DNA of 64,000 nt from Xanthostigma xanthostigma (taxonomy: Eukaryota > Arthropoda > Insecta > Raphidioptera > Raphidiidae). Below, piece by piece: positions 1-64,000 of the stretch (position 1 is the stretch's first letter; each line of letters begins with the position of its first letter). Both the position numbers and the translations under genes were made by a program. The stretch covers positions 19,942,001-20,006,000 of the forward strand of contig OY754466.1 in the NCBI GenBank assembly GCA_963575645.1, in the 5' to 3' direction. The notes under the pieces were generated by a model. It was not told where the DNA came from. It searched no databases and worked only from the letters and a program-made list of their open reading frames with translations.

Positions 1-28
1 AATTTATAAGACGTTATCACGTCAAAAA
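1..28 (+). mobile_element. Right end of a short non-autonomous element (family X)
   Basis: The window opens inside a repeat whose end (cgttatcacgtcaaaa) also occurs at 24746, 31477 and, reversed, at 28737, 39879 and 52218. Only the terminal 28 bases are present. It lies about 10 bases from the splice donor of the adjacent ZAD exon, so the element sits in that gene's first intron. Confidence 0.7.
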
Positions 29-38
29 CACACATTAC

Positions 39-182
39 CTGTACCGCAGCACACGCCATAATAATGTCAGCTATCTGCAATTCGGTATTTCCTAACTTCC
101 CCAAAGAAAATATCGATATCATTTCTACGTTTTCAACTAAACAGACTCGACAAATATTCTTCATAGGTATATTATCCACCAT
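39..182 (-). CDS. ZAD zinc-finger gene, first exon only (gene C, runs off left edge)
   Basis: This is the first coding exon of a ZAD-domain (zinc-finger associated domain) protein. It has 48 codons, from the ATG at 182 to a GT donor at 38-37. It contains the first zinc-binding pair CRVC and ends in ACAAVQ, exactly where the first exon of the neighbouring paralogue (2683-2826) ends in ACASVQ. The two exons are near-identical in length and mostly identical in protein, which indicates a recent tandem duplication. In this family the ZAD mediates protein dimerisation and the C2H2 fingers bind DNA. The second ZAD half and all fingers would lie left of the window. A family X transposon end lies in the intron within about 10 bases of the donor. 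Whether the gene is intact cannot be seen. Confidence 0.8.
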
Positions 183-613
183 TTTTCCAAGCAAGGGATT
201 ATTTTCGGAACAAAACAATACTTATGCACAAGTACAAATCAGGGACAGTACAAATCGCATACATTCTATGATTATTTGCAGCAGGTAAGAGTAAAATTTA
301 ATCTGTTCATAGTGTTCACCTATATTCATCGAAATATAAATGGTTTACAATTAAAACATTTAAATAAATAACTAAAAATAATTAGATAGCGATATATTTT
401 ACTGTTATGAATTAAAAATTTACAATAAAATAATAAATTTGAATTGCCTAATTAATATAACAACACGTTTTTAGATTAGATTACCACTATTTGACAAATA
501 AAATATGGATACCTACTCAGAAGATATAATTTACACTTTACTCAAATTTATATGTAGAATACTTTGTCTCACAATGAGTTATCAACTCAGAACGCTTTAT
601 AAAATGTTTATGT
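183..613. other. Short AT-rich intergenic spacer between tandem ZAD genes
   Basis: These 431 bases separate the start of gene C from the stop codon of gene A. They presumably contain the promoter of gene C and the 3' UTR of gene A, both on the minus strand. No clear TATA box, repeat or other gene was recognised. Confidence 0.5.
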
Positions 614-2826
614 TTATGATTTCAAACAAGACTTTTTATGTGTTTTTAGCGATGACCCTTGAGTAAACCCTTTCCCGCACCCATTACAAACATACGGTCG
701 CTCACCTGTATGAATTCTAGTGTGTTCAACAAGATAGCGATTTTGAGTAAACTTCTTGGTACAGAACTCGCATGAATATGGTTTCGTTGCACTGTGTGTG
801 TGTTTATGTCTAACCAAATGGTGCGATCGCGAGAAAGTGGCTTTGCATACATCACACTCATATGGTCGTTTCCCCAAATGAATGCCCTCCTTATGTTTCG
901 TTAGTGAATCAGGTCTTAAAAAGTCGGCCCCACAAACATCGCAGATATACGGTCGTATTTCAGAGTGAATTCTCGAATGTGACGCCAGTTCTCCCTTAGT
1001 AACAAAAGCAATATTGCATACACTGCACACATGAGCTTTTATACCGGTGTGACGTAACATATGTTCCTGCAAATGTCCCACTTGAGTGAATCCTTTACCA
1101 CACACCGAACAAAGAAATGGTTTTTCTTTATTGTGTGTCCTAAATAGAAAATAGAAAAAAATAAAGCATTTAATTTGCGACATTTTACACGCTTAATACT
1201 TCTTAGTTTCTTATTAACACTACAGTTTTATCTCTTTCATAGGAGCTATTTGCAAGTGAATGGAGCTAAGTTGTTTCCGAATGTCATGCTCGCGGTGGCA
1301 AAATAAGAAAACTTATGCATAGTTCGTTACTATGCTTGGTCGCGTTTATGTTTGTTGCATTGCCAACACGCTCGAGTCATGTCAATATTAATAAAAAGTA
1401 TCAATAGGGTTTCGTCTGATGCATATGAAAGAGACGAGTGAACCTACTAATTAATATTAGTAGATTTCTTACCTTAAATGACTTTTTAAATTACTAAGTT
1501 GTTTGAACGCTTTGGTACATACATCACAAACATACTTTGCAATGTTTGAATGTCTATTTGCGTGTTGCGTCAGAAATTTTTCTTTGGAAAAAGTTTTGTC
1601 ACACTGATTGCAAGAAAATATTTGATCTTGATCTTTCACAGTATTTAGATTGTCGTCATTAATGCTCCTTTTCTTCGAGTCTTGCATTTGTTTCTTATTC
1701 TTTTTACTGCCCGGTTTTTTCATTTTATCTTTTCTGCACGTGAGATCAATTGCATGTACTGAATCGTGGCGAATTAATGACTCCTTTCTTGCAAAACCTT
1801 TATAACAGCGTTCGCATTCATATTCCTTACTGTTTGTATGATTCTTTAAATGCTTATTCATGTATTTTGTTGCCATGCTTTTCTCACAAAGAGGACATTT
1901 CGATATCTTTGATAAATCACCACCACTTTTTGCAGGTACGCTTGTGCCACTGTTGAATTTCGCATCATTTTTTGTTGTAAGTGGGTCAATTTCATTTAAA
2001 TGTTTCATTTCTTCAGAATCGGAATCGGATACATCCAAATTACTTGAATATGAATATATATCTGGCTTAATGTCAATTTCTTCGTGCATTTCTGATCCAG
2101 AAAAACACTCATTCTTAGGTAAAAGCAATTTGTCAAATCTTTTTCGAAGTAAAGCATCTGACTTTTCGCATTTCTGTTTGAAGGTGCTTATAATTTTCAC
2201 TTCTTTATTGCATTCAACACAAATCTCACTAGGTAAACCATCTCCCATGGTTATCTTTAAAAATAATATTTATTGCATTTTGGAAAAATACATAGGGAAA
2301 ATACAAAGCATTTTTTAATGGATCAACGAAATCTATAGACACCTGAAAAAGCAAGCTATTCCCAGTTGTCACGTTGCACCGTTAACCACTTAATTTTGAC
2401 AGTACGATAAATTTAGATAATTTTTTTTTTAAATAATTATTATTATACCTGAAGTGATTACAAATATGAGCACGGAATTTAATAACAAACTTCTTTACTG
2501 TCTGACGTCTATCAATGAATAACCGTTTGAGTGTTTCATTTTTCGGGTATTTTTATATTTATGTATCTTCAACAACTCACTAATAATATACACATAATAA
2601 TGATAAAAAATAACGTTGATCAATTAAAAAAATGCCATTGTCCGCTAGTACTAAATATCAAAATAATGCAAAGCATTCTTACCTGCACTGACGCACATGC
2701 CATTATAATGTCTGATATTTGCAGTTCAGAATTTTCTAATTTTTCCAAAGAAAATATAGATTTTGTTTGCACATTTTCAAGTAAACAAATTCGGCATACA
2801 TTTTTCATCGGTATGTTGTCAACCAT
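614..2826 (-). CDS. ZAD-C2H2 zinc-finger protein (gene A), three exons
   Basis: This is a putative sequence-specific nuclear DNA-binding protein. The CDS is complement(join(614..1139,1473..2254,2683..2826)), 483 residues, and all junctions are GT-AG with matching phase. The ZAD is split over exons 1 and 2: CRIC at residues 11-14 and CVEC at about 60-63 give the four zinc ligands. An acidic, serine-rich linker follows. From about residue 168 there are ten C2H2-like fingers, several joined by TGEKP-type linkers. The final finger ends in Cys where the second His is expected (HKKSC), so it is C2HC or degenerate. The region after intron 2 begins RTHNKEKPF, which matches an uninterrupted stretch in the paralogue at 14040-14922 and confirms the splice. 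Target genes are not inferable. Confidence 0.9.
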
Positions 2827-3313
2827 TTTTAAATCCCAGGTAATAATAATCAGAAAAAAAAATAGCAAACACAACATTCAGAATAGTACTTTCCAGAGAG
2901 CTCAGAGCATTGGTAATTTCAGTACTGTGTGATAATAACTAATTAAACTAATAATTATTATTACCAGAGGATCTATTCTAATTTCTGTATACGGAAACAA
3001 TGTATAAATCAAGAATTAACGAAAAACCATTTACACAATCTCGTCTGAACAATTTATTTCCCATCTTTTCACATTTATTGTACTATAAACACAAAATTGA
3101 AGGAGTGAGTCATACACTTATACTTTATAATGTAATATATGCGACATATTTTTATGCATGGGCTGCATACTTTACCGTGCCATTAGGCGAACCATACTAT
3201 AATAATGACTCACTCCTACTATTTTGGTAGTTTACTAGACAAAATTATAATTGAGAAATTTATTTCTTTTGCTATAACTTATATAAACTTATTAATAGTA
3301 CGACCAGAATATT
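2827..3313. other. Intergenic spacer between ZAD genes A and B
   Basis: These 487 AT-rich bases lie between the gene A start and the gene B stop. By position they hold the gene A promoter and the gene B 3' UTR. No repeat or RNA gene was recognised. Confidence 0.5.
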
Positions 3314-3661
<348 letters not shown>

Positions 3662-3821
3662 TTAAAACAAATGTTCATTTGAGAAGTGAACACCGTAAAC
3701 TGACAAATGGAAGTTATTCACATCTACATGCTATAGTATGGAATCTGGTAATGACCAAAAAATATCTAGCGTACTTATGAGAGAATGGAAAAATTAAACA
3801 TTATAATAGCGATTGTAAATA

Positions 3822-4316
3822 CAGTGTAACCTCTTTATAACGTCCTTCGTTATAACGGAAAACTCCCTATAACGTAGAAATTTTTAAAATTTGGTTGATT
3901 TACCTTAAAACGCATATATTAATACCCTCTTTATAGCGCAACAGCCATTTTCTATTACAAAGAAATATGTTCATATTTAGGCGTCAGCAAATATTTACAG
4001 ACATAAAGAGGACGATTCGGAACCATCATCATCTATTCAACAAGCACATGATGCCGCCAAACTTATCGATAAATTCCTATTGTTTAATGAAGATGATTCC
4101 ACAACATCCCAAGACATGCGTACGATACTTAATAAAATACAAAACAAACATTGGAATAGCAAAAAACGTCAGGCAATGTTAACAGACTATATGTGTTTGG
4201 AATAAATTAATTAGGTGAAATTTGACATTTTTCTTTCTTCCTTCCATATAACGAAAACTCTTTATAACGAAAAATATGCTCGGTCCCTTGAGATTCGTTA
4301 TAAACAGGTTACACTG
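3822..4316 (+). mobile_element. pogo/Tigger-like non-autonomous element
   Basis: A 495-bp element bounded by inverted termini CAGTGTAACCTCTTTATAAC and its imperfect complement, flanked by TA on both sides (3820-3821 and 4317-4318). That is the target duplication expected of the Tc1/mariner/pogo superfamily. A sister copy of 493 bp is at 38467-38959. It lies in the last intron of ZAD gene B. Confidence 0.8.
4011..4205 (+). pseudogene. Remnant of pogo-like transposase C-terminus
   Basis: Inside the element, 64 codons from 4011 read DDSEPSSSIQQAHDAAKL and continue to a stop at 4203-4205. The acidic, helical character and the position next to the right terminus resemble the C-terminal tail of pogo/Tigger (CENP-B-like) transposases. 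The catalytic DDE and DNA-binding parts are absent, so this is an internal-deletion derivative. The related copy at 38467-38959 retains the same stretch in degraded form. Confidence 0.55.
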
Positions 4317-4962
4317 TAAATCAATTAATGTATAGTCATGGCTCATTTTGTTCCAATGCTAAATTCCGTATGTACACCTTTACCGGTTTACTTCTGTATT
4401 GAGATTTTATCTGGAGGCGAAGCCCATTTCAAAATACTCAATATATATTACATTGACAGTACCTATACGGGGTTTCGATGTTTTATTTAAAATGTGTATT
4501 TCCGAGGACGAAATTTGTCGCTGGGGTTATAATTAATCCCTCAAACGTATTTATATTAAAGAGAAACAATTGCGACTTTGGTCACATCTTAAAATGTGGC
4601 AGAATCATTGATGTTCGCTCTAATGATAAGGTTAACTTCGTTGCTTTCTGCATGCAAACGTCAAATTTAAAAGAAAAATCGCATGAAAATAGCGGTGTAT
4701 AATCAATTGATAGCTGTCACTTTTCAATTTAATAATTTATTCTCAACATTTACACTTGATTCATTGACACAATTAGGTACTGCACAACACTTCATGCTTC
4801 TTCTTCGATTTTTAAAATGACGTATGTAGCTTCCACAATTATAAACATTTACAAAAATACGTAGCGCGCAATGCTTTACTATATGAGACGCTTCGCATAG
4901 GATATTTCATTGATGTGCTGAGGAGATGGCGCATAGTTGAAGTAAAATTCCAATAGATTATG
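4317..4962. other. Intronic sequence of gene B, no feature recognised
   Basis: About 650 AT-rich bases lie between the pogo-like element and the DUF7869-type element. No convincing coding, repeat or RNA signal was found. Confidence 0.4.
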
Positions 4963-5577
4963 AATTCTGTGGTCAAGAGGCAAACGGGCTTAAGTCGATT
5001 TTTTGGAAATTTACTTTTTTATATTAGTATATGTAATTTTTGATACTCTTTCTACTGTAAAAAGGGCTAAAGTGTAGCTGTTTTCTTGTAAAATTGATGT
5101 AGGTATGCCAAAAGGCTTAAGTCAGAAGTGATTCAAATAGCAACTGGAAAAAGGTACTATGTCAAATAAGATTTAAAGTCACATTTAAATTTAATAAAAT
5201 AAGATCATAAGTGTACATAGGCTGTTTTGTCCGTTAAACTATTTCTTTTTTTAAAGAAATAATTATAGTTACAAAGAAGCCTATGTCGATCTGATATACT
5301 GTTGGCTGTTTCTACTTTACAAATTGTACGGTTTTAAGTGTACATAAGTCCGTTTACCATTCTTCTCTTTGGAAGTGACTGTATTTAAAACATATATAAG
5401 CCTCTTTTCTGTTTCGATACATTTTAAATTAACGTACTAATGTCGAATTTAGTACCTTTTTCCTGATGCAATATCTGTTATGTTAATCAGTGAGCGAGTA
5501 ACAGAAAAGGGCTGTTTGTGAATAACTACAGTTTATTTGTGATATATTTGAACTTATTTGTGTATTATTGTGAAACA

Positions 5578-5641
5578 ATGAGTCGGGCCAGGAAAATGCT
5601 GGAAATGGTTGATCGTGGGAATTCTGAACCGGAACCTTCAG
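5578..5641 (+). CDS. DUF7869-like gene, exon 1
   Basis: Exon 1 starts at the ATG at 5578 and encodes MSRARKMLEMVDRGNSEPEPS plus the first base of a Gly codon, before a GTAATA donor at 5642. The phase matches the acceptor at 11073-11074. This gives an in-frame junction Ser-Gly-Ser-Thr-Asn-Glu that extends the downstream reading frame at its N-terminus. I chose this start because it is the first ATG after the AT-rich leader and is preceded by ACA (acaATG). Its existence explains why no ATG opens the large downstream frame at the expected place. Confidence 0.7.
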
Positions 5642-5756
5642 GTAATAATAAATAATATTAATAACCAGTGGGAGTATATGCCCAAGTAATTCAAGAATTA
5701 CAAGGCGCGAAATTTTACATCATATACCCTGGTGTTTTGTTTGAAAATTGGTGTAT

Positions 5757-5976
5757 ATTTATCGTTCAGCCCGGATTTTTTTTTTTTTTTAAACTCCACA
5801 TTTGCCGCTTCCCGTTTCACTGAGAGACAATTCGCATACCCCTTTATCGTTCACCCCGGAATTACAATTCGCATACCCGTTTATCGTTAACCCCGAAATT
5901 ATTTTTTTAAAAACTCCACCTCTGCCCCATCGCGTTTCACTGCGAGACAATTCGCATACCCCTTTATCAAAAAAAG
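5757..5976. repeat. Two degenerate copies of a ~120-bp unit leading into the satellite
   Basis: A block with 'tttatcgtt', 'aactccac' and 'aattcgcatacccctttatc' occurs twice, with about 120 bases between corresponding motifs (5829 and 5948). The period equals that of the adjacent satellite although the sequence is different. Confidence 0.55.
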
Positions 5977-8900
5977 CTTAGTCCGCCATATTAGATTTAG
6001 GATGACGTCACTTTATTTTTCGAGTTATTCTCAGCAAGCCCTTTCATTTGATACTTATATTGTAGGAAAACATAATAAACTTAGTCCGCCATCTTTAGAA
6101 ATCCGCCATATTGGATTTAGAGTGATGTCACTTTATTTTTCGAGGTATTTTCAGCAAGCCCTTTCATTTGATACCCATATTGTAGGAAAGCAAAATAAAA
6201 TTAGTCCGCCATTTTAGAAGTCCGCCACATTGGATTTAGAGTGACGTCACTTTATTTTTCGAGTTATTCTCAGCAAGCCCTTTCATTTGATACCCATATT
6301 GTAGGAAAGCATAATAAAATTAGTCTGCCATCTTTAGAAGTCCGCCATATTGGATTTAGAATGACCTCACTTTATTTTTCGAGTTATTTACAGCAAGCCC
6401 TTTCATTTGATACCCATATTGTAGGAAAGCATAAAAAACTTAGTCCGCCATCTTTAGAATTTCGTCATATTGGTTTTAGAGTGACGTCACTTTATTTTTC
6501 GAGTTATTCTCAGCAAGCCCTTTCATTTGATACTTATATTGTAGGAAAGCATAATAAACTTAGTCCGCCATCTTTAGAAATCCGCCATATTGGATTTAGA
6601 GTGATGTCACTTTATTTTTCGAGGTATTTTCAGCAAGCCCTTTCATTTGATACCCATATTGTAGGAAAGCAAAATAAAATTAGTCCGCCATTTTAGAAGT
6701 CCGCCATATTGGATTTAGAGTGACGTCACTTTATTTTTTGAGTTATTCTCAGCAAGCCCTTTCATTTGATACCCATATTGTAGGAAAGCATAAAAAACTT
6801 AGTCCACCATCATTAGAAATCCGCCATATTAGATTTAGACTGACGTCACTTTATTTTTCGAGTTACTCTCAGCAAGCCCATTTGATACCCATATTGTAGG
6901 AAAGCATAATAAACTTAGTCCGCCATCTTTAGAAGTCCGCCATATTGGATTTAGAGTGATGTCACTTTATTTTTCGAGTTATTCTCAGCAAGCCCTTTCA
7001 TTTGATACCCATATTGTAGGAAAGCAGAATAAAATTAGTCCGCCATTTTTAGGAGGCCAGCTATATTGGATTTAAAGTAACGTCACTTTATTTTTCGAGT
7101 TATTCTCAGCAAGCCCTTTCATTTGATACCCATATTGTAGGAAAGCATAATAAAATTAACCGCCATTTTTAGAAATCCGCCATATTGGATTTAGAGTACG
7201 TCACTTTATTTTTCGACTTATTTTCAGCAAGCCCTTTCATTTGATACCTATATTGTAGGAAAGCATAAAAAACTTAGTCTGCCATCTTTAGAAGTAGGTA
7301 CGCCATGTTGGATTCAGAGTTACGTCACTTTATTTTTCGAGTTATTCTCAGCAAGCCCTTTCATTTGATACCCATATTGTAGGAAAGCATAATAAAATTA
7401 GTACGCCATTTTTAGAAGTCCGCCATATTGGATTTAGAGTGACGTCACTTTATTTTTCGAGTTATTCTCAGCAAGCCTTTTCATTTGATACCCATATTGT
7501 AGGAAAGCATAATAAACTTGGTCCGCCATCTTTAGAAGTCAGCCATATTGGATTTAGAGTGACCTCACTTTATTTTTCGAGTTATTTACAGCAAGCCCTT
7601 TCATTTGATACCCATATTGTAGGAAAGCATAAAAAACTTAGTTCGCCATTTTTAGAAGTCCGCCATATTGGATTTAGAGTAACGTCACTTTATTTTTCGA
7701 GTTATTCTCAGCAAGCCCTTTCATTTGATACCCATATTGTAGGAAAGCATAATAAACTTCGTCCGCCATCTTTAGAAGTCCGCCATATTGGATTTAGAGT
7801 GACCTCACTTTATTTTTCGAGTTATTTACAGCAAGCCCTTTCATTTGATACCCATATTGTAGGAAAGCATAAAAAACTTAGTCCGCCATCTTTAGAATTT
7901 CGCCATATTGGTTTTAGAGTGACGTCACTTTATTTTTCGAGTTATTCTCAGCAAGCCCTTTCATTTGATACCCATATTGTAGGAAAACATAAAAAACTTA
8001 ATCCGCCATTTTTAGAAGTCCGCCATATTGGATTTAGAGTAACGTCACTTTATTTTTCGAGTTATTCTCAGCAAGCCCTTTCATTTGATACCCATATTGT
8101 AGGAAAGCATAATAAAATTAGTACGCCATTTTTAGAAGTCCGCCATATTGGATTTAGAGTGACGTCACTTTATTTTTCGAGTTATTCTCAGCAAGCCCTT
8201 TCATTTGATACCCATATTGTAGGAAAGCATAATAAACTTGGTCCGCCATCTTTAGAAGTCAGCCATATTGGATTTAGAGTGACCTCACTTTATTTTTCGA
8301 GTTATTTACAGCAAGCCCTTTCATTTGATACCCATATTGTAGGAAAGCATAAAAAACTTAGTCCGCCATCTTTAGAATTTCGCCATATTGGTTTTAGAGT
8401 GACGTCACTTTATTTTTCGAGTTATTCTCAGCAAGCCCTTTCATTTGATACCCATATTGTAGGAAAACATAAAAAACTTAGTCCGCCATTTTTAGAAGTC
8501 CGCCATATTGGATTTAGAGTAACGTCACTTTATTTTTCGAGTTATTCTCAGCAAGCCCTTTCATTTGATACCCATATTGTAGGAAAGCATAATAAAATTA
8601 GTACGCCATTTTTAGAAGTCCGCCATATTGGATTTAGAGTGACGTCACTTTATTTTTCGAGTTATTCTCAGCAAGCCCTTTCATTTGATACCCATATTGT
8701 AGGAAAGCATAATAAACTTGGTCCGCCATCTTTAGAAGTCAGCCATATTGGATTTAGAGTGACCTCACTTTATTTTTCGAGTTATTTACAGCAAGCCCTT
8801 TCATTTGATACCCATATTGTAGGAAAGCATAAAAAACTTAGTTCGCCATTTTTAGAAGTCCGCCATATTGGATTTAGAGTAACGTCACTTTATTTTTCGA

Positions 8901-9849
8901 GTTATTCTCAGCAAGCCCTTTCATTTGATACCCATATTGTAGGAAAGCATAATAAACTTCGTCCGCCATCTTTAGAAGTCCGCCATATTGGATTTAGAGT
9001 GACCTCACTTTATTTTTCGAGTTATTTACAGCAAGCCCTTTCATTTGATACCCATATTGTAGGAAAGCATAAAAAACTTAGTCCGCCATCTTTAGAATTT
9101 CGCCATATTGGTTTTAGAGTGACGTCACTTTATTTTTCGAGTTATTCTCAGCAAGCCCTTTCATTTGATACCCATATTGTAGGAAAACATAAAAAACTTA
9201 GTCCGCCATTTTTAGAAGTCCGCCATATTGGATTTAGAGTAACGTCACTTTATTTTTCGAGTTATTCTCAGCAAGCCCTTTCATTTGATACCCATATTGT
9301 AGGAAAGCATAATAATATTAGTCCGCCATCTTTAGAAGTCCGCCATATTGGATTTCAGTGACGTCACTTTATTTTTCGAGTTATTTACAGCAAGCCCTTT
9401 TATTTGATACCCATATTGTAGGAAAGCATAATAAAATTAGTCCGCCATCTTTAGAAGTCCGCCATATTGGATTTAGAGTGACGTCACTTTATGTTTCGAG
9501 TTATTAACAGCAAGCCCTTTCATTTGATACCCATATTGTAGGAAAGCATAAAAAACTTAGTCCGCCATCATTAGAAGTCTGCCATATTGGATTTAGAGTA
9601 ACGTCACTTTATTTTTCGAGTTATTCTCAGCAAGCCCTTTCATTTGATACCCATATTGTAGGAAAGCATAATAAAATTAGTACGCCATTTTTAGAAGTCC
9701 GCCATATTGGATTTAGAGTGACGTCACTTTAATTTTCGAGTTATTCTCAGCAAGCCCTTTCATTTGATACCCATATTGTAGGAAAGCATAATAAAATTAG
9801 TCCGTCATATTTAGAAGTTCGCCATATTGGATTTAGAGTGACGTCACAT
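5977..9849 (+). repeat. Satellite array, 120-bp monomer, about 32 copies
   Basis: Monomers run cgtcactttatttttcgag ... agcaagccctttcatttga ... cgccatattggatttagag. The period is exactly 120 bp from 7440 to 9350, with a few single-base indels near both ends. Most monomers contain TGACGTCA or a one-base variant (TGACCTCA, TAACGTCA, TGATGTCA). Because 120 is 40 codons, frames without stops run through the array, but the translation is a by-product. The array lies entirely within the intron of the DUF7869-like gene. A higher-order pattern of six monomer variants is visible from 7440. Confidence 0.97.
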
Positions 9850-10139
9850 AGCTAACCATGCATTGTTATCCAAACTTAACGTGTATACAAATTTTCATCT
9901 CAATCGGTTGAAGATATTTGCTTCAAAATTACCGAAGGCATTCTTGTCGCTCACTTAGTAATTCAGTCGCTCACTTAGTAATTTAGTCGCTCACTTATTA
10001 ATTTAGTCACACAACTGTTATTTTAATATTCAAGTTATTAAAACAGTATCTCATCACCAAGTTTTTTTTTTATTCGACCGTTTGATAATTCCCCAATTAT
10101 TATTATATAAAACAACATTATAAGAGGTATATTCTTTTA
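9850..10139 (+). repeat. Satellite flank with a short 23-bp tandem repeat
   Basis: After the last CRE-like palindrome the sequence changes to a dispersed-repeat type (ttttcatctcaatcggttga). It then carries three copies of cgctcacttagtaatt with a period of about 23 bases at 9949-10015. Confidence 0.6.
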
Positions 10140-10890
10140 CGCATGCGCCGATGTTCCCAAAAAACAATAGGCCACTTCATATTTGCATATCAAACATCCT
10201 CCCAAAATTTGGTTTCAATCCGCTCGTCCGTGGTGTCGGAATAGTAAGAAATGTCAAAAGTGACGTTTGCATCTGTCACAGTATTATGTTCTAATAATTA
10301 GTTATTCAAATTGTTAACCCAGAAGGCGTTGCATTTTACAAATATTCGAAACGGCATCCGTTTTTGAACAAATGCTATCTTTTAATTTCATTATTGTAAT
10401 AAATAATATTATCGACCAATTTTATTTGAAATACAGAACATACGTAATTTTTAAATTGCCATGTTAAACCGTGCAACAGAGAGAGATAACCGAAAGATGT
10501 TTGCCATCGGTTATATCAGATTGAATTTATTTCTATATAAATGTGTATAAAAAAACTGATTGGGCAAATTCTGTTGTACGAAATTTATGTAAAATTTTCT
10601 CCTCTTTCGTTTAAGACAGGTTTCGAACCGATCTGATTTAAATTGAGCGAGTTATAAGCGAAAAACTTCGTTTTTTCTAAATTGCTCCCCTCTGGAGCAA
10701 AAATTCAAAAATCGGGCGACGTTAGGATCTAAGTTACCCGGAGACGAATCGAACAAAAAAAAGTTTTTTAAAATCGGTTAAGGCGTTTGAGCTGTACACA
10801 ATCCACAAAAAAGCGTGACATACAGATTCACAGATTCACAGATTCACAGACAAAGCGAGTACATATAGGCGCTTTAGCTTACGCTATTCG
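10140..10890. repeat. Dispersed repeat family Y (composite)
   Basis: The block starting cgcatgcgccgatgttccc recurs in diverged form at about 32755 and, reversed, at about 45030. Internal parts (cctctttcgtttaagac and gaccaagtttttttt-like stretches) match, in reverse, the interior of the family X copies at 28737-29407 and 39879-40448. An 8-bp tandem (cagattca, three copies) lies at about 10824-10850, just before gcgctttagcttacgctatt. No coding capacity was seen. Confidence 0.6.
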
Positions 10891-11074
10891 CGCCTAATAA
10901 TTACAATTTACATTAGTTTTAAATAATTTGCACTTAAGAACTTTAATTTAATAACAATCGTTTCGCCCTGCGACCCGAGTTTTTTAAATTAATGTTCTTA
11001 ATAAACTGTAAATTATTTAAAACTTTGTTTTCATTTTTTAAATCGCGTTTCGAATAATTATATTATTTTTCTAG

Positions 11075-13128
11075 GTAGCACCAATGAAAAAGTAAATACG
11101 CAATTCGTGGATGGGCAGATATTTAAAATATACGCTAACAACGAAACCGGTAGCAGTTTTGTGAATACTGAAATGTTTGATATTACAACCGTAAAAAATA
11201 TGTATGAAAATATTATTGACATTGAAATTGAAAACGAGCCATTTGATGACAGTGATGCTGATCCTAATTACCAGCCATCGGAATCAGATTTATCTGATGT
11301 TCAGGCGGTAGCAGAAGAAATAGAACGACGTCTTGAAGAAAATCACGAGTCGGAAATAGAAACTGATAATATAAAGGAAACTAGAGAAACTAGAAAGAGA
11401 AAACGTAATCAAGGTGAAGAATATAAAACGAAGAAAGGTAAAATTATAAAACCAAGAGTTTGTTCGCATTTAGAAGAATGCCGAAAACAGTGCAAGAATA
11501 AGATTAGTTTTGAACAGCAATCTGAAATTTTCCATAAGTATTGGGCCCTAGGCAATTACAATCTTAGAGTCGCATACATGGCTAGTTTAATTACAGTAAA
11601 TGACAAAAAAACTCAAAGACTGAACAAAAGTTCAACGGTCGTTAGAAATCGCCAATGGACGTACAATTATTTCTTGGAACTAAATGATTTTCAAAAAACT
11701 GATGTATGCCAAAAATGTTTTAAAAAAACATTTGGTGAGAGTGATAAATTTATAAAAACTGTTATAAGAAAAAAGATTGAGTCTCCTGGTGGGATTACTT
11801 CTCCTGATCAAAGAGGCAAGCATACACCTTCGAACATAATATCTCAAGAAAGACTGGCCCAAATAAAAGAACACATCTGTAGCTTTCCATCTTACGAAAG
11901 CCACTACACAAGAAGAGACACATCCAAAAAATATCTTTCCAGCGATTTAACATTATCTACAATGTATCAGTTATACCGTGAAAAATATGAAAATCCTGTT
12001 TCTATCAAAAAATATTCTGAAATATTTAAGAGTTTAAATCTTAAATTTAAATCACCGAAGGCTGACACATGTTATAAGTGCGATCTTTTTGCTTCAAAAT
12101 TAGCTGTAACAGAAGGTGATGAAAAAGAGAAAATAAAACAGGAAACAGAGGAGCACCAGAGGGAAGCAGATATGGCTTTTAAAAGAAAGGATGAGGACAA
12201 AGAAAAATCTCGTTCTGATAAATCTTCTGTGGTTTATACTTTCGACCTCCAACAGTGCCTGCCGACACCTTTTCTCCGCACATCAATTTCATTTTACAAA
12301 CGTCAGCTGTGGACTTTCAATTTGACTGTCCACGACTGTGTTTCCAATCAGCCATATTGCTATATGTGGCGTGAAGCTATTGGCGGGAGAGGCGGGAACC
12401 AGATTGCTTCATGTCTTTTTAAACATTTAAAAACTTTAACTGAAGACATAAAACATATTACTTTCTATAGTGATACATGCGGAGGACAAAACAAAAACTC
12501 TCACGTTGCTGTAATGTTTTTAGTATCCATGTATTCAAACGAAAATATTGACACCATTGACCACAAATTTCTTGTCTCCGGACATTCCCACATGGAGTGC
12601 GACGTCGACCATTCCGTGATTGAAAGAAAAAAAAGAAAGACCTCCATAAAAATACATCATCCCAGAGACTGGTACCAGTTCGTGAGGACAGCCGGAACAA
12701 AAAAGCAATTTGAGGTCATTGAAATGGATCAAAATAGCTTCTTAGATTTTGCATCTCTTTTAACAACTCATTTTATGTTCCGTAAGGTCGATCAAGAAGG
12801 CAACAAGTTTGTATGGCAAAAGGTGAAATGGTTACGTTATACTAAAGCTGATCTTGGTATTATTATGTACAAAAATTCTCTTAGCGACGATGAGCCATTT
12901 AAGAAATTAAATTTAAAACGACGAGGGGTAAGCAACAAAAATATAGAAACTCAAATTAAAAAATGCTATTCTGGTTCAATTCCCATATCTACAGAAAAAA
13001 AGCGCGACTTGATTTCAGTTCTGCCATTAATTAGTGAAGAATTTCACCAGTTCTATCAAAATTTAATTACGTCAAATATGCCGAACAATCATCCTGATTT
13101 GACACAAGAAACCGATGACGAAGATTAA
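11075..13128 (+). CDS. DUF7869-like transposon-associated protein, exon 2
   Basis: With exon 1 (5578-5641) this gives 705 residues. The N-terminal 130 residues are acidic and low-complexity, followed by a basic stretch (KETRETRKRKR). Cysteine pairs that may bind zinc follow: CSHLEEC near 151, CQKC near 233, CYKC near 354. Next comes a core with FDLQQ (Asp about 412), YSDTCGGQNKN (Asp about 488) and GHSHMECDVDHS (about 525-535). From memory, the SDxCxGQNKN and GHxHxxxD signatures characterise DUF7869, found in many arthropod and plant proteins of unknown function. The spaced acidic residues resemble an RNase H-like (DDE) transposase fold, which is inference. The stop TAA is followed by AATAAA at 13250. 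The frame is intact, so the element may be recent or under selection. Confidence 0.8.
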
Positions 13129-13249
13129 TAACTTGCATCATATAAAAATGTTTATTTTTTTCCCTTTTATTTCTATCTTTTTTATGAAGAATTTTTAATT
13201 TTTTATTATACAAGTGTGTTGATTATAAAATAAGTTGTTTTTTTTCGCA

Positions 13250-13255
13250 AATAAA
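13250..13255 (+). terminator. Polyadenylation signal of the DUF7869-like gene
   Basis: AATAAA lies 121 bases after the stop codon, in an AT-rich 3' flank, on the coding strand and inside the right inverted terminus of the element. Confidence 0.6.
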
Positions 13256-13694
13256 GTTTTGCTAAAATGGCTTATATATACTTGCATTCATTTTAATTAT
13301 AACAATCAAATTAGTAAATAGACTTATGTTGTGTTAGGTTTGTTTTTTTCAGTAACTTAATATTTGAAGACAGGCTTAAGTCACTTTTTTAAATTTTCTC
13401 TGCACAATATTGCACTTAGGTTAACAAAAACCAGTAAAAATGTTGCCTTTTGTGTGGTTCGTCACACGTTATAAATATTATGCAGCAATTTTTAACGACT
13501 GATTTTCTGTTAATGTTTAAATCTTAAATTGGCCATATTGAAAAACATATAAAATTGACATAAGTCTCTTTGCCTTTTGACCACAGAATTAGGGTGACAT
13601 ATTATTATTTTAAAATAAACTCATACAATTTTCACGCCAGATACCTTCAATAATGGTTGCAAGTTGGAATCATATTACAAATGTAAGTTCCTAC

Positions 13695-15143
13695 CTGTGT
13701 GAACTCTCTTATGTTTCATTAGAGTTGAATGTTGATGGAAACTGGCATTGCAGACGTCGCAGACATACGGTCGAATGCCCAAATGAATTCGCATGTGCAT
13801 GACGAGCTCCGATTTCGTAGCGAAACCATTGCCGCATACGCTACAAATGTGAGCTTTTATACCTGAAAACAAAAGTTAACGTTATTATTACAGTTCTGAA
13901 ACCGTTGATCTGAGCACAGAATTCACTGTTCTAAAAACATTTGTCCAGTAGACAGAGTGCACAGACTAGAAGCACTAACTTATAATTACTGTTAACTCTA
14001 ATAAAATTTTGATACTATATGTATTCTTAATAATATTACCTGAATGTCTTATCATATGTCGTTGAAGATTTCCGACTTGATTAAAACCTTTACCGCAAGT
14101 GGAGCACAAATACGGTGTTTCATTGTTGTGTGTTCGTAAGTGGTTTTTTAAATTACTCAATTGCTTAAATGTTTTTGTACAAATATCACATTTAAGTGTA
14201 ACAGTCTCTTCCACGTGAGTTGACAAATGTTTCTCTAACTGTTCTTTTCTAAAATAGCTTTTATCGCACTTTTCACACATATATTTTTTTAATATATCAC
14301 CGTGCGTTTTTAAATGTGTCCATAAATGACGAGACTTTAAAAACTCCTGATTGCATATTTCACAGAACAGCGACTTCAAAGATTTTCTACATGTTTCAAG
14401 ACCAAACGTATGATCTGATTCATCTCCGGATATATTTGTTTCATTTTCCACAAAATCATTGGAATTACTCTCATTGTTATCTTCTTTCAAGGCTATTTTG
14501 TGTACTCTTTGATGCCTTTTTAAACCGATTTCTTTGAGGAACGCTTTATTACATTCTGTACATTCAAAGGAACGCTTAGGAACATGTTTTTTCATATGTT
14601 TCTTCAAATGAAAAGCTTTAATAAATAATTTACTACAAACGTTGCATGAAAATTCTTCTTTAATTTCGCAACCATTTTTAGTTTTCAGGTCGGATTTTTC
14701 TTTTCGAAGTGTTATGTCAGTGTTTTCTATGTTCATATCAATCTCAGATTTAATATATACATTGTCGGATAAGTTACATTCAAGTTTTGGCAAGAGTAAT
14801 TTATTTTGTAATCGTAGCATTGAATCTGAATTTTCACATTTAATCTTAAAATCGTAAAAATTATTGATTTGATTCGCGCATTCAAAACAAACTTCATCTG
14901 GAAGGCCATCATTAAATGATATCTATAAAATTATTATACACAAATGAAAACGATGAATCCGATTATTACATTTGGCAGCTGTCAAATTTGAAAACAATTT
15001 ACCTGCACTGAAGTACATGCCATTAATTTTTCCGACAATTTATTGTCAGAATTGTTTGCTTTTTCGCTATTAAATGAACTATATATTGAACACATGTTGA
15101 TATTTTCCGATAAACAAGTACGACAGGCGTTTTTGGCAGACAT
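13695..15143 (-). CDS. ZAD-C2H2 zinc-finger gene B, exons 1-3
   Basis: Exons are complement(13695..13862), (14040..14922) and (15003..15143); with exon 4 at 3314-3624 the protein has 500 residues. The ZAD ligands are CRTC at residues 7-10 and CFEC at about 59-62, separated by intron 1 at the same position as in gene A. Eleven C2H2 fingers follow in total, eight of them in these exons. Junctions RHS/GIKAH and RVHT/GEKPY fall in linker positions and keep phase. The protein is a likely nuclear DNA-binding factor with unknown target. Introns 1 and 2 are short (80 and 177 bp); intron 3 is 10,070 bp because a transposon with a satellite sits in it. Gene B is a diverged tandem paralogue of gene A. 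Confidence 0.88.
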
Positions 15144-15874
15144 TGTTTTTACAATAAACCAAACGTATTACAGACAGTTTAAAAACGGTATATAAATTAT
15201 ACGATCCTAGACTTAAATTTTGTGTTTAGCTATTTAAGAATTCACACATTTTAAAATCACTTGTAGAAATAACTTTCAAATGTTGAGCGTTACATTTTTG
15301 CTTATTGTTGTAAAACGTCAATTAAACTTTTACGTCAAAATGTCGTAATAAATGAAAATAGGATAAGTTTGCTACTTTGTAACTTTAATATTATCTTTTG
15401 AAAATATTTTAGATAATTAGGAAATATCTATTTGTGGAAGTATGTTCATTTATCATTATAAATATAATATCTGATTTGCAAATTGCAAATTTATCAATTT
15501 ATTTTTGAAATTTTCAAAATTAAGATTGATTCACATTAGTTTTAGTACTGGTTCTAATTCGCATTGATGATTATGAATACAAATAATTTAATTAAGATTT
15601 ATACATACTGAATGATAACTGAAAATAGTGAACACAGTAATAATATTTAATAATATCGGACAATAAATTTGTTAAATTATAAAATGTTGATTGATTATAA
15701 AAACTATAAATGGCTGTTCAATGAATCTGTAAATGTGTACCTAGGCTTAACTGTGTACCAGGCTTAACACTGTGTGACTGACAAAAATCAAGTGAAGGCT
15801 TGACGGCCCGGTTGTTTTTGGTGCTCATAAAGAATAGTTTTTTTATCGAATTTTTGGACAACTAGTAATTTAAA
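15144..15874. promoter_or_regulatory. Divergent intergenic region between gene B and Dbp80
   Basis: These 731 bases separate two start codons facing away from each other, so both promoters must lie here. The sequence is AT-rich. I did not find a confident TATA box or initiator for either gene, so a shared or bidirectional promoter is inference from position only. Confidence 0.5.
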
Positions 15875-18800
15875 ATGGCAACAGGAAAAGTGGATTGGGC
15901 GAAATATGTAGAAGAACAAGAAACTGTGGTAAACAAGGCAAGTTTCTAAAAATTTAAGTACCTAACCTCAATAAAGAGAAAAATGAAAAAAAATTGCTAA
16001 GTTATTTCATTGTTATTATAAATGTACATTATAATATAGGTATATAAACGCCAATTAGGTGGCACTATTTAAGTGTCAATTATAATTATAATAAAAATTA
16101 GAACTGCTTAGACCATTTTTTGAGGTGAGGGCTACTTGCCATACCACAGCTCCAGGCACCTCGGAAAAATAGAGTATCAGAAGATTAACTTCGAAATAAT
16201 GATTTCAATATTTCATGTATTAAGTTATTCAGTAATTGTTACTCGAGAGGGGCATACAATCCCTATTACCGGCATAACCTTGAAATCGGTATTTAGTGTT
16301 GCATTTTGTCTCTGCGATCACCGTTTGGCAATTTTGCATGTGATCACTGGATTGATTTAAGCGGCCTGTGTGCGGACAGAATTTTTGCCGTTCGCTGTAC
16401 CGGAAAAGCTAGACTGACAGTATTACATTATTTTTTTATATGTGTCTGTCCACATGGAGAGATGACGGTAGTATTGGCTACCATGCCGGATAGTACTAAG
16501 TACTATTGAAGTAAAAAAAATATTTCAGATTATCTGGATAGTACAGAGTACTATCTGGATTATATTAATATATTAGGTTTGTTCCAAGCAGCCAGCAAAC
16601 GGTAACAAAACCGTCACACGCATGCGCAGTAGCTAAAACCTGTTACAAAACCGATAGTTTCGTTATAGCTACTGCGCATGCGGGTGACGGTTTCGTAACT
16701 GGCTGCTTGGGACAAATCTAATGGCCCCTCTACACTAGTGGCCAGCACCGCCACTTACAAGCACTCACGATTGTGTAGAGGGCATAATTCGTCGGTGCGT
16801 GGACATAATCGCCTGTAATCGGCAGTAATCGGTTGATTGTCGGTACATCAAAGGAATGCGTGGCCAGCATCGTGCGCCCGTACACACAATCGGACCGGCA
16901 CGATTGTGTGGAGGGCTAGGCAATCATCGCGGCGATTATAGGCACTTATTTGAGTGGCGGTGCTGGCCATGTGTGTAGTAGAGGCATAATATCTACTGCT
17001 TTTTTTCACGCGCATACGCATTTAGTTCTGTTAAGTAATGTCTCAGATGTAACTGAGTGCTTTCTTGCATAGTATTATCTCATATAAAAAACGTGTTAAC
17101 GAGTAACATTTTAGAATGGCAGCACACAGCATCGCAGGATGCAATACTGCGGTATCGCAGATAGAAACCTTTACTATCTGGCAACTATATCTAACGCTGT
17201 TAATGTGAGATGTTATTGAGTAACATCTGACATAGCACTGTGTATAATCTAGATAGTACTGTGTACTATCCAGATAGTACTGGGTATAATCGAAACAGTA
17301 GTCAATTTTGACTTTTTAATATCGTTATTTCTCTAAACAGCGTGTATGACGATTATTATTAGAAACCATTGACCGGAAATATTTACATTCTTAAAACAGG
17401 TAACCGGTTTATCGATTCAAAATCCATCACAAATTAAAACAAATCTAGAACAGAACGCAGGCACGGAAGACGAAGCTCCTGAAGCATGTAATCCAGCGGA
17501 AGTTAGTTTACTTCAAAAAATCATTCGGAAGGGGTTGGTAGAGAACAAAAATGATATTGAAGTGCAAAGAAAAGACCCTTCGTCACCTTTGTATTCTGTA
17601 AAAACTTTCGAAGCTTTGCATTTGTAAGTTAAAAATGAGTAAAAAATGTTATATGACATTAATTAAAGTTAAAAAAACAAATAGAAAAGAAACGAAACGG
17701 TTGATTTATGAGTCAAATTTGTTTATTGTAGGAAGACTACGTTTCGACACCTGTTTTGATGTCTTCCTCAGGTCTATAAGAAAATAAATAATTAATACAT
17801 ATAATAGTTAAAACTTAATTATACATTAGTAATAAAACATAATCAAATATACCTTTAATTAATTGACATTAATTGACCATAACATCACAAAATCTAACTC
17901 GTACTTTACTGAAATTTAACAACGATCGCAATAAACTTGATCTAAGTATTACATTCTTTTAAAACATTATAATTATGACATAATATAGAACTAGACTGCA
18001 GATAATACCAACATTAAATAGTTATTTAATTTACACCATTACTTAGTTCATGAGTTTTTTTAAATGTGTGATAAGAGGGAAGTAGGTTTTTGCCAATTTA
18101 TTAGCATCATCTTTTACGTTAATAGGATTTTTTTCAAATTAATGTGGAGCATTTCTGAAAAGATGCGTCGATGCCAATTAGGTTCATTATCTACAATAAA
18201 CAAATTTGACTCATAAATCAACCGTTTCGTTTCTTTTCTATAATATACAATTGAGTGATCATGATTATTAAAAAAACAAATGTTTGTAGGAAAGATAATT
18301 TATTAAAAGGCGTTTATGCAATGGGTTTTAACGCCCCATCTAAAATTCAAGAAACTGCTTTACCGACACTTTTGGCCGATCCACCGCAAAACATGATTGC
18401 GCAGTCTCAGTCCGGTACTGGAAAAACGGCAGCGTTCGTTTTAGCTATGCTAAGTCGAGTCAATGTTACAAAAAATCACCCACAGGTGATTATTTCAAAA
18501 TAAATATTTAAAGTTGAAAATACCTTGTTCTTAACGTTTCATCATATTTTCAGGTTTTATGTTTGTCTCCCACTTATGAATTAGCTATTCAAACGGGTGA
18601 AGTTGCGGCTAAAATGTCACAGTTTTGTCCGGAAATTCAGCTGAAGTATGCTGTAAGAGGCGAAGAAGGTAAGCTGTTACAATCAGACATTAATTACTCA
18701 GAATATACGAGTAAAAACTGATTTGATTTTCTTATATAAATTTGTTGCAGTTGCGCGAAATACAAAAATTACAGAACACATCATTATTGGCACTCCAGGG

Positions 18801-21248
18801 AAAGTCCTCGATTGGGGAATCAAATTTAAACTTTTCGATCTAAAGAAAATTAGCGTTTTTGTTCTGGATGAAGCAGATGTGATGATTGCAACTCAGGGTC
18901 ATCAGGACCAGTGCATTCGTATTCAGAAGTATGAAATTAATGTATTACTTTATTTAGTCAGTTATAAAATACATTATTAGTTAGATATAATAATTATCAT
19001 ACATAACTCAAAGGCATAAGTGGAAAATTTAGGGTAAGGAGGAACTTTATGAGCCACCAGACTCGAGTAACACTGAGTATGTACAAGGACCCATTCACAT
19101 TTTTTATAGTTTGATTGGGGAACCATGAAAAACCTTGACAAGATAACTGGCACACATGGGGTAATCCTTCATTTTTTTAATATCAGATTCTGAAATTCCA
19201 TAAACAGTAAAATTTCCATATTTTTTTTTATATGTTGTATTTCTATGTGAAAAAAATATATGCGAAATATGTCAGATTCAGATATTATCTAAAGGACAGA
19301 TCATGGTGACCTCACGTACTATCAATAGTCATGTTTGAGTGCTGTGCTAGACGCTAGTTAACCTCACACGTTTTAGGATAGGTATATACAGGGTGTTTGG
19401 AAGCTGGGTGCAAAGCCTTAAGGGGGTGTTAGTATAGACCATATAGAACATTTTGAGCTATATTTGTCCTAACCAAAGTCTGATAATTTTTTTTATTTTT
19501 TTAAATGTCTATAAAAATCCATTTTCTTTTTTTAATTTTTTTTCTGTTAAGTTTAAATAGTCTGAAAGTTATTTTTTTAGTAAAAACGGTGCTTTAAAAT
19601 TATTTGATACCATTAAACACACATTAGGCTAATAAAGTACATTAAAAAAATAAAAATTTCCACTTAAACTTTGCGTTATTAGCACTTAATTGGAAAATTT
19701 TGGGATTTTAGTACTAAAATCGTAAAAGTTCCCTAAAAAAAAAAATTATCAGACTTTGGTTAGGACAAATATGGCTCAAAATGTTCTATATGGTCTATAC
19801 TAACACCCCCTTAAGGCTTTGCACCCAGCTTCCAAACACCCTGTATATTAAACTGTACAAAGCTTTGTCCAAAGAGCGCGACAAATATACCGCCTTCCCT
19901 TTTTTCGAAGTAATTCCTTGGTTATTTCTTCAATATATTATCATAGAAGATATCTCTCTTTATCAAAAGTTCTGTGTATTTAACTATGACAGTAGCCAAT
20001 CAGAACCAACAAAATGCTACCACAAACAAAAAGACAAATATATGATTGCACCCTAATCATGCACACGTGTTTTTCGTACTGTCTGCTGAACATATTAATT
20101 AGAATATCAAAATTCTATCGAACGCAATGACTCCATTACAGTTCTCAATTCGGAGTGAAAACTAGTACCTTCTGAGTTGAAAGCTAATACTACACCACTA
20201 TGCTATGCAAAAAGATATAAGTAAATTATGACTACATTAAATTTGATATATCTTTACAGGTGCCTGCCATCAACATGCCAGATGATGTTTTTTAGTGCAA
20301 CGTATGATACTGAAGTTATGGATTTTGCAGAAGTAATAGTTCCTAACCCAATTGTTATCCGATTACTTAGGGAACAAGAAAGTTTAGATAATATCAAACA
20401 ATATTACGTTAAGTGTAAAAACCAGCAGGAAAAATATATGGCCATAACAAATATTTATGGTGTTATCGGAATTGGACAAGCCATCATATTTTGTCATGTA
20501 AGATTTTTTGTACAAGATTTAATTAATAATCACCGACTTTATCTGTATTTTTTTTTTATTTAAAGACACCAGGGTTAAACTGTATTTTCATGTTTTTATA
20601 TTAAATTGAAAATCTAATTCATATACCAACGTTTGGATTAGAGCTTGAGAACTTGGCGTTTGCAATAAATAATTTATGAAAAAGCTAAGCCACAACATCT
20701 TGGAGACATTGGCTAATCTCAAACCCAGACGGCATAATAATTCTGTTCTGTTTTATAGACAAGGCGCACAGCTGCATGGCTAGCTGAAAAAATGACAGCT
20801 GATGGCCATGCAGTAGCAGTTCTTACTGGCGATCTCACAGTTGAACAGCGTATTGCAGTTCTTGATAGATTCAGAGCATCTAAAGAAAAGGTGCTCATTA
20901 CCACCAATGTTATGGCGAGAGGTTAAAAAATAAACTTTTTTATACAAATAAATTGTTAAATCCAAAGATGAACATTTTTAAATGATGCTTTTAGGTATTG
21001 ACGTGGAACAAGTGACCATCGTTGTGAATTTTGACATGCCAATGGACGTAAACCGCAAGGCTGATTGCGAAACTTATTTGCATCGTATTGGTAGAACTGG
21101 CCGATTTGGCAAAGCGGGTATTGCAGTTAATTTGATCGATTCTCCAGAAGCAATGGTCATTTGTAGAGCAATTGAAGAACACTTTGGCAAAAAAATACAT
21201 TATTTGGACGCTGAAGATTCTGATGAAATTGAGAAAATTGGAGCTTAA
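15875..21248 (+). CDS. Dbp80: DEAD-box RNA helicase Dbp80/DDX19/Dbp5, eight exons
   Basis: An ATP-dependent RNA helicase of the Dbp5/DDX19 family, which remodels exported mRNPs at the cytoplasmic side of nuclear pores with Gle1 and acts in translation termination. CDS: join(15875..15937,17400..17623,18290..18485,18554..18668,18751..18928,20260..20497,20759..20921,20995..21248), 476 residues, close to vertebrate DDX19. Motifs in order: N-terminal [12 protein letters not shown] and [15 protein letters not shown] typical of this subfamily; Q motif [10 protein letters not shown]; motif [50 protein letters not shown]-terminal EIEKIGA. All other introns are GT-AG, but exon 1 probably ends AAG|GCAAGT, a GC-AG intron. 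The alternative is GT at 15929, which removes three residues. Introns 1, 2 and 5 carry MITEs. It appears intact. Confidence 0.95.
16572..16722. mobile_element. Short MITE in Dbp80 intron 1 (first)
   Basis: A 151-bp foldback with arms of about 60 bases. The left end ATTAGGTTTGTTCCAAGCAG matches the complement of the right end with few differences, and both arms contain cgcatgcgcagtagcta or its complement. No coding content. Confidence 0.85.
16723..16985. mobile_element. Short MITE in Dbp80 intron 1 (second, abutting)
   Basis: The left end carries CCTCTACACTAGTGGCCAGC and CACCGCCACTTA; the right end carries the complements (TGAGTGGCGGTGCTGGCCA, GTAGTAGAGGC). The element is about 263 bp and abuts the previous MITE directly. 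It is GC-rich compared with the intron. Confidence 0.8.
17681..18241. mobile_element. MITE with perfect 51-bp TIRs in Dbp80 intron 2
   Basis: Positions 17681-17731 and 18191-18241 are exact reverse complements (ATAGAAAAGAAACGAAACGG at the tip). The 561-bp element fills most of the 666-bp intron, and its right end is 48 bases upstream of exon 3. Perfect arms suggest a recent insertion. Confidence 0.9.
19389..19843. mobile_element. Foldback MITE with ~105-bp arms in Dbp80 intron 5
   Basis: The element starts CAGGGTGTTTGGAAGCTGGG and ends with the complement, flanked by TATA on each side (TA-type target). The arms differ at about one position over roughly 105 bases and surround an AT-rich core. 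The TA target and CAGGGTGT tips suggest a Tc1/mariner-type non-autonomous element. Confidence 0.88.
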
Positions 21249-23088
21249 ATTATAATAACTTGTTGCAGTCAATTTGAAATATATTTTAGACCTTTCACAG
21301 AAATGATAGGATAAAAACAGTTTGCGATTGCGAATTTAGGTATGTAGAATGTATAATTTTTGATACAGTATATTCAAGAAATGAAGTCAAAAGTAAAGTT
21401 TTCTACCTACTGTCAGGAAAGCTCTGTTATACCATATGAAGACAGAAAAAAACTACTGTACATTGTTTAATTAATATATATTTCAAACAATGGACTGATA
21501 ATGGTGTTCTAGTTACATTAGAGATAGCAAATACAGCTATACTCGTAGGGGAGGCAATTTCAATTAATATGGTGGGTATTATTTTTTAAATGCAGTATAA
21601 AACCAGCCAACTAAAAAATAAAAACTCATCACATGTCACTCTATAAATTCGTTCTCAAATTGTTATATTTTAAAAAATTGACTGCTTCAAGAAACTTAAA
21701 TATAATTTGATCAATTTTTCGGAAAATAATAAACCCTGACATTAAGAGTATGCTTCATATTTTTTTGTGAAAATTTTTAATTTTTTAATTCAGAATGCAC
21801 ATTTGTTATCCATATAATTTAATAAATACTTTTTTAAGATATTTTTAATTTTAATGATAATTTAGTAAAAATGAAATGTGATCCTCTTATTTTTGTAAAA
21901 TCAAAGGAAAAAAAAACATTCGAATAACCCTTAATATGTGTTTTTTTTTGTCTAAAGATTAAACTATATGTCCATTATTCCTCATTTTCATTATCTGCCA
22001 TTTTTTTATATGACGACAAGGCCAAATTTACCATTTGCCACTTACCAGTTGATTGAAAACCCATTTTAAAGTAATGGTCAGCCCCCTCCTCTTCCCAAAT
22101 TTTAAACCTCTCCATCGAGTAGACCCCATAATCAGAAAACCAGCCTGTAATATCGCCCGTGCATCTGCTTGGAGAGCATAGCCGAAATTATCAAAGCGCT
22201 CGGAGTAAAAAAATTGAAAATAAACTTCGAAAGATTTTAAATTATATGAAAGATAAGGCTTGTTACTCCACTATAACGAGTATAGTTATTTCAAAAATTT
22301 GACGAACAGTGAACTTGACTCAAAAAGTATCCATCTGAAACCGTCAAATAACAGTTCAAAAAGTGACCAGAATGGCGCTAGTGTACAAAAAGTGTTTAAT
22401 CAGTTTAATTTAAACTTAGCAGTTGTAGACGAAGTGAAATGTGCTGAAAGGAAATATATTATAATATTTTTGGCGATAGTGTAGTTAATATATTCACAGT
22501 AAATACCTCAATCACTTACATAGTCAAACATTATTTGGCATAATCTATGTTATTTGGTAAATATAACCTATAGAATCATCAGAGAAATTCCTATGGTAGC
22601 GCCATCTTAATTTCACTCTTTTTGAGTACAGACTGTTCTCCTCATTCTCTACCCTCCATACACACGGAATTATATTTAAAAACTTTAGTTTTTAGTTTAG
22701 CTGCAACTGGAACATCGTGTCACTAGAGGTTTTGACAAGTGTGAAATAGTCAAAGGAATTACCAGATGGTAGGTATACTTCCAAATATTATTTTTATGAT
22801 ATTATACAATGTTTTAAAGTATATTTTCAAATTTATGACACAAATATTTTATAATTAATTTTTTTTGGCACTTTACATGAGAATTTATGCTGGATTATCC
22901 AATAATATTTACACTTTTCAGCCGCCAGAAGGTAGACACGAGATATGGACGGTATAACTATTTACAATACGCAAATAAATGTAACATAAATTTTGTGTAA
23001 ATTGCAAATGTACAGTTACTATTTTATGAAGGAGTAGTTACATTATATTGAGAATCAGTGCTCAAAAAATAAAATTAAAATGTATATA
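21249..23088. other. Intergenic region downstream of Dbp80
   Basis: About 1.8 kb of AT-rich sequence. It should include the Dbp80 3' UTR, but no obvious AATAAA lies within 100 bases of the stop. No repeat with clear ends, no RNA gene and no convincing ORF were found. Confidence 0.5.
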
Positions 23089-23799
23089 CAGGGTGTCCCA
23101 TTAAGAATGGGACATAGAACAACCGCAGATTCTCCAATTCAAAATAAAACGATTAAGCGTATGCTTAGATAAAATGTTACTCGCTCTACCAGTGGCGTAC
23201 GGCAGGAGTAAGTAATGCTTGTACCCCTTCTAAATGTTACGCCGCTGTCTAAATTTTAATTTTGACTATAATTTTAATTTTTTTGATATTTTCTAAGTCA
23301 ATAATGTACACTTGTTAGTTTGTTGTAAAGTCATTGGTTTTCGAGATATTATATATAATTTTGTCTTAAAAAAACTGCGAATATCTCGAAAACCAATGAC
23401 TTTACAACAAACTAACAAGTGTACATTATTGACTTAGAAAATATCAAAAAAATTAAAATTATAGTCAAAATTAAAATTTATACAGCGGCGTAACATTTAG
23501 AAGGGGTACAAGCATTACTTACTCCTGCCGTACGCCACTGGTAGAGCGTACTGAACTAATTTTTTTATTGTTAGGTGCATTTTATGATATTTAACAAGTG
23601 TGCCGATTTGAGTAAAATTATACGGTGTATTAAAAAAATTATGGACATTAATAATTTTTCAGTTTTCAACTTCAACACGGTAACACCCTGTATTTCGGAA
23701 ACGAGTAACATTTTATCTAAGCATATTTCGCTTAATCGTTTTATTTTGAATTGGAGAATCTGCGGTTGTTCTATGTCCAATTCTTAATGGGACACCCTG
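23089..23799. mobile_element. Mariner-like MITE (CAGGGTGTCCC termini) hosting another MITE
   Basis: The outer arms of about 95 bases start CAGGGTGTCCCATTAAGAAT and end with the complement, flanked by TA/TATA. The interior contains the separate foldback at 23182-23548. A third CAGGGTGT-like tip occurs internally (aacaccctgta near 23684). Confidence 0.85.
23182..23548. mobile_element. Near-perfect foldback nested in the preceding MITE
   Basis: The tips CGCTCTACCAGTGGCGTACG and complement bound two arms of about 165 bases that differ at only about one position, with a loop of under 40 bases. The GTGGCGTA motif resembles the CAGTGGCGTA MITE tips at 25595 and 38281. Transcribed, it would form a long double strand. 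Confidence 0.9.
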
Positions 23800-23879
23800 T
23801 ATATAGTAATTACATTTTTTGAAATTAAATTTTCCTATTCCGAGAACTGCTAAAATTATCTAATTCCAAATTATAAAAA

Positions 23880-24010
23880 ATGCTAGTCAATTGAAACAAC
23901 GGGACCATTCTAACTTCAAAAAAATACTGACATTCATTGACAATATAATAAATGAAATAAAAATAAAGTTTCTGTTAATGCGTGCTTTGACGCGGGTAAC
24001 GGTTAGTAAA
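23880..24010 (+). mobile_element. Helitron-like 3' end fragment
   Basis: The stretch ending cgcgggtaacggttagt is a diverged copy of the ends at 32473 (acgcgggtaacggctagt) and, reversed, 45281. CTAGT-type ends with a preceding GC-rich hairpin are typical of insect Helitrons; here CTAG has become TTAG. Confidence 0.5.
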
Positions 24011-24555
24011 TATTTATCATATATGTATTTGTTTTTCGTTTCAATGGTTACATATGATTTTACATGTAAATATTAATCAAAACAGTTCTTTTTGACAGAC
24101 TAATTACTTCAGAACAAAAGAACAGCCGATTTTTTAGTGTTCTGTACTAAAATTTGCTAAACAAAACACTTATGGAGTCTCACTCCCAGAGGCGGACTTT
24201 CCATAAGGCCGACTAGGTCCGGGCTTAGGGCGGCCAGATATTAGGGGCGGTCGCGAGGGAAGTGTGGAAAGCACGGTGTCACCCGGCGCGCTGCGTGATA
24301 TTTTCCGAAAACGCCGTAAATTGGTTAATTGAATGCAATGCTGTTTATGTAAATATAGGTACTCTCATATAATAAAAGCTAGTGACTAATAGAAAACAAA
24401 TAATATTTTTCAAAAAATTATTTGATTAAATTTGTTTAAAAGAAAATTTAAAAATCGAATATTTCTTATCCCACTCTTTTATTCCTAAAGTATTAATTGG
24501 AAAAATCTTAAATAAAAAAGTATAGGCAACATTGTGAACCTTAGTATTTCGAAAA

Positions 24556-24746
24556 AATTGGTTGTCTGTAAAGTCGGTTTACGGACGATAGTTTTACGTG
24601 ATAACGTATTCCGCTCGAATATCATATTTAATAATACATTACTGCGCTCTCGCTTGCACGCACAGGGTCAGGCGGAACGGAACGTTACACTTTTTCGTGC
24701 GTGCAGCTGGTGTTTCATCAATTTATAAGACGTTATCACGTCAAAA
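24556..24746 (+). mobile_element. Family X element, short complete copy
   Basis: The left end AATTGGTTGTCTGTAAAGTC and the right end cgttatcacgtcaaaa are shared with 31292-31477 and with reversed copies at 28737, 39879 and 52218. Only the inner blocks (tacgtgataacgt and acgttatcacgt) are inverted copies of each other; the left end carries about 35 extra unpaired bases. No ORF of note. Confidence 0.8.
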
Positions 24747-25594
24747 ACTATGGGCGATGAATCTAATTATTAGGTGGTGGATGGCGACAGTTTTTGCAAG
24801 CAGCACTCGGTGGCAGAAACGCTCTCTTCGGGTAGCCCCCTCTACAAATCCGCTTGGTGGAGCAGGTGTCTAGCGCGTTTCGAACGCCGTTGTGCCACTT
24901 AAAACAACGGCAAACTTCAAAAGTCTTCTACGAAATGGCAGAAAATGACTGAACAACATCTGGGGGGACCTCCTTATTGCAGAAAAAATATTTTCTGCCA
25001 ATTTACCCCCTGCAGAGACTAAAGACTGTCAGTATAATAAATAAATACAAAATAAATAAATTAAAAAAAAGCTCGGTGAGTGAAACCGAGCCTAAACGAT
25101 TCGTCCTCTTGCAGATAATCCCGAGGCAGAGGCGTACCCAGGATCAATACTAAGGTGGGGGGCAAGCCATGGTCGTTCAGGTTCTGACATTTCAGCATGG
25201 AAAAGGCGAATGAAATCAAAATTTTAATTATAGCAGTGTTTTTTTTAGTTATTATAGTTATTATAAAAAATAATTTTTATTATAGTTACATTTACTTCAG
25301 TTTTAATTTTTATTCTTATACTAATATCATTTTTCGTGGGTTAAAAATTTTTTTTTTCTAGGATGGGGGCTGCTGCCCCCCCCCCTACAAATTATATAGG
25401 AATGCAAGGTTGAGTTTATACTTATTAAAGAATGAAGGATGTATATTTTAATTTGATGCAGATGTCAAATTGATAATAATATTGCATTTAAGGAAACATA
25501 TTATTTTAAGGGATGAATTAAGGGGTTAAATTATTTATTTTGTCCAAATAAGTTCACATATAATCAAGCTACAATGTCATTATGTCTGTAGTAG
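24747..25594. other. Unannotated repeat-like sequence
   Basis: This contains degenerate dispersed-repeat fragments, for example a 'gaggcgtacccaggatc' to 'gggggctgctgcc' stretch at about 25130-25390 resembling eroded GTGGCGTA-type MITEs. No gene or clear ends. Confidence 0.4.
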
Positions 25595-25746
25595 CAGTGG
25601 CGTAACTACATATCGTTTGATGTGTTGTAATACTACATGCTAGATTCCTCCTGTGTTTACGCCCTCTCGGGCCGGAGGCCCCCTTCGGCTAGGAGTCCAT
25701 GGCATTTTGCCCGTCCTGCTACTTTAATGTTACGGCTACGCCACTG
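25595..25746. mobile_element. CAGTGGCGTA-type MITE
   Basis: A 152-bp element bounded by CAGTGGCGTAACTA and GGCTACGCCACTG, with a GC-rich hairpin centre (ctcgggccggaggcccc). The same tips bound the larger element at 38281-39077, and a one-ended copy starts at 48865. Confidence 0.75.
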
Positions 25747-27035
25747 TGTATTAGTAAATACACTATCTTGTCACTATCGGGAATGGTTTGGCACTTAGAC
25801 CCGAGTTTATTTACTAGATCCAGATATTTTTAAGACCACAGGTTACCAAGGTTCCTAACCTGAGAACCTCTAGGCTTAGCGTCAACGGTTCCCAAATTAA
25901 ATTTTGAGAACTGGAGGTTTACTCATTAAACGAGCTAGGCTCTTATCCCTATATAGTCAGAGTGCCCGTCGGAAAAATTTTACTGACACATACTCTCCCC
26001 AAACTTTGTATATGGCTTCATTAGGCCTATAGTCTGACACCTATTTCCTCTATAACTTTTCTTGATTTTGGGGCGTTTTCCCTCTAAATTTTCCGAAAGA
26101 TGTCGTTTTGACAACATGTAAAAATTTATAGATACCTACTGTTTGTTTTTTTAATTGGATAACTTAAAAACTTCAACCAAAACGCTAAAATAATGTTCTC
26201 TGACAAATAACATGAATCATTTAAGATGTCTAACACCTCGAATATGTCGAACATATTCGAGGTGTCAGACATTTTAAATGGTATTAAAGGCTTCAAAATA
26301 GCACGAAATGAATAGCGCAATTTCGAGCGTGGATTGGCGGGCAAGGAATCAACCGATCGGGATGAATTTTTTTGAATACTGGAAATTGAGTCTACTTTAA
26401 ATAGTAAATTGTCGGTGGGGGTCTCAGATGCACTGGAAAGAGATGCGCGCGAAAAAACCGGGCGCAAGAACTTTTGGCAAAGAACTTGTAGCTTTGGACG
26501 CTAATAACTTTTTTCCAGTACATTGGAGGGTTTTACTTGAAAGATATTCAATTAAAGAGTAAATCCTGACGAGTCCAACGACTCCAGAATGATTGCTGTG
26601 GGATTATTAGAACGCGAGATATGAGCAATTGAAGAAAAAAAAAACAGAATCTAAGGTGGCGGCGAACGGGGCAATTTGCAGAATGCGCAAATTCAGGGTT
26701 AAAGTCTCCATCGAAGACCCTTTCGAATGAGCAACAAAAGAAAAAATGTATCTGGAATTTTGGGTCAATTCTTAAATGCACTGGGCTACCTAGGGAAATA
26801 TCACAAATACGAGATCGACTAGGTACTCTCAAACTCTATAAAAAGTTTTGTTTGCGTAGATGATAATATGTCGTACCTATTTATATTATAATCAAGAAAT
26901 TTTATACTGAATTATGGTATATTATGTCTCTTTATTAAAAAACGACTGAATAACGTTGGTGTGCGTACAATTGAACATCGCGACTTTGATTGCACTTTTA
27001 GAATGTGTTTGTTGTCGCGGTGAAGGGATATAGTT
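25747..27035. other. Intergenic sequence with one strong hairpin
   Basis: No coding or transposon signal was recognised apart from a 63-base hairpin at 26218-26280, listed separately. Confidence 0.4.
26218..26280. repeat. Short near-perfect hairpin
   Basis: Two arms of 30 bases (CATTTAAGATGTCTAACACC and beyond, paired with the complement) have about two mismatches around a three-base loop. The loop is too tight for a typical animal microRNA precursor. It may be a DNA cruciform, a MITE relic or a chance palindrome. Confidence 0.6.
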
Positions 27036-27184
27036 TATAAATATAGGTGAAATAAGAACGGGTACGTTAGTGTTAACCGAACAGTGAACATATTGTTGTT
27101 AAAGGTACGAGTCACGCGTGGTTCGTACAATTTTATCTACTGTTTTGTAATAAGTAATCATCGCATCATGATTGTATTCAAAAT
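27036..27184 (+). promoter_or_regulatory. Candidate TATA promoter with tiny first coding exon
   Basis: TATAAATA at 27036 is followed 31-33 bases later by an initiator-like TTAGT at 27067, a leader of about 100 bases with no recognised transposon, then ATG at 27168 encoding M-I-V-F-K plus two bases, and a consensus GTAAGT donor at 27185. Insect cuticular and secreted protein genes often have such a minute first coding exon that splits the signal peptide. No matching second exon was recognised downstream, so if this is real the gene continues past the window through a very long intron. This is inference from signals, not homology. Confidence 0.35.
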
Positions 27185-28116
27185 GTAAGTAAAATGGCTT
27201 CAACTTTCTACACTAGTCATTAACATAATCGATATGTGTTACTCATGTATTGCGTTATGCCGACGAAAATATTGATTATTTTAAGGCGGGGATCTTGTTA
27301 TTCTTTAAATTCCTAGGAATTAAATGAGTTGAAAAAAAAGTTAATAAATTATCTTTTGTACTTCACTTGTTAATTGTTAGAAAAAACAAATGTTATAGAG
27401 TTGATAAACTGATGAATTCTGAATTTTATTTAAATGATTACACATGGTTTAATCTTATAATTTTTAATTTGTAAATAACTATTTATAATGCATTTTTGTG
27501 GGGGTTCCATAGAAACTACGAACCCTTATAGTTTCGATCTCTTCGTTCGTCTATCCGCCTGTATTTCACAACTTTCCCATTATGAAATTTGGTATACGGG
27601 CGTAGATTGATGATCCAAAAACAAAAAAGATGATATTTTTGAAAAAAATATTTTGTGCATTCTCTTCAATAGAGTGAAAAGTGTATTTATTTTTCATTTA
27701 ATTTACCTCATTGAGTACGGTGTCTTTAAATAGGTCACAAGGGTATACTTTCCATAAAGGTTTATTAATCTATTTATTTTTCCAAGAACGTTTTGAAAGA
27801 AATTTTTTTTCTAACCTTATAGTCCTGGAAATATTTTGAAAAAAAATCAGCCGTTCTTTTTTCTGAGATCTGTGAAAAAGAAATTAGTTTCGTATCTGAC
27901 AAGTATACTTTGGTTAATTTTTACATATAAAACCATATAGTGTACTTAACCGTGCAAATGAATATCAATTATTCCTAATATTTAATACTAAACGTTATTT
28001 GCGAACCTCACGCGTTAACAGAAATTTTATAATATTTATTGTAGGTATATCTCAAATTAATATTTTTTTAAGTATGGGAATTCTGTCGCTCAATTGGCTG
28101 AAATTTTTTTCTTATG
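27185..28116. repeat. Diverged dispersed repeats
   Basis: A stretch 'tgggggttccatagaaac' to 'ccgcctgtatttcac' (27498-27570) resembles, in reverse, 33110-33180. The segment ending in the 'cctcacgcgttaacagaaat' block near 28015 resembles the reversed Helitron-like end at 45281. No ORF. Confidence 0.45.
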
Positions 28117-28341
28117 CGCGAATTTGAAGATTGCCACCGTTTTTTCGTCGACTTACGTTGCAAAATTGGTCTCCACGAAAAGCGCTTTTATTTTAACGGG
28201 ATAATATATAGCCTATGGCCATCCTGAAGATTCATTCTAAATATTGGTGAAAACATTTTTAAAATCGGATGTGTAGTTTCGGAGATTAGCTCCTACATCC
28301 AAACTTACAAACTTTACCTCTTGATAATATATTAGTATAGA
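28117..28341 (-). mobile_element. Helitron-like element, 3'-truncated copy
   Basis: On the minus strand it begins tctatactaatatatt and runs through the aaaatcgctttt/acgtaagtcgac block shared with 29878-30052, 50156-50371 and 59051-59289. The CTAG 3' end is missing here. Confidence 0.6.
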
Positions 28342-28594
28342 ACTTACTTGCTCCCTGCGGCAACAGTATAGTGCGGTAGCGACAGCAGTATAGTGGAGCC
28401 TTCGGCTATATATTATTATATCTCCGAAACGACTGGACCGATTTTGACGTGACTTTCACTGGCAGATAGCTAATGTTATAAGAAGTAATTGAGGCTACTT
28501 TTATTTTCTATATAATATATAGCCGAAGGCTCTACTACAGTTGTCGCTACCGTGTCTCATCACAATCGCGTGCGGAGTCGCGGGGAGCAGCTAG
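28342..28594 (+). mobile_element. Helitron-like element ending CTAG
   Basis: The sequence ends tgcggagtcgcggggagcag followed by CTAGT, a GC-rich hairpin-like 3' end typical of non-autonomous Helitrons. It contains an inverted block (gccgaaggctctactacagt against actgtagtagagccttcggc-like sequence at 28380-28400). Confidence 0.55.
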
Positions 28595-28736
28595 TATAAA
28601 ATAAAAGTAGCCTAAATTACTCCTTATACCATCAGCTATCTGCCAGTGAAAGTCCCGTCAAAATTGGTCCAGTCGTTTCGGAGATTAGCCGAAACAAACA
28701 GACAGACTGACAGACTAACAAAAACTTAAAAATTGT

Positions 28737-29407
28737 TTTTGACGTGATAACGTCTTATAAATTGATGAATCACCAATCTTATAAATTGATAAAACACCGG
28801 CTGCATGTTCGAAAAAGTGTAACGTAACGTTCCTAACGCGTAACGTTCCGCCTGACCCTGTGCGTGCTTTTTGCTAATTTCTCGCTCAATTTAAATTAGA
28901 TCGGTTTGAAACCAGTCTTAAACGAAAGAGGAGAACATTTTACATAGATTTCGTATAACAGAATTTGCCTAAACAGTTTTTTTATACAAATTTATATAGA
29001 AAAATATTTTATACAAATTTATATAGAAAAATAGCTGTATAAATGCAATGTTGTGTAATGCATGGCGCGACGCGGTCGGTTGTCTTTGTTTGCCGTACAT
29101 GGAAATTAGAAGCAAACGTATGTCTTGTCTTAACATGAAAACAGCTGCATTTCTAATGTTTAATTCAATTTTTTGACATTAGTATATTGTGAAATGCAAA
29201 GCCTTCTAAGTTAAGTATTGGAATAACTAATTATTATTAGAACATAATACTTTGTAAGTTGCAAACGTCACTTTTGACATTTCTTATCATTCCGACACCA
29301 AGGATAAGCGGATTGAAGCCAAATTTTGGGAGGTTTAGGTTATGTATTACGGAATACGTTATCACGTAAAACTATCGTCCGTAAACCGACTTTACAGACA
29401 ACCAATT
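28737..29407 (-). mobile_element. Family X element, long copy
   Basis: A reversed 671-bp copy with the same ends as 24556-24746. Its extra interior is shared with 39879-40448 and partly with 10140-10890. No coding region. The interior could be captured sequence or the ancestral, less deleted form. Confidence 0.75.
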
Positions 29408-29877
29408 TTTTTGTTATAAGTACCGTATATATTTTCATATCCATTTAGTAAAAAGCTGTTATTTTGACATTACAAACTAACACTTCAATTGTATTTATCT
29501 GTATAGATTACTAATAGAATAATAGATATATTATAGCTGTGTAAGGTTATACAATCACTTGTCCGAAAATGTAAAAAAAATGACAAATCTTAACACAGTC
29601 TTCTAAAGATAAAGTAAAATCGGTACTGATCGCTCCTAAATTGTATTCAGTCGAGGAATATTTTAACATAACTTTTAAAAAAAAATTTATATTACTTATA
29701 TCTGTAAATTTTGTATTTTGCTTTGACAAAGTCTCATCTATGATGTTAAATGGAGTAAATAAATTTTATTATTATTATTATAGATAGAGGAAAGGTCTGC
29801 AAATGCTTTACAACATTTGACTCAAAATTCTAATGCTATATATCATATTTTCAAAAATAAGCCATTTTATTAATTAG

Positions 29878-30052
29878 CTAGTGGTCCGGTCCGGCTTCGC
29901 CCGAATTTGTGGATTGCCATCGTTTTTCCGTCTACTTACGTTGCAAAATTGGTCTCCACGAAAAGCGCTTTTATTTTAACGCGATAATATAGGTATAGCC
30001 TATGTCCATCCTGAAGGTTCATTCTAATAGTGGTGAAAGAACATTAGTATAA
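29878..30052 (-). mobile_element. Helitron-like element, CTAG end
   Basis: Reversed copy of the 59051-59289 family. On the minus strand it ends ggcgaagccggaccggacca followed by CTAG (29881-29878). It is shortened relative to related copies. Confidence 0.6.
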
Positions 30053-30404
30053 GAGAAAATGATATTGACGTATAGAAACTATTTTTATAGCTTTTTGGTT
30101 AAACTTATTTGTAATAATTACTTTATTTTCCAAAAATTCACCTATAATTCTTTTTGTCGCGTGCATTGCACATACCGCTAAACTAGCGGTATGTGCTTTA
30201 TTATCGCTTTGTGCGTCAGAGCTGACTTTCGTTCATATAAGAAGTTATATCTAAGTTAATTTCACACGAAATCCATTCAAATTGAAGCTTTTTGAAAAGA
30301 GGAGATTCTAATCTATAAAATAGAACCATTTTTAAATCAATTTGAGTTCATAAATACTATTAAAATTGTAATTGAAAATCACAAACAGCAGTTGTCGGTT
30401 GGTC

Positions 30405-30435
30405 TGTACGTATGTACGTACGTATGTACGTACGT
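30405..30435. repeat. tacgtacg-type simple repeat
   Basis: Repeats of gtacgtatgtacgtac in a helicase-free repeat region; a simple sequence repeat. Confidence 0.7.
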
Positions 30436-30694
30436 CACGACTCTACAGATCGCAATTTTGGTCGGATTGCCTTGGGTTATATTTTATTCACTTTGTTTAC
30501 TATCAGACCAGAACCCTATTTAAATTCACTAAAATGTGTTCAGTAGTTTAATTTTTATAAACAGTTTTATTTTTTATTATTTTTGACAGCTAGGTAATAG
30601 TTTAAAACAATATAATAATTGCTGGTAAATATAGTGTAATCCATAAAACAAGTGCTACACTTGTATACCGTGATAACACCACTAGACGTATTAG

Positions 30695-30767
30695 GCAGCC
30701 GTGGCGCAATGGTTATGCCGTCGGATCCCCAAGGGCAAGGTCCTGGGTTCGAATCCTTACGATATCA
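30695..30767 (+). other. tRNA-like module (Pol III A/B boxes)
   Basis: A 73-base stretch with an A-box-like TGGCGCAATGGTTATG and a B box GGTTCGAATCC at the right spacing, followed by T-runs that could terminate Pol III. The acceptor stem does not pair (GCAGCCG against a non-complementary 3' end), so it is a tRNA-derived repeat head or decayed tRNA rather than a working tRNA. Confidence 0.55.
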
Positions 30768-31291
30768 TTGATTTTTTTCTTTTTTTTTTCTTTTTATTTT
30801 GTTTTATTTTATTCCACTTGATATTAATTATATATTATATTATGTATAGTTCTTAATTTTTTTTATTTTTGCAAACTTAAAAAAAAATATTTTTTCAATT
30901 TTTAATTATTTATTTCTTTAAATTTTTAAATCTTGTTAAATTTATTAAAAATATTTTTTAATTGTTATTTTTTTATCATACAGTGGAAAATTGCGGGATG
31001 TGCACTTTTGGTTTTGCCAACTATTTTAATTATTCTGACACCGTCAGTATTTGTGCCAATAGTTTATTATGCACATCATAGTTGACGTTTTTTTTATTGT
31101 GACATAACGAGATGTAAAATTATGTCATGCCATAAAAGAAAGGTGTAACTAAATTTTATTCAAATGTCATCGAAGAAAAGAATATAATATGATGGTTCGA
31201 CTCATTTTTTTTTTGCTAGTTTTCATTAAAAAAACAGCCAAAACGTGTTGGGTGCTTAATAGGTTTCCGTAGTGCATTATATATAAAAAAA

Positions 31292-31477
31292 AATTGGTTG
31301 TCTGTAAAGTCGGTTTACGGATGATAGTTTTACGTGATAACGTATTCCGCTCGAATATCATATTTAATAATACATTACTGCGCTCTCGCTTGCACGCACA
31401 GGGTCAGGCGGAACGTTACACTTTTTCGTGCGTGCAGCTGATGTTTCATCAATTTATAAGACGTTATCACGTCAAAA
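31292..31477 (+). mobile_element. Family X element, short copy
   Basis: This has the same ends as 24556-24746 and nearly the same 190-bp sequence, flanked by A-runs on both sides. It directly abuts the foldback at 31481. Confidence 0.8.
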
Positions 31478-31480
31478 AAA

Positions 31481-31740
31481 AAATTAAATATGTGTTACGA
31501 GAACGCATTATAGAAGTAAAACTTCAAGTTGCAAATCATACGATTGCACTTGGGCAAGTGGAAAAAAATGTGTTACGAGATAGTTTCACGTTCAGATATT
31601 TCGTCTGTACCTACAAGTTCATCTGAACGTGAAACTATCTCGTAACACATTTTTCCCACTTGTCCAAGTGCAATCGTATGATTTGCAACTAGAAGTTTCA
31701 CTTCTGTACTTAATGCGTTCTCGTGACACATTTTCAATTT
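31481..31740. mobile_element. Foldback element with ~115-bp arms
   Basis: The left arm (tgtgttacgagaacgcatta ...) and the right arm are reverse complements with few differences, around a 25-base loop (tcgtctgtacctacaag). The internal motif tgtgttacgagatagtttca appears in both arms. Open frames on both strands here are by-products of the palindrome. Confidence 0.85.
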
Positions 31741-31927
31741 TTTCGCAGGTTTACTACAAATTATAAATAAGAAAACACAAGCAGACAAAATTTTCGCAGG
31801 TTTACTGCAAATACTGCTTATTTAGCTCAAGTATTACCTATTCTGATAAATTAGTCGAAAATTTTATATATAATAGGTATACTTAAAAATAATAAAAAAA
31901 AAAATTAAAAAAACAAATTGTTGTGTG

Positions 31928-32000
31928 TACCTGACGGTAATCGAACCCAGGCCGATCGCTTGGTATGCCAGCATACAGCTACCACTGAGCTACCAATGCT
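31928..32000 (-). other. tRNA-like module, minus strand
   Basis: On the minus strand: AGCATTGGTAGCTCAGTGGT, then a B box GGTTCGATTAC. It is 73 bases long, with A-box TAGCTCAGTGGTAG like true tRNAs. Acceptor and anticodon arms do not pair canonically. It is followed by T-rich sequence. Probably a tRNA-derived repeat head. Confidence 0.55.
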
Positions 32001-32369
32001 TACTAATAATTAATCATAGTTTATATAGGGCTACTATAATAGTACAATTTCGTGACAAATTCTGTTACAAATTTCGTTACATAGGGAAACGAGTTTACCC
32101 CCGTTTTTAAAGAAGTATTCACTTCAAAAAATAGAATTTAGTATTTTTCTAAATTTTTCATAAAGTATTTTTGACAGTGTTATATATAATTTTCCTTGAA
32201 GAAGTTTTTCGGATAATTTGCATCGATAGTTTAGAGATTAGTGAGGGTACGTGCTTTGATAAAGACTGAAAGCAAATATCTTGAGACTGAAGCGTTAAAA
32301 TCAAAAGGTCAAAAAATACGCTTTTTGAATTTTCGGAGATCTATTTATAGACACTTTACTCAATGGGGT

Positions 32370-33190
32370 AAGTGAAAAAAAATTCCCACCAATTGGGCGA
32401 CGGGACCATTATAAAAATATTGACATTTGATAAACAAAATAATATTTCTGTTATCGCGTGTGGAGACGCGGGTAACGGCTAGTATTAAATATTATAATAT
32501 TTGCTATTTGTTACCTACATAATATGTTTCACGTCATGTAAAAATTAACCAAAGCATGCTCTCGACTAATTTCTTTCTGACATTTACAGAATAAAAGAAC
32601 AGCTGATTTTTTTTATTTTCAAAATATTTCCAAAACTATCATGTTTGGAAAAACATTTTTTTACAAATCTTTCTTGTAAAAACAAATAGAATAATAAATC
32701 GTTAAGAAAAGTATACCAATATTACAGAAAAAAATAACATTATAGCATATATATCTTTTGCGCATGCGTCGATTTTTCCCAAACACAATAAGGCTCTTGA
32801 TATTTGCATATCAAACATCCTCTCACAATTTGGGGTCAATCTGTTCTTCCGTTTGACCTGTATCGTGTATACAAACAACGCACAGATTTTTTCCAAAAAT
32901 ATGTTTTTTGGATTCGGGAGACTTCAAAACGAAAAAATATTGGAAAATTTTGAAAAGTGAATTTTAACCTAAATTTGTACCACCCCCCTATGGGAGGGGG
33001 TTTAAAAAACTATTTTTCCTAAAAACTCTTCATTTCTGTTTTTTTGGTTATCAGTTTTCGTCCGTTATCCCATATTAATAAGTATTTGAATGAGACAATG
33101 AGAGGGCTATGACATACAAACAGACGGACTGACCGAAATTATAAGGGCTCCCAGTTTCTAGAAAACCCTAAAAATATGCAATGAACTATC
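32370..33190. repeat. Composite of Helitron-like end and family Y repeat
   Basis: A Helitron-like 3' end (acgcgggtaacggctagt, CTAG at 32477) is followed by a block shared with 44890-45280 in reverse (cgcatgcgtcgatttttccc and atatttgcatatcaaacat). It then passes into a 'acagacggactgacc' to 'ccctaaaa' repeat tail. No ORF. Confidence 0.5.
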
Positions 33191-34808
33191 CACCTTTCAA
33201 ATGATGATTTTGTTTGTGTGAAGTTTATACTATTCGAATCTTTGATTATCGCCTGGTTAGAACTCTTCAATAAATAAAATTATCGACCAATTTTTCAGTA
33301 AATTTATGCAGTAAACCTCTATTCGGTTCTTGAACAATTTTCGGATGAGGGGGAGAGCGGAGGGCATATAAGGTTATCTACCCTCCTCGCTCATTAACAC
33401 GTTTTTGAAAACGTCGGACTCCCCTATTTTATTCAGCATACTGTTGCAAAAAATTGAACATGAAATTCAATTCGCGTACGATTTGCTGCAAGCTCGTCCT
33501 AGAAATGTTAAAGATTTGCAATAATTGTCTAGTTAAGACATTACGAAATATAGAATCTTGCCATGAACGGGAACATTGACACGATCATGAAATTTATGTT
33601 GTGTCCTGATAACTGACATGTAATAGAAACTAATAGTTACTAACAGTATTATTATTGTGACAGATCAGTGCATTGATTGTTTTTGCACCATCAGTTGTTT
33701 TTGCGATTAACAGGAAAATATTATGGAAATTTACTCTCGAAGATAGCCTATGATTAAACAACCTAAAATTAAATAAGAGTTATCCAAATACTGGAGTTAT
33801 CGAACTCTCAACTCATACATGTTTTTGTTTAAAAAAAAGTAGATTCTTTACCTTCTGATGCAATGACAGTAACTCAATATTTTAAGTATAAATTACTTAA
33901 ATTAAACATTCCGTATATATACAGCCTCTTCTCCTCAAATTTTAAATAAATAATGAGCGTTATTACTGGAATTTATACATACACAAACTGCATTTCTAAA
34001 CAAGTTCCAAAATATATTCTCATGTTAATGTTTCATTAAAAACTTTTTAAACATTTGCATATTAAACGTTATTAAATAATTCTACTCAATTTCTTTTTAA
34101 AGTTCTTATTCGAAATAAATTATCTGGTCGTTACTCGTTACAGCTATTTGATTGTCTAATGGAGGATAATGCATTCCACGACAAAAAGTTTCGCTGAATT
34201 TTTATGTAATAACTAATAATATTAAAACGTAGTTAAGTAACATGTACGCATTTTACACTGTTTGACATCAGTACTAAAATATACTAGCGGCCCGGTTCGG
34301 CTTCCCTCGGTTTAACATAAGGATTTATACTATGTCGGTCAAAATTGCTTCACAAGTCAGAGTCACTTCAAGCAAGCAAAATTTGTTGCGAGTAATTTTT
34401 AAATCTGTGATATCTTCTTAGATATTCATTCAAACGATATGGCGTCTATTCCGATCTAAATTTAAATGCCTAAGGCATATTTAATTGAATAAACATTAAT
34501 ATCATGTCGGTGAAAATAGTTTCGCAAATAACATTATTTTTGATCAAAATTTTGAAAGATAAAAATGGAAACTGTGGGTCATCCTTTAGAAGATAGACAT
34601 ATATTATGTATAGCATAACAGTTTGGGGTCGTGCAACTGATAGAGATAGAGTTTTTCTAATTAAATAAGAATAATTCGATTAATTTTTAATCTAAAAAAC
34701 AGGGACTCATGTCGTTCAATTTTTAAAAACAATGAACTTTTAAAATATTACGGTATTTATGCCTCTGAAGTTTTAACTTTTCTATATAAGAATTATGACT
34801 CATTTCAA
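33191..34808. other. No gene recognised; one reversed Helitron-like end
   Basis: AT-rich sequence. CTAGCGGCCCGGTTCGGC at 34284 is a reversed Helitron-type 3' end with decayed interior. Nothing else could be assigned. Confidence 0.4.
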
Positions 34809-35081
34809 AAGCGTAGATATTTTATTTTTCTGGGGGGGTAAAGCAAAAAATCTATATTTTTTTAAAGTTTTATTAATATCACACAAGAATACTCACAAAG
34901 GAAGGTGCCAAGCAAAATATCAATTTCCAAACCAATTTTACACATTTTTTTTCAAGAAGTGTTTCTAAATTTTATTTTTTTAGGCAGAAATTCGTATTAT
35001 TTTTAGTTTTATTTTTTTATTATTATGATCCTGGGGGAGGGTAATTGCCCCCTTTACCCCCCCCCCCTTATCTACGCCCTT
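34809..35081. mobile_element. GCGTAGAT-tipped MITE, copy 1
   Basis: About 273 bp running from gcgtagatattttatttttc to ccttatctacgcccttg, with short inverted tips (GCGTAGATA/TATCTACGC). The same sequence, diverged, is at 43999-44270. It lies directly against a LINE 3' fragment and contributes open codons to its frame. Confidence 0.75.
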
Positions 35082-35306
35082 GACTCATTTGGTGTTAAAC
35101 AGCCAAATAAGTATGATACCCGCAACTCAGAGATTACTCTCAAACATAAAACAGCCTTCTTTGAGAAATCAGTGTCTTATACAGGACTCAAAATGTTTCA
35201 TTCTTTACCGCAAGAAATAAAAGGTCTCAAAGACAATCAGTTTAAAAAAGAGTTAAAAGCACATCTTGTAGGAACTGTGCCTTATAATATCTCAGATATA
35301 TTCTGA
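35082..35306 (+). pseudogene. LINE reverse transcriptase C-terminal fragment
   Basis: The frame reads KYDTRNSEITLKHKTAFFEK, then SVSYTGLKMFHSLPQEIKGL and a stop at 35306. The pattern YDTRN ... K..FEKS..Y.G.K.FN.LP..IK is the conserved tail of jockey/CR1-like non-LTR reverse transcriptases. Only about 74 codons survive, so it is a 5'-truncated insertion cut by, or inserted next to, the MITE at 34809. The 3' UTR probably runs to about 35400. It is not a host gene. Confidence 0.75.
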
Positions 35307-37951
35307 TTTTTTTCTAATTGTTTTGACGACTGTATCCATACTTATAGCTTTACAATAAATAACAATTCTATGTAGTATTCTATTCTATAATATATCAGAC
35401 GTTTCTGTCGGTCTTTTTAAGACCAAAAATTCTGCAGTACCTACATTAATATGATGTATCCCTAATAGTCAACGTAAGGCATGTAAGCGCCCTAAAATAT
35501 TGTCTTTTTACGACTTGACTACAAAACATCAAGATTTATCTACTATCTTTTATTTTAATATGAATATATAATGCACGTAAACCTTCCAAAAGAAATTGTC
35601 TAAATGATAGTGAAAACCGCATCAATATCCATTGTGTAGTTTAGAAGAGCTAAACGAACAAACAGACGTGGATAGCGATTTTGTCTTATTTAGAGATTAT
35701 AGATTGTGAGGAAATGTATGAACGTAATTTTATTTTCTGAGATATTAGGGTATTTTGTATTGTAGCTAGACAGAACAACGCTTTTCCAGATATTTTCATC
35801 TGACTAATTAGCCCTCCAGGACCATGTAAAAACGACATTCACACGATTGGAGGCTGCAGAAAATATCTATTGTAAACAATAAACGTATTTGTAGAATTTG
35901 TGCCCCGGGTAAAGACGATTTGTTGTTCGTCTTTCAGTTCCATTTTTTCTAGTTCCTGCAAATTGCTTCTCATATTTATAACATAGTTAATTAAATTCAA
36001 CAAAAATAAGAAGTAAAATAAAATAATATAGAAATTAGAAATGTAACCGTGTTAGTGACAATACTAACTGATTGTGTATCAAGGGCAAAATTAAGTCGGA
36101 AGCGTTTATGTATGATGAATCTTATAATTAACGAAAGTATAAATAATTTTTTATATAAATCCCAAATAATTACTTAGTATACCTATTTATTGATGACATA
36201 TTTTTTTTACTTGAACTATTTTTTGTATCTTCTGACCACACTGTACAGTTTTGAGAAAATACAATCATTTCAGTGCATTTGTTTGCACATACATTATTGG
36301 CGTTGGTCGGATAACGGAACCAATAGAGTAGGGATCGGATACTGGAATCTGGGAATCGGATCATAAAATTCTGAACGAGTTGACAGTTTTTTAAAAATGT
36401 TACATATTAGTAGATCATGTATTTAGAACATTAATGCAGTTATTATATGTACGAGTCACTGATGTGTTAAGACGAGAGAATAACGAATTTTAACAGTCAC
36501 CCGAGTCATAATTCGAGCTACCTTTTTTTGTTATATCAAATTTTTTGACAATTTTTTGTGCAACCCAGTATTAATGTGGGTTTTTGCTTTTTAGAATAAC
36601 TGGATCGCATATAACGGAAACTTTTTTGACACTCGCCACCACATTTTATTGCTTTAAGACCACAAATTCCAAAGCAGACGCAACACCACTAATAATAATA
36701 GTGTTGTCAAACTTGTTTTTCGCAGTACTGCACTAAACACTGGTCAGTAATAGGTTTTAATCCAAGGTTTCAAATGTCAACCAGAACAAATGATAGTTAT
36801 GCATTTGCATAATTTTTCAATAAGAGGAAAGGTGTCCAGTAAAGGTCCTTTTTTAACATTTTGGTTAAATTGCCAATTTTTTTATAATCAATGTATAAAA
36901 TTAAGATTTTAATTCAGAACTTTCACAGTTGCCCAGTTCATATTTTTCCATTTAGGAAATATGTACTTAAATGCTATAATTTTTGAAGTGAAAACTTCTT
37001 TAGCGGCGTTGTACACTTTTTGTTTGTAATGGGTAAAAAATGTTAAACTCGCGTCAGGACACGTGACCTGATCGAAAATTCGTAAGACGTTAATATTCAA
37101 GTTTTCACTTCTGCCGGCACTCCCGGAGTGTTTTTTTTTTTATTTAACCTTTGGGATAAAATAATTGTTTTTATTGCCTTAACATTTGGTCGATCACCAA
37201 TGCACATTTACAATAATATTTTCATTAACAAAAGAACTTTTCCTTTCGAAAAAAATACATAATCTAAAATATTTATTCTTTGTGTAGTTATTTTGAAAAA
37301 ATAAAATTACTGTAATCATAAATAAATTTACAAATCTTAAAAGGTATGTAAATAATTAGAACAAAATTAATTATTTTATAACTTATTGTTGTTATAAAAT
37401 ACAGATAATTCGTTATTGCTTAACACTTTTTTTATAATCGTTTTTTATGTAAGTAATCTGCTATAAATTTAAATATACTGCATCAGTAATATCACGGCAT
37501 GAAGTTTTAATCTTTTATTTTATACGTTGAAATACGCGTTACGATAAAAAACATTCACGATTTTATATTATGTAGGTAGGTCCCTATATTAATACTTACG
37601 CATCGTTAATAAAAAGTATTCTGACATTTAAATTAAATCACAATTTCATATGTGCAATATTATAAAGTTATTAATTATTACTGGTACATGTATATGTAGA
37701 TATTAAATATTTTTAATATTACGCGATAAATGGCCATAGAAGCCGATTCGCTCTTTTTAAAATAAAAAAAAAATTTTAAGTATTATTTTATATTTATTTA
37801 AAAAAATTGCATTTTATACTAGCTACAAACCCCGTTCTTTGTCCGCGTTTGCCCTTTCCCATAATCTTCTAGTCTTAACACTTCCGAGGAAATGCTACAT
37901 AAAATTCACAAAAAAAATCAGCTCTAATGATTTAGTGGTTGTTTAGTTATA
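35307..37951. other. Long AT-rich stretch without recognised genes
   Basis: About 2.6 kb. No frame with protein-like features and no repeat with both ends recognised. Confidence 0.45.
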
Positions 37952-38280
37952 AAAGACCGCGCAACTTTATCAAACATGAATCAGCACGACCGGCCCAATA
38001 CAAACCTGCAACCTGCACGGTGTCGCACACCAGATCAGCACACACCAGCACGGACCAGCAACGTTTAGTGCGGGTTATGTGTGAGGTAGACATTTCGCAG
38101 TTTTCAAGTAGTGAGTAGGAAGAGAAAGAAACCAGGAAAAGAGGTTTTGGGTTCACCCTATTAATGAAAACGATACTTCACAAGCACAGTAGATCGGTCC
38201 AGCACGGCCTAACAGAAATTGCTGGATGCTGGTTCCAGGTGCAGATCTAATGTGAGCTACTCCGTTAAATAACATATTGT

Positions 38281-39077
38281 CAGTGGCGTAAAAAATAGGG
38301 TTGCATAACGGGAAAAATGCTACGGGCCCATGGCCTAAGGGGCCCCCGGCCCGAGAGGTTGTTAGGACAGGAAGAACCTAACAATGTATTACAAATTGTG
38401 GTAAAAAAATATTAATTTTTTATCTAATCAATTTAAAGTCAAGAACATTCACGAATTATACAAATACAGTGTAAACTCTTTATAACTAAACTCAAGGGAC
38501 CGAGAATTTTTTATCGTTATAGAGACTTACCGTTATATGGAGTGAAGAAAGAAAAACAACCAAATTAACAATAATCTTCAATGTACTGTATAATCTCTTT
38601 ATAACGAATTTTAAGGGACCGAACATTTTTTTCGTTATATGGAGGGAAGAAAGAAAAATAATCAATTTTCACAAAATTAATTTATTCCAAACACATATAC
38701 AAACACATATACCTATAGTTTGGCGTCATCAAGTGCTTGTTGAATAGATGGTGATGGTTCAGAATGGTCCTCTTTATGTCATGTAAACATTTGCTGACGC
38801 CTAAATATGAACATATTTCTTCGTAATAGAGAATGGCTGTTGCGTTGTAAAGAGGGTATTAATGTATAGGTTTTAAGGTAAACCAACCAAATCCTAAAAA
38901 TTTCGACGTTATAGGGAGTTTTTCGTTATAACGAAGGACGTTATAAAGAGTTTACACTGTATCTATAGTCTACTTCGTGATTTATAAAGAAGACACTACC
39001 TGAAGCATTTTTATATTAAGGGAGGGCCACATCCGATGAATTTGCCATGGGCATCAGGTGGTATAGTTACGCCACTG
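38281..39077. mobile_element. CAGTGGCGTA MITE, middle level of nest
   Basis: Bounded by CAGTGGCGTA and TTACGCCACTG, like the MITE at 25595-25746, with the same GC-rich 'ggcccccggcccgagag' interior. It is interrupted by the pogo-like element at 38467-38959. Confidence 0.75.
38467..38959 (-). mobile_element. pogo-like element, inner level of nest
   Basis: CAGTGTAAACTCTTTATAAC and complement form the tips, with TA on both sides. It is a reversed sister of 3822-4316 and keeps the degraded transposase C-terminal remnant (SIQQA region near 38740). Its left part contains a second, tandem copy of the terminal sequence (ctgtataatctctttataac near 38587). Confidence 0.8.
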
Positions 39078-39155
39078 TAACATGGGTACTTTCACGAACA
39101 GGCTCTTCTGGTTCGTGCTGTTGCTGGTCGTGTTTGATAAGTTTGTGCGGTCTTT

Positions 39156-39878
39156 AAGCGATCAAACAATCAGAGACACTTTTCTTTATAATATGATAAT
39201 TTTTAAGCGTAAGTATAGCTTTACGTTTGAAATTACATAAATATACTGGATATTCTTCAGAATAGAAATGAACCAAAAAGCATTATACACTATTTCATTG
39301 GTAACAAACCTTGCAAATTAATTAAAAAGTAATAAATTATAACTAGAAAAATTGCGAAATTATTTTGCACATCAATTGAACATATTTAAATATCGTTATT
39401 GTTGTAATTAACAAAATGATAAAACAATTTAACAAACCGTTTAATAATTTTTACAATCCTTTTTTTCAAATTAGACCACCGTAATCTAACCGTAATCTGT
39501 GCAAATCGTAAAATACTAATGATTAATTTTAATGATGGATATCTTCTACAACTTATGATGTGAAAAGATAATATTAATCAATTACTTAACCAGATGGATT
39601 ATGTTCAATGATGTGTTTAGGATCCCATACCTCAAAAATAAAAACACATTTGTCCGTCCATATGTTTGTCACAGTCAAGAGCGGATTTGCATAGGGACTA
39701 TTAGGGCATAAGCCCTGCGCCCCCGAGTGTCTAGGGGCCCTCAAAAATAAATTTATTATTATACATTTTTAAAACTTTTTCATTGACAATGAACTGCACT
39801 TATTGTATATTTAGTATTATTAATGATTAATTATCTTTATCATGGGTAATTTTGACAGTTTTTTGGGTGAAAATTGAG
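39156..39878. other. No gene recognised
   Basis: AT-rich. A 'gagcggatttgcatagg' to 'gccctgcgcccccgag' stretch at 39670-39740 is an eroded dispersed repeat, similar in type to 24185-24250. Confidence 0.4.
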
Positions 39879-40448
39879 TTTTGACGTGATAACGTCTTAT
39901 AAATTGATGAATCACCAATCTTATAAATTGATAAAACACCGGCTGCATGTTCGAAAAAGTGTAACGTTCGTAACGCGTAACGTTCCTAACGCGTAACGTT
40001 CCGCCTGACCCTGTGCGTGCTTTTTGCTAATTTCTCGCTCAATTTAAATCAGATCGGTTTGAAACCAGTCTTAAACGAAAGAGGAGAACATTTTACATAG
40101 ATTTCGTATAACAGAATTTGCCTAAACAGTTTTTTTATACAAATTTATATAGAAAAATAGCTGTATAAATGCAACATGAAAACGGCTGAATTTCTAATGT
40201 TTAATTCAATTTTTTGACATTAGTATTTTGTGAAATGCAACGCCTTCTAAGTTAAGTATTGGAATAACTAATTATTATTAGAACATAATACTTTGACAGT
40301 TGCAAACGTCACTTTTGACATTTCTTATCATTCCGACACCAAGGATAAGCGGATTGAAACCAAATTTTGGGAGGTTTAGGTTATGTATTACGGAATACGT
40401 TATCACGTAAAACTATCGTCCGTAAACCGATTTTACAGACAACCAATT
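39879..40448 (-). mobile_element. Family X element, long copy
   Basis: A reversed 570-bp sister of 28737-29407 with the same termini and interior. It has about 100 fewer bases, including absence of a segment corresponding to 29040-29130, and a duplicated 'aacgcgtaacgttcct' motif. Confidence 0.75.
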
Positions 40449-41080
40449 TTTTTTTTTGAATGAATTTTGAATCTATTTTGAGTGATATTTTGACCATTTT
40501 TATAGTATTATTTATTTGATCAGGTCACCAAATTTTAACCCTGATTTAAAAATGAATATTAAACCCCCATTTAAAAGAAAGGAGCAGTCTAATGTCGTAT
40601 TCAAACTCCCTGTCCTGACAACATTAGATTGTTATCTACTCACACAAAAACAAATGCTTACATAGAAAAATATCGTTTTCAAGCTAAATTTTGATCAAAA
40701 TGCGTAAACATGAAATCATAGAATTGAATTTAATGAAATTTTTATTTCAAAAAAAACTCTTTCCGCGGTTTTCATATACAAATTCTTACCGGACGTTTAT
40801 AAGTATTATTTCTTTACAAAACATAGTTTGTGGATTTTGGCAAGTAAGTCAGTGGATGTTAATAAAAATTTCGTAAGTATTAAAAAGAAGTCGCTGGTTC
40901 CATTTTTTTTGTATCATCGCAAATGCGAACTTGTGACAAACTGATTTTGGCAAAATCATACAATGTACATAATTGCGACGAAATCTCTGTAATTTTGGTT
41001 TCTTGAGTTTTTTTCGATTATAATTTTAATTCCGTGGTGGAAGACTTTGTGTTCGCTGTATAGCCAATGAATGATTTTAA
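40449..41080. other. No gene recognised
   Basis: AT-rich sequence of about 630 bases. No supported feature. Confidence 0.4.
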
Positions 41081-41906
41081 AAAACGGCCAAGTGCGAGTC
41101 GGACTTGCGTACCGAGGGTTCCGTATCCGTACAAACAATTATAGGTATGTAAATAGTCGTCCATCACGGGAATCGAGTTTCAAAGATTTTTCCCGCTTTG
41201 CCGTTGGAAAACTGTTGGCCCCCATACATCGACATAGGTCGCGGTTAGTTTAGCAGTGTATTGCAATTAGTTCAGATGGACTAACCGAATTCTACTGTAG
41301 GTATACTGTGGCTATATCTGATAGCCTAGCGGTCGGACCGTGCTGTATGCGAGAGTTCTCATAATTGTATTTTAATAAAATATGTTCGAGTATACTACTG
41401 TATAAACGCACCGGTAGGTCACGCTTGTTTTGTATTAGATTTATTACTGTGTACGTGCGTAGCAGGTTGTTGCGGTTTGTGTATGTATATGTCACCGTAA
41501 AATTGTAAATACCGTTAGGTGGTAATCTGTCTCGCGAGATTGTGAACTGTCGAAAGATTGTGAACCTCAACGTAATAATAATACATTAAATTGTAAGCAG
41601 TACGTTGAGGTTCACAATCTTTCGACAGTTCACAATCTCGCGAGACAGATTACAACCTAACGATATTTACAATTTTACGGTGACATATACACTATACTGT
41701 ATAATATAGAATGTATTGTGTATGAAAACATTTTATTTTAATTATTTGTTGTTATAGCGGTAATAGAAATATACACTCTGTGAAAAAATTAACTCTCTAC
41801 TTATTACGGTTCTTGTGATACAATCCGCTGACAGACAGACGGACGGACAGCAGAGGTTAGTAATACGGTCCCGTTGGGCACCCTTCGGGTACGGAACCCT
41901 AAAAAA
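41081..41906 (+). repeat. Lepidopteran-type dispersed repeat (cggccaagtgcgagtcgg)
   Basis: It starts acggccaagtgcgagtcgg, includes agggttccgtatccg, and ends cagacggacggacagcagag then ggtacggaaccctaaaaa. This layout is one I associate with a very common repeat of moth and butterfly genomes. It is interrupted by the foldback at 41486-41690. A diverged tail copy lies at about 61580-61680. Confidence 0.65.
41486..41690. mobile_element. Foldback MITE with ~95-bp arms, nested
   Basis: The left arm begins tatgtcaccgtaaaattgta and continues through cgcgagattgtgaactgtcg; the right arm is the complement with about two differences, around a short AT-rich loop. It lies inside the repeat at 41081-41906. 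Confidence 0.88.
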
Positions 41907-42669
41907 GCAGCGCAAATAACACTAATATTCTATTCTACTATATAGTAGGTAGGTACTGTGTAGGTTACACAGAACAGACCTATTACTGTTCTGTGATAGG
42001 TTATATGAAAAAGTATTAGGAATTAGCATTGGCAAAGATACATTTTATCACTTCCTGGGATTAAAGTAAAAAAAGGTACACCTGTTCGAAATGTTAAGTT
42101 TATAAATTATATACTCTTTCTTTAATCGCGCAATAAATGCTTGATGTGTAATTGCTGCTTATTGTAAATTATTATATACATCGACTATTGTTTATAGAGA
42201 TAGTTAATAAATATAAATGAGAAAAAACAATTATGCCAAGAAAATCAGTACTTCGTTTTTACGTCACGCGGGCACAAAGAAATAGACAAAAAGATATAAT
42301 TTCTAAAAATTTAATGCACCCTATCACTTATCCTTCATTATTTTTTTGCGAATGTTTTCTACGTAAACAGACACGAACATTTTACAATTTTATTATAATA
42401 TATGTACAGATATCTATTAGTGCAGCACTGCAGTGACAGTTTTAGAAGATCAAAATGACAAGCTTTGAAGAGCTTCAGTAAATTCCCTCAGCTGAAATGG
42501 TGTAATTGTTATACGAGTCCCTGTGTCAATACAACGTTAGCTAGTAAGCGAAATACCATTCATTGACTGACTGACTGACTCATAACGAAATCTCCGAAGC
42601 TTTACGTCCTGCAATTGACTTGAAATTTGGCATAGCTACTCCTTTCCCGACGTATGGATTTTATACAAA

Positions 42670-42962
42670 GGGGCCATTCAAATATTACGTAAGGAGAATT
42701 TTAGTAATGTTTACCCCCCTCCCCCTTATCAGCAAAAGTAAGCAAAGCTCTTACCTCCCCCCCCCACGTAAACATTATGTAAATTACGTAAACTTTGGTA
42801 TATCTATTTTTTTAAATCTGTTCAAGTTTCTTTATTGTTATAAATAAATAAGGCTGACATCATCAGCATATAGACCCCCCCCGACCCCTATGTTATCAAA
42901 AATAAGCTAGGCAAAAGACCCCCTCCCCCCTTTTAGTGCTTACGTAATACTTGAATGGCCCC
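42670..42962. mobile_element. GGGGCCATTCAA-tipped MITE
   Basis: A 293-bp element with tips GGGGCCATTCAAATATTACG and the near-complement (cgtaatacttgaatggcccc). The interior has C-runs (gacccccccccgacccc). No coding content. Confidence 0.85.
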
Positions 42963-43092
42963 AAATCCTATCCAAAACGGATTTTTCACCTACCATCATA
43001 TACTTACATTATGCACTATATGGGTGTGAATTGTTACGTGGGTGGGTGTGCATGGTTGCGTAGATGGTAAGGTCACTATAATATTTGCATAT

Positions 43093-43115
43093 AGAGAGAG
43101 AGAGAGAGAGAGAGA
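43093..43115 (+). repeat. (AG)n microsatellite
   Basis: About eleven uninterrupted AG dinucleotides inside the Helitron-like element. Confidence 0.9.
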
Positions 43116-43460
43116 AGGAGAATATGTGATGGTAGGTGAAAACTCTGTTCTTAGTGGGTGTCTAGTGTGTCTACGTCGAGAAAGGAATAACTGCCAAATA
43201 ATGGGAACGCATCCGCGCTTCGTCTCAATTGCGTGCGAAGCCGCGGGTAAAAGCTAGTAACTTATAAGTTTAGCTATGTAGTTATTATACCTATGTACTT
43301 GCTTACAGAAGAGTTAGTGAAAGTGCATTTTTAATCAATGAATGCATCCTTCAGCGTTTGCATGTTACGTTATTTACGTATGGGTTAGTAGCTGAGTCTT
43401 ACAATGTGTTCCATAGTCGTGTGCGGTTAAAATTAATATTAAAAATTAATTATTTAAAAA

Positions 43461-43665
43461 AAGACAAGAAACCCGACTGCATAGAAATGAAATTAATATT
43501 TAAAAGGAGAAAAACAAGTCGAAAAATCCCAACAAGCAGTAGGTGGAGACCTGTTTGTCTCTTTCTTTTGTTTTTGAATGGGTCTCCAACCGCTGCATGT
43601 CAAGATTTTCCGACTCGTTTTTCTCTTTTTAATTTCATCTTTATGCAATCGGGTTTCTTGTTTTT
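43461..43665. mobile_element. Foldback MITE with ~95-bp arms
   Basis: Left acaagaaacccgactgcata and right tatgcaatcgggtttcttgt are complementary with a mismatch. The pairing continues inward through aaaacaagtcg and ggtggagacc to a small loop. Open frames here come from the palindrome. Confidence 0.85.
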
Positions 43666-43998
43666 ATTTCGGTTTAGTTATATACACAACTTTCAGGTTG
43701 TTTAAATCTTAAAAGGAGCTTACGGCTGTAAAATATCTAGGAAACATCATTTTCAATTTGAAAAACCTATTTAGTGATATGACACGCAATTTTCCGTATC
43801 TACCGTCATTTTGTATTTTACGACCGCCATTTTGGTTTTATGAAAACAAAACCTAGCATATATCAACCATCGTACCTCATTGATTAAAATCCACCCAGTC
43901 GTTGGAATGCTTTGAGGGTATAAAGAATCTCACAAACATACATACAAGCATACATACATATCCTAGATATGCGTGAAAAACATTACCGTCTTTGCTGC

Positions 43999-44270
43999 AA
44001 GGGCGTAGATATTTTTTTCTGGGGGAGGCAAAGCAAAAAAAATCAATATTTTTTTAAGTTTTATTAATATCACACAAGAATATTCAGAAAGGAAGGTGTC
44101 AAGCAAAATATTAATTCCCAAAACCAATTTAAAAATTTTTTTTCAGCATTATTGCTAAATTTTATTTTTAGCCAGGTATTTTGTCTTATTTTCACTTATA
44201 TTTTTTTTTATCATAATGATCCTGGTTGGAAATTACCCCCTTTAGCCCTCCCCCCTTATCTACGCCGTTG
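43999..44270. mobile_element. GCGTAGAT-tipped MITE, copy 2
   Basis: Sister of 34809-35081 (ctgggggaggcaaagcaa ... tatctacgccgttg). Tips AAGGGCGTAGATA and TATCTACGCC. Confidence 0.75.
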
Positions 44271-44889
44271 CTTGGCTGTCGCGTAGTCGGAAAAAAATAT
44301 AGGGACGCGGTGAAATGGTTCAAGTATTGAAAGTAATTTAGCATCTAAAATAACACTGACTTTGAAGTTTGAAATTAGTTTCGTCGTTTAACTAATACCG
44401 CCTAAGGCGACACGTCCGAAAAGGTACCGGGAGGGTAGCTTTTTTGAAATCACGGTTGAAAATCGTTAGAAAATCCAAAAGTGTGTAAGTTACAAGTTGT
44501 TTTTAATAGAGTTTTTTGATAAAAATGCTCGAAAAGTGATTTTTTTATCTACTGCAACAGTAGACTTAATTTGATTTTGATTAAAGCATTCTTACGTTAA
44601 AGAATATTCTACTTTTTTATTTCTTTTGAATAATTGCTATATAGGCTATATAGCGTGCCACTTTATCGCACTAGTGCGTCATGGGTCACTTAACATCCAT
44701 GTAAAGTAGCTATTTTATAAGGGCTAGTGTAAAAAAATATTTTTAATTACCCTATGTAGTTAGCATCCTTGACGGGAAGGAGGAGGGGTGGCTAAAAAAT
44801 GTCTCCTGGGCGTCAGACTTAGGGTATAACATCAGTGTTGAGTTGCAGAAAACATTGTCAGAAAACCTAGTTTGACGATAACAAACATA
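44271..44889. other. No gene recognised
   Basis: About 620 bases. No supported feature. Confidence 0.4.
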
Positions 44890-45420
44890 TTTTTAGAAAA
44901 GCTCTGTATATCTGTTTGTCTATGAACACGATACGGGTCAAACGGATGAATGGATTGAAACCAAATTTTGGAAATATGTTTGATATGCTAATATGAAGAG
45001 CCCTATTGTTAATGGGAAAAATCAACGCATGCGCAGAAGATATATATGATATAATATTATTTTTTGTATAATAATGGTATACTTTTTATAACGGTTTATT
45101 ATTTTATTTATTTTTATGAGAAACTTTTGTAGAAAATATTTTTTTTCAAACTTTTTCGGAAATATTCTGAAAAGAAAGAAATTAATTAAGCATGTTTTGG
45201 ATAATTTTTTCATGACGTGAAGCATATATTACGTAAGTATAGGTAACCATGCAAACGAATAGTAAATATCATATTTAATACTAGCCGTGATCCGCGTCAC
45301 CGCACGTCATAACAGAAATGTTATTTTCTTTATTATACTATTTCAAATCCCATTTTTTTTAAGTTGGAATGGTCCCGTCGCTCAGGCTGGAAATTTTTGA
45401 ATTGTTACGTAATTATATTT
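44890..45420 (-). repeat. Family Y / Helitron-like composite, reversed
   Basis: Reversed relative of 32370-32860: the shared blocks atatttgcatatcaaacat and cgcatgcg lie near 44975-45035, and a reversed CTAG end (ctagccgtgatccgcgtcac) at 45281. No ORF with protein-like features. Confidence 0.5.
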
Positions 45421-46159
45421 AACATACGTTATTTGTATAATTTCCACATCGAAACCAAGTTTTTTCACGCATTTTGAATAAAAAACTTGAAACGCGAACT
45501 TTTCTATATGCAGATCAATAATATGTTTTAGTGTGAGAGTGATTACAGTTTAATGTTCTACATTACAGCAAGTTTCACAACGGCATTAGACTGCCCTGAT
45601 GATAAAAATATATGATCTCAATCTAATGTCACTGTAAAATAAAATGTTTGATGAGGTATACTTCTACAGAGATCCTGCTACATTGACCGTAATAAATTTG
45701 TAATTCGGTTACACCCTGTATAAAAATCCCTTGAGGATATTCTGTTGGTTCGATCTATCGCGTCGTGCAACCAACGGCTGCATCTTTTCTACATTCTTTT
45801 GTCTCGATTACTTTTAGATGTATTATAAACTTGGGTTGGCCGGTTATAGATACAAAGGTTATAAACATGTTGATGTAATCGACGATTACTTTGCTTTTTA
45901 TTGTTTGAACTTTTGTAATACAACATTTACACTGTTTGTTGTTACTAATATTGATTATTATTATTGTAATCTGTAAAATGATTACTTCTTTGTTTTGCTA
46001 TTGTTTACTGTTTTTTGTCCGTTTCATTTGTCTTAACATTTTGTATGTTAAGTTAATTTACTTTAGGAGAACGGTATAAAGACAATTCATTGGTGTCGCA
46101 AGGATATGAACCAAGCCTCAGTCTATCTGTCTGTCTGATCAATTTTTGTTCAAAGTACA
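45421..46159. other. No gene recognised
   Basis: AT-rich, about 740 bases. No supported feature. Confidence 0.4.
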
Positions 46160-46254
46160 TCTATACAATTCTATAAAGCTGAAAAGTTTGTTTGTTTGTT
46201 TGGTTGAACTCGCTAATCTCAGGAACTCATCATCATCATGAAGTTCCATATCCT

Positions 46255-46959
46255 TTACAGGATGTTGGAGACCACTTGTTTCCATTTTATTCTGTCCATA
46301 GCCAGTGATTTTAAGTCATTAAATGTGCTAATATTTAGCCAGTTTTTAATATTAGAGATCCAGGTAATTCTTTTTCTGCCTCTTGAAACACAACCTTTTA
46401 ATTTTCCACATAAAATAAGTCTTTGCAATTCATAGCTAGGCCCTCTACACATATGACCAAAATATCCCGTAATTCTTTTTTTTATTGTGTTCACTAAGCA
46501 CCGTTTATAATTAACTTTTTGGAAAACTACTTCATTTTTTAATTTTTCAGTCCATTTTATTTTTAGCATTTTTCTTATACACCAAGTTTCAAAAGCATTT
46601 AATCTAGATTCACTGACTCTCTTTAGCACCCATGTTTCGCAAGAATATAACAGTGCAGACCACACATATGTTTTTAGCATTTTAAATCTATTTTGAAAAC
46701 ACAGCTTCCTATTTGTCAAATATGTTTTGAGTTTTTCAAAATTAGCTTTAGCAATTGCGATTCGTTTCTTAATCTCGAGTAGCTGATCGTTGTTAGAAGT
46801 GAATAGTTTACCCAAATAATTATTTTGATTTACTTGCTTTATCTTTTGAGTTTTACACGTGATATTAATTAATGGTTGAACAGCTTCTTTACTAAAAACC
46901 ATACTCACAGTCTTTTTTGCATTTATTTTAAGTCCGTATTTTTCACTAACACTAGACAT
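46255..46959 (-). pseudogene. LINE reverse transcriptase C-terminal part, open 234-codon frame
   Basis: The frame shows KYGLKINAKKT, then NYLGKLFTSNND, EIKKRIAIAKANFEKL, LLYSCETWVLK and ETWCIRKMLKIKW. These are the thumb and post-RT tail motifs of non-LTR retrotransposon polymerases of the endonuclease-reverse transcriptase (RTE/Proto2-like) type. The catalytic FADD region and the endonuclease are absent because the copy is 5'-truncated at about 46965. On its coding strand it ends in an ATG-repeat tail (gatgatgatga) typical of RTE-like LINEs. It inserted into the Helitron at 46160 with ACT repeated at both edges. The frame is intact and suggests a recent insertion. It cannot act as a polymerase alone. 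Confidence 0.85.
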
Positions 46960-47160
46960 ACTACTGGTCCAAATTAAATTTTTTTTTTGTTGGATATATA
47001 GCCCATTTATCGAGGAAGGCTATAGGTTACATAATATCACGCTACGACCAATAGGAGGTGAGCATCAATGAAAAATGTTGCAAAATGTATCTCAAAAACA
47101 TATTTTATTCAGGTGAAATGCCGTAACTACATATATCAATAATAGGTCGTACATTCACAA

Positions 47161-47233
47161 GCCCGGCTAGGTCAGTCGGTAGAGAATGCGTTTGTCAATA
47201 TTTGGGTCGTAAGTTCGAGCCCCACGTTGGGCG
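47161..47233 (+). other. tRNA-Lys-like module inside Helitron
   Basis: 73 bases starting GCCCGGCTAG and ending CCACGTTGGGCG. The 7-bp acceptor stem pairs (GCCCGGC with GTTGGGC, G-T allowed), the T arm has gttcgagcccc, and the D arm resembles tRNA-Lys. The D stem (GGTC/GAGA) and anticodon arm (tttgtcaatattt) are degenerate, so it is probably not a functional tRNA. Confidence 0.7.
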
Positions 47234-47649
47234 AATATATTTTTATTTTTTTTTTATTTTCCACATTGCTTTCTTCTAAGGCTTACATTTAAATTTATTT
47301 TAATTTTATTTATGACTAATTAAAATTAAATAAATCTAATTAATAGCTCATTTGAAAACTATTATAACTATAGGTATCTATATAAAAATAATTATCCTAG
47401 TGTTTTCAATGAAATATTTAGTATATTTTATTAATAACAGTATAATTATTGATTTAAAAGAAATTTATTACCTATATACTTAAAAAAGTATAATTACTGC
47501 TTTTTATCGACAAAAACTTTTGAACGGTAACATCGATCATCATGAAATTTGGACACACATTCATCTCGGTAAACTAAGATGAATGTGCGTACTTATGTCC
47601 TTCCCCATTCATTCTTTTGCATCCGGGTGAAACTGGACGGTACCGCTAG

Positions 47650-49442
47650 TTAACAATAAAAGCTTATCTTTAAAAAGTTTTCTTAGTTTTTTTCTTTTAA
47701 TATTTAATTTTGTTCATTTTCAGTCTTGGCATTAAGCAAACTTTGTTTACTTAGGCGCGTTTTGTGAAATTCGCGAGTGGGGCAATCCGTGAATGTCATA
47801 TAAGTTAAGATATGATGCATGTAGCTTAGTATTTTCACCGGAGAACCGGAAATAATCGAAGTAAATCTTTTCGGTATCTCAGCTATGGGTACCTACTCCT
47901 TGCCGCTAATATATTATGTTGATTGTTTTCACGTTTTCCTTCAACGGTATGTAAAGGTTACACATACTTTTTTTGTTATTCTTGTATAAAATCGCGATGA
48001 ATAAATAATTAATTTAATGAAAAATTTATGAAAGTTATGCTTTCTTATTGTCATCTATCTAATAGTTAACATCCAGTATGCGATGGCTTTTGTTATAATG
48101 ACTGCACGCCACGTAGTGGTAAAATATTATAAAAGCCATGACGCAAACATCGCGACGTCGTCTTTTGAGTTAGTCACAACGCGTTGTGGCTGTTTTTACA
48201 AATGCCACAACACGAATTTCGCGTTGTGGGTCATTTTAAGAGACCATAACGCGTTGTGGTTGATTTTATTGCTCAATTAGGGTTTTCGCTTTTTGGTCTT
48301 AACAAATACATCACAATAAAAGATTATATTTAAAAAGTATTTTTTAGTAATCATTTTTAATATTCATTTGAGAATTAATTTTATAACTCGACATTTTGAC
48401 ATTCAGTGAAATGCGAAAGAATAATAATATGAATATATTAAAGAGTTGAAAAAATCAAGGTCAGAACTGAATTTGAAAGCAACAGAACTCGAAACGTTCG
48501 AGTCATCATTATTCTTTGGTAATTCCCTTGTTTTTATTAAAATCAAGTAGGATATTCAATGTAACTTATGATATTTACGTCACAGTGCTAATATTTAACA
48601 TACAAAGGTGCAGTGATTATCATTTGTAGTGATCTACTCTGTGTTTTATTCATAGATATATTTTTATTTTACTGTTAACTTATCGGGTTACTGTCTTCTG
48701 TGAGTATTGAAGTCTCTGATATAACAATAATAGAAGGTACGGAATCGTTTATTGATAATTATATTTATGTAAAGTTATAAGTGTATTTGCCAACGCGCGT
48801 TGAACGCCTCTCATATAAACTAGGCCTAATCGTTAAATTACTCAGTTAATTGGACGACTAGCCCCAGTGGCGTAACTATGCCGCCTTAGGCACGTGGAAA
48901 ATTCATCGAATGGGGTTCTCCCTTAATTTAAAAAAAGCTTCACGTTGTAGTTTTATTTTTATAAATGTTAGGTTCTTCCTGTTCTAACGGCTTCTCGGGC
49001 TGGGACCCCCTCAGGCTTGGGATCGTGGCATTTGGCCCGTTCGGTCACCCTACACACACACACACTCACACACACACCCCAACACCAACACACACAGCCC
49101 TACGGACATCATCGCCAAAATAGTTAAAATAGCTGCCTAGTTTCTTCAAAACGTTGATATCTGGCGAAAACTCGATTTTCGAAAATCGGGGTGAAAACAA
49201 TAACTTATCGATTTTTTTCAAAAAAAAATTGATTTTTTTTTATAGCGGGAAGTTAAAAATGAATGAAATAGAAGGTGTGCTTAATTAAGAGACGCCTGAC
49301 GCGACGGTTCATTTGAAACAAGATATAGGCTATTAATAGGTTTTACATTAGCCGCTAATTGATGGTACAGTTTTATAAGAATACCTATTTATAGTATATT
49401 TTAATTCAACACTAAATTTTTAAACACGGGCCTGCCCTTATA
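47650..49442. other. No gene recognised; a CACAACGCGTTGTG palindrome and a one-ended MITE
   Basis: A short block at 48110-48265 repeats cgttgtgg and contains the perfect palindrome CACAACGCGTTGTG (48175-48188). CAGTGGCGTAACTA at 48865 begins a copy of the 25595-type MITE that lacks its other end and runs into a CA-rich repeat at 49047-49090. Confidence 0.5.
49047..49090 (+). repeat. CA-rich microsatellite
   Basis: Interrupted (CA)n, acacacacacacactcacac and further, at the truncated end of a MITE copy. Confidence 0.8.
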
Positions 49443-49917
49443 ATAGGTCATATGCATGATTTTTTTTATTTTTTTAATAGATTATTTAGTCAACCATAAT
49501 ACGGAAAAAAATTGATAATCATTTAAAAATGTAATATTATCATAAGAAAAAAAATATTAAATTCCACATTCAAAAATAGACAGTTTAAACAATCGGCCAT
49601 GTTCGCGGGCTTATGTGACGTCATGATATACGATGCATGCCAACCTTGATGTCAAATTGTCAATGTTCTAAATGAAGTTTATTTGTTGTTTTCTCTAAAT
49701 ACTGACATAATGAAAACTGTTGTTGATATATACTCTGACGTCACGATGCGTTTTGAAGATTCGAAAGTAGCGCTTATTTTCTACATTTCTTTTTTATTAT
49801 TTGTATTTTTTTCAGTGATTAGATTAATAAAATAACCATTACGTTATGATCAAAAACTAAAATATATTTCGAAATAAAAATTTTAACCAATTTGGAGTTT
49901 TATGCATATGACCTATT
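49443..49917. mobile_element. AATAGGTCATATGCAT-tipped MITE
   Basis: A 475-bp element with tips AATAGGTCATATGCAT and ATGCATATGACCTATT, an exact inverted 16-mer. The interior is AT-rich with no ORF. Confidence 0.7.
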
Positions 49918-50155
49918 GTCAATTATATTTTCTTCGACCGAGAGGCTAAACTTAGTTCACCAAATTCATGATCATCGTCGCAAACTGCAATAACTTAATT
50001 TATCCAGAAGCTAAGCATTGTCCAATGCCTGGCCTTTTGCCGATTTGGAAAACTTCCTTTAGGTAAACACTAAACAACTGATCGCCGATGATTAACAGCG
50101 GGCTGGCCATCCAATAACCAGGTTAATTTAACGATCGGCCTGCGACATATACACT

Positions 50156-50371
50156 ATAGCGACCCGGTCCAGCTTCGCCCGAATTTGTAGATTGCCACCG
50201 TTTTTCCGTCGACTTACGTTCTAAAATGTATTTCCATGAAAAGCGCTTTCATTTTGACGCGATAATATATGTCCATTCTGACGGTTTAGTTTAGATATTG
50301 ATGAAAACATTTTTGAAATCGTAGATTACCTTCTACATCCAAACTTGCATACTCTTTTTATAATAATACTA
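50156..50371 (-). mobile_element. Helitron-like element (59051 family)
   Basis: Reversed copy sharing gcttcgcccgaatttgtaga and gaaaagcgctttcatttt with 29878-30052 and 59051-59289. Its own CTAG end has become CTAT. Confidence 0.55.
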
Positions 50372-50989
50372 GCCGTTACCCACGGCTTCGCACGCGATTG
50401 AGACGAAACACGGATGCATTCCCATTATTTGACATAATTACTCCTTTCTCAACGTAGACCCCCCTAATAAATTTCAAAACTGATGACATTCACGTGATCA
50501 ACGTCCTGACGAACCTTGAAAACGACACCCATGTTGACTTTTAGACTATTTACTTCTTTTTACCCTCTGAAGGGGTTGTTTTTGAAAAAGCAGGAAACAC
50601 GTGTTAATTTGTTGACAGAAGTAACCATGCGCATTTTCAAATTGATACATCTATATCTATTTCTCCATGCAAGTTGTGAACCCCCGTTATACCCTTTTAG
50701 GGGTTAAATTTTCAAAAATCCGTTCTTAGCGGATGCTTACGTCATAATAACTATCTGTGTGCCAAATTTCAGCCCAATCCGTCCAGTGGTTTGAGCTTCG
50801 CGTTGATAGATCAGTCAGTCAGTCAGTCAATCTGTCAGTCGGTCAGTCAATCTGTCAGTCGGTCAGTCAACCTGTCAGTCAGTCAGTCAGTCAATCAGTT
50901 AGTCAGTCAATCAGTCAGTCAGTCAATTAGTCAGTCAATCAGTCAGTCAGTCACGGTTTCTTTTTATATATTTAGATTAATATAGATTA
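50369..50989 (-). mobile_element. Helitron-like element with TCAG tandem repeat
   Basis: CTAG at 50372-50369 is preceded on the minus strand by cgtgcgaagccgtgggtaac, a Helitron 3' hairpin-type end. The far end carries (TCAG)n. It is a reversed relative of 42545-43257. Confidence 0.65.
50810..50955 (+). repeat. (TCAG)n tandem repeat
   Basis: About 146 bases of cagtcagtcagtcaatcagt-type repeats with scattered AATC variants. Its translation (SVSQSV) is an artefact. Confidence 0.9.
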
Positions 50990-52217
50990 TACTGAAAAAA
51001 TTACTTTCATCCATGATAACTTATCGTAGAATGTGTTGTACATAATTAAACTGTGTACCTTTTTGTTTAACGATGAAGGTTTTCAGAAAAGTTTATCTTT
51101 ACATAAATGTTAACCTCAAATGTAATATTATTTATTTGTTATTATTTTTTGTAATCTTTTATACATTTTACATGTTTTTATATTGTGGTTTATTTCTGTA
51201 CACAGATTGCCTGAAGAAGTTGTAAATAACAACGAAACGTTGCAACATTTGAAAACGTAACATTTGTTTTTACTTATTTCCAAGTTCCTGATAATTTTCC
51301 ACTGTAATAGAATATACTTTCAATAAATTTAATTGAGACATAATTTTTGAGCACTCGATATCAATGCTTAGATGTAATAATGGCAAAAACTATGTCAGAC
51401 GACCGTCTGTTATCTACGTTTTTATGTGTTATGTAACTTAGCATATGATTTTCACAACCGGAAATCAAATATATCTGCAGATTTAAATGTATCTAATTTA
51501 TAATTATGTACATTATTATTAATATTATGTACTTAGATGTTAATTTTAAGTTTTTACTCGAAGCCTATGAGGGAGGTAAATAAACTAACAATCCATATTT
51601 TTTGTAAAACGAGTCGCAGTACAAACCCTGTCGACACTCGACAATATTTGCTAAAATAGGCAGTGTGGTATATGAAGTTAAGTTTGTTTTTGAACAAAAA
51701 AATGTAAACCCTTAATACATCCCTTAAAAAATTGTTGTTTTCCTTAATTTCAATGTTATTATCAACACAGCATCTGCAGCAAATTAATTACACCCTTCAG
51801 TGTAAATCCATATTCGTAAACTAGTGTTTTCATAAAATTTGTAATCTGGTTAAGTTAGACCGAGTTCATTTAAATTTTATCAACACATTTTTATCAAATA
51901 AATTAATTAATAATATAAATAAATAAATAAATAATAAATAAATTTCAAATTGGAAACGGTTCTGAGAAATTTTTCGGTATTTTCGGGCTCAAAACATTTT
52001 TTCAACCAGTAAAATGTCCATGGTGCCAAATTGTTCAGGAGGCTAAGGACCGTCATATGGAAGATACACTAATTAAATACCCACTTGAACATTTTCAGTT
52101 CTATATTAAATAATCATCTCAATGCCTCTCTGACAATATCGAGACTATATCAGAAACGAAAACACTCTTTGTGGGTGGTTTTTGGCAAAAAAGGGGTGAA
52201 AGGGGCGTGGGATGTTT
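50990..52217. other. No gene recognised
   Basis: AT-rich sequence. At 51208 'gcctgaagaagttgtaaata' then 'acaacgaaacgttgcaac' resembles a repeat end seen in many animal retroelements, but no body was identified. Confidence 0.4.
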
Positions 52218-52470
52218 TTTTGACGTGATAACGTCTTATAAATTGATGAAACACCGGCTGCACGCACGAAAAAGTGTCACGTTCCGCCTGAGCCTGAGCG
52301 TGCAAGCGAGAGCGCGGTATAAGCGATAGAGAGGCACGATCGGCCCAAGCGTCGGCTTGTACGCATTTCTCTCTCTCTTCTCGCGTGACGTCAGAGAGTT
52401 CATCAATGTTTCTTTATGACGTTATCACGTAAAACTATCGTCCGTAAACCGACTTTACAGACAACCAATT
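52218..52470 (-). mobile_element. Family X element, variant interior
   Basis: Reversed copy, 253 bp, with the common ends. Its centre (gcgagagcgcggtataagcg ... ctctctctcttctcgcgtga) differs from the other copies. Confidence 0.75.
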
Positions 52471-53807
52471 TTTTTTCACTCACTGCGGACGACATTTGCA
52501 TTAATTTAGAGAGAAAAATTATTTGCATCAGAGTTTTAATAATATTATGCAAAAAAATCAAAAACTGAAGCCTCAAAATCGAGGACTTTAATTTTGTTCT
52601 TACTACACTCTCTAAACTTGATATCAGTTATTTTTAAAATACCGTCGTAGTTTAGCCATTTTGTAAAAAATATTTACAAATCATATGAGTACACAAACCT
52701 TTTTCGTTTATCGCTCTTTCTATTAATGAAACAGAAAACCGCTTAAAAAATCCGGTACGTGGTTTAGAAGAAGTAAGCAGACAAAAAGCCAGAGGCTGAC
52801 AGCGACTCTGTTTATTACTATGTAGTCTTTGACAAAACACCGTTGTAGTTCAGCAATTTTGTAAAAAATATTTACAAATTATATACATACACCTTCCTCG
52901 TTTATTGCTCTTTCTATTAGTGAAAACCGTTTCAAAATCCGAAAGCTGTATGAAAATTTTCTGAGCTTTAATTTGGCATAAGAATTTTTCCCATGCGACG
53001 TACCATTTTTGAGGCCTAAGCTAAAACCCCAAAAGTGGTACCTTCTTGGTGCTCCCCTCCCTCCGGCTCACCTCCTAAACGTCAGGACTTTTGGTATGTT
53101 TACTCCCTAAGGACCCTGAACAAGTTTCTGAAGAAATCGCTTAGGGGCCTGCTCACGCACTCTACAACTTCTTTATTCACTGGACTATGATGACAGTGTG
53201 TAAAAATGAGCACTGTAACGACATCTGACGATGTAAAAAATGAAAAGTCAAAATGTATTTACAATTTCTGTAAATAGGGCTTTTTTAGTAAATCGTCCTC
53301 TCACGAATTAGGTGATACCTACCACCGATCGCCTTGATTAAGATATCTACATAAGAATTTGTCAGAGTTGCATGACACCTGTCACTTATGTTTTATTATT
53401 GATACCTATAACGCGGAAAAACTACGCAAAATTAAATAAATTCAGGGTCTGTCACCGTAAAGAATCTAATAAATATATAGGTACCTACTCTAGTTTGTGT
53501 GTAATTGATCAAGGTCAACATTTTAATTATGTAGATATTTAAAACCGCCTTTAGACCTTTACTACAGACTACAGTGCTTTAACCTTGATTTTAACATAGT
53601 TTTACTCTACAAGAATATAAATATATATTATATTATCTACTACCGTTATTTTATCCTTGCCTTTATTCATATGCGGTTACCACATCCCAAATTATAAATT
53701 ACATTTTTTGTATTTTTGAATCTGTAAAGTGTATACTGAAGAGGGTAAGGTGACTCTTAGAAAGAATTCTCGTCTGGCCCGAATTATTTTTTTGTAAAAA
53801 CCAAATA
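52471..53807. other. No gene recognised; a tandemly duplicated segment
   Basis: Two diverged copies of a block (gttgtagttcagcaattttg / gtcgtagtttagccattttg, then tatttacaaa and tcgctctttctattaatgaa) at about 52645-52745 and 52840-52935 indicate an old local duplication. No ORF was supported. Confidence 0.45.
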
Positions 53808-54182
53808 CAGTCAAACATGTGTGAGTGAGAACTGAATAAGCGAGAAAACTCTCTATAGAGAGTAATTGCCAGGTACCGTCTTTGTAACCCTCTAAAACCT
53901 CCATAAGTGAGAAACAGAAACCTCTATAAGAGAAAGACGTTTTTCATTCATGGACCTCTATGACTGAGACTACTACTTGCCTGTACCTCTATAAGCGATA
54001 GTCGAAATCTAAGAACGAGTCATAAATAGCTGAACCAACTAACATTGTTTTTGTACAGTTTTTATAAGTGAGAAAGGCCACTCCTGTACCTATTTAAGCT
54101 AGAAAGTCGGGTTAGGGAAGAACCTCCATAAGCGAAAAAGAGATCGCGGTCCCTTGGACTCTTGCTCTTCCAAGTTTGACTG
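53808..54182. mobile_element. pogo-like non-autonomous element
   Basis: CAGTCAAAC and GTTTGACTG tips with TA on both sides, 375 bp. The interior repeats 'cctctataagcga'-like motifs, as seen in Tigger/pogo termini. Confidence 0.7.
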
Positions 54183-56220
54183 TATTCACAATTTCAAAGA
54201 AATACTACCTATATTTTATGTCGAAGAGTCGATGTACGGAGAAAAATGTGTATTTTGTACAATTAATTGGAAAAGACAGAATATATTGTCAATTGTATGG
54301 TCACTCGACAACAGTACTATAAGAGAGCTCAATCGATACGCGTAGGTAATATAATATTTTATGTACGATTTATGACATTATGGTTTTGGCAATCACACGA
54401 GCAATAAAACCATGACTTATATATTCGAGATACATACCTACTATATTTTTTGCACGTATACCTTCTTTTAAAATAGCTGATTTTCACTTTATATTAATAT
54501 ATCTGACAGTTATCATATTCTATGTGTGCGGCCATATTGAATTTAATTTGGGTTGTTTACGAAACCTACACCTGCTTTGTGTCGCATTCTATCTCTGTTC
54601 ATCTTATAGAATTAAACGGTAACTGACAGGCCGCTTGTGGAAGTTACTTTTGGGTTGGTAAGTCGCATTTTTGTTTTTTTGTTTTATGTTCCTCTGCACT
54701 AGTGCGAAATGAGTAATTTTACTGTCGCTATAAAGGCATGAAAAGCAGCTATTATATAGGGGTGTATGTTTTTGCTTCGAACATTTTATGGGATGTAGAA
54801 AAGGTTGTGAAAAATTAAAATCCTTTCACTAATCTATTCAAAAGATTTTGTGCATAGTTTTTTGTGAATTTTATTAGCATTAATTTAATGACTTCCACAG
54901 ACTATTGCGGGATAACGGGAGTGGAAACGGGAGCGAACAAACATCTGACTGATACATCCCACGCCCACCACAGAACTTGATCTCGCGCTGCGTTCGATTC
55001 CATTCCTGCTCCCACCGCGCTGTCCCGCGTTTTAAATATGGGCCCACAAAGTAATTATGAACTTGGTATTGGGAAGCGACTCTTAACAAGCAAACATTTT
55101 CGTTAGAGATCCACCGCACCCATTGTGTTTAAGATAACGAGATTTTAATAGTGTTTTTTTATTCTATTGTTGCCATTTTACTATTTTTCCATGGTAATTT
55201 TTGTGCTAAAAACGTTTCAGTAGATTTTTACTATTTTTGGTCCCTATTGTACCGCAGGAAAATGGTGCACTCTTCCACTAAAAATCAATTTTATTTTCAT
55301 TATGTTATTTGGCTTTTCCGCATATTAAAATTAAATATTTTAATGGTATATCGATATTTTTACTTTAAATTTGAAATATGATACAAACAATAAGCTCATG
55401 ATAATTTCGAACTTGGGATGCAAAATTTCAGTGTGTAATCGATTACAATTTGGATTGTTTAATTAACATTTAATTATTTTCACAGTTAAGTACGGGTATA
55501 TATCATTTTTCTTTTATTAATTTTTCTAGGTTCTTTGGTTCTTAAATAATGAAAAACAAAAAAAAAACAAATTCGCCGGTTGTAAAGGGTTATGGAATAG
55601 TCGATATTATAGGTTATATAGATTTAATATCTAGAACAGGAAGGTGATTAAATACACTATTCACCCAGAAGTGACGATTTCTTTGTGTTGAGAAAGATTT
55701 TATAACGTCCTCTTGCCAATTTTAACATAAATTAATTAATTGTGCAATTCATATAACAGTTGACTTCCATATTATACATCTAAGAGAGGGAATATACAAG
55801 TCGTTTGATAAATAAAACATCATTCAGTGATTCCGAAACTTTTCAGTACTAAGTCTCGCTTTCCGTGTTAGATTATTCATTGTACTTTCCTCAGAAAAAT
55901 ATGTTATATCATGTTATATCATTGTGTCAAATGAACATTTTTCAAATAACTTACTGTAATAATAATTAAACGAAATTTTTGATTATCGAAATTTTTATAC
56001 CCAGTTAAGGAGATATATTGTTTATGTTGTTGCACTGAAAAAAACATATTGAGTATAATTATTATTTGGAAAAATGTAAAAAAAAAGATTCGACGTTTAC
56101 TTCCAGTGCTACTAGCGGGCAATAGAGCGAGATAGAACCGCCTTGTTATTACTGTTTTAAAGCGCGAAGCTTCTTAATAAACGGTATGACAGGGAGCGCA
56201 ATGAAATCATACTCTATAAT
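54183..56220. other. No gene recognised
   Basis: About 2 kb. A GC-richer block at 54900-55030 (gggagtggaaacgggagcg ... cattcctgctcccaccgcgc) is partly self-complementary and may be an eroded MITE. Otherwise nothing was assigned. Confidence 0.45.
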
Positions 56221-57005
56221 AGGCCCCACTCACGATCACACTTCATGCAACAGTTCAGTGTTCAAACTTATAGTTCAGTGAAGCATGATAGTGTGTGGGA
56301 CAAATAAACACTGAAACCAACACTGAAGTCAAGCATGAACTCATCAAATGCATCTTGATTTTTGAACGACTTCAGTGTTCAGTTGTCAAGTAAACTGTTG
56401 TGTGTGTGGGTGTTTTTCAGTTCAGTTTTTGGAGTTCTGTGTTTTGTACAACCAGAAGCCAAAAATCTCAATGTTGCTGCCTTTCTTGTGCAGAAATAGA
56501 TTTTCACATATTTGTGTCCTGGTTCTTAATAAATAGGGTAACTAATTCCAGTAAATAATTGTAAGTTAATTCATTCATTCGTAAATAATTATTGCAATCA
56601 AGCGGCTCAAGATGTAATTCATTAATCAAATAAACATGACTTCTTGAATCACGCATTTCTAACCAATTTTTCACCCATATTCTTCTTTTTTTTTCTTATT
56701 TCTCTGTTTTAAATACAATCCCATAGCTCTGAACAGCCAATCCTCACCATTTAAATTACTCATTTAGTTCTTATTAATGAACTATACTCTATAGTATAAT
56801 ATTATAGTGTGTATATAATATAATATATCTTATGTATCTATACTCGACGAGTGTATGCCAACCACTGAACCAAACTGAACACAAAAAATTTAAAAAACTG
56901 AGCAGTTTGCATGAACTGTGTGTGGTGCCATCAGTCTTTCGATTAATCTGCCCAACTTCACTGAACACTGAACTGTGGCATGAAGTTTGATCGTGAGTGG
57001 GGCCT
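56221..57005. mobile_element. AGGCCCCACTCACGATCA-tipped element
   Basis: A 785-bp element whose left 50 bases (through cttcatgcaacagttcagtg) pair with the complement at the right end with a few differences. Subterminal repeats of gttcagtgttcag occur on both sides. No coding frame. Confidence 0.85.
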
Positions 57006-58274
57006 ATAACCGTTGCGTGATTTATTGCTCATTTCGTCCACAGCTCACACTGCGATTAATTCAGTTGTCCCCACTCTAAACTCTGCGCCCGGCCAATAGG
57101 AGAACACTGAGCCGTTCGAAAGCTATGTGGGTAGCACCAGAATTATTAAATTTAGTACGTTTTGTTTGCTCGGGACCACTTGGGAAAAATCTGAGTCCCC
57201 CTCCCAAAGTACTTAATACCATTAAAAGTAAGCTTTCATAAGTGATCACGGGTCTATAGCCTCTCCTCTCCAAATAAAATTAGTGTGCCACTGCCGCCAA
57301 TATTCCAGATCCAACGTGCTAGACGTAAGTTCGCGATAACGACGCCCCAGGAAAGTACAGTTTGGGAACCACTTCGCCTAATTATATAAAATTTGATATT
57401 CAGTTTCCATAATTAACAAATCGTATGCAAATTTTGTTGACTAAAGTGTTTTAGACAAAAATGATAGTTTACCTTTGATTTCGTGCTTTGGTTGATTCAT
57501 TAAGTATGGCAATTAACTAATTAATATTGTTTCAAGTACTTCCAGTGAACGCGAGAAATTCATTCTCGATTAAACTTGGCAACTGGCCAATATTGAAATC
57601 GAGTTTTCGATTCATTTAACAATAATGTATTAATATTTATGGGTGCACACTGCATAGGTAGTGATATATTGTTTAATCGTTATAAACTAATGTAAACGTC
57701 ATGCTCACGTGGTTTTTTCATCGCTTCATAAATTCAAGGAAATTGGAACATTTATTTCAACATTTTAATAGGCCTGTTCAGTGTTCACACCTTCGAATAT
57801 TTCAAAATTAAATTACATATAAGTACGTAGAATATAGATCATATATTATATAGTTATGCAAGCAAAAATAATTAATTATCAAAATCATGACCATGTTATG
57901 AAATTGAATTGTGATTGTTTTTACAAATTGTCGAGAAACATTTATTACAAAAATTGCTTTTAACGACTTATGTAGGTATACCCTATTTATATGTGACATT
58001 ATATAGCTGCAGCTTGCAGTATACTCTCTACTCTAATCTAATAATACTCTGCGTTTAACATCCGTTTCTCGACTTTGTGTCATAAAAGGCACCATTACTA
58101 TTTTCCATCTACCACACTTCCCGTTATATCCTACTGAACTTCAACTTGCAATATAGCAATGGACGGATGATGGATTTTTTTAGGAAATTAGGATAAAGTA
58201 GATAAGTTTAAGATATAGGAGTTTGACAGGTAGTAGGCCATGGCCTTGAATAACATCTCGATATTTATCTGGAA
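57006..58274. other. No gene recognised
   Basis: About 1.3 kb. No supported coding or repeat feature. Confidence 0.45.
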
Positions 58275-58893
58275 CTAGCGGTCCCGCCCGGTTTAACCCG
58301 GGTGCAAAAGAATGAATGGGGAAGGAAGGGACATGAGTACACACATTCATCTTAGTTTACCGAGATGAATGTTGTGTCCAAATTTCATGATAATCGGAGT
58401 TACCGTTCAAAAGTTTTTGTCGATAAAGAACAGTATTTAAACTTTTCTTAACTAATAATTATTTTTAAAATGAATTAAATAAAATTAAAATAAATTTTAA
58501 TGTAAGCCTTAGAAGAAAGCAACGTAAAAAATAAAAAAAAATAAAAATATATCCACCCAACGTGGGGCTCGAACCCGCGACCCTGATATTGACAGTCGCA
58601 TGCGCTACCGATTGATCTACCTGAGGTTGTGTTCTTTCATCACTAATATGAGTATATCTAGTTAGTGCATTTCACATGAATAGAAGCTTATTTTTGAGAT
58701 ACCTTTTGCAACATTTTTCATTAAAGCTCCGCTCCTAATGTTCGTAGCGTAATATTATATAGCCTATAGCCTTCCTCGGTAAATGGGCTATCCAACAAAA
58801 AAAAATTTATTCAATTTGAACCAGTAGTTCCTGAGATTAGCGCGTTCAAACAAACAAACAAACAAACTCTTCAGCTTTATATATTAGTATAGA
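58275..58893 (-). mobile_element. Helitron with tRNA-like module (reversed)
   Basis: On the minus strand it begins TCTATACTAATATATAAAGC and ends accgggcgggaccg then CTAG. It has the same layout as 46160-47649 and 60338-60939. A tRNA-like module lies at 58553-58626. Confidence 0.85.
58553..58626 (-). other. tRNA-like module inside Helitron
   Basis: On the minus strand: gtagatcaatcggtagcgca with an intact B box gggttcgagcccc and 3' end acgttgggtgg. It corresponds to the 47161-47233 module. The acceptor stem is degraded. Confidence 0.65.
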
Positions 58894-58897
58894 TATA

Positions 58898-59047
58898 TGG
58901 AAAACCTCAACAAGATGGCCGGTACAGAATTACCGTTTCTCGGCGAGAGGCAGTGGGAAAAATTCCCAGCCACATCTGTCTCCGCCGGGACTCGAACCCG
59001 GAACCTCCCGAGTACAGTGCTTTCACCACTACGCTATCCGCTCGGTC
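58898..59047 (-). mobile_element. tRNA-derived SINE
   Basis: On the minus strand it begins tgaccgagcggatagcgtag, has an A box (tagcgtagtggtgaaagc) and B box (gggttcgagtccc) with a perfect T-stem (ccggg/cccgg). A short non-tRNA body follows (ggcgagaaacgg, aagatggccgg). It is sandwiched between two Helitron copies. Confidence 0.65.
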
Positions 59048-59050
59048 ATA

Positions 59051-59289
59051 CCTATACTAATATTATATAAAGAGAGAGTGCGAATTTTGTGAGTTTGTGT
59101 ATACGCGCAGGGTAATCTCTGAAACTACTCATCCGAATTCATTTTTTTTCCACAAATATTTAGAATATACCTTCATATATTATCGCGTTAAAATAAAATC
59201 GCTTTTCGTGGAAACCAATTTTGCAACGTAAGTCAATGAAAAAACAGTGGCAATCTACAAATTTTTGCAAAGCCGGACCGAACCACTAG
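59051..59289 (+). mobile_element. Helitron-like element
   Basis: It begins tatactaatattatataaag and ends gccggaccgaaccaCTAG. It contains gcgttaaaataaaatcgctt, shared with copies at 28117, 29878 and 50156. Confidence 0.65.
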
Positions 59290-59797
59290 CCAAATATAGG
59301 TATAAAAAAGAATTTTGTTCGTTCGGGAGCTATAATGCGTTCCAATACTATTCATCCAATTACGATGAAACTTTAGGTTATGCTCGCGCTTGCGAAGGTT
59401 CCTGGACAAAAAAATAATAATAAAAAAGTGGTAAGGGACACAAGGCTAAAAATTTTTGAAAACAATTTTTAGCTTTGTATCCCGTACGACTTTATACTAT
59501 ATCATTAAAAACAAGGTGTCTTATTTTATTATAAAAAAATTTTAATATCTTGACTTACTCATTGCTCATCCCTCTTTTGTCGTAGCGTAATCCTTGAGAA
59601 AGAATACATTTTTAAACCGCGAATTATAGTTGCAACTATATAGAACCGTTTGTGTGTATACAAACAGAAATTATACTTGAACGAATATTTTATCTGTTTA
59701 TATTTATTAGTGGTTGACCGTTTATTAAATGTTTAAGTTTGAACGCTATTGAGGTTCTTTTGTCGTTATATGGATTTCTCTTGAATCGATTTAACCT
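59290..59797. other. No gene recognised
   Basis: About 500 bases of AT-rich sequence without a supported feature. Confidence 0.4.
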
Positions 59798-59901
59798 GTG
59801 TTAATTCGTAACACATCGTGATGAAATATATAGTGTGCACTTCCCTTCATTAAAACGAAGTGAACGATGAATGTTTCATCACAATGTTTGCGAATTAACA
59901 C
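59798..59901. repeat. Small foldback repeat
   Basis: Arms gtgttaattcg...tgatgaaa and complement, about 28 bases with few mismatches, enclose a second small inverted pair (gtgcacttc/gaagtgaac). Confidence 0.65.
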
Positions 59902-60337
59902 ACTCAAATCGGTACCACAACATTTTCCCTTCCCGTATTTATTAGTGATGTGCCGGATCGTTAAAAATGTATATAATGAATACGGATATTTGGTTTCAAG
60001 ATCCGCGGATACGGATACGGATCTTAACTTTATTAGAGTACGCGGCGGTAAATATGGCACATCGACCTTTGGAAAGAGACTATCTGTTATGGGAAAAAGT
60101 TATTGACCTCTTTAAAAGTTAACTCTCATAACAGATTGTTTCTTTCCAAAGATCGGTGTGCAATATCTCATTATAAAGATAGTTTTTTAGTACCTTTGAG
60201 TTATGTACTATGGGTATGGTACTCACTACGATAAATGTTTGCAATATAAAAGTGCCAAATACTATTTTGAAAAATAAAAAATAATGCTGAATGGAATTTA
60301 ACAGTTTTTCATTATTACCTAATCACCTATCTATACT

Positions 60338-60939
60338 TCTATACTAATATATAAAGCTGAAGAGTTTGTTTGTTTGTTTGAACGCGCTAATCTCAGGAAC
60401 TACTGGTTCAAATTGAAAAATAAAAATTTGTTGGATAGCCCATTTATCGAGGAAGGCTATCGGCTATATAAAATCAGGCGACGACCATTAGGAGCGGAGC
60501 AGTAATGAAAAATGTTCCAAATGTGTCTAAAAAATAAGCTTCTATTCAGGTGAAATGCACTAACTAAGTATACCCATATTAGCGATGTAAGATTACAACG
60601 CCGGCTAGCGCAATCGGTAGAGCACAAGGCTGTTAATACCAGGGTCGTGGGTTCGAGCCCTAATGCATTTTTATTTTTTTTTTATTTTCTACATTGCTTT
60701 CTCTAAGGCTTACATTAAAATTTATTTTAATTTTATTTAATTAATTAAAAAAATATTAGTTAAAAAAGTATAAATACTGCTTTTTATCGACAAAAAATTT
60801 TGAACGGTAAGTAACTCCGATCATCATGAAATTTGGACACAACATTCATCTCGGTAAACTAATATGAATGTGTGTACTCATATTCCTCCCTTCCCCATTC
60901 GTTCTTTTACACCCGGGTGAAACCGGACGGGACCGCTAG
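60338..60939 (+). mobile_element. Helitron with tRNA-like module, nested
   Basis: It runs from TCTATACTAATATATAAAGC to aaccggacgggaccgCTAG, 602 bp, and has inserted into the hAT-like element. It is the third copy of the 46160 and 58275 family. Confidence 0.87.
60598..60670 (+). other. tRNA-like module inside nested Helitron
   Basis: Contains ccggctagcgcaatcggtag (A box), ctgttaatac (a loop that could read anticodon GTT) and gggttcgagccc (B box). The 3' acceptor strand is lost (taatgc), followed by a long T-run. It is less Lys-like than the 47161 module. Confidence 0.6.
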
Positions 60940-61083
60940 TATTATATAAAATTTCATCTATGAATTGAAAATTAATAAGGTAAAAGATCCGCCAAAAACT
61001 AACGGACACGGATACGGATCTTTCTTCTCCCTCGGATATCCGCGGATACGGATACGGATATCCGGCGCATCACTAGTATTTAT

Positions 61084-62444
61084 ATATGATTATACTTGAG
61101 TCCTTGATGTATCACATACATGATCGGTTAGAAACAAATAGCTGTTAATTCTCATCTACAAGCACCAGTTAATATTGATTCGGCTATATAGACAGCACCA
61201 ATATAATAATTTTATTGTGCACTTTATGTGCGGTGAAACCGTTCTAAAAAAATAAAGAACCCAACTGTGCCACATAATAACACCACTCCCATGACAAACG
61301 TCATGGTCGTCATTGCCATCTGATGACGGTTCGGGCCTGTCTGCCTCCGAGACACTATAGTTATTTATAATTACAACAAATACCATCGATTCTGAAGCAG
61401 GGGTGTATCGTCATAACTACCCTGTCGGTACTGAATTTGGTATTACGGCGACACCCCTGAGAATTTCTCGTGTAATATAATTTATGTATATTCAGCAAAA
61501 TTAATTGAAAATAAAATAATAATAGTGATATCAATATCATGTTAAGAACAAGTCTGAAAATTTCAACTTCTCTCTTATCGTGCTACAGACACCTCTGACA
61601 GATGGACAGACATCAGAGTTGTCACAACAATAGGGCTCCATTTGGCTCATTTGCGGGTACGGAAGTCTAAAAGTCAAAGATGTGAGCAAAATCACACATG
61701 CTACACAAACTTACAATTTACAATTTTCATTTTATTTTGGCCACTTTCGATGATAAAAAGTATTTTCAAAAATATTGTCGATCGGTATGTTTGTACATCA
61801 ATCGAGAACGGCTGACCTGTTTTTGATAAAATTATAGGTATACTTCGAATTTGCATTCAAATATTTATGCTACGTCACATCTTTCTCACCAGTGCAATAT
61901 GGTGGCACACTAGTATAGTGCCCGTGGTGAGAGCTGAAGGCACGTCATTAATAATATGGTAGTGAGCGCCTACTTGCCCGCAGACAGTGGCGTGTAGAAT
62001 AAATTCGACATATCCATTTATAGCGGTAGATATAGAGGTAGAATAAAAATAAACACTCGACGCACATGGCTCTCCGAAACAGCCAATAGCAAGCTAGAAG
62101 GCAGGCGAAATGTGTTCTCGTCACAATGACGCGGTGGCTTCATCTTTCGCTGCAGCTATTCTATAATTTATTATGGCCTCGGGTTCATGACGTCATTAGC
62201 ATTGCCCCAGTATACTGGGTTATATTTCGGAACCTACCCTCTATACTCTGCACCCGGTCAATAAGTTGTGTCAAACTCTATTACGTAGAAAATTAAATTG
62301 TACTCGCACAAAAAAACAAATAACTGATCTACATGGAAAACGATTACCTACGTTTAAAGCTAAATTTTAATCAAACTGTGTAGAAAAATGTTGATTCGAA
62401 GTGAAAATTGTAAAAAAGCAGAGTTAAATGCGCAGGAAGCCGGG
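61084..62444. other. No gene recognised; one repeat tail
   Basis: A diverged copy of the end of the 41081-41906 repeat (gatggacagacatcag ... gggtacggaagtctaaa) lies at about 61580-61680. Nothing else could be assigned. Confidence 0.45.
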
Positions 62445-62701
62445 ACCGATCTTAGCTGGCCAAAACAGAGGGCGATCGCAGGCTGCATATATAATTCTAT
62501 CAATCAATCAAAACTTTTTAAAATTTATAATCAGTCGAAATATGCTGAATTTTAAATAGTTATTGAAAAATCAAAATAAATCCCGGTAGCATAGCAAAGC
62601 ATAACGTCAACGTTAAGTATTAGTCAAAATATGAAAAAATCTCTAGAGGGGCGGCACATTAGGTCTTTGCACGCGGGCGGCCGACACCCTAGGATCGGCC
62701 C
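62445..62701. mobile_element. GGGCCGATCCTAG-type MITE
   Basis: Left gggaccgatcttagctggcc and right accctaggatcggccct are imperfect inverted tips about 257 bp apart. The right end has the GC-rich gcgggcggccgacacc usual for this common insect repeat. Confidence 0.55.
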
Positions 62702-64000
62702 TGCAGGAAGCTGAACTGTTTTTGTGTAAATAGGGATTTAACATATAAAATAATAAGTCCGCTTTCCTGTTCTCGTGATTTATATTGAAATAAAAATTAT
62801 CACTTTTAAATTATTTGCATGATAGGTTACTTATGAGTTATTACGAACATAATTTTTATACAGCGTAGTACAAAAAACAATTTAATTTAACATTTTGATT
62901 ATTATTAATTCGCCAGAAAAAATATTCTTGCTAAAAATGTGTATACCTATATGCCACAAAACCTAAAAGGAGCTAAGTTGAATACTCGAGGAGGAGGTGA
63001 TTTGGTTCAGGTAGTCCACTTGACTTTACCATTCAGCGGATTGAAACTAAATTTTAAACTCGTAATTTGGCTGCTACAGATAGACAAATTTGCAAAAAGT
63101 TAGCAAATGTCAGCTCAGATAAAAAGGAAAGTAATATAATATTGTCGGATGCAAACTGGCTCTGCTCATTTCAAATTTTTTATTAATTATTAATTAATTA
63201 AATACAAATACAAAATATACAAATTGTTCGCAATAGCTTTACATAATACAATATAGTGAAGTGTTTCCTGTCTAACTTGGCGATGCCAGTGCTGGGGCAG
63301 GACTCAATATATTGTAGCTGTGCAGACCAGAATTTTAAACTTAGATGTGATTAGTTGCGAGCTGCAAAAATGTGAGCAAAGCTATATTCCCATCATTTTT
63401 TTATTTGAGGTTTAAAAGATATAATTTTAGATAATCAGTCGACCGCTTAAACCGCGCACGGATAAACGAGGCTCTGCACATTTCTGGTATAAACTGGAAA
63501 AATAATAGGCAAATATAACTTGAAATGTGCTATGTAGCTATTTATGATAATATTATAATTATATTCATATAAATCTTATTTTATTTTCATTTCCTCTCAG
63601 TAATTTATAAACAAAACAAAAATTGATTTGTATATTAATTGTAAATAAATAAGAGTAATTTCTCTTTTTGTACATCAAGGTCATAAATACCTACTTGTGC
63701 ATAATCCTACATACAAAAAAATACTTTCAATATTTATGTTGGTATAGAGAATCTTTTGTTTGATTTCTAAATATTTAGGGCGCATCTTTCGTGGGCTCAA
63801 AGTTTTAATTATTTAACAGTACGTTATTAAAACACCATAAAAACTCCCTATCGCTAACTCAAAATTACATAACAAGTTTCGTATATGAAAATAGGTAAAA
63901 AACTTGTTAAGATAAACAGTTTTATTATACGATCGATGATTTACTAAAAGTTAGAAAATAATTAAGGCTCACTAATCTGAGGTTATGAATAGACTATATT
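62702..64000. other. No gene recognised to right edge
   Basis: About 1.3 kb of AT-rich sequence. No supported coding, RNA or repeat feature. Confidence 0.45.

Follow-up and report, generated by a model that had tools for sequence, protein, structure and literature searches.

Structure and Gene Content of the Element

The window (the whole 64,000-nucleotide stretch of DNA analyzed here; C3:19942001-20006000 in a searched genome of 623 Mb and 28 contigs) contains an intact, spliced gene that is enclosed by inverted termini. The element that carries this gene spans window positions 4967-13586 (8620 bp), and each end is bordered by an AATT target duplication. Features are given below with window coordinates, strand (a point where none applies), and the evidence for each in brackets.

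4963..4966, strand., left target site duplication AATT (equal to the right flank; exact 4 bp in 7/7 two-ended copies)
4967..5002, strand +, left terminal inverted repeat, CTGTGGTCAAGAGGCAAACGGGCTTAAGTC... (inverted-pair search, tip pattern, copy comparison)
4987..4996, strand +, sub-terminal motif GGCTTAAGTC, also at 5114-5123 and 13373-13382 (≤1 mismatch)
5578..5641, strand +, coding exon 1, which starts MSRARKMLEMVDRGNSEPEPS (spliced-frame check)
5642..11074, strand +, intron (GT..AG; 200 bp in five of six other copies)
5665..10897, strand., nested insert in the intron, CCAGTGGG...GCGCCTAA (copy comparison; placement +/- up to 3 bp)
5980..9847, strand., 120-bp satellite, 32.3 copies, within the nested insert (tandem-repeat search)
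11075..13128, strand +, coding exon 2, DUF7869 protein, proposed transposase (frame list, Pfam, splicing)
12049..12762, strand +, predicted catalytic domain, RNase H-like, exon-2 protein residues 325-562 (AlphaFold2, structure search)
12244..12246, strand +, Asp412, strand 1, proposed first catalytic residue (26/26 proteins)
12472..12474, strand +, Asp488, just after strand 4, proposed second catalytic residue (26/26)
12601..12603, strand +, Asp531, helix after strand 5, proposed third catalytic residue (25/26)
12622-12624, strand +, Glu538, alternative third catalytic residue (24/26)
13551..13586, strand -, right terminal inverted repeat (inverted-pair search, copy comparison, 3'-end genome search)
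13587..13590, strand., right target site duplication AATT (copy comparison)

An earlier note on this DNA had described an intact two-exon gene of 705 residues with a SDTCGGQNKN core, spaced acidic residues (D412, D488, and D531/D533), and membership in DUF7869. Re-derivation of the frame returned the same gene, with a GT..AG intron, with D488 inside SDTCGGQNKN, and with all of the named acids present in the spliced frame. The Pfam model PF25273 reaches its cut-off with exon 2 (27.6 bits vs 26). If the satellite in the nested insert is set aside, the DUF7869 gene is the sole frame of at least 100 residues within the element.

Among 154 inverted pairs detected between positions 4700 and 13900, the longest (40 nt) joins 4963-5002 to 13551-13590 with 85% complementarity. 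The 34 of 40 matching bases reported earlier are therefore present, but the 14 identical tip bases reduce to 10, because the outermost AATT is the 4-bp target duplication; since AATT is a palindrome, it resembles part of the inverted repeat in the window. The element itself begins with the tip CTGTGGTCAA. An 18-bp tip pattern matched the window twice, at the two ends, as compared with a mean of 0.05 matches in 100 shuffles, one of which had two. The three matches to the sub-terminal motif all fall within the element, yet their number is not significant against a shuffle mean of 2.1.

The intron is 5.4 kb long in the window copy. Of the six other copies described below, five have an intron of 200 bp, and no splice acceptor was found in the sixth. 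The nested insert of ~5.2 kb, which sits at an A/T junction and has no clear target duplication at its borders, is found in none of the six sister copies and is a later arrival than the DUF7869 element. Its satellite-bearing sequence accounts for the greater length of the window copy. To judge from its letters, the end of the insert (GGCGC...GCGCC followed by TAA) recalls that of a Helitron.

Copies of the Element and Their Empty Sites

The earlier note had suggested a genome-wide search for further copies with the same termini, for empty sites, and for a target duplication of constant length. The 5' 101 bases of the element returned eight genome matches, all at 100% identity except for one at 92%, and the 3' 121 bases returned seven matches (99-100%) at the same seven loci as the full 5' matches. 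These seven two-ended copies, the window copy included, are distributed over contigs C2, C3 (two copies), C4, C7, C8, and C9, and all start with CTGTGGTCAA and finish with TTGACCACAG. The eighth 5' match, on C10 (L018), has a diverged 5' end and no matching 3' end within the 10 kb fetched. At the sensitivity of these end searches, no short non-autonomous copies were among the eight (5') and seven (3') places.

End-to-end comparison revealed an exact 4-bp duplication, and no longer repeat, at each of the seven copies. The duplicated sequence is AATT for the window, C9, and C7 copies, ATTT for C8, ATAT for C2 and for the C3 copy at 15.1 Mb, and ATAA for C4. Five copies are 3387-3391 bp in size and the C2 copy is 2922 bp. 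With the insert omitted, comparison with the window copy gave 0, 4, 9, 9, 11, and 37 mismatches for the six other copies, where the value of 37 belongs to the C2 copy over 2918 aligned bases. Whole-length matches to the exon-2 protein were identified in five copies, and four of these five are free of stop codons.

Empty sites were searched genome-wide for three of the seven copies (C7, C4, and the C3 copy at 15.1 Mb), and the other four were compared with the retrieved loci only. When the flanks of the C7 copy were joined across a single AATT, all 216 of 216 bases matched at two places, C12:22788352 and C8:35376355 (40 of 91 candidates scored), and these are perfect empty sites of the kind that the earlier note had called for. 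At least 32 further places matched over query positions 31-216 at 87-100% identity, with a few rows breaking elsewhere in the repeat, so that the C7 copy has as its target a repeat of which many copies are unoccupied. This copy (L013, C7:13593801-13603800) lies inside a high-copy repeat, and its two flanks carry mutual inverted repeats. The joined flanks of the C4 copy matched at least 38 other places at 75-86% identity, all spanning the junction, among 40 of 246 candidates scored; besides these 38, two scored rows were the copy's own flanks and one was a second piece. A stretch of the window itself (53199-53309) matches the joined C4 flanks at 77% and likewise spans the junction. For the C3 copy at 15.1 Mb, the genome-wide search returned its own flanks only and no empty site. 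The DUF7869 gene of the window resides in a recently moved DNA transposon.

Other Families of DUF7869 Elements

A protein search of the genome returned 721 candidate places, of which the best 65 were scored. From these, 42 were taken as loci (L019-L060; the last 12 picked mainly for open frames) and 23 were left out. The window family accounts for eight of the 42. Among the remaining 34 loci, which belong to other families, both ends were found at 19, and no end pair was found at 15 within the 1.2-1.5 kb of flank searched. Together with the seven copies of the window family these give 26 two-ended rows, which represent 25 independent insertions, as L046 and L047 have identical flanks and were counted once. 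For L028, L037, L039, and L040, the ends were placed by eye at the points beyond which near-identical copies no longer agree.

An exact 4-bp duplication was identified at 23 of the 25 independent insertions, in 12 families. The 23 duplications comprise ATAT (9), AATT (6), ATTT (3), ATAA (2), AAAT (1), ATCT (1), and GTTT (1), such that 19 fit AWWT and four (ATAA, ATCT, and GTTT) fall outside it. The two insertions that lack a matching duplication are L025 (AATT/ATAT) and L028 (ATAT/ATTA), and the length of the duplication at L045 is ambiguous because this locus sits in a TA repeat. A duplication of constant length, as the earlier note had anticipated, is therefore observed in all copies of the window family and in most insertions of the other families. 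The gene is also not confined to one single-copy locus in this genome, and relatives for which ends were found have termini of their own along with the same duplication length.

An automated finder of terminal inverted repeats passed 20 of the 42 loci. At L021 and L025 the pairs that it returned are inverted pairs other than the element ends, and at L045 the pair is shifted in the TA repeat. In a control with mismatched locus pairs, 15 of 400 passed; as we read them, 12 pair element ends from the same or a sister family and three do not.

Across families the tips are of three types, namely CTGTG, CG.., or GA... In a maximum-likelihood tree of 26 proteins, 13 of which are rows without an assigned tip, CTGTGG (3 rows), CG.. 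(6), and GA.. (4) each fall on one side of a branch, and equally low values were obtained in 2, 0, and 0 of 500 shuffles, respectively. The CTGTGTG tip of the L037 family, recognized after this test, belongs to a protein in the ten-row branch (support 93/92) that contains the CTGTGG rows. That tip type tracks the DUF7869 tree would be unexpected if an unrelated enzyme moved these elements.

Conservation and Predicted Fold of the DUF7869 Protein

An alignment was compiled from the window protein and the proteins of 26 of the 42 loci, which share 27-63% identity with it; 26 of these 27 proteins matched the DUF7869 model with E values of 1 or less. D412, D488, a CxxC pair (C354 and C357), and H525 are invariant across the 26 proteins that include the region. 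D531 is replaced by Asn in L049 only, and E538 is replaced in two proteins, by Asp and by Val. Among 14 pairs of sequences, dN was lower than dS in all eight near pairs, which differ by few changes, and dS was saturated in the other six.

AlphaFold2 modeled the full-length protein with a pLDDT of 77 and the domain with a pLDDT of 89.2 and a pTM of 0.86. In the domain model, strand 1, which bears D412 close to its end, precedes two further strands and a helix; next comes strand 4, with D488 immediately after it, and another helix then leads to strand 5 and to the helix that carries D531 and E538. Excerpts of PMC5718144 give the same order for the core of RNase H-like transposases. We therefore propose from the model that D412, D488, and D531 form a catalytic triad, with ambiguity as to whether D531 or E538 is the third acid.

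The whole-protein model had no Foldseek match at E 0.001 in the PDB or BFVD. With the domain model, two matches passed E 0.001 (best 6.4e-4), SIV and HIV integrase being at the top, and the predicted core resembles those of integrase and mariner transposase in the structure search. Close behind integrase were other RNase H-fold enzymes, i.e., NurA, herpesvirus terminase, RNase H, and Prp8, and the fold alone is therefore no proof of a transposase. The comparison with RNase H-like folds that the earlier note had recommended nevertheless yielded, in the predicted model, an integrase/transposase-like core with acids on strand 1, after strand 4, and on the next helix. Retroviral integrase shares this core (TM by target 0.44-0.60 in the top nine rows), but identity in the same rows is 10-13%, the third acid here is Asp rather than Glu, and the protein is encoded by a DNA transposon and has long extra N- and C-terminal parts.

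Outside the genome, no relative was identified in viral_contigs by protein, by motif pattern, or by alignment (32 stretches matched a pattern and none was confirmed), among phages and plasmids, or in NCBIfam, and the DUF7869 model matched none of 14 control genomes. Prokaryotic sequences gave three matches, at the level of the motif pattern only. The PDB held no relative by sequence (two unrelated matches, E 0.4 and 6.7), and the single match in PHROGs was weak (E 0.089) and has no known function. The name DUF7869 was absent from the open-licence literature searched; in the listed portions of that literature, CGGQNK/CGGQNR occurred only in the context of the H2A.Z nucleosome, and the other motif strings were absent.

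DUF7869 as the Probable Transposase

The copies, their duplications, the empty sites, and the predicted fold support the earlier suggestion of an autonomous element with a DUF7869 transposase. We consider it very probable that window positions 4967-13586 are an autonomous DNA transposon with terminal inverted repeats and that DUF7869 is its DDD RNase H-like transposase. The element ends, the 4-bp duplications, the agreement of tips and tree, and the predicted core with its triad collectively indicate that DUF7869 is most likely a DDD transposase. The protein would recognize the CTGTGGTCAA ends and, acting as a nuclease through D412, D488, and D531, would excise the element. Its insertion into an AT-rich site (mostly AWWT) cut with a 4-bp stagger would then yield the 4-bp duplication. 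Movement would probably be by cut-and-paste rather than copy-and-paste.

The gene might instead be a passenger in an element whose ends are recognized and moved by a transposase from elsewhere, and transposons do carry extra genes, such as the Fanzor genes in Sola2 elements described in parts of PMC3627910. We regard this as very improbable, given that no second frame of at least 100 residues exists in the element outside of the insert satellite, that DUF7869 recurs in 12 families with different tips whose type follows its phylogeny, and that its predicted fold is that of DDE/D enzymes. A host gene that came by chance to lie between inverted repeats would be consistent with the intact, spliced frame, but is scarcely credible for a gene present seven times across six contigs, each time within an exact duplication and in one case with perfect empty sites.

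With DUF7869 as the transposase, a Pfam "domain of unknown function" becomes a testable enzyme with ends, a target, and named (proposed) catalytic residues, and genes annotated as uncharacterized with DUF7869 could be re-read as mobile DNA. The near-identical copies, the open frames, and the perfect empty sites of one copy suggest that the window family may still be moving, and it is a natural candidate for a transposition assay.

Relationship to Known Transposon Superfamilies

Duplications of 4 bp are made by more than one superfamily. The target of piggyBac and Kolobok is TTAA, which is absent from the 23 duplications, and the tips of CMC elements (CACTA, Chapaev) are CAC, as opposed to the CTGTG, CG.., or GA.. 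observed here; neither group was retained. Tc1/mariner (Mos1, Metnase), for which excerpts of PMC10741241 give a 2-bp TA duplication, does not agree with the exact 4-bp duplications at 23 of 25 insertions, and no mariner model was among the Pfam matches of DUF7869 proteins.

By target, Sola2 is the closest known kind, as compared by description only. Sola2 elements of slime molds have 4-bp AT-rich AWWT duplications that include ATAT, AAAT, and ATTT, short imperfect inverted repeats, and a transposase of several hundred residues, according to excerpts of PMC3627910, and all of these are shared, by description only, with the elements studied here. Sola elements are further described, in parts of PMC10741241, as having a DDD transposase, 4-bp duplications, and very variable terminal sequences. 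We consider it somewhat more probable than not that the DUF7869 elements belong to Repbase Sola2 and that DUF7869 is the Pfam name of the Sola2 transposase, an assignment that would refine the preferred explanation of an element moved by its own DUF7869 protein. The 19 of 23 duplications that fit AWWT are consistent with it, as are the DDD triad (from predicted position and conservation) and the clade-dependent tips. Against it stand the four duplications outside AWWT (ATAA, ATCT, and GTTT), and the tips here are CTGTG, CG, or GA. The founding paper on Sola is reportedly that of Bao et al. in 2009.

The earlier note had proposed a candidate new group of DNA transposons. The transposon itself was borne out, and there is good support for a new family of DDE/D transposon, but novelty at the level of the group was not supported, given that target length and preference agree with Sola2 as compared by description only. 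We put forward only tentatively, and as a somewhat doubtful proposal, that DUF7869 elements constitute a eukaryotic DDD superfamily outside present classifications, with a CxxC pair directly before the catalytic core, tip clades of CTGTG, CG, and GA, and a shared 4-bp AT-rich target, and that the uncharacterized DUF7869 proteins in databases would be its transposases.

Genomic Surroundings

Contig C10, which makes up 6.6% of the genome, holds by our count 97 of the best 150 of 363 DUF7869 candidates and 79 of the best 119 of 311 piggyBac candidates. These matches are mostly within ~7.6 Mb (C10:8.7-16.3 Mb), a transposon-dense segment that, at a guess, is perhaps W-linked or heterochromatic. 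The idea that DUF7869 elements insert preferentially on C10 was set aside, given that piggyBac genes are equally concentrated there.

In the window, C2H2 zinc-finger motifs flank the element on the minus strand (3377-3607 and 13699-14646), and their presence on both sides suggests that a zinc-finger gene has the element in one of its introns and that the two run antisense to each other. Further along, a 234-residue frame on the minus strand (46255-46959) resembles, by eye, the end of a non-LTR reverse transcriptase, and positions 50811-50953 comprise 35.8 copies of a TCAG tandem repeat. A 24-bp tandem unit is shared by positions 28753-28798 and 39895-39940, 11 kb apart, which are perhaps two copies of one repeat.
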